From positions 1 through 35,048 of the forward strand of contig JAJYDL010000005.1 in assembly GCA_021777495.1 (NCBI GenBank): a stretch of 35,048 nt of DNA, in the 5' to 3' direction. Shown here piece after piece: positions 1 to 35,048 of the stretch (within the stretch, counting starts at the first letter, position 1; the number at the start of each line of letters is the position of its first letter). The translations under genes were made by a program, and so were the position numbers. The DNA is from a bacterium. GTDB taxonomy: Bacteria > Patescibacteriota > Minisyncoccia > UBA6257 > 2-01-FULL-56-20. The notes below the pieces were generated by a model, which saw only the letters and a program-made list of their open reading frames with translations, ran no database searches and was not told where the DNA came from.

Positions 1-2
1 AC

Positions 3-365
3 ACCGAGGAAGGCGATCGCGTCTATCTCAGATTGAAACCCGCCATCGCACCCTATAAAGCGGCCGTATTCCCGCTCCTCGCGAACAAGCCGGCGCTCGT
101 CGAAAAGGCGCGCGCCATTTACGACGGACTCCGCGCGCGGTTCCCGGTCGCGTGGGACGACCGAGGCAACATCGGCAAGCGCTACTATGCGCAGGATGAG
201 ATCGGGACGCCGTTCTGCGTCACGGTCGATTTTGCGACCCTCGGCGAGAGCGAGGATCCTTCGCAAAAGGACACGGTGACCGTGCGCAATCGCGACACGG
301 GGACCCAGGAGCGCGTTCCGGTGGCAGGGCTCGCCGAATATCTCCATGGCAAAATTTATCGTTAA
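3..365 (+). CDS. glyS: Glycyl-tRNA synthetase (alpha2 type), C-terminal anticodon-binding region; truncated at window start
   Basis: Frame is open from base 3. Translation contains AVFPLLANKPALVEKAR...DDRGNIGKRYYAQDEIGTPFCVTVDF...DTVTVRNRDT, the class II GlyRS C-terminal signature. Confidence 0.85.
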   Translation, partial: TEEGDRVYLRLKPAIAPYKAAVFPLLANKPALVEKARAIYDGLRARFPVAWDDRGNIGKRYYAQDEIGTPFCVTVDFATLGESEDPSQKDTVTVRNRDTGTQERVPVAGLAEYLHGKIYR

Positions 366-1674
366 GGGAGGGAAGCCGCTTTTCGGGGAGGTGGTCATTG
401 CGGGCGCGAAGAATGCGGCATCGAAAATGTTCGTGGCGTCGCTCCTCACGGAGGAACGGTGCATTTTCAAGAGCGTTCCGGCGATCGGCGAGCTCGAGAT
501 CGTATACGAGCTCCTGCGTTCGATAGGCACCGAGATGGAGGTGGCGGGTCCTACCGCGAGCGTTGCGACGCCCGTCGTCAGGAACAACCGCGTGACGCAG
601 CTGTCCCGGAAGAACCGGATCCCGATCCTCGCACTCGGGCCGCTCCTCGCGCGGACCGGCGAGGCGGAAGTGCCGGTGCTCGGAGGCGACAAGATAGGCC
701 CCCGGCCGGTGGACATCCACCTTTCGGGGCTCGAAAAGCTCGGCGCGAAGATCGAAGTGACCCCCGCGAGCTTTCGCGCATGGGCCCCGGACGGCGGTCT
801 GCGCGGTGCGGAGATCGATCTCCGCTTCCCGAGCGTCGGCGCGACGGAGAACATCATGCTTGCCGCGGTGCTCGCAAAGGGGAGGACCGTCATCAGAAAC
901 GCCGCACTCGAGCCGGAGATCATCGATCTTGTGAAGCTTCTTCAGAAGATGGGCGCGATCATCGAGCTTTCGCCGCCGCGGACGATCACGATCGAGGGCG
1001 TGTCCGCACTCCATGGGACGACGCACCGCGTGATGCCCGACCGCAACGAGGCGGTATCCTTCGCCTGCCTTGCGATCGCGACGGACGGACGCATCAAGCT
1101 CAAAGGCGCGGTTCAGGAGCATCTCATCACGTTCCTCAATACCGTGCGCCGTCTCGGCGGCGAATTCGAGGTGGCGGAGGACGGCATCGCCTTTTGGCGC
1201 GCAAAAGGAGGAGGGGACGACGGGGGTCCGGGCGGGGATCTCTTCCCGCTCACGGTCCGCACGGATGTCCATCCGGGATTCATGACCGACTGGCAGCAGC
1301 CGCTCGCGGTGCTGCTCACCCAGGCTGGGGGCGTGTCGGCGATCCATGAAACGATCTATGAGGACCGTTTCGCTTACGCGAAGGATCTGAACGTGATGGG
1401 CGCGAAGATCTCCGTTTCGACGGAATGCCCCCCGGGTGACCCTTGCCGTTTCGCGGGAAAGGGCTTTCCGCATTTCGCGACGATCGAAGGGCCGGTATCG
1501 CTCGAATCGACGAACCTCACGGTGCGCGACCTCCGCTCGGGCATCGTGGACATCCTTGCCGCGCTTGTTGCGAAAGGCGTTTCGGAAATCGACGGAGCCG
1601 AGGAGATAGACCGCGGATACGAACATATCGACGAACGCCTCCGGCAGCTCGGGGCGGACATTACGAGGGGCTGA
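346..1674 (+). CDS. murA: UDP-N-acetylglucosamine 1-carboxyvinyltransferase
   Basis: MAKFIVKGGKPLFGEVVIAGAKNAASK start; GGDKIGPRPVDIHLSGLEKLGA active-site loop; RGYEHIDERLRQLGADI end. Overlaps glyS by 20 nt. Confidence 0.97.
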   Translation: MAKFIVKGGKPLFGEVVIAGAKNAASKMFVASLLTEERCIFKSVPAIGELEIVYELLRSIGTEMEVAGPTASVATPVVRNNRVTQLSRKNRIPILALGPLLARTGEAEVPVLGGDKIGPRPVDIHLSGLEKLGAKIEVTPASFRAWAPDGGLRGAEIDLRFPSVGATENIMLAAVLAKGRTVIRNAALEPEIIDLVKLLQKMGAIIELSPPRTITIEGVSALHGTTHRVMPDRNEAVSFACLAIATDGRIKLKGAVQEHLITFLNTVRRLGGEFEVAEDGIAFWRAKGGGDDGGPGGDLFPLTVRTDVHPGFMTDWQQPLAVLLTQAGGVSAIHETIYEDRFAYAKDLNVMGAKISVSTECPPGDPCRFAGKGFPHFATIEGPVSLESTNLTVRDLRSGIVDILAALVAKGVSEIDGAEEIDRGYEHIDERLRQLGADITRG

Positions 1675-1681
1675 CGGATAT

Positions 1682-1710
1682 TTTACAGAACTCGCCGGAA
1701 AGGATATAAT
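1682..1710 (+). promoter_or_regulatory. Sigma70-like promoter TTTACA-17-TATAAT
   Basis: -35 at 1682-1687, -10 at 1705-1710, GGGAG Shine-Dalgarno at 1731-1735, ATG at 1741. Confidence 0.65.
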
Positions 1711-1740
1711 GTTCGGCAGTTCCGCATCACGGGAGTTATT

Positions 1741-2145
1741 ATGAGACCGAATGTCCGCCGCTGTACCGCCAACGGAGTCGTTGCAATCGCCGCCGAAGTC
1801 GATTATCAGATCGCCAAGGCATACTTCCATCCCCGCGCCGTGCTCGTGGGGCATGAACCGAGAACGAGCACGCCCTCGCCGCTCTTCTGCCTTTTCTTCA
1901 CGGACAGCGAACAGCGGAGGAGCGAGCTCGGCTCGCTCTATACGGGGTCCCTCGAGGACTGCCGATCGCTCATCGCGGATTGCGACGTGAAGGAGGGGGA
2001 TTTTTTCATCCCGAAATTCGACACGTATCCGCGCAGGCGCTATATCCCGGTTCCGCTCCGGGCCGCGCGCACGCTCATCGAGGGAAAGATCGCCCAGACG
2101 GGGGCGCATCGCGAAGCCTTGGTGGAGAGGATGGTCGGATCATAG
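1741..2145 (+). CDS. Hypothetical protein, 134 aa
   Basis: ORF with upstream promoter and SD; no family recognised. Confidence 0.6.
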   Translation: MRPNVRRCTANGVVAIAAEVDYQIAKAYFHPRAVLVGHEPRTSTPSPLFCLFFTDSEQRRSELGSLYTGSLEDCRSLIADCDVKEGDFFIPKFDTYPRRRYIPVPLRAARTLIEGKIAQTGAHREALVERMVGS

Positions 2146-2170
2146 GACTTCCGCCGATCTCGGCAACACG

Positions 2171-2201
2171 GTCCGTGCGCACATCGCGTACGGGCTTTTT
2201 T
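2171..2201 (+). terminator. Possible rho-independent terminator
   Basis: Imperfect GC-rich hairpin (CCGTGCGC...GCGTACGG) followed by a T-run, 25-55 nt after the 1741-2145 CDS. Confidence 0.45.
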
Positions 2202-2276
2202 TATGTCCTCTGTCGGGGTATTATGGGAAAAGAATAGCGACGCAATGGCATCGACCATTGCCGGTCATCCTCCGCT

Positions 2277-2307
2277 GGGGCCGTCCTCTCTTATCCTGGA
2301 CGGCCCC
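2277..2307. other. Perfect 10-bp GC-rich inverted repeat (terminator or structured RNA element)
   Basis: GGGGCCGTCC (2277-2286) / GGACGGCCCC (2298-2307), 11-nt loop, followed by GAATTTTG. Confidence 0.6.
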
Positions 2308-2324
2308 GAATTTTGCCCATATTT

Positions 2325-2353
2325 TTGCATTTTCATTGATTTTCGCGTAAAAT
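2325..2353 (+). promoter_or_regulatory. Promoter of mreB, TTGCAT-17-TAAAAT, 7 nt before ATG
   Basis: -35 2325-2330, -10 2348-2353, ATG 2361. Confidence 0.55.
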
Positions 2354-2360
2354 ACTCATC

Positions 2361-3368
2361 ATGTTTGGAAAGAAAATAGGCATCGATCTTGGTACTGCGA
2401 ACACGGTGGTTTTCGTGCCGGGAAGGGGATTTATCATCAATGAGCCCACTATTGTGGCGCTTACGAAACCCGACAACGGCGTGCTTGCCGTGGGCCTTGA
2501 AGCGAAAGAGATGATCGGGCGAACCCCCGACGAGATCGTGGCGTACCGTCCCCTCAAGGAGGGCGTGATCGCCGATTACTACATCACGAAGGCGATGCTC
2601 ACGTATTTTGTGAGCAAAGCGTCCGGCTGGTTCAATATCGTGAAGCCCGACGTCGTGATCTCGGTCCCCGCCGGCATCACCCAGACCGAACGCCGCGCCG
2701 TGATGAATGCCGCGCGGGAGGCGGGCGCGGGCAATGCGTTCATCGTGCGCGAGCCGATCCTTGCCGCGCTCGGCGCGGGCATTCCCATCAACGCCCGTTC
2801 GGGCAATATGATCATCAACATCGGAGGCGGCACCTCCGAGCAGGCGGTGATCGCGCTCGGCAACATCGTTTCGTGGAACTCGCTCCGCATCGCGGGCAAT
2901 AAGTTCGATCAGGCGATCATGGATTATGTGAAGAAGAAATACGCGCTTGCGATCGGCGAGCAGACCGCGGAGCAGGTGAAGATCGAGATCGGTTCGGCGA
3001 TGCCGACCAAGGAAAAGATGGAATACCAGGTCCGCGGGCGCGATCTCGTCACCGGCCTTCCGAAGGACATTATCATCAATTCGAACGAGATCGCCGAGGC
3101 GCTCAACCCGCTTCTCATCGAGATCGCGACCTCCGTGCAGAACGTGTTCAATGTGACCCCGCCCGAGCTCGTGGCGGACATCATGGAAAAAGGCATCATC
3201 CTTTCCGGCGGCTCGGTGCAGCTCCACCACCTTCCCGAGTTCTTCGAGCGTTTCCTTGGCGTGCAGGCGTACGTCGCGGAAGACCCGCTCTTCTGCGTGG
3301 CGAAGGGAACCGGGCTCATCCTGAACCATCTCGACACCTACAAGCGGACGCTGCTCAATAAGCGATAG
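2361..3368 (+). CDS. mreB: Rod shape-determining protein MreB
   Basis: MFGKKIGIDLGTANTVVFVPGRG; SVPAGITQTERRAVMNAAREAGA; NIGGGTSEQAVIALG; ILSGGSVQL. Confidence 0.95.
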   Translation: MFGKKIGIDLGTANTVVFVPGRGFIINEPTIVALTKPDNGVLAVGLEAKEMIGRTPDEIVAYRPLKEGVIADYYITKAMLTYFVSKASGWFNIVKPDVVISVPAGITQTERRAVMNAAREAGAGNAFIVREPILAALGAGIPINARSGNMIINIGGGTSEQAVIALGNIVSWNSLRIAGNKFDQAIMDYVKKKYALAIGEQTAEQVKIEIGSAMPTKEKMEYQVRGRDLVTGLPKDIIINSNEIAEALNPLLIEIATSVQNVFNVTPPELVADIMEKGIILSGGSVQLHHLPEFFERFLGVQAYVAEDPLFCVAKGTGLILNHLDTYKRTLLNKR

Positions 3369-3376
3369 AGTAATTC

Positions 3377-4246
3377 ATGGCAATCATCGGTCACGAGCGC
3401 ACGATCGGCGACATGCAGCGGCTTGCCGGATCGGGCGCGCTCGGCCACGGCTACATCTTTTCCGGACCTTCCATGGTCGGGAAGAGAACCGTTGCGCGCG
3501 CGTTCGGGAAATTCCTCGAAAAGGGATCGTTCGAAGTGCCGGCCGAGGGAGAGGTGCTCCAGGATCTCATGGTGGTCGATCTCATGTTCATGCAGATGCG
3601 GAATCCCGAGGCGAGCGGCGACTCGATCGGTATCGATGCTGCGCGAGAGATGAAGGGGTTCTTATGGCAGCGGCCGAACGCAAGTCCGCGGCGCATCGTG
3701 ATAGTCGACGGCGCGGACCTCCTTACGACCGAAGCGCAGAACGCCCTCCTCAAGATCACGGAGGAACCGCCGGCATCGTCGCTTCTCATCCTCATCGCTT
3801 CGGATCCCGAAGCGATCCTTGCGACGATACGGTCCCGCCTTCCGGAGGTCCATTTCGGCACCGTACCCGAACGCGCGATCGCCGAATGGCTTGCCGGAAC
3901 GGAGGGCGTCACGGAGGCGCATGCGGCGTCCTTTGCGAAGCGCGCCCGGGGAACGCCGGGTCTCGCGTGGCGCCTTGCGCACGACGAAGCGTTCCGTGCG
4001 ACGCTCGAACGGGCGGAGCGCTTCCTTGCGGCCCCTGCGGCGGCGCGAAAGGATCTTATAAAGAAGCTCATCGAACCCGACGATTTCAGCCTGAGGAGGT
4101 TCCTCGAGGCGATCGTGACGGTCCTTGCCTGGCGCGATCCGTCGCCCGCGAATGCGGCCCTGTGGCACAAAGCGCTTCGCCTCTCGGAAAATGCCGGGAA
4201 CGCTCCGCTGAATCCGCGATTGCAGCTGGAGGCCCTTATGCGTTAG
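3377..4246 (+). CDS. holB: DNA polymerase III subunit delta'
   Basis: GHGYIFSGPSMVGKRTVARAFGKFL Walker A-like region; VDGADLLTTEAQNALLKITEEPP; ATIRSRL. Confidence 0.88.
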   Translation: MAIIGHERTIGDMQRLAGSGALGHGYIFSGPSMVGKRTVARAFGKFLEKGSFEVPAEGEVLQDLMVVDLMFMQMRNPEASGDSIGIDAAREMKGFLWQRPNASPRRIVIVDGADLLTTEAQNALLKITEEPPASSLLILIASDPEAILATIRSRLPEVHFGTVPERAIAEWLAGTEGVTEAHAASFAKRARGTPGLAWRLAHDEAFRATLERAERFLAAPAAARKDLIKKLIEPDDFSLRRFLEAIVTVLAWRDPSPANAALWHKALRLSENAGNAPLNPRLQLEALMR

Positions 4247-4281
4247 AATAATCGGGTTGCGCGAGCGCGCGCCATCGCAAT

Positions 4282-4842
4282 ATGACCATTACCGAAGAAA
4301 TAGTGAAGGAGCTCGAGTCGGCTCTCGTATCCGTGACGGGAAAGATCAAACAGGATTTCGCCCAGTTGCGGGGGAATAAGCCTTCGCCCGACATGGTGCA
4401 GGATATCCGCCTCAGTCTGTATGACCAGACGCTCAGCATCCGCGAGCTCGGGTCGCTTTCGGTGCTCCCTCCGCGGACGATCCAGATCACGGTCTGGGAT
4501 CCCGGTGCGGTCTCCGCGATCGTGAAGGCGATCGAAGGCGCGCACCTCGGTCTTTCGACGACGAACGACGGGCAGAACATCCGCTGCACGCTTTCGCCGC
4601 TCGGCAACGAACGCCGCGAGGAACTTGGCAAGCTTGTCGGAAAGATGGCGGAGGCGGCGCGCATCCAGATCCGCGCCCGGCGCGAGGAGGCAATGAAGCG
4701 TCTGAAAGATGCGAAGGGATCGAGCGCCATCACCGAGGACGACGAGTTCAAGGGAAAAGAGAAAATACAGAAATCAACCGATAAAGCGAACGCCGAGATC
4801 GAGGCCATGGTGAAGGGCAAGATCGCGGAGCTCGGAGAATAA
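4282..4842 (+). CDS. frr: Ribosome recycling factor
   Basis: LSIRELGSLSVLPPRTIQITVWDPGAVSAIVKAIEGAHLGLS; typical length and coiled-coil C-terminus. Confidence 0.93.
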   Translation: MTITEEIVKELESALVSVTGKIKQDFAQLRGNKPSPDMVQDIRLSLYDQTLSIRELGSLSVLPPRTIQITVWDPGAVSAIVKAIEGAHLGLSTTNDGQNIRCTLSPLGNERREELGKLVGKMAEAARIQIRARREEAMKRLKDAKGSSAITEDDEFKGKEKIQKSTDKANAEIEAMVKGKIAELGE

Positions 4843-4844
4843 TC

Positions 4845-5912
4845 ATGCTGATCGCCATTTTAGTAATAGTGGGGCTTTCGCTCCTCATCCTCGGACACGA
4901 GACGGGGCATTTCTTTGCGGCAAAGATGTTCGGTCTCCAGGTGGACGAATTCGGGTTCGGGTTCCCGCCCCGCATCGCCGCCAAGAAGATCGGTGACACG
5001 GAATACAGCATCAACTGGCTTCCGTTCGGGGGATTCGTGCGCATCGCGGGCGAACGGGGAGAGTTCGAGGTGGTGGATGGAGAAGGCGCTTCCGGCACGG
5101 CGGCCCAAGCCGCGGCGCCGACGGACGAATCCCGCAGGTTCTATTCTCAGCCCGCATGGAAGAAAAGCGTCATCGTGCTCGCGGGCGTTTTTACGAACTT
5201 CCTCCTCGGGTGGCTCTTCGTCTCGGTCGTATTCATGGTGGGGGTACCTCAGACGCTCGTCGTTGCGGGTACCGAACCGGGATCGCCCGCAGCGGCTGCG
5301 GGGTTGCAGCCGGGCGATATCATCAAGGGATACACGAGCGCACAGACCTTCGTTGATTACATCGACGCCCACAAAGGATCGCCCGTGACCGTTGCGGTCC
5401 TGCGGAACGATAAGGAGGTGGACTATACGCTCACGCCGCGGACGAACGTCGGTCCGGACCAGGGTGCGATCGGCGTCGCGCTCGAGGAGGGGGGTGCGGC
5501 GAGCGAGGGATTCCTTCCGTCCATCCGCGACGGGTTCATCGCGGCATGGAACGTGAGCGTTCTCACCGTGCAGGCGTTCGGCCAGCTTATCGGGCAGGTC
5601 TTCACAAAGGCATCCATCCCGTCCGGCATCGTGGGCCCCGTGGGCATATTCTCCGTGGCGGAGGAAACGGGCAAGATAGGGCTCGCATACCTCCTTCAGT
5701 TCATCGGCGTCATATCCCTCAATCTCATGGTCGTGAACTGCATACCGTTCCCCGCGCTCGACGGAGGCCGTTTCGTGGTCATCCTCATCGAAAAAATGAA
5801 GCGTTCACCCCTTCCGTACAAGATCGAGGCGTGGGTGAACGGGATAGGGTTTGCGCTTCTCCTTGCGCTCATGATCGCGCTCACTATCCGCGACGTCCAC
5901 GGCCTTCTCTGA
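4845..5912 (+). CDS. rseP: Site-2 protease, RIP metalloprotease (RseP/M50B) with PDZ domain
   Basis: HETGH zinc motif (LILGHETGHFFAAKMFGLQVDEFGFGFPPR), PDZ region, NCIPFPALDGGR third motif. Confidence 0.92.
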   Translation: MLIAILVIVGLSLLILGHETGHFFAAKMFGLQVDEFGFGFPPRIAAKKIGDTEYSINWLPFGGFVRIAGERGEFEVVDGEGASGTAAQAAAPTDESRRFYSQPAWKKSVIVLAGVFTNFLLGWLFVSVVFMVGVPQTLVVAGTEPGSPAAAAGLQPGDIIKGYTSAQTFVDYIDAHKGSPVTVAVLRNDKEVDYTLTPRTNVGPDQGAIGVALEEGGAASEGFLPSIRDGFIAAWNVSVLTVQAFGQLIGQVFTKASIPSGIVGPVGIFSVAEETGKIGLAYLLQFIGVISLNLMVVNCIPFPALDGGRFVVILIEKMKRSPLPYKIEAWVNGIGFALLLALMIALTIRDVHGLL

Positions 5913-5961
5913 CGCGCCGGTTTGCGGACCTTCGCTCGTTTGGGATATTCTTATATCATAT

Positions 5962-6252
5962 ATGGCCGAAAAATCATACGAAGGGCCATCGCAATCCGAG
6001 GAACAAAAGCAGGTCATCACCGACCCCGAGTTTGCGATGGCGGAGATAGGCAACTTCCTGGAGAACGGCATCCACTCCGTAAGCCGAGCGCCCTTTACGA
6101 TAGAGATGCTCATTGAGGCGCTTGGGTCGGACAAGGATTCGCCGATGATCAAGCCGGGAGCGCTCGCGGAGGCCATGCGAAGACTGCGCATCCTCGGCAT
6201 ACTCGGATATCACGAAGATACGGACGAATATTATCTTAAAAATCTCGCATAA
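5962..6252 (+). CDS. Hypothetical protein, 96 aa, possible winged-helix C-terminus
   Basis: Intact ORF between two conserved genes; no family recognised. Confidence 0.6.
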   Translation: MAEKSYEGPSQSEEQKQVITDPEFAMAEIGNFLENGIHSVSRAPFTIEMLIEALGSDKDSPMIKPGALAEAMRRLRILGILGYHEDTDEYYLKNLA

Positions 6253-6272
6253 CCATTTATTACGATCGCGCC

Positions 6273-7811
6273 ATGGCATTCTCCCTATCCATCTCCGATG
6301 CGCCGCGCAATAATGCCGCGCTCGTATTTTTCGTATCCGGCGTGCGGAGCCCGAGGCATTCGCTTCTTTGGGAGCATCTTACTGCGGACGAAAAACACTA
6401 TCTTTCCGCGAAGGCGATCGAAAATGAATTTGCGATACGGGAAGGCGAGGTCAAGACGTTCGTCCTGCCGTCGCACGGCCGCCATCTGATTGCGGTCGGC
6501 GTCGCGAAGGAATGGCATGCGGCCGGAGTTCCTGTGAAAAAATATGCGATTGCATACCGCGCGGCGGTGCGGACGGCCATGCGGCAGCGTCTCGGACATC
6601 TGGCGTTCGAGGCGATTCCCGGAGGACGCGTCGACGATGATGCTGCGGGCGATCTCTGTGAAGTGGCGGCGGCGAATGTCGCGATGGCGAACTTCGAGTA
6701 TCGCGAATATAAGACGCCCTCGCCCTCCATGCCCTTGCCGTTGCGGAGCGCGGAGTTTGTGTTTGCGAAGGGTATGTCGGCAAAAGCAAGGACCTTGGCG
6801 GCGAATGGCGTGAAGAGGGGGCTCGTGATCGGCGAAGAGACGAACGAATGCCGCAGACTCCAGAATGTTCCCGGAGGGGATATGACTCCCGACGTCCTCG
6901 CGCGCCATGCGGTCATGCTCGCACGGAAACTCGGCAAGAAAGTGAAGGCGACGGTGCTCGGCGTTCCTCAGCTGGAACGGCTTGGCATGGGCGGCGTCCT
7001 TGGCGTGGGCCGCGGGTCCGCGGTGGCGCCCCGATTCATCATTCTCGAGTATATGGGCGGGAAGAAAGGGGAGCGCCCCGTGGTGCTTGTGGGTAAGGGC
7101 GTGACCTTCGATACGGGAGGACTCAATCTCAAGAGCACGGAACACATCTACGAAATGCACATGGATATGAGCGGGGGCGCCGCGGTACTTCATGCGCTTG
7201 CGGCGGCGGCGAGGCTTGGCGTAAAGAAGAATATCGTCACGCTTGTTCCTGCCGTGGAGAATATGCCTTCGGGATCCAGTTATCGCCCCGGCGATCTCCT
7301 TCGTACGATGCACGGCAAGACGATCGAGGTTTTGAACACGGATGCGGAGGGTCGCGTGATCCTTTCCGATGCCCTCGAGTATGCCAAACGGTACAACCCT
7401 TCGCTCGTAGTCGATGTAGCCACCCTCACCGGTGCCGCAATGGCCGCGCTCGGTCTCCGCTATACGGGCCTCTTTACCCCCGGTAAAGAACTCGAGGAAC
7501 GCTTCCGCGCACTCGGCGATGCAGTGGCGGATCCGGTGTGGCCTCTGCCGCTTTCGTCGGATTACGAAAACGACATCAAAGGCACGTTCGCCGACTGGGC
7601 AAATGCGGGAAAACCGGGCGCAGGGGGAGGCGCAAGCACGGCCGCAACGTTCCTTTGGCAGTTCACCAAAGACGAGAAAGGGGAGCAGTGCTATCCATGG
7701 GTTCACTTGGATATCGCGCCGCGCATGACGTCCATCGATGAGGAGTGGCTTGCAAAAGGAGGGCTTGGCACGCCGGTGCGCTTGCTCGCCCGGCTTCTTG
7801 AGGAAAAGTAG
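6273..7811 (+). CDS. pepA: Leucyl aminopeptidase, M17 family
   Basis: VGKGVTFDTGGLNLKS, MDMSGGAAV, NTDAEGRVILSDALEYA. Confidence 0.95.
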   Translation: MAFSLSISDAPRNNAALVFFVSGVRSPRHSLLWEHLTADEKHYLSAKAIENEFAIREGEVKTFVLPSHGRHLIAVGVAKEWHAAGVPVKKYAIAYRAAVRTAMRQRLGHLAFEAIPGGRVDDDAAGDLCEVAAANVAMANFEYREYKTPSPSMPLPLRSAEFVFAKGMSAKARTLAANGVKRGLVIGEETNECRRLQNVPGGDMTPDVLARHAVMLARKLGKKVKATVLGVPQLERLGMGGVLGVGRGSAVAPRFIILEYMGGKKGERPVVLVGKGVTFDTGGLNLKSTEHIYEMHMDMSGGAAVLHALAAAARLGVKKNIVTLVPAVENMPSGSSYRPGDLLRTMHGKTIEVLNTDAEGRVILSDALEYAKRYNPSLVVDVATLTGAAMAALGLRYTGLFTPGKELEERFRALGDAVADPVWPLPLSSDYENDIKGTFADWANAGKPGAGGGASTAATFLWQFTKDEKGEQCYPWVHLDIAPRMTSIDEEWLAKGGLGTPVRLLARLLEEK

Positions 7812-7855
7812 AAACTGAGCGCAAAAGCCCGGAGGGTTATCTGATAATATTAAAC

Positions 7856-7984
7856 AATGGCACCCGGGCGCCCAATTTTGTTCTCGCTCCGCCCCTCGTT
7901 AATGGGTCCATCTTTGACGTTCCTCTTTACGATCATGCCCTCTCACCGGCGGAGATCGTAGCATTGTATAATGAAGAGAAGTAA
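7856..7984 (+). pseudogene. C-terminal remnant of a second LamG-type pilin/adhesin
   Basis: Frame at 7856 reads NNGTRAPNFVLAPPLVNGSIFDVPLYDHALSPAEIVALYNEEK*. It matches the C-terminus of the following gene (NGTIQGVRLYNRALSPGEIQALYNAER*) at 17 of 27 positions by eye and has no start codon. Confidence 0.75.
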
Positions 7985-7988
7985 GTTA

Positions 7989-9224
7989 ATGAAAAGCCGC
8001 TCCGCCTTCACCCTCATCGAGCTCTTGGTCGTCATCGCCATCATCGCCATCCTTGCGGTGGTCGTCGTTCTTGTCTTGAACCCCGCCCAGCTTCTTGCGC
8101 AAAGCCGCGATGCGAACCGGGTCTCCGACATGGCCACCCTCAGTTCCGCCGTTTCCCTATACACCACGGACCAGGCAGGAGCCGCTTCGTTTTCCCTTGG
8201 CACGACAACCAACACCTATGTGAGCATTCCCGATCCGAACAGCTCGAGCACGTGCGGCTCTCTCGCTATGATGTCGCTCGGCTCGAGCTCCTGGGCCTGC
8301 AGTACTCCTTCCGCATACCGTACGATCGCATCCTCCGGCTGGCTTCCCATCAATTTCAAAGCGATGAGCGCGGGAAGTCCTATCGGGTCGCTTCCCGTGG
8401 ACCCCGTGAACGCCTCATCTTCGGGTCTTTTTTATGCCTACAATACGAACGGCACTCAGTTCGAGATCACCGCGGATCTCGAATCGAGCAAGTACAAAGG
8501 GACGTATGGCAACAACCCCGTGATATCCCTCTTCCCCGAAGTTCTGAGCGAAGGCACCCCGGGCCTTTCCGCCCTCTATGATCCGCAGGGCCTTCTGGGC
8601 TATTGGCCCCTCAACGAGGGCACGGGCACTGTCGCGCTCGACAAATCGGGGAGTGGAAACAACGGGACGTGGTCGGGGACGCCGATCGGGACGAACGGGT
8701 CGTATTACGGCGCCGGCCTTCACCAAAATTCTGCGGGAGAATTTGACGGGAGCACGGATTATATAACGCCGCCGCTTGCCACCAATATATTCGCGAACGC
8801 CGCTCCGTTCACCGTTACGGGATGGATGAATCAGGCGGCGCTAAAATACGATAACGGCATTTTCGGCGTTTGCACCGCGAGTGTCGCGGACGAATGTCTC
8901 CATCTTGCGATACGAAGCGGAAATCTTTATATGGGATTTTACAGCGATGACCTTTTGGGCGGCACGACCGTTCCGGGAACTTGGTATTATCTTGCCTTCG
9001 TATATGCGGGAGGGGGAAACGGGATGCGCTATGTCTATCTGAATGGAGCGCTCGTGGCAAGCGGAGCAAGCTCGGCTTCCGGCCTGCAGGTTACCGCCAC
9101 CACCACGCCGGAAATAGGGGAGGACCAATTCGGCGTGACGAACGGTACGATTCAGGGCGTACGCCTCTATAATCGCGCGCTTTCGCCCGGGGAAATACAG
9201 GCACTCTACAACGCGGAACGCTGA
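7989..9224 (+). CDS. Type IV prepilin-like protein with C-terminal LamG/concanavalin-like domain
   Basis: MKSRSAFTLIELLVVIAIIAILA class III signal/N-methylation motif; LLGYWPLNEGTGTVALDKSGSGNNGTWSG...AGEFDGSTDYI and LYNRALSPGEIQALYN LamG motifs. The track start at 7971 overlaps the remnant; ATG 7989 is preferred. Confidence 0.9.
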   Translation: MKSRSAFTLIELLVVIAIIAILAVVVVLVLNPAQLLAQSRDANRVSDMATLSSAVSLYTTDQAGAASFSLGTTTNTYVSIPDPNSSSTCGSLAMMSLGSSSWACSTPSAYRTIASSGWLPINFKAMSAGSPIGSLPVDPVNASSSGLFYAYNTNGTQFEITADLESSKYKGTYGNNPVISLFPEVLSEGTPGLSALYDPQGLLGYWPLNEGTGTVALDKSGSGNNGTWSGTPIGTNGSYYGAGLHQNSAGEFDGSTDYITPPLATNIFANAAPFTVTGWMNQAALKYDNGIFGVCTASVADECLHLAIRSGNLYMGFYSDDLLGGTTVPGTWYYLAFVYAGGGNGMRYVYLNGALVASGASSASGLQVTATTTPEIGEDQFGVTNGTIQGVRLYNRALSPGEIQALYNAER

Positions 9225-9230
9225 ACCGGC

Positions 9231-9236
9231 TATAAT
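9231..9236 (+). promoter_or_regulatory. -10 box TATAAT, 6 nt before ATG of the DUF763 gene
   Basis: TATAAT-AGAGGC-ATG lying in the 18-nt gap after the pilin stop. Confidence 0.5.
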
Positions 9237-9242
9237 AGAGGC

Positions 9243-10412
9243 ATGATCCAGCGCGGCATCGCCTCGTTCGGCCTCGACAGCGGCCATTGCCCGCCATGGC
9301 TCTTCGAGCGCATGGTGAAGCTTGGACGCGAGATGATGTACGTGCTCGTGGCGGAATACGGTCCCGATGAGTTCATAAAGCGGATTGCGGACCCGGTCTG
9401 GTTCCAATCGCTCGGTACGGTGCTCGCATTCGACTGGAACGCGAGCGGGCTCACCACGATCCTCACCGCCGCGCTCAAGGAAGCGATCCGGGGGCATGAA
9501 GCGGATTTCGGCATCGCGATCGCGGGAGGAAAGGGGAAAACCTCGCGCAAAGCGCCCGACGAGATACTTCGGTGGGGCGAGCGCCTTTTATTGCCGTCCG
9601 CGCAGGCGGAGAATCTTGTCTACAATTCCAAAATGAGCGCAAAGGTGGATTCTGCGCTCGTGCAGGACGGATTCCAGCTGTATCATCATGCCTTCTTCTT
9701 CTCGCGCAACGGCGCATGGGCGGTCGTCCAGCAGGGAATGAACGCAGAAGCGCAGACGGCGCGCCGCTATCACTGGTTCTCCGAGGATGTGAACGATCTT
9801 GTCTCGGATCCGCATTCCGGAATATCGTCTCCGATCACCATAAAGACGGTGCTTGATATGAGCGCATCGAAAAGCGACCGTTCGCGGGAAATATCGACGG
9901 AGCTTGTGCAGGCGGGCTATGCGACGCTCATGAAGGACATCACGCTCCTCAGGAAGTATTCCACAAGGCTCTCACAGATGGCGAAAGTCGAGATCGGAGG
10001 CGACGGCAGGCCGAGCCGGCAGCTCACGCTCCTCAACCTCGAGACGCGGGAGTTCAAATATCATCCCGTCGTCCATGAGGATTTCGCGAAGAGCAGATAT
10101 CTCGAGAAGATTCTCGCGAAAGTGACCGACGAAAAGCCCGAAACTTACGAACGGTTCCTGGCAACGGAAGGTGTCGGCGCGAAAACCGTCCGTGCGCTCG
10201 CGCTTGTGGGCGAGATTATCTACGGCGCGGAACCTTCCTATGAAGATCCCGCGCGATACAGCTTTGCGCACGGCGGAAAGGACGCAACGCCGTATCCCGT
10301 GGACCGAAGGACATATGATCGGACGATCATGATGCTCGGCGATGCCGTACGAAAGACGAAGCTTCCGCCCGCGGATAAGCAAAAGGCCCTCGATCGCTTG
10401 CGCCGTGCATGA
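9243..10412 (+). CDS. DUF763 domain-containing protein
   Basis: IQRGIASFGLDSGHCPPWLFERMVKLGREM resembles the DUF763 N-terminus as recalled; C-terminal helix-hairpin-helix-like TEGVGAKTVRALALVGEIIYG. Confidence 0.8.
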   Translation: MIQRGIASFGLDSGHCPPWLFERMVKLGREMMYVLVAEYGPDEFIKRIADPVWFQSLGTVLAFDWNASGLTTILTAALKEAIRGHEADFGIAIAGGKGKTSRKAPDEILRWGERLLLPSAQAENLVYNSKMSAKVDSALVQDGFQLYHHAFFFSRNGAWAVVQQGMNAEAQTARRYHWFSEDVNDLVSDPHSGISSPITIKTVLDMSASKSDRSREISTELVQAGYATLMKDITLLRKYSTRLSQMAKVEIGGDGRPSRQLTLLNLETREFKYHPVVHEDFAKSRYLEKILAKVTDEKPETYERFLATEGVGAKTVRALALVGEIIYGAEPSYEDPARYSFAHGGKDATPYPVDRRTYDRTIMMLGDAVRKTKLPPADKQKALDRLRRA

Positions 10413-10422
10413 GGCCCTGTGG

Positions 10423-10428
10423 TATACT
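10423..10428 (+). promoter_or_regulatory. -10 box TATACT, 6 nt before ATG 10435
   Basis: TATACT-CATACT-ATG. Confidence 0.45.
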
Positions 10429-10434
10429 CATACT

Positions 10435-10740
10435 ATGAGTACGCTGATCCATGCGGACATATTCTTTTTTGTAACGACCTTCGCGGTGATCGTTGTGGCG
10501 GTCGCGCTCACGGTGGCGCTTATTTACCTCGCGAAAGTCCTTTCGGACATCAAGGATATCACGGGGCAGCTCAAGGAAGAGACGCGGCTTTTCCGCGGCG
10601 ACATCGCCGATCTCCGCGCCAACGTAAGGAAGGAAGGCTTTCGGATCGAGGCGTTCTTCGGCTTCCTTAAATCGCTCCTGCGCCGCACGGGTTCCGCGGC
10701 GAAAAGGTCGGCATCAAAGACGGTAAAGAAAAAGGAATAG
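10435..10740 (+). CDS. Small membrane protein, N-terminal TM plus coiled coil (DUF948-like)
   Basis: MSTLIHADIFFFVTTFAVIVVAVALTVALIYLAKVLSDIKDITGQLKEE. Start placed at ATG 10435 rather than the track start 10342, which overlaps the upstream CDS. Confidence 0.75.
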   Translation: MSTLIHADIFFFVTTFAVIVVAVALTVALIYLAKVLSDIKDITGQLKEETRLFRGDIADLRANVRKEGFRIEAFFGFLKSLLRRTGSAAKRSASKTVKKKE

Positions 10741-10747
10741 AACATCA

Positions 10748-11182
10748 ATGAAGGCATCGAAAAAAGCAAAGATCATAAAGGGCGCGGAGATAGGCGGCGC
10801 CATCACGGCAGCTCTTCTCGCGGCATCCGCGGGGGCATATCTCCTTTCCGAAAAGAAAAATCGCACCAAGGCGAACGCGTGGGCGCAGAAGGCCCGTAAA
10901 GAGGTCGCGGCAAAGGCAAAGAAGGCCGAGCGCCTCGGAAAAGCGGGTTATAGTGCGATCGTGGATCAGGTCCTTGCACGGTACGGATCGCTCGAGGATG
11001 TGAGCGTGCGCGACCTTGCGGCAGCGGGACGCGAGCTCAAATCGCACTGGAGCGCCATCGAAGCGCATGCGATGAAGATCGCGAAGGCAAAAGCGGCCTC
11101 CATGAAAAAGGCGAATGCTCCCGCACGACGGTCTTCGGTAAAGAAAGCGGCCGGGAAGAAGAAAACAGTGCGGCGTCGATAA
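10748..11182 (+). CDS. Small protein with N-terminal TM and Lys/Arg/Ala-rich basic C-terminal tail (YtxH-like architecture)
   Basis: GAEIGGAITAALLAASAGAYLLSEKKNR; tail KKANAPARRSSVKKAAGKKKTVRRR. Confidence 0.75.
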   Translation: MKASKKAKIIKGAEIGGAITAALLAASAGAYLLSEKKNRTKANAWAQKARKEVAAKAKKAERLGKAGYSAIVDQVLARYGSLEDVSVRDLAAAGRELKSHWSAIEAHAMKIAKAKAASMKKANAPARRSSVKKAAGKKKTVRRR

Positions 11183-11197
11183 GCGGTTGCGTGTTGT

Positions 11198-11226
11198 AAA
11201 ATCCCCTCGTATACGAGGGGATTTTT
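11198..11226 (+). terminator. Rho-independent terminator
   Basis: Perfect 14+14 palindrome AAAATCCCCTCGTA/TACGAGGGGATTTT followed by TGTTG, 15 nt after the CDS. Confidence 0.85.
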
Positions 11227-11236
11227 GTTGGAACAA

Positions 11237-11265
11237 TTGCCAAAGCCGTCATTTTTTGTTATAAA
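11237..11265 (+). promoter_or_regulatory. Promoter TTGCCA-17-TATAAA
   Basis: -35 11237-11242, -10 11260-11265; GGGAGGGG SD upstream of GTG 11312. Confidence 0.65.
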
Positions 11266-11311
11266 GCGATAAGCAAAGGTCCCGGGAAAGGGATCTTTCG
11301 GGAGGGGTCCT

Positions 11312-11881
11312 GTGTTTTTGAATATCGGCTTTTCGGCTGCGGCACGGCAGCTGCAGCGTGATGGCGCCATTCCGGCACGCGATTCGTTCATTGCGGAGGC
11401 ATTACGGAAACGCGGATACTTCGTATACCCGCTGCTTTCAGAGATCGCATCCGCCATGTTCATTCTTGGCTGGATGATGATTCTTGTGGTCGTACTCTCG
11501 GTGTTTCTGATAAACCCCGAAACGCCGGCAGCGATCGATCGTGACGGGGAGATGATCGTGTTCCTGCTTACCCTCGCGATATTCACCATCATCGGAAGCT
11601 TTTTCCTTATCACGCACGACGGGGCGGGAGAGCTTCTCGAGCTTTCACACCACCTTGGAATTCCGCCGGAAAAGATGGTGCGTCTCGAAAAACGAGAGTT
11701 GCGCGCGCTCGCGCATATCCGAATGAATGCGGCGGAAGCGCGCAAAGAAGAGCTTGCAAAGGAAACGACCCCGCGGGCAAGCGAAGCGCGTATCGACTAC
11801 AACATCAAAAGGCGCACGTTCTACGATTACGGACTGTTCCTCGAGGAAGATCTTAAAGCGGAGGCCGCCGTGCGATCGTAA
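11312..11881 (+). CDS. Hypothetical two-TM membrane protein, 189 aa, GTG start
   Basis: Good SD and promoter; two hydrophobic segments (SAMFILGWMMILVVVLSVFLI; MIVFLLTLAIFTIIGSFFLI). Confidence 0.7.
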   Translation: MFLNIGFSAAARQLQRDGAIPARDSFIAEALRKRGYFVYPLLSEIASAMFILGWMMILVVVLSVFLINPETPAAIDRDGEMIVFLLTLAIFTIIGSFFLITHDGAGELLELSHHLGIPPEKMVRLEKRELRALAHIRMNAAEARKEELAKETTPRASEARIDYNIKRRTFYDYGLFLEEDLKAEAAVRS

Positions 11882-11900
11882 GGCGCCGCCGTTCTCTACC

Positions 11901-11931
11901 GCCTGCAATGCTTCCGCGTTGCAGGCTTTTT
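11901..11931 (+). terminator. Rho-independent terminator
   Basis: GCCTGCAA...TTGCAGGC stem followed by TTTTT; T-run touches the convergent gene's stop codon. Confidence 0.8.
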
Positions 11932-13177
11932 ATTCGTATCGCAGGGCTTCCACGGGGCTCTTCCGGGCGGCTTGGCGCGCGGGATAGAGGCCGAATGCGA
12001 TTCCCGTAATCGAAGAGACCGCGACGGCAAGGAGGATCGCGGAAAGGGGAAATTCGAACGTCCACACGATGCCGGCAAAGCGGTTGATGGCGAACCACGC
12101 GGCCCATACGACGAGACCGCCGAGCGCGATGCCGATCACGCCCCCCACCACGGTGAGCATGACCGATTCCACGAGGAATTGCTGGAGGATATCCGCATCC
12201 GTCGCTCCCACGGATTTCCGGAGGCCGATCTCCCTCGTGCGTTCGATGACCGAGACGAGCATGATGTTCATGATGCCGATGCCTCCGACGATGAGCGAGA
12301 TCGACGCGATGGCGGCAAGGAACATGGTGAGGATCGAGGTAATGTTGCCGAGGAGGGAAAGGACGTCCTGTTGGGTCTCGATCGTGAAGTCGTCCTTGTT
12401 GGGGTCCGTGATGCCGTGGTCCTGTTCGAGAATCGTCTGTACGCGCGACTTCACGAAGTCGATGTTATAGGCGGGGTTCGCCTGGACCATGATATCGTTG
12501 AAATAGGTGATGCCGAGCATCTGCGTCTGGGCGACGGTGATCGGGACGATCACTATATTGTCCTGATCGATGCCGAAGGCCCCCGTTCCCTTCTTTTCAA
12601 GCACGCCGACGATACGGAATTGGATATTCTTTACGTTGATATATTGGCCGACGGGATCGGAGGCGCTTCCGAAGAGAGTGGCGGCGAGCGACGATCCGAT
12701 GACCGCGACATGGTTGTAGGCGGACACGTCGTCGGCGGTGAAGGGATATCCGTTCGCTACGCCGAAGTTCCGGACGGTGAAAAAGTTCGCGGGCACGCCG
12801 TCGAAAGTCACGGTCTCGCTGTTGTCCTGGAAGCTCGCGGGCGCCTGTCCTCGCACCTCTTCGGTCACCGCGGAGATCGAGGGATCGCGGGAAAGCGCGT
12901 CGACGTCCTGCTGTTTGAGGCTCGTCACGATGATCCCTTGGGCCTGGGCGGGGGAGGAGAGACGGCCGTTCGTCGATCCTCCGGGGATGACGATGACGAG
13001 GTTGGATCCGAGGCCCTGCACCTGGCCGAGGATGTAATCCTGGGCGGATGCGCCGATGGACATGAGGACGATCACGGAGGAGATGCCGATCACGATGCCG
13101 AGCATGGTGAGGAGCGATCGCATTTTTCCGTGCTTCAAGGTCGATTGCGAGGATCGGACAAGGTCGTTGATGCGCAT
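11930..13177 (-). CDS. MacB-like ABC transporter permease (FtsX family)
   Basis: MRINDLVRSSQSTLKHGKMRSLLTMLGIVIGISSVIVLMSIG; GGIGIMNIMLVSVIERTREIGLRKSVGA. Confidence 0.93.
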   Translation of the reverse strand: MRINDLVRSSQSTLKHGKMRSLLTMLGIVIGISSVIVLMSIGASAQDYILGQVQGLGSNLVIVIPGGSTNGRLSSPAQAQGIIVTSLKQQDVDALSRDPSISAVTEEVRGQAPASFQDNSETVTFDGVPANFFTVRNFGVANGYPFTADDVSAYNHVAVIGSSLAATLFGSASDPVGQYINVKNIQFRIVGVLEKKGTGAFGIDQDNIVIVPITVAQTQMLGITYFNDIMVQANPAYNIDFVKSRVQTILEQDHGITDPNKDDFTIETQQDVLSLLGNITSILTMFLAAIASISLIVGGIGIMNIMLVSVIERTREIGLRKSVGATDADILQQFLVESVMLTVVGGVIGIALGGLVVWAAWFAINRFAGIVWTFEFPLSAILLAVAVSSITGIAFGLYPARQAARKSPVEALRYE

Positions 13178-13192
13178 GGCGTTCGTGGTGTG

Positions 13193-13921
13193 CTATTTCA
13201 GGAATTGCTCGCGCGAGCGGTGGGGATTCGAGACCGGCGTGTCGCTTTCGATGAGGCCGTCGCGGAGGCGGATGATGCGGTCGGCGAACTCGGCGGTGTT
13301 CGTTTCGTGCGTCACGAGCACCACGGTCCTTCCGTTGCGATTGAGGCCGTCGAGGATGCCCATCACCTGGGCGCCCGACGCGGAGTCGAGGTTTCCCGTA
13401 GGTTCATCGGCAAAGATGATATCGGGATCGTTCACGAGCGCGCGTGCGATCGCGATGCGCTGTTTCTGCCCTCCGGAAAGTTTCGCGGTTTCGACATATA
13501 TCTTTTCTTCGAGTCCGACGGCGCGGATGGCGTCCTCGACGAGCTTTTTCCGCGCGGAAACGGGAACGTCGGAATAGATAAGGGGGATCTCTACGTTTTC
13601 GTAGGATGTGAGCCGCGTGAGGAGATTGAACGACTGGAAGACGAAGCCGATGCTCTTGTTCCGTATGTGGGCGAGGTCGATGTTTGAAAGCTCCTCCGTC
13701 CGCCGCCCGAGGAAGGAGTAGGTGCCGCCGGTGTGGCGGTCGAGGAAGCTCAGGATCTGCACGAGCGTGGATTTCCCCGATCCCGAAGGGCCCATGATCG
13801 AGACGAAATCGCCTTTTTTAATGGTGAACGAAACACCACGGAGGGCGGAGGTGGTTTCGCCCTCATCCACATAATCCTTCTTGAGGCCCTCGACGTGTAT
13901 CACGTCCGGTGCGTCCGTCAT
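13193..13921 (-). CDS. ABC transporter ATP-binding protein (LolD/MacB type)
   Basis: Walker A GPSGSGKST, signature LSGGQKQRIAIARAL, Walker B IIFADEPTGNLD. Confidence 0.95.
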   Translation of the reverse strand: MTDAPDVIHVEGLKKDYVDEGETTSALRGVSFTIKKGDFVSIMGPSGSGKSTLVQILSFLDRHTGGTYSFLGRRTEELSNIDLAHIRNKSIGFVFQSFNLLTRLTSYENVEIPLIYSDVPVSARKKLVEDAIRAVGLEEKIYVETAKLSGGQKQRIAIARALVNDPDIIFADEPTGNLDSASGAQVMGILDGLNRNGRTVVLVTHETNTAEFADRIIRLRDGLIESDTPVSNPHRSREQFLK

Positions 13922-13923
13922 TG

Positions 13924-15507
13924 CTATTGCGCCTTAAGGCCCACATTCACGACCTGCTGCCCCTCGGTAAGTCCCGAAAGGATCTCGACGTTTCCGTTCT
14001 GGTCCCGGATGCCGAGCGTGACGGGAATCTGGGTCTCTTTGCGGTTCTTGAGGATATCGACGTAGGTTCCGCTCGCGTTCTGGATGATCGCATACTGGGG
14101 GAGGATGAGGGCGTTCTGATCGGTCTGGGTGTTGATATCGAGGTTTGCGGTGAGACCGCTTTTGATCCGCGCATCCGGCGCGTTGAAGGATGTCTTCACA
14201 AGATAATCCACCACGCCTCCCTGGATCGTTTCCGCGGGATCGATATAGAAGACCTTGCCCTGGAACGTCTCGCCGGGGAATGCGTCGAACGTCATAGTTA
14301 CGGCGTCGCCGATGGAGATCTTGCCTATATCGGTCTCGGGCACATAGGCATCCACTTCAAAATGGTTCGCGGAGATGATCGAGGTGATCGTCTGTCCGGC
14401 GATGGCGACCTCTCCGACCTTCGCGTTCTGCACCGTCACGACGCCGTCGATAGGGGAGGTGAGCGTTGCGTTGGCGATCTGGACTTTGATGTTCTGTACG
14501 TTCGCCTGAGCCTGCGCCACCTGCGCCTGCTGGGCCGCGATCGCCTGGGACGTGGATCCCGCAAGGGTGGCGGCAAGCTGTGCATTCGCCTGGGCGACGG
14601 CCGCATCCTCGGATGCAATGGCCTGCTGGAGCGTCGAAATTGCGGCTGCCGCCGTGTTTGCCTCCGTGATCGCGCTTGCGACGTCGTTTTTATATGCCGC
14701 CGTAGCGGTGTTTGAGACGCCCGTCGCATCGACGACCGCCGCCGCATCGGTATTGAGGAGCGACGTGACGACGGAGAGGTGATCCGCCGAATTCGAGAGC
14801 GCGGCGGCAAGGGTCGACGTGGAGTAGGTGGTGGTCGCCGAGGAAAGCGCCGCAATCTCGTTGGCCCACGCGTCGAGAACGGAACCTACCTGGAGGCGTT
14901 CGTTGTTCGCGTCATTCACGATCTGGGAATCGCTTACGGAGAAGGAAAGCTGGGGATTTGTGGAATCGGGATTGTTGTAGAATGTGCCTATCTGGTTGCG
15001 CACCGCGTCGGTTGCCTTCGCATAGGCATCCGCAACGGCATTCGGAATGCTTGAATAGGAGTTGGCGAGGGTCTGTTTTGCGGCGGCGACCGCGGTCTGC
15101 GATACCTGGATCGTCTGAGGGGTGGGTCCTGCCTGAAGGTTTTCAAGGGTCGCCTGCGCGGCGTCCACTGCCGCCTGGGCCTGGGCGAGCTGCGCCTGAA
15201 GAGCATTCGTGTCGATCTGTACGAGGACGGTTCCGTTGCTCACCCGATCACCCGCGTTCTTATAGACCGCGGCGATCGTCCCTCCCGAGGGGAAGGAGAG
15301 ATCCACGCTGTTGATGGGGGTTGTGTTTCCGGTCACGCTCACCACCTGGGTGATGGTCCCTTTCGTGACGGAAACAAATTGATAGCTTTGGCGGTTCCCC
15401 GCCGCGATCCAAAAATATATCCCTCCCGCGACGACGATGACCGCTGCGGTGATGATGATTGCCTTTTTCTTGCCCCCGCCCACGACGCGCATGATAGGTG
15501 ATTGCAT
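13924..15507 (-). CDS. Efflux periplasmic adaptor-like protein (MacA/HlyD family)
   Basis: N-terminal TM, lipoyl/hairpin architecture: GTITQVVSVTGNTTPINSVDLSFPSGGTIAAVYKNAGDRVSNGTVLVQID...LTSPIDGVVTVQNAKVGEVA. Confidence 0.9.
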   Translation of the reverse strand: MQSPIMRVVGGGKKKAIIITAAVIVVAGGIYFWIAAGNRQSYQFVSVTKGTITQVVSVTGNTTPINSVDLSFPSGGTIAAVYKNAGDRVSNGTVLVQIDTNALQAQLAQAQAAVDAAQATLENLQAGPTPQTIQVSQTAVAAAKQTLANSYSSIPNAVADAYAKATDAVRNQIGTFYNNPDSTNPQLSFSVSDSQIVNDANNERLQVGSVLDAWANEIAALSSATTTYSTSTLAAALSNSADHLSVVTSLLNTDAAAVVDATGVSNTATAAYKNDVASAITEANTAAAAISTLQQAIASEDAAVAQANAQLAATLAGSTSQAIAAQQAQVAQAQANVQNIKVQIANATLTSPIDGVVTVQNAKVGEVAIAGQTITSIISANHFEVDAYVPETDIGKISIGDAVTMTFDAFPGETFQGKVFYIDPAETIQGGVVDYLVKTSFNAPDARIKSGLTANLDINTQTDQNALILPQYAIIQNASGTYVDILKNRKETQIPVTLGIRDQNGNVEILSGLTEGQQVVNVGLKAQ

Positions 15508-15515
15508 ATTTTTTG

Positions 15516-15521
15516 ATTATA
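15516..15521 (-). promoter_or_regulatory. -10 box TATAAT for the adaptor-ATPase-permease operon
   Basis: Minus strand TATAAT-CAAAAAAT-ATG. Confidence 0.5.
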
Positions 15522-15548
15522 CCACGCGGAACGCCGATATGCCATGCC

Positions 15549-15592
15549 TTGCCACGCGGCGCCCAGGGTGTATAGTTAAGGATATTAACTAT
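15549..15592 (+). promoter_or_regulatory. Promoter TTGCCA-16-TATAGT overlapped by inverted repeat ATAGTTAA-GGATA-TTAACTAT
   Basis: -35 15549-15554; -10 15571-15576; palindrome arms 15572-15579 and 15585-15592. Confidence 0.6.
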
Positions 15593-15623
15593 TATATATC
15601 AAAATAAAAGAAAGGGAATACCC

Positions 15624-16424
15624 ATGGAACCTATCATACGCGTCGAGGGGCTTGCAAAGAAGTTCGGCGATTTTACCGCGGTGGACGGAGTTTCTTTTAG
15701 TGTGGAAAAAGGGGAGATTTTCGCGTTCCTCGGCCCGAACGGGGCGGGAAAATCGACGACCATAAAAATGCTTACGACGGTGCTCACCCCGAGCCGGGGC
15801 ACCATCGCCCTCAACGGCCATGATGCGACAAAGGATCCCGCTGCGGTAAGGCGATCGTTCGGCATCGTGTTTCAGGATCCGAGTCTCGACGACGAACTTA
15901 CGGCCGAGGAGAATATGGAATTCCACGGGGTGCTATACGGGGTGCCGGCAAAGACGAGAAAAGAACGGACACGCCAACTTCTCGAGTTCGTAGAGCTCTG
16001 GGACCGTCGCAAGAGCCTGGTGAAGGAGTTTTCCGGGGGTATGAAGCGCCGCCTCGAGATAGCCCGGGGCCTGCTTCATCATCCCGCGGTCATCTTCCTC
16101 GACGAACCCACCCTTGGGCTCGACCCGCAGACCCGCAATCATATGTGGACCTATCTCCAGGAATTGAACGCCAAAGAGGGGATCACGGTGTTCTTTACGA
16201 CGCACTATATGGAGGAGGCCGAACGGATCGCCCGGCGGATCGCCATAATCGATCACGGGAAGATCATCGCGATGGGCACCGCGGCGGAACTGCGCGAACG
16301 GACGGGAAAGAATTCGCTCGAGGACGCGTTCCTTGCGCTCACCGGGAACGTGATCCGCGAAGAGGAGGCGGGGGCCACGGACCGGATGAGGGCGCGGGGC
16401 AGGATGTGGCAGGGCCGTCGTTGA
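15624..16424 (+). CDS. ABC transporter ATP-binding protein (DrrA/ABC-2 exporter type)
   Basis: GPNGAGKSTTIKMLTTVL, FSGGMKRRLEIARGLLHHPAVIFLDEPTLGLDPQTR. Confidence 0.95.
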   Translation: MEPIIRVEGLAKKFGDFTAVDGVSFSVEKGEIFAFLGPNGAGKSTTIKMLTTVLTPSRGTIALNGHDATKDPAAVRRSFGIVFQDPSLDDELTAEENMEFHGVLYGVPAKTRKERTRQLLEFVELWDRRKSLVKEFSGGMKRRLEIARGLLHHPAVIFLDEPTLGLDPQTRNHMWTYLQELNAKEGITVFFTTHYMEEAERIARRIAIIDHGKIIAMGTAAELRERTGKNSLEDAFLALTGNVIREEEAGATDRMRARGRMWQGRR

Positions 16425-16456
16425 TCATTAAACGGACCATTACGAAGAAAACCACC

Positions 16457-17203
16457 ATGAAGACCATTTACATTCTCTGGCTGCGGGAACTCAAGCGGTA
16501 TTTCCGTTCCAAGTCACGGATAATCGGATCGCTTGGCCAGCCGATTCTCTTTTTGCTCGCGCTCGGATACGGGCTTGGAACGGTATTCCAGAAGGCGGGC
16601 GAGGGAAGCTATTTCCAGTTCCTTGCGCCGGGGATAATCGGCATGAGCATCATCTTCACCGCGATCTTTTCGGGGATCCAGATGATATGGGACCGCCAAT
16701 TCGGATTCCTCAAAGAGACCCTCGTGGCCCCGGTGAATCGCTTGAACATCATGATAGGGCGCACGCTCGGCGGTGCGACGGTGGCGACCCTTCAAGGACT
16801 CCTCGTATTTCTCATTGTGCTGATTCCGGGGTTCCATCCCTATAATTGGATGCTCGTGCCCGTGGCGGTGCTTTTCATGCTCCTTGTCGCGCTCCTTTTC
16901 GCGGCGCTCGGGACCACGATCGCATCGCTGCTGGACGACATGCAGGGATTCCAGCTCATCATGAACTTTCTCGTGATGCCGCTCTTTTTCCTTTCGGGGG
17001 CGCTTTTCCCCATCGACGGCCTGCCCGTCGTACTTGCGGGAATTGTAAGGTTCGATCCGCTCTCGTACGGTATCGATTCGTTCAGGATCCTCTTTACGGG
17101 GAGCGGCTCGTTCGGGATAGGGGTCGACTTTGCGGTACTTGCCTCCGTAACGGCGGTATTCCTCGCGCTTGGGAGCTATCTTTTCTCGAAGATCCAGATT
17201 TGA
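16457..17203 (+). CDS. ABC-2 type transporter permease
   Basis: MKTIYILWLRELKRYFRSKSRIIGSLGQPILFLLALGYGLG; FQLIMNFLVMPLFFLSGALFPIDGLP. Start placed at ATG 16457; the track ORF extends into the ATPase gene. Confidence 0.93.
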   Translation: MKTIYILWLRELKRYFRSKSRIIGSLGQPILFLLALGYGLGTVFQKAGEGSYFQFLAPGIIGMSIIFTAIFSGIQMIWDRQFGFLKETLVAPVNRLNIMIGRTLGGATVATLQGLLVFLIVLIPGFHPYNWMLVPVAVLFMLLVALLFAALGTTIASLLDDMQGFQLIMNFLVMPLFFLSGALFPIDGLPVVLAGIVRFDPLSYGIDSFRILFTGSGSFGIGVDFAVLASVTAVFLALGSYLFSKIQI

Positions 17204-17204
17204 G

Positions 17205-17244
17205 ATAAAAAAGTCCACCAATGCGAAATGGTTCGCATGGGTGG
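17205..17244 (-). terminator. Rho-independent terminator for the minus-strand gene 17256-17675
   Basis: CCACC-A-ATGCGAA-ATGG-TTCGCAT-G-GGTGG hairpin; on the minus strand it is followed by ACTTTTTT. Confidence 0.7.
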
Positions 17245-17255
17245 AGGGGGCTCCA

Positions 17256-17675
17256 TTAGGAATGGAGCATGAGCGTGATGATGATGCCGAGGATCACGGA
17301 GATGACGCCGGACCATGCGGCAACGGTCCCAAGGACCCGGTGGACGATCGGGATGCGCCTCATACGGACGCCGTTCAGGACCCGTGCGAGGACGAGCGTC
17401 GCCCCGCAAAGTACCGATGCGGCGAGATGCGCGGGGAAGAGCAGCGAGTGCTGGCGGCCGAAGTGCTTTACCGTGACGAATTCCACGAAAAGGATCATGA
17501 CCGCAAGGACGATGAGCGTCCAGGATGCATATGCGGTATGGGATTCGAGGAGCGGTCCTCGGTGAGGCGTTCCAAGCTCCCTGAGGCGCCGACCCGCTAG
17601 GGCCGTCATGACGAGGGAATAGGCGAATGCCACCGCCAGGAAAATGGTAAGGGCCTTTATCGTAACGTCTGCCAA
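17256..17675 (-). CDS. Small four-TM membrane protein (possibly DUF420-like)
   Basis: TTG start at 17675 with GGAG 8 nt upstream; protein ADVTIKALTIFLAVAFAYSLVMTALAGRR...FPAHLAASVLCGATLVLARVLNGVRMRRIPIVHRVLGTVAAWSGVISVILGIIITLML. Confidence 0.65.
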   Translation of the reverse strand: MADVTIKALTIFLAVAFAYSLVMTALAGRRLRELGTPHRGPLLESHTAYASWTLIVLAVMILFVEFVTVKHFGRQHSLLFPAHLAASVLCGATLVLARVLNGVRMRRIPIVHRVLGTVAAWSGVISVILGIIITLMLHS

Positions 17676-17740
17676 AGGATACTCCTTCTGCGCGGATGCG
17701 CTGAGGGAATGGTATCCGACATCGGACCGGGATGCAAGAG

Positions 17741-17770
17741 TTAACACCGGAGAGGTATCGGGCGTATAAT
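17741..17770 (+). promoter_or_regulatory. Promoter TTAACA-18-TATAAT, 6 nt before ATG
   Basis: -35 17741-17746, -10 17765-17770, ATG 17777. Confidence 0.6.
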
Positions 17771-17776
17771 GTTCAT

Positions 17777-18517
17777 ATGAAGATCGAATGGAACAGGGTG
17801 ACATGGTATTCAAAAACGCTTGCGCTTGCGCTCTTCGTAACACTTCCGTTTGCGGGTTTTTTTCTTGGCGTGCGCTACGGAACAATGGCGGAGTCCGCCG
17901 CAGGAGCATTTTTCGCCGGGGCCGGGAATCCCGCTTCGTCCGATGCGGTACCGACCGACGGGCTTATTGCCTATTATCGCAATACGGCGGAATGGCAGAC
18001 TGACGCGAACAATACCGCCGGCGGATTCAGTATCGCGTACCCCATAGATTTCCCGGCACAGGATAATTATTCCCTTGTCCCTTCGACCGATTGGCGGGTG
18101 GGCGCCGACGGGGCGACGGGTACTCTTTATTTCACCCTTACCGTCCCGAAGGCGTTCGAGCCGCAGACGAACTTTTCCGATGCACGCCTCACGGTGGGGA
18201 CGGGCGGAAGCGCAGACGCGCTCGCGGGCTGCCTCCGGCCCGATGCAACAGGCGGTCCTTCCGCGGGGCCCACGTCCACGGCGACGGTGGACGGTATTCC
18301 GTTCGTCGTATTTCGGTCATCGGATGCGGGTGCGGGAAACTATTATGACACCACGAGCTACCGTACGATCCGCGGAGGAACGTGCTACGCGATCGAATAC
18401 ACGGTGCATTCCGCGCAAATCTACAATTACCCCGCATCGTACGGATTGAAACCGTTCAGCGCCGCAAAGATCGATGCGCTGATGGAGAACGTGGTTGGCA
18501 CGTTTAGGTTCCAATAA
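17777..18517 (+). CDS. Hypothetical secreted/membrane-anchored protein, 246 aa
   Basis: N-terminal TM anchor SKTLALALFVTLPFAGFFLGVRYG; extracytoplasmic region with two Cys. Confidence 0.75.
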   Translation: MKIEWNRVTWYSKTLALALFVTLPFAGFFLGVRYGTMAESAAGAFFAGAGNPASSDAVPTDGLIAYYRNTAEWQTDANNTAGGFSIAYPIDFPAQDNYSLVPSTDWRVGADGATGTLYFTLTVPKAFEPQTNFSDARLTVGTGGSADALAGCLRPDATGGPSAGPTSTATVDGIPFVVFRSSDAGAGNYYDTTSYRTIRGGTCYAIEYTVHSAQIYNYPASYGLKPFSAAKIDALMENVVGTFRFQ

Positions 18518-18542
18518 ATCATTCACCCATCATCATATTCAT

Positions 18543-19241
18543 ATGAAAACAACAAATAAGATAGCGGTCGTCGTCGTACTTGTCCTCGTCGTACTTTTCG
18601 GTATCGCCGAATTCTTTGCGGCGCCGGTAAGCGCCCCCATTGAGCCCTCGGCGTCATCCTCGGGATCGGCGTCCGCTCCCGTCCTCGAAGCGGCGACGCA
18701 GGTCGTCCAGTATGTCGCATCCATGCCATCGAGCTCGGTGCCGGTCAAGGAGGGGTCCTGCTGGACCAATTCCATCGCGGCGGCCTTCCGCGGGGATGCA
18801 TGGCGATGTGCAGTCGGCAATGATATCAGCGACCCGTGTTTCCAGATCCCCGGCGCGCAGAAGCTTCTTTGCAATGTGAATCCCACGAAGCCGAACGATA
18901 CATCGACGTTCGTCCTCCAGCTCACAAAGCCTCTTCAGAAGCCGCAGCCGGTACAAGGGGTGGAACCCGCGGGATCGGGTTGGCTCATCGAGCTCAAAGG
19001 GGGGACGCTCTGTACGCCATATACCGGCACGCTGCCGTTCACCGCGAACGGCGAGGCGCCGAGCTACGCCTGCGCGCCGGGACCGCTGGGAAAGGATATA
19101 TCCATCTTCAATATCAACACGTCATCCTCGCCGTGGACCGCCGACATCGGCACGATCGCGCGCGCGCCCGCGAACTCGACGTCGGGCCTTCCGGTCATCG
19201 CATCCTCATCGACCGTCCCTATCGTAACGATCTGGCAGTAG
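18543..19241 (+). CDS. Hypothetical secreted protein with six-Cys domain
   Basis: Signal/TM NKIAVVVVLVLVVLFGIAEFF; SCWTNSIAAAFRGDAWRCAVGNDISDPCFQIPG...LLCNVNP...GGTLCTPYTGT...SYACAPG. Confidence 0.75.
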   Translation: MKTTNKIAVVVVLVLVVLFGIAEFFAAPVSAPIEPSASSSGSASAPVLEAATQVVQYVASMPSSSVPVKEGSCWTNSIAAAFRGDAWRCAVGNDISDPCFQIPGAQKLLCNVNPTKPNDTSTFVLQLTKPLQKPQPVQGVEPAGSGWLIELKGGTLCTPYTGTLPFTANGEAPSYACAPGPLGKDISIFNINTSSSPWTADIGTIARAPANSTSGLPVIASSSTVPIVTIWQ

Positions 19242-19258
19242 TGCCGCCTCCTTCGCCA

Positions 19259-20026
19259 TCAAAGGTAGCCCACCTTCGAAAGCCACTCTTCGTTCTCCCA
19301 TTCCCATAGGCGTTTTGCGCCAAGGAAGGCCTGGAAATCATTCTGCCATTCGGGAAATTCCTTGAGTTCGATTTCGCCGAAAGGATCTCCCCATTCATGG
19401 GCGCATTGCCGCATGACGGGGTCGCGCCAATCCGTCTTTATTTTTTCGATCCCGCCCTTCACTCTGCGTACCGCGCCGCAGCGGACGCATCGCTGAATCT
19501 GGTCTATGCGGAGGATCCACCGCGTGGAAAGCTCGGGGAATTGGTCCCTCAGCGCATCCATGTATGCCGAGGTCTGAAGCGAATAGTCGCGGTATACCGA
19601 CCCCGATGTCTTGATGTCGAGTACGCCGAGCTTCCCGCCGATGCGTGCGACGGCGTCCACCGTGCCCGCGTAGCGGTGGTCGTAATTTACGATACGCCGC
19701 TCCACGAGTTCCGGGGCGACCTCGATGCGGTTCGCCATGAGGAATGCCGAGAACGATCGTACCGCCGGGAGGATTGCCGGCGGCACTTTCGGATTCCTGT
19801 CGAGAAGAATCCCTTCCACCGCTTCGTGGATCATGGTGCCTTCGACCGCGGATCGCTCCGTTGCCTCGGTGGCGGCGCGATAGCTCTTCGCCTCGCCATA
19901 ATAATAGTAGAGCGCGGGTTTCGCTTTGATCGAGACGATCTTCGTGACGCGCGGATACCACACATCGTCGATGACGTATCCTGATTGCTCCTTGAATTCG
20001 TCGACGGTCTTCGGATCTCCTTTCAT
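19259..20026 (-). CDS. PD-(D/E)XK nuclease-like (RecB/Cas4-type fold) protein with Cys-containing insertion
   Basis: YAGTVDAVARIGGKLGVLDIKTSGSVYRDYSLQTSAYMDAL fits the GxxD...D-x-KT...Q-x-x-x-Y motif order; then CVRCG...MRQCAHEW. Confidence 0.7.
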   Translation of the reverse strand: MKGDPKTVDEFKEQSGYVIDDVWYPRVTKIVSIKAKPALYYYYGEAKSYRAATEATERSAVEGTMIHEAVEGILLDRNPKVPPAILPAVRSFSAFLMANRIEVAPELVERRIVNYDHRYAGTVDAVARIGGKLGVLDIKTSGSVYRDYSLQTSAYMDALRDQFPELSTRWILRIDQIQRCVRCGAVRRVKGGIEKIKTDWRDPVMRQCAHEWGDPFGEIELKEFPEWQNDFQAFLGAKRLWEWENEEWLSKVGYL

Positions 20027-20097
20027 TGTGCGGTAAGGATTGGTTTTTTTATGTATCGATAAAGTGCCTATGTGGTGCCCCGATCATGCGGAGTTCG

Positions 20098-21501
20098 CTA
20101 TGAAAGCAGGGCCGAAGTGTGATTCACGATGTCTCCCGCACCCATCATGATGACGATAGGGGAGCGCCGCCGCGCTGCGGGGGGAAGGGCCGAAAGGACG
20201 GCGGCAAGTGCCGCAGGAAGGTCCTTCGGATCGTCGACGAAGCGAACCGCACGGCGCGGGTTCCGCCGCCGCATGGCTGCGGCAAGGTCCGCGGACGTGC
20301 GTGGAGAACCTTCATCCCGTCCGCGTACGCGGTAAAGGGGGAGGAGTATCGTGGCGTCCGCATCGTCGAATGCCGCCGTAAACTCTTTGAAAAGGAGCGA
20401 AAGGCGTTTTCCTTGATGGGGCTGGAACACGCAGATAAGAGGCCGGCCGCGGTAGTGTTCCTTCATGGCGGAAAGCGTGGCGCGGATCTCTGTCGGGTGG
20501 TGGGCGTAATCGTCGTACACGAGCGCCGTGCGTTCTCCGGCCGGGGTCGGTATCGATGCGGTTCCCCGGAGCTCCATGCGGCGCCATGCGCCCCGGTAGC
20601 TGCCGATGGCGCGGAGGATCTTCGCGTCCGGAATGCCGAGCACGCGCGCCGCGCGGAATGCCCCCTCCGCATTCGAAAGGTTGTGCGACCCGAATATCTT
20701 GATGCGTGCACCGACGGCCTTTACGGAGACGCCGCCATGGAGGGAGTACCAGACCACACGGAGCTTCTTACGTTTCGCAAGCGCGGCGATGCGGGGGGCA
20801 AGCGAACGAAGATTTGCGTCATCCCGATTGAGCACAAGCGCGCCGCCCTCGGTCGTGTTCGCAAGGAATTGCATGAATGTCCGTTTCGCATCCGCAATGT
20901 CTTTATAGATATCGAGATGCTCCCGGTCGATATTCGTTACGATCGCGACGAAGGGGGAGTAATGGAGGAATGCGCGTCCGTATTCGTCGGCTTCGACGAC
21001 GAGCCACGGACTTTTCCCGGAGCGGAAGTTCGTACCGCCGAACTCGCGCAGGTTATTGCCGACGATGACCGTCGGGTCGAGCCCTCCTTCGATGAGGGCA
21101 AGCGCGACGAGGGCGGTTGTGGTGCTCTTACCATGCGATCCCGCAACGGCAATCGTTTTATGGGTGCGGGTGAGTTCCCCGAGCGCCTCGGGATAGGTGA
21201 GTATTCTCATGCCTCTGCGAGCAGCTTCGGCGATCTCGGGATTATTGGCCGGAATTGCCTGGCTTTTTACTATCAAAAGCGCCTTTGGGGGTATATTTGC
21301 CTTTTTATGGCCTATTTTTACGTTTACAGAGGACTTTTTGAAGCTTTCGGTAATCTGGTGCTTTAGAGCGTCAGAACCCGAAACGGCCCATTTTTTTGAC
21401 AAAAAATAGCGAGCGAGAGCACTCATACCGATTCCGCCGATTCCAATGAAATGAATTATCTTCTTTGAAACGTCGGAACTTCTCGCGGGGGGTTTTGCCA
21501 T
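20098..21501 (-). CDS. murC: UDP-N-acetylmuramate--L-alanine ligase (Mur ligase)
   Basis: IHFIGIGGIGMSALARYFLSKKWAVSGSD; VAGSHGKSTTTALVALAL; GSHNLSNAEGAFRAARVLGI. Start placed at the second Met (track 21510). Confidence 0.93.
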   Translation of the reverse strand: MAKPPARSSDVSKKIIHFIGIGGIGMSALARYFLSKKWAVSGSDALKHQITESFKKSSVNVKIGHKKANIPPKALLIVKSQAIPANNPEIAEAARRGMRILTYPEALGELTRTHKTIAVAGSHGKSTTTALVALALIEGGLDPTVIVGNNLREFGGTNFRSGKSPWLVVEADEYGRAFLHYSPFVAIVTNIDREHLDIYKDIADAKRTFMQFLANTTEGGALVLNRDDANLRSLAPRIAALAKRKKLRVVWYSLHGGVSVKAVGARIKIFGSHNLSNAEGAFRAARVLGIPDAKILRAIGSYRGAWRRMELRGTASIPTPAGERTALVYDDYAHHPTEIRATLSAMKEHYRGRPLICVFQPHQGKRLSLLFKEFTAAFDDADATILLPLYRVRGRDEGSPRTSADLAAAMRRRNPRRAVRFVDDPKDLPAALAAVLSALPPAARRRSPIVIMMGAGDIVNHTSALLS

Positions 21502-21562
21502 GCAATACATTATATTACCAGCCTTATAAATCCAAAAGGGAACCGTGGCTTCTCACAAACAC

Positions 21563-21618
21563 TATCTGTCGCACAAGATATATTTTACGACAGATATAGG
21601 TGAGAAAGACGCTTTCTC
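21563..21618. repeat. Intergenic inverted repeats upstream of murC
   Basis: TATCTGTCG (21563-21571)/CGACAGATA (21588-21596); GAGAAAG (21602-21608)/CTTTCTC (21612-21618). Confidence 0.6.
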
Positions 21619-21662
21619 TTTAATATCCCTTTTGAACCCTTTCACCCTCTTTGCGTTGAATA

Positions 21663-22139
21663 TTAAAGGCTCTTCGTCACTATTCCCGCAACCCATGCGG
21701 CAAGTCCCTGGAGCGCCCCCACAATCCATGCAAAAACATCTGCCACGAAGTTCGTGAACCCTTGGATCTGGATACCGGTCGCATCGTAGAACCACACATC
21801 GAAACTTTGTACGTAGGACCTCCAATCCACGGTCACAGTGACCCCGCTTGGAACCCCCGGTGCCCCGGCCGAACCGCCACCAGTGACGGAGACCGACCCG
21901 TTCGTGCTCTTTATATTGTTGAAAAACGTCGTAAAGGACGATATGAGGTTCTGAAAGGAGTTCGAAAAATTATATCCTTGGCCGATGGCCGCGCCAGGGT
22001 TCGCCGCGGGTGCGGTGGGACCGAGCGCATATGCATGGGCTCTGGGCGTCGTCCCTGATGCCGCGGCGAGAATCAAAATACCGGCCACCGGGATTACGAT
22101 GGCAAGCTTCGCAAAGAACGCGGGGTTGTTCTTTTGCAT
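21663..22139 (-). CDS. Hypothetical secreted protein, 158 aa, with hydrophobic C-terminus
   Basis: Signal-peptide-like FAKLAIVIPVAGILILAAASGTTPRAHA. Confidence 0.6.
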   Translation of the reverse strand: MQKNNPAFFAKLAIVIPVAGILILAAASGTTPRAHAYALGPTAPAANPGAAIGQGYNFSNSFQNLISSFTTFFNNIKSTNGSVSVTGGGSAGAPGVPSGVTVTVDWRSYVQSFDVWFYDATGIQIQGFTNFVADVFAWIVGALQGLAAWVAGIVTKSL

Positions 22140-22201
22140 AGTATAAAATTATTCTACAAACTTTTACTTCGAACGGCAATATATTGCCTCGGACGGGGCC
22201 C

Positions 22202-23746
22202 CTATGCGGAAGATGAGGCAAGACCGCGAAGGGCCCTTTCGATGCGCGCAAGGGATTCCTCCTTCCCGATGACCTGCATGATCTCCATGGGATCGGGAGA
22301 GGCCGCCTGGCCGGAAAGCGCCACGCGGAGCGGCCACAGTACCGCTCCCCTGCCCCGTGCATCGATGAGAGGGGTAAGTACCTGCAAGAGGGCGTCGCGC
22401 GATGCGAAGTCGCCGGGAGCGGACGCGCGAAGCGCGGCGGCGGCGTCCGTCAGCGAGGCGGTCGCATGGCGGACGGAATTCCCCTTCCAGACCAAGAGGT
22501 TCGGATCGTACGCGGGAAGGTCAAAAAGGAAACGGGATGATTCGGCTATTTCGGCAAGAGTCTTCGCGCGCGAAAGCTGGAGCGCGGCGGCGCGCATAAG
22601 GAGGGTGCCGTCCTGCCCGCCATCCGGCGGCGATCCTCCTCCGGAAGTATCGATGCCGGCCTTCGCGAAGAACGGCGACGCGGCCGATGCGAGTTCGGCA
22701 AGGGGCATGCGCTTCATGTGTTCGCGGTTAAGCCAGTCGAGCTTCTCCTCGTTGAATACGGCGCCCGCCTGCTGTACGCGGCCGATGTCGAAATGCTCGA
22801 CGGCGAACGCGCGATCGAAGACCTCATGGTCCTCTTTGGGATGCCAGCCGAGGAGGCTGAGGAAGTTCACGATGGCGTCGGGAAGATAACCCCGGTCGCG
22901 GTAGTTCGCGAGCGCAACATCCGAAAACCGCTTGGACATCTTGCTGCGGTCGGGGTTGAGGATAAGCGGGAGATGCGCGTAATGCGGCGTCGGGAATCCG
23001 AGCGCGCGCTGGACGAGGATCTGCTTCGGCGTGTTCGAAAAATGATCGTCTCCGCGGATCACATGCGTGATCTCCATGAGTGCGTCGTCCACCACGACGG
23101 CGAAATTATAGAGAGGCGTATCGAGGTCTTTCGCGATGACCTGGTCGCCGAGAAGTCCGGCATCGAAGGATGCCTTGCCGTGGATCATATCCGTGAACTC
23201 GACGGTCACCTCCGGTATCCTGAAGCGGATCACCTGGGGCTTCTTTCCGGGCGGCGGCGCGGCGAGGCTGCGGCAATGGCCGCCGTAGCGCGGAGGAAGT
23301 CCTGCATCGAGCATCGCCTGGCGCTGCGCCTCCAGGTCCTCTTTCGTGCAATAGCAGTAATATGCCTCTCCGCGCTCGAGGAGGTCCTCGAGATAACGCC
23401 GGTAGATCGCGGTGCGTTCGGTCTGCCGATACGGTCCATGGCTCCCGCGGTCGGGGCCGCCGTCGGGCGAAGGACCTTCATCCCAGTCGAGGCCGAGCCA
23501 CGAAAGGCCCTCGAAGATCGCATCCTCGTATTCCTTTTTCGAGCGTTCGCGGTCGGTGTCCTCGATACGGAGCACGAACGTCCCTCCGTGCTGGCGGGCG
23601 AAGAGCCAATTGAAGAGCGCGGTCCGCGCCGTACCGACATGAAGCGGTCCGGTGGGGCTCGGAGCGATCCGCACCCTGACCCGTTCCTTTTCCGCGGACG
23701 GCTGAGGTGCCCGCATTACGGAAGCTTTGGGAGCAGCGGTGTCCAT
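22202..23746 (-). CDS. gltX: Glutamyl-tRNA synthetase
   Basis: VRIAPSPTGPLHVGTARTALFNWLFARQHGGTFVLRIEDTDRERS; KMSKR motif (DRSKMSKRFSD). Confidence 0.96.
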   Translation of the reverse strand: MDTAAPKASVMRAPQPSAEKERVRVRIAPSPTGPLHVGTARTALFNWLFARQHGGTFVLRIEDTDRERSKKEYEDAIFEGLSWLGLDWDEGPSPDGGPDRGSHGPYRQTERTAIYRRYLEDLLERGEAYYCYCTKEDLEAQRQAMLDAGLPPRYGGHCRSLAAPPPGKKPQVIRFRIPEVTVEFTDMIHGKASFDAGLLGDQVIAKDLDTPLYNFAVVVDDALMEITHVIRGDDHFSNTPKQILVQRALGFPTPHYAHLPLILNPDRSKMSKRFSDVALANYRDRGYLPDAIVNFLSLLGWHPKEDHEVFDRAFAVEHFDIGRVQQAGAVFNEEKLDWLNREHMKRMPLAELASAASPFFAKAGIDTSGGGSPPDGGQDGTLLMRAAALQLSRAKTLAEIAESSRFLFDLPAYDPNLLVWKGNSVRHATASLTDAAAALRASAPGDFASRDALLQVLTPLIDARGRGAVLWPLRVALSGQAASPDPMEIMQVIGKEESLARIERALRGLASSSA

Positions 23747-23806
23747 GCGGTTATTCTTACCATACTCCGGAGGGAAAAAGAAGTGTTCCGGGCGCGCAAG
23801 GCGGCG

Positions 23807-24949
23807 CTATTCCTTTGCCGCAACGACGGCGATCACGTCTCCCGCAATCGCATCGGCCGCGCCGGGGATGAAGAACTTCGACGATGCGGCGCTCATGCGC
23901 GCGCGGAGGGCGCCGTCGGAAAGGATCCGGTCAAGCTGGCCGAAGAATATTCCCGGCAGAAGATTTTCCTCCTCGATCACGACCGCCGCGCCCGTTGCGG
24001 CGAATTCCTCGGCATCGATGAGCTGGTGTCCGTTCGCGGATTCCGCAAGCGGGATGAGGATTGCGGGAAGACCGAAGGCCGCAAGCTCAAACACCGAGCT
24101 TCCCGAGCGCGAAATGACGAGATCCGCCGCCGTCATCGCCATTGCCATGGTATCCGTAAGATACGGCGTTGCCTGATAACGGTTCTCGGTGCCTGCGCCA
24201 AGAAGCGCCGCGCGCGAAAGCTTTTCGACGTCGGTAAAGTTCGCCTGGCCGGTCTGATGGAGCACCTGGGTACGGGAAACGATCTGGGGAAGATTCGCAA
24301 GGATGAAATCGTTGATCCTCGTGGAACCCTGGGAACCTCCCGCAACAAGCGCGAGGGGCTTCGCGGGATCGAAGCCGAGATTCTCCTTCGCAAGCTCTTT
24401 CGTGGTGCGCAGTGCGGAAAGTTCCGTGCGAAGCGGCGATCCTACGACCTTCGTAATCGAAGGATTGAAATACTTCGCCGCGCGCGCAAAGCTCACGAAC
24501 ACTTCCGTCGAAAATCGCGAGGAAAGAAGGTTGTTGAGGCCGGGCTCGGCATCGGATTCATGGATAAGCACCGGAATGCGGTAGAACCATGCCGCAACGA
24601 CGACCCCGAAGGCGCCCGTGCCGCCTTTCGAAAAGACCGCGTCGGGCATGATGACGTAAAGTTGCCAGAGCGCCTGCACGAACCCGATAACGAATTTGGG
24701 AATGTCGAGAATATTTTCCAGCGAAAGATAGCGCCTTACCTTTCCCGCCATGATCGGCCGGAGGGTCATCCCCTTTTGTGCGAGAAGCCCCGCATATTGA
24801 TCGCGGGGTCCTACATAAAAGAACTCATACGGCGCCTGCATCGTTTTGAGGCGTCCTTCAAGCGCTTCCGCGACCGCAATAAGCGGGTACACATGCCCCC
24901 CGCTCCCGCCACCGGTGAATACCATCAGGAATTTTTCCTCGTCCGCCAT
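23807..24949 (-). CDS. murG: UDP-N-acetylglucosamine--N-acetylmuramyl-(pentapeptide) pyrophosphoryl-undecaprenol GlcNAc transferase
   Basis: FTGGGSGGHVYPLIAVAEAL; VFSKGGTGAFGVVVAAW; LVAGGSQGSTRIND; ISRSGSSVFELAAFGLPAILIPL. Start placed at ATG 24949 (track 24985). Confidence 0.95.
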   Translation of the reverse strand: MADEEKFLMVFTGGGSGGHVYPLIAVAEALEGRLKTMQAPYEFFYVGPRDQYAGLLAQKGMTLRPIMAGKVRRYLSLENILDIPKFVIGFVQALWQLYVIMPDAVFSKGGTGAFGVVVAAWFYRIPVLIHESDAEPGLNNLLSSRFSTEVFVSFARAAKYFNPSITKVVGSPLRTELSALRTTKELAKENLGFDPAKPLALVAGGSQGSTRINDFILANLPQIVSRTQVLHQTGQANFTDVEKLSRAALLGAGTENRYQATPYLTDTMAMAMTAADLVISRSGSSVFELAAFGLPAILIPLAESANGHQLIDAEEFAATGAAVVIEEENLLPGIFFGQLDRILSDGALRARMSAASSKFFIPGAADAIAGDVIAVVAAKE

Positions 24950-25018
24950 AGCACTAATGATATCAGTCAAAATCCCAAGCGCCAAATGGGAGTGCCGGAC
25001 GTTCGAAGGGCGTCGGGC

Positions 25019-26170
25019 TTATTGCGCGTAACGGGATATGTTGAGCGACATTCCCATCATCGTGATGAAGGCGGCAAGGGCGGTTCCTCCGTAACTCACG
25101 AAGGGAAGCGGTACGCCGGTGAGCGGGATGACGCCGGAGATCGACGCCATATTCACGAATGCCTGGAGCGCGATGATCGTCCCGAATCCGATAAGGAGAA
25201 GCCTCCCGAACTGGTCCCCTATCTTTCGTGCAAGCCAGAACATGCGGAACGTGAGCAGGCCGAAAAGGACAATGAGGGAAGCCGCCCCGATAAACCCGAG
25301 TTCCTCCGCGATCACCGCAAAAATGGAATCGTCGATGGGATCGGGAAGATAGGTCGCTTTGACGGCGGATTGGCCGTATCCCACGCCCGTAACGCCACCG
25401 GATCCTATGGCGATGAGCGCCTGGTCAACCTGGTAGTTCTGCGTCTGGGTCTTCGATCCTTTGTTGAGGAAACCCTCGATGCGCGCCATGCGGTACGGCG
25501 TCACAAGGATGACGGCGGCGACAACCGCAAGACCGACACCAAGGAACGCAAGAATATAGCGGATCGGAGCCCCGCTCACGAAATAGACGGTAAGGCCCGA
25601 CGCGATGAGGATCATGACCGTGCTCGTGGCGGGCTGAAGCAGGAGGAGTATTCCGATGATACCGGAGACGATGGCGAACGGAAGAAGACCCGATTGGAAA
25701 TCCGTGGCACGCTTGAATTTCGTGTTGGAAAGCCATGCGGCAAGGTAGATGAGATAGGTGAGTTTCATAAGCTCCGCGGGCTGGAAGCTGAGCGGTCCGA
25801 AGCGCAGCCATCGGTTCGTATTGTTCACCACGGAGCCGAGCGGCGTGAACACGAGCACGAGAAAGAAGATGCTCACAAGGAGGAGGACGAGTGCCGCATT
25901 TTTGAACCGCTGATAGTTCAGACGGTACGCGACGAGAAACCCGAGCGCGCCGATCGTAAGGCCGTAGAGGAGCTGGTGTTCGATGTAATAATAGCTGTTG
26001 TTGAACTGGATCTTGCCGAGATCGGACGAGGCCGACGCAAGCATGGCGAGCCCGAATACGATAAGGACGGAAAAGACGGCCAAAAGAAAGTTGTCCGGAG
26101 CTCCCGCACGGAGGCGCCGGGAGGACGATTGGGGTTTATTGGATGGGGATGTACGCGTTCGTGGGGACAT
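25019..26170 (-). CDS. ftsW: FtsW/RodA/SpoVE-family SEDS protein, probable FtsW
   Basis: NRWLRFGPLSFQPAELMKLTYLIYLAAWL; SGGVTGVGYGQSAVKATYLPDPIDDSIFAVIAEELGFIGA; GVIPLTGVPLPFVSYGGTALA. Confidence 0.95.
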   Translation of the reverse strand: MSPRTRTSPSNKPQSSSRRLRAGAPDNFLLAVFSVLIVFGLAMLASASSDLGKIQFNNSYYYIEHQLLYGLTIGALGFLVAYRLNYQRFKNAALVLLLVSIFFLVLVFTPLGSVVNNTNRWLRFGPLSFQPAELMKLTYLIYLAAWLSNTKFKRATDFQSGLLPFAIVSGIIGILLLLQPATSTVMILIASGLTVYFVSGAPIRYILAFLGVGLAVVAAVILVTPYRMARIEGFLNKGSKTQTQNYQVDQALIAIGSGGVTGVGYGQSAVKATYLPDPIDDSIFAVIAEELGFIGAASLIVLFGLLTFRMFWLARKIGDQFGRLLLIGFGTIIALQAFVNMASISGVIPLTGVPLPFVSYGGTALAAFITMMGMSLNISRYAQ

Positions 26171-26172
26171 GC

Positions 26173-27708
26173 TCAGACGGTACGGCGTAAGATTTTTCCA
26201 GGGAAAGATCCTTTAAACACCCCGTCGGATTCCGCAACGAAGCCGTTCACGACAGTGAACAATACTTCCGCGGGCTCGTCCTTTGCGCCATCGGTCCTGA
26301 AGCACGCAAGATCCGCAATGGCGCCCTCCTTGATCAATCCCCTCCCCTTGAGGCCGAACATCGCTGCCGGCGCGGAGGTGATTTTACGAACCGCCGCATC
26401 GAGAGGCATGAGACCCGCTGCCGCAAGGCCGAGGAATGTCGTGAAGGTTGAAGTGATCCGCCGGGGCCGGAATCGCCGCGAGGCCTGGCGGGTGCCGCGG
26501 CGGCCCCAGCTGGGCGCATTCGACGCAACGATGCTTCTCGCGCTCGTAAGAGCGTCCGATGCAAGGGATTCATCGATGTTCCGGTAAAGCACCGAGCATT
26601 TGAGATTCGTCGCCACCATCAGTTTGAGGAGCGCATCGCGCGGATCGTCGAGTCCGTATATCGCCGCGACTTCGCGCAGATTCTTTCCCGCGAACATCTC
26701 GTTCTTCGGAGCATCCATGACGATGAAATGCTCCGCATCGAGTGCGGGCATATCCCGACGGATCTTCGAAACGAGCCAGTCATCCTTTATATTCGCGAGC
26801 AACACTTTTACGCCGCCGTTCTGCGCCCACTCCGGAAGGAATGTATAGATGGGAAGGAGCGAATCCGGGAAGGGGTGGGCATCGAAACGGAAGGGAACGC
26901 TGTCGGGAAGCGCTTCGATCATCCGCAGGGCAGCGCGATATTCCTCCTCGGCGCCGCGCAAAGGCATGAAGTGGCTGATAAGGGTCTTTACGCGGCGATC
27001 TTCGGCGATCCTTATCGTCTCATTCACCGATGCCGCGATCCCCTTCCCCTCGTCGCGGAGATGCGTGGCGTATACGCCCCCGAATCGCGCAACCACGTCG
27101 GCAAGAAAGCTCAGTTCGAGCGGCGACGCTTCCCGGGCATGGACGTAGGAAAGGCCCGTCGAAAGGCCGAACGCTCCCTCGGTCATCGCCTCCTCGAGCA
27201 TGCGCGCAAATACGTTCATTTCGTTCTTCGTGAGATCGCGGAGGTCCTCCCCGATGAGCGCCCTTCGGATCGTGGCATGGCCCGCGAGCGTGCCGAAGTT
27301 CACCGCAAGCGGATGCGCCTCGAGTGAGGCAAGGAACTCGCCCACCGTATGCCAATTCACGTTGACGCGCGACGTATCGCCCCATTTCTGGACCGACTCG
27401 AGCGTACCGTACGCGAGTGGGGCGAGAGATGCGCCGCACATCCCGCCCATGAGCGTCGTTACCCCCTGGAGAAGGAAATCCTCCTGTTCCCTGCCCTCGA
27501 AAAGAGTGAGGTAATGATCGGAAGCGGAGCCGACGTCAATGAAGCCAGGAGCGAGATAGCTCCCTTGTCCGTCGAGGACGATGTCGGCTTTTTTGCCGGG
27601 AAAGCTTCCGATGGCGGATATCGTGTCGCCATTCACGAAGACATCCGAAAGTCCGGAAAATTCCTTTTCGCCTCCAAGGATCCGCACATTGCGGATGAGC
27701 AGTGTCAT
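26173..27708 (-). CDS. Divergent N-acyl-D-amino-acid deacylase-like amidohydrolase
   Basis: APGFIDVGSASDHYLTLFEGREQEDFLLQGVTTLMGGMCGASLAP; GAFGLSTGLSYV; YATHLRDEG; ISHFMPL. Several canonical metal ligands are replaced. Confidence 0.8.
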   Translation of the reverse strand: MTLLIRNVRILGGEKEFSGLSDVFVNGDTISAIGSFPGKKADIVLDGQGSYLAPGFIDVGSASDHYLTLFEGREQEDFLLQGVTTLMGGMCGASLAPLAYGTLESVQKWGDTSRVNVNWHTVGEFLASLEAHPLAVNFGTLAGHATIRRALIGEDLRDLTKNEMNVFARMLEEAMTEGAFGLSTGLSYVHAREASPLELSFLADVVARFGGVYATHLRDEGKGIAASVNETIRIAEDRRVKTLISHFMPLRGAEEEYRAALRMIEALPDSVPFRFDAHPFPDSLLPIYTFLPEWAQNGGVKVLLANIKDDWLVSKIRRDMPALDAEHFIVMDAPKNEMFAGKNLREVAAIYGLDDPRDALLKLMVATNLKCSVLYRNIDESLASDALTSARSIVASNAPSWGRRGTRQASRRFRPRRITSTFTTFLGLAAAGLMPLDAAVRKITSAPAAMFGLKGRGLIKEGAIADLACFRTDGAKDEPAEVLFTVVNGFVAESDGVFKGSFPGKILRRTV

Positions 27709-27714
27709 GATTCC

Positions 27715-27720
27715 ATTATA
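27715..27720 (-). promoter_or_regulatory. -10 box TATAAT, 6 nt before ATG of the amidohydrolase gene
   Basis: Minus strand TATAAT-GGAATC-ATG. Confidence 0.5.
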
Positions 27721-27734
27721 CCACTCGCGAAACG

Positions 27735-28646
27735 TCAGGGTAGCGAATATGCGGTGAATTTCCGTTCTCCGACGGGGAAAAAAGCGATAGTTCCGTCGCG
27801 ATCGGTCCGAAATACCTCCGCATCCGTTCCCATTGCGATGCGCGAGAGGACGTCGTCGGAAGGCTGACCGGCAAGGCCTCCGGAACCCGTTTCGATAACG
27901 ACCGCGCGGGGCGAGGCCGCCTCCAAAAGCGCCAAACCCGTGGAATCCTTCGCACCATGCCGGGGAGCTTTGAGGAGTTCCGCCTCGAGCGCATCCCTAT
28001 AGCGGTATACGAGAGCATGTTCGATTGCCGTGCCGATATCCGCGGCAAAGAGGGCGTTCAATCCCCGCACGCGCGCAAGGGCAACGATACCCGTGTCGGT
28101 AAGGACCGCAGCTCCTTGGGCGAGGCGGTAATCCGGGGAAAGAATATCGATTTCACCCGCGCTTCCGGCGCGTATCCTATCCCCCGCGCCAAGGGTAAGG
28201 AGCGGGATATTCTGAGATGCCAGCCTTTCGAGAAGCGCCGGCCATGCCGTGATGCCGGGAGATGCGTCGCGTCCGCCATAGGCGACGGCACCGATGCGAT
28301 AGCGGTCCATGATCGCAGCGAGGCCGCCGAAATCGCCTGCTTCGGGGCAGGAAATGATGACAAGCGCAAGCGAACGATCGCCGGGTCCGGAGATCGAATC
28401 GAGCGCGTGGACCGCTGCAGTACCCGCGGGACCGGCATCGATGAGAACGCGTACGCCGTGGCCGAAATCGATGAGCTCCGCATCGCCGGATCCCACATTG
28501 AGAAAATAGATGCCGGGCCCGTGCGAAGCTGTTGCGGAGGAAGCATCGGAAAAGATGCGATACCAGAGGATGGCATCCGCAAGAACGACGAGGATCGCCA
28601 TGATCGCAAACCACGAACCCGATGTCCTGTGCCTCCGCATCTGCAT
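27735..28646 (-). CDS. Membrane-anchored ComEC-type metallo-beta-lactamase-like protein, metal motif degenerate
   Basis: N-terminal TM; IYFLNVGSGDAELIDFGHGVRVLIDAG parallels ComEC FLDVGQGDA...iLIDtG; VIISCPEAGDFGGL, LKAPRHGAKDST. Confidence 0.8.
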   Translation of the reverse strand: MQMRRHRTSGSWFAIMAILVVLADAILWYRIFSDASSATASHGPGIYFLNVGSGDAELIDFGHGVRVLIDAGPAGTAAVHALDSISGPGDRSLALVIISCPEAGDFGGLAAIMDRYRIGAVAYGGRDASPGITAWPALLERLASQNIPLLTLGAGDRIRAGSAGEIDILSPDYRLAQGAAVLTDTGIVALARVRGLNALFAADIGTAIEHALVYRYRDALEAELLKAPRHGAKDSTGLALLEAASPRAVVIETGSGGLAGQPSDDVLSRIAMGTDAEVFRTDRDGTIAFFPVGERKFTAYSLP

Positions 28647-28660
28647 GGCGTTCGGGTATA

Positions 28661-29830
28661 TCAGTCACGGCCGTGCGTTCCGAAAAGGATTGCGCCAAGG
28701 ATGGAATAGTATGCGATAAGCGCGGCCGAAGGAAATGCTGCGGCAGGTATGGCAATCGGCACTGTCGCGAATATATCGAACATCACCTTCTCATATTCAA
28801 GAAGGGGCGCGAGCGGGGCGGTAAAGAGGATCGCAACGGGCTGGATGAGCCTTCCGATCGTGGCGGCACCCATGCCAAGCCAAAGGATCGCGCCAAGCGG
28901 CAAACCGGCGAAGACATTCGAAATGAATGATATGAGGGGAAAGGAACCGTAGAGTACGGCGACGGCGGGGAGTATCGCGATGTTCACCGCCGTCGCGGTG
29001 ACGGCATGGAACGAAAGCGCGCGGTGCAGTGCGCTTTTGCCGGGAAAACGCCGGGAGACGGCCTCTTCAAAGAGCGGTGAAATAAGGGATATCCCGATGA
29101 TGCTCAAAAAAGAAAGAATGAATCCCCTGCTTCCCCAGATTCCCGGATCCCAAATGACCATGGAAACCGCCGTAAGAAGCACGACGAAATTCCTCTCTCC
29201 GCGGCGCCCCAAAAGTTCCGCAACGGAAGAGGCGCATACCATAGTCCCGGCGCGTACCGCGGAAACGGGGAATCCCGCCGCTGCGGCGAAAAGGACGACA
29301 AGCGTAATACCGATAAGAAGCGATGCGGCACGCGGCAAGGCGGAACCGGAAATGATGCGCGTCGTTTCTCCGAGGAGGTGCATTTTATAGCCGTACATTC
29401 CCACAAGATAGGAATTCCCGGAGGATTCCATTGCGGCACGCATGCCGGACGGGAGCTCGCCCGATGAACCGCCGAGAAGTGCGGCAAGAAGGGCCGCGGA
29501 TGGATACGGGAGGAACGGATCGTGCATGACCGTCGAAGCACCTTGCGCGAGGAAGGAACCGGATGCCGCTCCTCCGGGAAGGGATCCCCCGAGGGTCCCC
29601 TCGCGAAGCTGTCCGTATGCAAACGCGCAGAGGAATGTTCCGATGAACGATGCGGCAGGAATAGCCCAGCCGCGCGGCCAGAAGAGGAAGGTTCCCAGGG
29701 AACCGAATACCGCAAGAACGGGAAGGAGCGGATCCACGCGCCAACCCGCGGAAACCGCGAAAGTTCCCGCAAGGATCGCGGATTCGCAGACGAGAGCGAT
29801 ATCACGGGGTCGGGGTCCTGCGCGCGTCAC
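28661..29830 (-). CDS. ComEC/Rec2-type competence transmembrane protein (core only)
   Basis: SGNSYLVGMYGYKMHLL, AAGFPVSAVRAGTMVCASSVAELLGR, GSRGFILSFLSIIGISLISP; many TM segments. Confidence 0.82.
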   Translation of the reverse strand: MTRAGPRPRDIALVCESAILAGTFAVSAGWRVDPLLPVLAVFGSLGTFLFWPRGWAIPAASFIGTFLCAFAYGQLREGTLGGSLPGGAASGSFLAQGASTVMHDPFLPYPSAALLAALLGGSSGELPSGMRAAMESSGNSYLVGMYGYKMHLLGETTRIISGSALPRAASLLIGITLVVLFAAAAGFPVSAVRAGTMVCASSVAELLGRRGERNFVVLLTAVSMVIWDPGIWGSRGFILSFLSIIGISLISPLFEEAVSRRFPGKSALHRALSFHAVTATAVNIAILPAVAVLYGSFPLISFISNVFAGLPLGAILWLGMGAATIGRLIQPVAILFTAPLAPLLEYEKVMFDIFATVPIAIPAAAFPSAALIAYYSILGAILFGTHGRD

Positions 29831-29864
29831 TTTCCCACCCTATCAAATATGAAGTAAAAGAAAC

Positions 29865-30605
29865 TTAAAGGGTCCTGCCCCGATGCGACTCCCGCCATTC
29901 GGAAATCTTTTTATGGTTGCCGGAAAGAAGTACCGGAGGGACCTTCCACCGCGAACGCTTCTTCGGATCGGGCGCGAAGGATTCGGGGCGGGTATATGTG
30001 GGAAATGAGCCGTTCACCTCTTCGAGCGATTCTTCTTTCCCGATGAATCCGGGCACGTGACGGCTTACCGCTTCCATGAGAACAAGGGCGGGGATCTCTC
30101 CGCCGGAAAGCACATAGTTTCCTATCGAAATCTCCTCGTCGGCGATATGCTCCGCAACCCGTTCATCGACGCCCTCATAGCGGCCGCATACGAGTACGAG
30201 GTGGTCGTACTTCGCGAGGCGGCGCGCCGTGTGCGCATCGAATGCCTCACCGCGCGCCGAAAAAAGGATGGTGCGTACGCGCGGCTTCCGTGTGCGCTTT
30301 TTTGTAATGCCTCGCATTACCGCACGAAACGCGGCCCAGATCGGCTGGATCTTGAGGACCATCCCGGGCCCGCCGCCGAACGGCCGGTCATCCACCTTAT
30401 TGTGGCGATCTTCGGTGAAATCACGGAGGTCGTGGAGTGCGACGGTGATGATGCCGCTCTCTTTTGCGCGCGCGAAAAGCGATTCGCCGAGATACGATGA
30501 GAACATGCCCGGAAATATCGTGAGGATATGGAACCCGAGCGTCTTGGACGCCCTTTTTCTTCCACTACCGTCGGTACGTATTGTCCTTTTCGTAGTCTTC
30601 TTCAT
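29865..30605 (-). CDS. trmD: tRNA (guanine-N1-)-methyltransferase
   Basis: FHILTIFPGMFSSYLGESLFARAKESG; DDRPFGGGPGMVLK; LVCGRYEGVDERV; SIGNYVLSGGEIPALVLMEAVSRHVPG. Start placed at ATG 30605 (track 30695); overlaps the upstream gene by 41 nt. Confidence 0.95.
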   Translation of the reverse strand: MKKTTKRTIRTDGSGRKRASKTLGFHILTIFPGMFSSYLGESLFARAKESGIITVALHDLRDFTEDRHNKVDDRPFGGGPGMVLKIQPIWAAFRAVMRGITKKRTRKPRVRTILFSARGEAFDAHTARRLAKYDHLVLVCGRYEGVDERVAEHIADEEISIGNYVLSGGEIPALVLMEAVSRHVPGFIGKEESLEEVNGSFPTYTRPESFAPDPKKRSRWKVPPVLLSGNHKKISEWRESHRGRTL

Positions 30606-32754
30606 CGTCGTTATTCTGGGCGGAAGGTTTGGGATCCGTGGGAGCGGTTGTTGCTTGTGCGAGATCCTCCGCAAGGGATGCGCGGATCGCATCACGGAGG
30701 GATTCGATACTTACTTCCGCACGAGGCATATGCTTCGGCTTCGTGTTTGGAGTGCGCTCCTGGGGCTTCGCAAGTTCTACGAGAGAGATTGTCGGCGAAG
30801 GCTTTTCTACGGGGACCGTCGAAGGGACGGGCGTCTGCCCCGGGGCGACATCCGTTTCCGGCGTCTTCGCTGCGGAAAGGGTGGAAGCCGGCGGTGCTGC
30901 ATCGGCGGAAGCAGTCGCCCCCCGAACCGACGGCGTGGCCATGGGTGACTGGGCCGGGCCGGAAGGGCGTGCTGACGGAGAAAACGCGCGCGTCTTTGGA
31001 AGATGCGAGACTTCATGAGCCGCAGAGGGAGACGCGATGGGTTTCTTCGAATCCTTGCGCAGTTCCGACGCCGGACGCTGCGGGACGGAAGCTTCTTCGG
31101 CGAATTCTATCCCGAGGCGACTCAATGCATCGTTTGCGCGTTCCTTCTGCCGCGCCGCAGCCGGACGCGCCGGAGTTGCCGCCTTGATCGGTTTCAGCTC
31201 TCCCGATTCGATCTTCTTGATGCAGTCGCGGCAATACACGGGACGTCCCGGCGTGGGCTCGAAAGGAAGCGTGGTGAGATTGCCGCAGGAGGAGCAGATC
31301 GCCTGGTAGCGCACACCGGACGAAGTGACGATGGGAGCGCTCTTCTGTACGAGGCCGTCCGCCGTCGTGACGGGGCGTTCCGAGGGCGGCAAAGGAGAGG
31401 GGGTGGCATGGTCCTCGGGAGCGGGCGTACGCTCCATGATGCCGCTCCAACGGTTGATCTCCGCTTCGATCGTTTCGCGCGGCCGGGCATAGTACTTCTG
31501 GGACATTGCGATGATATCCTCTTTCACGATTTCTGATGATTTTACCTTGAACGTGGGCAGCGTCATCGCCGAAAACGGCCGCGCGGTCACGCCGTCGACC
31601 ATCAGTTTGATATAGATGTGGTAGTTTGGAAGGTTTACGATATCCTCGATCACGAATTCGGGAGAGAATTCGTTCTCGAGGAATTCCGCGTCCGTCGCGC
31701 CCACGCGGAAAACGATCATCGTGCCGACGTTCCCGAAGATGGCGTCACGCACCCGCGTCGAGCTGTCGGTGACAAGCTGGCCGATATACTGGTGCGCAAG
31801 CGTGAGATTGAGGCGGTACTTGCGGGCCTCGGAAAGTATCCCCGCGAACGAATCCGTGGCGAAGTTCTGGAACTCGTCCACATAAAGATAGAAGTCCACG
31901 CGTTCCTCCTCCGGAATGCGCACCCGTTCCATTGCCGCAAGCTGGATCTTCGTGATGAGCATTGCGCCGAGGAGCGCCGAATTATCCTCGCCGATGCGCC
32001 CCTTCGAGACGTTCACAAGGAATATCTTGCCTTCGTTCATGATATCGAAGACGTCGATCGTGCTCTTCGATTGGCCGACGATATTGCGCACGAGCGATGT
32101 CGAGAGGAACTGCCCCACCTTGTTCTGGATCGGCGCGATCGCCTCGTTACGGAAGCGGTCCTGCCAGCTTTCGAACTCGTTGATCCAGAACGCCTTCACC
32201 ACCGGGTCCTTCACGTTCGCGATGATCGTCTGGCGATATGTCTTATCGCTCAACAGGCGCGGGATGCCGAGAAGCGTCGAACCGGGGGTATCGAGGAGCG
32301 CGAGAATGCAGTTGTTGAGAATATATTCCATGCGCGCCGACCATACGCCGGCCCAGATTTTGGTGAAAATCGCCATCAGGCCCGATGCCACAAGATGTTT
32401 GTATTTCGGATCCGGAAGCTCAAGGATGTTGAATCCGATGTGGTAATCGGGATCGGCGGGATTGAAATAGACCACGTCTTTCATGCGCTCCTCGGGGATC
32501 TTGTCGAGGATCCCCTCCACAAGTTCGCCGTGCGGATCGACGACGCACACGCCTTCGCCGTTCGCGATATCCTGGACGATCATGTTGTTGAGCATGGAGC
32601 TTTTACCCGTGCCCGTTTTTCCTATTACATAGGTATGTTGCCGCCGGTCCGTCCTTTTGATGCCGAAAAGGCGGCTCGAATTCCTGAAATTCGTTCGCGC
32701 GAAATAGATGACGTTATTCTCGAGTTCGGCCGGTTGCGACGACAAGGGTGCCAT
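30565..32754 (-). CDS. VirD4/TraG-like ATPase with C-terminal zinc ribbon and long disordered tail
   Basis: Walker A VIGKTGTGKSSMLNNM; Walker B FYLYVDEFQNFATDSF; zinc ribbon CSSCGNLTTLPFEPTPGRPVYCRDC. Confidence 0.88.
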   Translation of the reverse strand: MAPLSSQPAELENNVIYFARTNFRNSSRLFGIKRTDRRQHTYVIGKTGTGKSSMLNNMIVQDIANGEGVCVVDPHGELVEGILDKIPEERMKDVVYFNPADPDYHIGFNILELPDPKYKHLVASGLMAIFTKIWAGVWSARMEYILNNCILALLDTPGSTLLGIPRLLSDKTYRQTIIANVKDPVVKAFWINEFESWQDRFRNEAIAPIQNKVGQFLSTSLVRNIVGQSKSTIDVFDIMNEGKIFLVNVSKGRIGEDNSALLGAMLITKIQLAAMERVRIPEEERVDFYLYVDEFQNFATDSFAGILSEARKYRLNLTLAHQYIGQLVTDSSTRVRDAIFGNVGTMIVFRVGATDAEFLENEFSPEFVIEDIVNLPNYHIYIKLMVDGVTARPFSAMTLPTFKVKSSEIVKEDIIAMSQKYYARPRETIEAEINRWSGIMERTPAPEDHATPSPLPPSERPVTTADGLVQKSAPIVTSSGVRYQAICSSCGNLTTLPFEPTPGRPVYCRDCIKKIESGELKPIKAATPARPAAARQKERANDALSRLGIEFAEEASVPQRPASELRKDSKKPIASPSAAHEVSHLPKTRAFSPSARPSGPAQSPMATPSVRGATASADAAPPASTLSAAKTPETDVAPGQTPVPSTVPVEKPSPTISLVELAKPQERTPNTKPKHMPRAEVSIESLRDAIRASLAEDLAQATTAPTDPKPSAQNNDDEEDYEKDNTYRR

Positions 32755-32765
32755 AGCTCAATGCA

Positions 32766-32794
32766 ATTATATCACGGAATCGGCTGCGTCTGAA
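32766..32794 (-). promoter_or_regulatory. Promoter TTCAGA-17-TATAAT upstream of the ATPase gene
   Basis: Minus strand -10 at 32771-32766, 11 nt before ATG 32754. Confidence 0.5.
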
Positions 32795-32801
32795 GCTCCG
32801 G

Positions 32802-34592
32802 TCATGCCGTTTCCGCCTGATAGCACTGTTCGCAATACACGATCTCCGGGCGGCCGGGCGCGTATGCGGTCTCAAACGTGTTCTCGCATGCGGCGGCGCC
32901 ATGGAGATGCGCGGCGTGATTGCGATAATGTCCTCCTTCGGAATTTTCCCCAGAGCACATGCAGCGCCGCGCATGAAAGTCCAGTCCGGGGCCGTCGGAT
33001 ACACGGGCATAATGGCGGCAATTCGGACAGAGTCTCGGCAAGGGAAGGTTCATGCGGCGATAGAATTCAAGCTCGGCCGGCGTGACCCTGAATGCCGTCG
33101 TGCACTGTTCCCCGCACGTCCCGCGATGGGTGCATCCTATTATTTCATCGGTGATCGAGTCCCGCACGTCCTTTATGTTGTCCGGCAGGTCATCGGCGGA
33201 AACGCGTATGTCATACTGCTTCGTCTCGTCGAAATGCTTGCCGTTGAATCCCTGGGCGACGACCTCCGCCTGCGTAAGCGGGAAGTACATCTGCGCCATC
33301 GTCTCGCGATAATTGAACGGCGATATCTCCGACGGGAAAAACTCTCCGTACGGATACGCGTTCCCTTTGGCGTCGGTGTAGGGCATCGTCCGCATCTGCT
33401 CCACAATCCGCCCGCGGAGGGCCTCATATTCCTCTCTCGAATACTGCTTATTCAAAATGCAGTATTGCTTCTTCCGGACCCCCATGCACCCGAAAAGATC
33501 GTTCCCCTGCGAATACATGCAGTATTCGAGCTTACGCGTATCGGAAGACCAGCATTCGTAGCAGAAACGGATATCGCTCTGCCCTCCCCCGGTACCCATG
33601 CATTCATAGACGCGTTCCGCGCCGCCGCCCCACATCGTGAAATCATACGCATCCTTCGTGGAGGCAATGAAAAGGAAATGACAATATTTGCAATCCTGGG
33701 CATCGGTAACCTCGTAACTTTCCGAAACGTTTTTGGAATTGAAAATGAAATCCCCTTTCACCTCCGCGTTTTTAAGGCCATGCGCGTATCGCTTGGGCAA
33801 AGAGCGGCTCAATGCGCCCAACCGCTCGGTGAGCTCCTGCCGGACCTTATACGATCCCGGGTCGTATTTTTTGATTTCCTCAAAATACCCCTCTTTGGTG
33901 AATGGCTGGTTGAAGATGTGATATTGCTTGTTCCGCAGGTTCACGCATCCGAAGCAATGTTCGCACGCGATGCAATCCTTCGAAAATGCGACATCGACGC
34001 ATTCGTTGCAGTTATCGGAGAAGATGACGCGGTTGCATTTGTAGATATTATGGCTTTCGTAGCAAAGCTCCGAGAGGTCGCCCATCGTGATATCGAAGCA
34101 ACGGGAGCTCCGCTCCAGATAGGAACTGTATGCGCAATCCTCGTCATAGTCCGAATTGAAGACAAGATAGGAATTCTTGAGATATGACGCGATATTGCAA
34201 TAATCGCTGTTCACAAGGGTGCTCTCTATCGTTTCGCGCGAAGGATGCGGGATCCTCTCGAGAAGCTCTTTATATTGAGTAAAAAATGGGCGGGAAAAAT
34301 CATAATCGGCGCCATAATCCATCGGATCCCATGCATCCGACCACCAGCACGTCGGACAATAAATCAAACGACGTGATCCGGGCGAAAATGCGGAGAATAT
34401 GTTCTTTCCGCAATGCGCGCAGGTACTCCGATAAAGCGATCGCTCATTCATAAAAGAAAGCCGCCGTCGGATCCGGCAGCGAGGGCATCGCGTCGGCGGC
34501 GGAACGTCCATTCTCCCATAGAAGGCGAGGTCGTCGGGTTCGATCGTGAACGGCGATGTACAGCTCGTGCAGGTTGCGGTCGTGGAATCCAT
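32802..34592 (-). CDS. Large Cys-rich zinc-ribbon/repeat protein of unknown function
   Basis: Duplicated terminal modules CTSCTSPFTIEPDDLAFYGRMDVPPPTRCPRC and CGEQCTTAFRVTPAELEFYRRMNLPLPRLCPNC; central Cys-rich repeats. Start placed at ATG 34592 (track 34736 overlaps the divergent gene). Confidence 0.85.
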   Translation of the reverse strand: MDSTTATCTSCTSPFTIEPDDLAFYGRMDVPPPTRCPRCRIRRRLSFMNERSLYRSTCAHCGKNIFSAFSPGSRRLIYCPTCWWSDAWDPMDYGADYDFSRPFFTQYKELLERIPHPSRETIESTLVNSDYCNIASYLKNSYLVFNSDYDEDCAYSSYLERSSRCFDITMGDLSELCYESHNIYKCNRVIFSDNCNECVDVAFSKDCIACEHCFGCVNLRNKQYHIFNQPFTKEGYFEEIKKYDPGSYKVRQELTERLGALSRSLPKRYAHGLKNAEVKGDFIFNSKNVSESYEVTDAQDCKYCHFLFIASTKDAYDFTMWGGGAERVYECMGTGGGQSDIRFCYECWSSDTRKLEYCMYSQGNDLFGCMGVRKKQYCILNKQYSREEYEALRGRIVEQMRTMPYTDAKGNAYPYGEFFPSEISPFNYRETMAQMYFPLTQAEVVAQGFNGKHFDETKQYDIRVSADDLPDNIKDVRDSITDEIIGCTHRGTCGEQCTTAFRVTPAELEFYRRMNLPLPRLCPNCRHYARVSDGPGLDFHARRCMCSGENSEGGHYRNHAAHLHGAAACENTFETAYAPGRPEIVYCEQCYQAETA

Positions 34593-34642
34593 GCTTTCGA
34601 TATCGCTTATCGTACCATATTGCGCAAATGCCGTAAATTGGT

Positions 34643-34648
34643 TATAAT
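34643..34648 (+). promoter_or_regulatory. -10 box TATAAT, followed by AGGAGG SD at 34670-34675
   Basis: GGTTATAATTC; perfect AGGAGG before ATG 34681. Confidence 0.55.
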
Positions 34649-34680
34649 TCGGCCAGCAAATACACTTCCAGGAGGAATTC

Positions 34681-35048
34681 ATGGGAACGGTCCCATCTCT
34701 TGCCGCCATGGCATCCGCCTCCCTCATCCTTTTCATGGGAGGGGCCTATTGCCTGAAGATCGTCCATGGAAAGGCGCATCCGCCGATCGCCACCTGGATC
34801 ATCTTCGAGATAGGCGTCATCATGAGCCTCGTCACTTACCTTTCGGCGCCGTATCACGACCTTGTGCGCAACATCGCAAACACGACCGATTGCCTCGCGG
34901 TGACGTTCATCCTCGGGACGCTCATCACAAAGAACCGGAAAGAAGGCGTCCGTTTCCACCCGAACGAATGGATATGCCTTGCGGTCTCCGTCGCAACATT
35001 CGCCGTATGGCTCAAAGTGCATATGCCTCTCGTGGGCGTCATGGGATT
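34681..35048 (+). CDS. Multi-TM membrane protein, truncated at window end
   Basis: Open frame to window edge, so absent from the ORF track: MGTVPSLAAMASASLILFMGGAYCLKIVHGKAHPPIATWIIFEIGVIMSLVTYLSAPYHDLVRNIANTTDCLAVTFILG. Confidence 0.8.
   Translation, partial: MGTVPSLAAMASASLILFMGGAYCLKIVHGKAHPPIATWIIFEIGVIMSLVTYLSAPYHDLVRNIANTTDCLAVTFILGTLITKNRKEGVRFHPNEWICLAVSVATFAVWLKVHMPLVGVMG

What the first reader, a model, noticed from the sequence alone, without database searches (positions are those of the whole stretch)
32802..34592. Large Cys-rich zinc-ribbon protein with duplicated terminal modules and a duplicated central repeat
Seen directly: the N-terminal module CTSCTSPFTIEPDDLAFYGRMDVPPPTRCPRC (about 34571-34475) is repeated at the C-terminus as CGEQCTTAFRVTPAELEFYRRMNLPLPRLCPNC (about 33118-33019). 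Each is followed by a second ribbon: CAHCGKNIFSAFSPGSRRLIYCPTC and CENTFETAYAPGRPEIVYCEQC. The middle has two Cys-rich arrays ending in near-identical units, HCFGCVNLRNKQYHIFNQPFTKEGY (about 33960-33886) and DLFGCMGVRKKQYCILNKQYSREEY (about 33498-33427). The spacing of DC/xxC steps (DEDCAYS, SRCFDI, ELCYES, YKCNRV, DNCNEC, KDCIACEHCFGC) suggests a stacked-rung, beta-helix-like Cys ladder. Inference: a symmetric metal-binding scaffold of unknown function. I cannot name a characterised family; similar proteins may exist in other CPR genomes with uninformative annotation.
Basis: partly seen in the sequence, partly recalled or inferred. Interest (0 to 1): 0.85.

Follow-up and report, generated by a model that had tools for sequence, protein, structure and literature searches.

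The report
Expanded zinc-capped solenoid family, dedicated ATPase
The gene belongs to a large, unnamed protein family found only in the tiny Patescibacteria (up to about 30 strongly diverged copies per genome), which travels almost perfectly with its own type-IV-secretion-like motor ATPase, suggesting a repertoire of interchangeable specificity or delivery proteins served by one machine.

Summary
ORF 32802-34592 (-) encodes 596 aa with 37 Cys: treble-clef modules at both ends (HHalign E 2.7e-22) and a duplicated central Cys-rich solenoid (E 3.8e-36). AlphaFold2 gives pLDDT 89.5; no PDB fold matches significantly. Solenoid 1 has a strict 3/12-residue register. Solenoid Cys are interchangeable with Ser/Val, so the 'Cys ladder' looks like core packing; zinc sites are confined to the ends.

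It co-occurs with one clade of VirD4/HerA-like ATPase ('class B': 19/19 positive vs 0/19 negative genomes of its taxonomic family; 19 of the top 20 class B scores among 287 phylum genomes) and usually sits beside it. Here the contig end cuts the array; the gene is followed by sister ATPase A. Solenoids diverge most between paralogues but are conserved between orthologues.

Best reading: diversified clients (translocated effectors, or adaptors) of a dedicated secretion-type ATPase. The link is well supported, the exact role inferred. No Pfam/NCBIfam/PADLOC family describes it.

The parts
32802..34592 (-). CDS of the family member (596 aa), called F here; last gene of a tandem array cut by the contig end at 35048
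   Evidence: contig end inferred from the length of L001
34461..34580 (-). N-terminal treble-clef module 1 (residues 5-44; Cys 8/11/36/39, all four Cys in 139 of 140 relatives)
   Evidence: (PF13451, below cut-off)
34344..34442 (-). N-terminal treble-clef module 2 (residues 51-83; Cys 58/61/79/82, all-or-none across the family)
   Evidence: (PF23477, below cut-off)
33912..34232 (-). Solenoid 1 (residues 121-227): about 8 coils of 12 residues, small residue or Cys at every third position
33453..33788 (-). Solenoid 2 (residues 269-380), homologous to solenoid 1, ending in the conserved FGC...KQYCILN unit
33153..33380 (-). Conserved hinge (residues 405-480; YGEFFP, SPFxYxET, FPLT motifs), no known domain
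32805..33143 (-). C-terminal double treble-clef module (residues 484-596; 487/497/522/525 in 132 of 140 and 544/569/587/590 in 138 of 140)
34518..34550 (-). Paralogue-recombination junction (codons 15-25): upstream side matches paralogue F4 of sister genome G018 (84%), downstream side matches paralogue F5 (82%)
30565..32754 (-). ATPase A: VirD4/TraG/HerA-like ATPase (729 aa), 47 bp downstream on the same strand; universal in the taxonomic family, sister clade of the F-associated class B ATPase
31213..31311 (-). zf_Tbcl_2 / TIGR04272 ribbon inside ATPase A, same domain type as module 2 of F
   Evidence: above curated cut-offs

Best explanation
F is one member of a Patescibacteria-specific family of soluble proteins with two 12-residue-coil beta-solenoids capped at both ends by treble-clef zinc modules. 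I propose that the family is the client repertoire of a dedicated VirD4/HerA-type ATPase (class B), which is held at the membrane by two accessory membrane proteins (TM450, TM172) or, in other Patescibacteria, by a fused TM450-like domain. The shared zinc-capped ends would be the docking and recognition signal. The solenoids would be the variable part, each binding its own conserved ligand. Most likely the F proteins are translocated by the ATPase, like an effector array beside a T4SS coupling protein; the near alternative is that they stay inside as adaptors bringing different substrates to it. Shown: family, duplication, arrays, co-occurrence, adjacency, evolutionary pattern of the solenoids. 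Predicted: the fold. Inferred: physical contact with the ATPase, translocation, ligand binding.
For: Co-occurrence: in the window's taxonomic family all 19 genomes with F have class B ATPase (one, G000, cut at a contig end) and none of the 19 without F (Fisher p 6e-11). Among 287 phylum genomes, 19 of the 20 best class B scores belong to F-positive genomes. F-associated ATPases form one clade apart from A and C (SH-aLRT 99) with a near-invariant C-terminal tail such as EPLI, EPMI or APIL. Neighbourhood: the ATPase superfamily (classes pooled) is the commonest neighbour of F genes, 47 genes in 34 loci against 8 for the next; class B usually lies directly next to an array, across many families. 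Same-genus G016 and G022 lack both B and F and have TM450-TM172-ATPase A contiguous, an empty site. Specificity pattern: solenoids are less conserved than the ends between paralogues (40-50% pairs: 0.41 vs 0.56, p 2e-22) but more conserved in close pairs (70-99%: 0.82 vs 0.79, p 0.027). Non-redundancy: no two paralogues in a genome exceed 55% identity; nearest relative in own genome in 4 of 65. No signal peptide or TM segment by hydropathy in 140 members.
Against: No known effector or enzyme domain in F; no contact or translocation shown. G169 has class B but no F, and in G083 the ATPase is divergent, lacks the tail and is not next to F. Many F arrays lie far from any ATPase. Class B hits to F-negative genomes follow closely in score (471 vs 480 bits), so the phylum cut is a ranking chosen after seeing the data. 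Genomes are related, so the Fisher tests overstate independence. VirD4 homologues are ubiquitous in Patescibacteria and may have other roles (PMC12102498). The close-pair excess of solenoid conservation is small, and recombination in the N-terminal module also lowers terminal identity.
Confidence: 0.4

Rival explanations
1. F proteins stay in the cytoplasm as interchangeable adaptors: the solenoid binds one particular protein or nucleic acid and the zinc-capped ends hand it to the class B ATPase, which unfolds, exports or remodels it.
For: Same co-occurrence, adjacency and solenoid-specificity evidence; one ATPase serves up to about 30 F; no export signal; strong purifying selection on the solenoids of the window gene and its G018 orthologue (NG86 dN 0.02-0.04, dS 0.9-2.0, near saturation).
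Against: Nothing shows that F stays inside; tens of adaptors for one ATPase would be unusual for a reduced genome.
Confidence: 0.28
2. F is an anti-phage or mobile-element recognition repertoire (defence), with the HerA-like ATPase as effector.
For: Patchy presence within a genus, array expansion, HerA-like ATPase.
Against: PADLOC finds nothing for F, and only weak HerA/mad8 similarity for the ATPases; orthologous solenoids are conserved, not hypervariable; no nuclease or toxin partner recurs; absent from phage and plasmid records.
Confidence: 0.1
3. F is a metal-binding or storage scaffold; the Cys ladder holds Zn, Cu or Fe-S.
For: 37 Cys; four terminal Cys quartets.
Against: Solenoid Cys are replaced one by one with Ser/Val/Leu and do not co-occur; metal storage does not explain about 30 diverged copies or the ATPase.
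Confidence: 0.06
4. F and class B are co-inherited accessory genes that share a chromosomal hot spot without working together.
For: B and F lie at one variable site between TM172 and ATPase A in the window's genus; G169 keeps B without F.
Against: The association holds across distant families with different loci and a fused ATPase architecture.
Confidence: 0.12

Closest known systems
zf_Tbcl (PF13451) and zf_Tbcl_2 (PF23477) / TIGR04272 CxxC-x17-CxxC domain
   Same: The terminal modules match these treble-clef models in order at the N-terminus, and two stretches of each are found; ATPase A carries the same domain type above cut-off.
   Different: F scores below both curated cut-offs; the 400 residues between the modules have no match.
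Tenebrio-type 12-residue beta-helix antifreeze proteins (TmAFP, TCTxSxNCxxAx; PMC8038014)
   Same: 12-residue coil with small inward residues (C, S, A) every three residues and high Cys content.
   Different: No i/i+6 Cys pairing, no TxT ladder seen in the consensus, no sequence or Foldseek relation found, two solenoids and zinc caps.
Hexapeptide left-handed beta-helices (LpxD, LpxA, gamma-carbonic anhydrase)
   Same: Weak Foldseek matches of the solenoid part (best E 0.16).
   Different: TM-score about 0.1 and 3/12-residue instead of 6/18-residue periodicity: not the same fold on this evidence.
VirD4/T4CP homologues of Patescibacteria (PMC12102498)
   Same: Class A and B ATPases match PF10412, PF02534 and PF12696 above cut-off; that paper counts 5,713 homologues in 2,918 genomes, only 148 near virB4, role open.
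   Different: Class B is a separate clade tied to F arrays; A and B chains have no N-terminal TM segment, and TM450/TM172 are separate genes.
T4SS effector arrays beside a coupling protein (Bartonella Bep, Xanthomonas X-Tfe; recalled, not tested)
   Same: Diverged paralogues with shared conserved modules beside a VirD4-like gene.
   Different: F has a conserved module at both ends and no catalytic domain; translocation not tested.

Membership tests
zf_Tbcl / zf_Tbcl_2 treble-clef domains | Profile score above the curated cut-off | tested here: not met
   24.9 vs 27 bits and 15.6 vs 24 bits; TIGR04272 20.6 vs 36 bits
zf_Tbcl / zf_Tbcl_2 treble-clef domains | Two CxxC knuckles forming one Zn site | tested here: met
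   Cys quartets conserved or all-or-none in 140 sequences; zinc itself not tested
TmAFP-like 12-residue beta-helix | 12-residue coil with inward small residues at i, i+3, i+6, i+9 | tested here: met
   Sequence register of solenoid 1 only; inward orientation not measured on coordinates
TmAFP-like 12-residue beta-helix | Cross-core disulfides Cys2-Cys8 (i, i+6) | tested here: not met
   phi between -0.34 and 0.16 for all i/i+6 Cys pairs
T4SS effector array | Genes beside a VirD4-type coupling ATPase and co-occurring with it | tested here: met
T4SS effector array | ATPase-dependent translocation into another cell | not testable with these tools
   needs an epibiont-host culture
T4SS effector array | Recognisable effector or toxin domain | tested here: not met
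   Only treble-clef matches in Pfam and NCBIfam, none in PADLOC or PHROGs
VirD4/T4CP (ATPases A and B) | TrwB_AAD_bind / T4SS-DNA_transf / TraG-D_C ATPase domains | tested here: met
   above cut-off
VirD4/T4CP (ATPases A and B) | N-terminal transmembrane anchor in the same chain | tested here: not met
   By inspection, A and B chains start directly with the ATPase region; TM450 and TM172 have apparent N-terminal TM segments by inspection only
Known anti-phage defence proteins | PADLOC model match | tested here: not met
   P0001: none at E<=0.1

The most novel reading that the evidence does not exclude
A previously undescribed patescibacterial delivery system: one dedicated VirD4-type ATPase (class B, EPLI-tailed) translocates a genome-encoded repertoire of up to about 30 non-redundant zinc-capped double-solenoid proteins into host cells, taking up about 5-6% of a reduced genome.
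Probability: 0.3. Interest if true: 0.92.

Novelty: new variant of a known kind. Interest (0 to 1): 0.75.

Why it matters
Patescibacteria are reduced, mostly host-dependent bacteria whose host-interaction molecules are largely unknown. A family with no Pfam or NCBIfam model that takes up about 5-6% of some genomes, is lost from close relatives, and is tied to one clade of VirD4-type ATPase gives a concrete, testable candidate for how they interact with hosts. It also gives a role for part of the many orphan coupling-protein homologues whose function is open (PMC12102498).

Tried and rejected
(1) Known family: Pfam, NCBIfam, PADLOC, PHROGs, PDB by sequence and by fold gave nothing beyond the treble clefs. 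The best PDB sequence hit (LIM domain, E 0.21) is a Cys-composition match. (2) Phage or plasmid origin: no tblastn match, one fragment in IMG/VR on a 6-kb contig. (3) Recent tandem duplication: rejected, no paralogues above 55% identity within a genome. (4) TmAFP-like disulfides or a Cys-metal ladder: no co-occurrence. (5) Treble clef of ATPase A as an F-specific docking site: rejected as evidence, since F-negative G016, G022 and G169 ATPase A also carry it. (6) Fold of TM450: the six-sequence model is too poor (pLDDT 47.9), so it was not searched. (7) The PDB hit of the fused ATPase (adiponectin construct 4dou) overlaps only 52 residues and was disregarded. (8) Papers: seven searches found no description of the family.

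Full report
Observation. The ORF at 32802-34592 on the minus strand is real and encodes 596 aa. It contains 37 Cys (6.2%) where 20 other genes of the window average 0.41%. Profile-profile comparison confirms both duplications: terminal modules E 2.7e-22, central arrays E 3.8e-36.

Anatomy. Each end holds two treble-clef modules. Pfam sees them only below cut-off (zf_Tbcl_2, zf_Tbcl). Across 140 relatives the Cys quartets behave as zinc sites: 8/11/36/39 complete in 139, 544/569/587/590 in 138, 487/497/522/525 in 132, and 58/61/79/82 all-or-none (63 complete, 75 with none of 61/79/82). The middle is predicted with high confidence (AlphaFold2 pLDDT 89.5, pTM 0.91, no templates). DSSP shows isolated bridges about every six residues. 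In solenoid 1 every third residue is small or aliphatic (93%), and Cys frequency and sequence entropy repeat at 12 residues. I read this as a narrow 12-residue, three-residue-step beta-solenoid, geometrically like beetle antifreeze proteins (PMC8038014), but I had no coordinates to measure it. Cys in the core can each be replaced by Ser, Val, Ala or Leu and show no pairing, so I do not support a metal ladder. Foldseek found no significant relative in the PDB or among viral models.

A family, not a single gene. Nineteen of 38 genomes of the same taxonomic family carry relatives, with up to about 30 matches in genomes of 0.8-1.0 Mb (31 in G034, 30 in G028). At about 1.77 kb each that is roughly 5-6% of the genome (my estimate). 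In a phylum sample 21 of 287 genomes, the window's own included, have long matches. Phage and plasmid records have none and viral contigs one fragment. Genes lie head to tail: 175 of 175 adjacent pairs are on the same strand, median gap 9 bp. Yet no two copies in a genome exceed 55% identity, and only 4 of 65 copies have their nearest relative in their own genome. These are old, non-redundant repertoires, not recent tandem duplicates.

The partner. Counting neighbours without prior choice, one family stands out: VirD4/HerA-like ATPases, 47 genes in 34 loci, the next family 8 (this count pools ATPase classes). In the 38 genomes these ATPases fall into three classes: A (universal; the gene next to P0001), C (about 800 aa, nearly universal) and B (about 490 aa). 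Class B is in exactly the 19 F-positive genomes (in G000 truncated at the end of contig C13) and in none of the 19 negatives. In the phylum sample the 20 best scores to class B are 19 F-positive genomes plus G169; the F-positive genomes outside that set are G083 (divergent ATPase) and G000 itself. There class B mostly carries a fused TM450-like N-terminal domain and lies beside F arrays in most genomes examined. Class B and fused B form one clade with a C-terminal tail such as EPLI, EPMI or APIL in all members examined except G083. In the window's family the order is secD, secF, a sigma-70 region 4/HARE gene, TM450, TM172, ATPase B, often followed by F genes. In G018 and G020 the array is followed by ATPase A. 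G016 and G022, same genus, have neither B nor F, with TM450-TM172-ATPase A contiguous. The window therefore most likely shows the right end of this locus: P0001 then ATPase A, with the rest of the array lost between contig C13 and the end of C11 at 35048.

Evolution. Between paralogues the solenoids are the least conserved part; in close pairs they are the most conserved (40-50% identity class 0.41 vs 0.56; 70-99% class 0.82 vs 0.79, p 0.027). For P0001 and its G018 orthologue the solenoids are 95% and 93% identical, the modules 70-82%. That is what a specificity region looks like: different in each paralogue, then held constant. P0001 itself is a hybrid relative to G018: its upstream region and first codons match paralogue F4, the rest matches F5, with the junction in codons 15-25. 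Arrays thus recombine inside the shared zinc module; part of the low N-terminal identity of this pair comes from that. The direction (deletion here or insertion in G018) is not settled.

Mechanism. The data fit a repertoire of specificity proteins served by one membrane-held ATPase. Zinc-capped ends are constant, solenoids differ; no member has a signal peptide or TM segment by hydropathy. I favour translocated cargo, because a VirD4-type ATPase with an array of diverged paralogues resembles effector arrays of other bacteria (my knowledge, not tested), and because F is absent from close relatives as host-interaction genes often are. An adaptor role explains nearly the same facts. Contact with the ATPase, translocation and ligands are not shown.

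Relation to the known. The terminal domains and the ATPase superfamily are known; the combination and the family are not in Pfam, NCBIfam, PADLOC or PHROGs. A 2025 survey (PMC12102498) counts 5,713 VirD4 homologues in Patescibacteria, only 148 of them near virB4, and leaves their role open; its main text does not mention zinc. Literature access was limited to open-licence papers.

Noticed in passing
G000:C13:6167-6655 (L158): Contig C13 of the same genome ends inside the class B ATPase and contig C11 (the window) ends 456 bp upstream of P0001: the assembly breaks in the array, so the count of one F gene in this genome is a lower bound.
   Followed up: yes
window 34518-34550 vs L065 14948-15470 and 17440-19989: Hybrid junction between two paralogues in codons 15-25 of P0001 (one gene fewer than in G018).
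   Followed up: yes
C-terminus of class B ATPases (L159-L194): Near-invariant last residues EPLI, EPMI, EPII or APIL in class B and fused B but not in class A; possible docking tail.
   Followed up: partly
L053-L059 and other rows: Stand-alone proteins of about 90-150 aa in other Patescibacteria match only the N-terminal double zinc module (residues 3-85); possible ancestors or partners.
   Followed up: no
L184 (G169): Genome with class B next to ATPase A but no F gene; an exception worth study.
   Followed up: partly
G051:C113:1520-3271, G303:C85:2-679, G231:C19:9094-10244: F-like copies with in-frame stops or fragments: decaying genes or assembly errors.
   Followed up: no
L171 6213-12868 and equivalents: Conserved order secD-secF-sigma70r4/HARE-TM450-TM172-ATPase B; TM450 and TM172 have no Pfam family; TM450 is also present beside ATPase A in F-negative genomes.
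   Followed up: partly
L155 (IMGVR_UViG_3300025030_000857): Single partial F match at the end of a 6-kb putative viral contig, probably host sequence.
   Followed up: no
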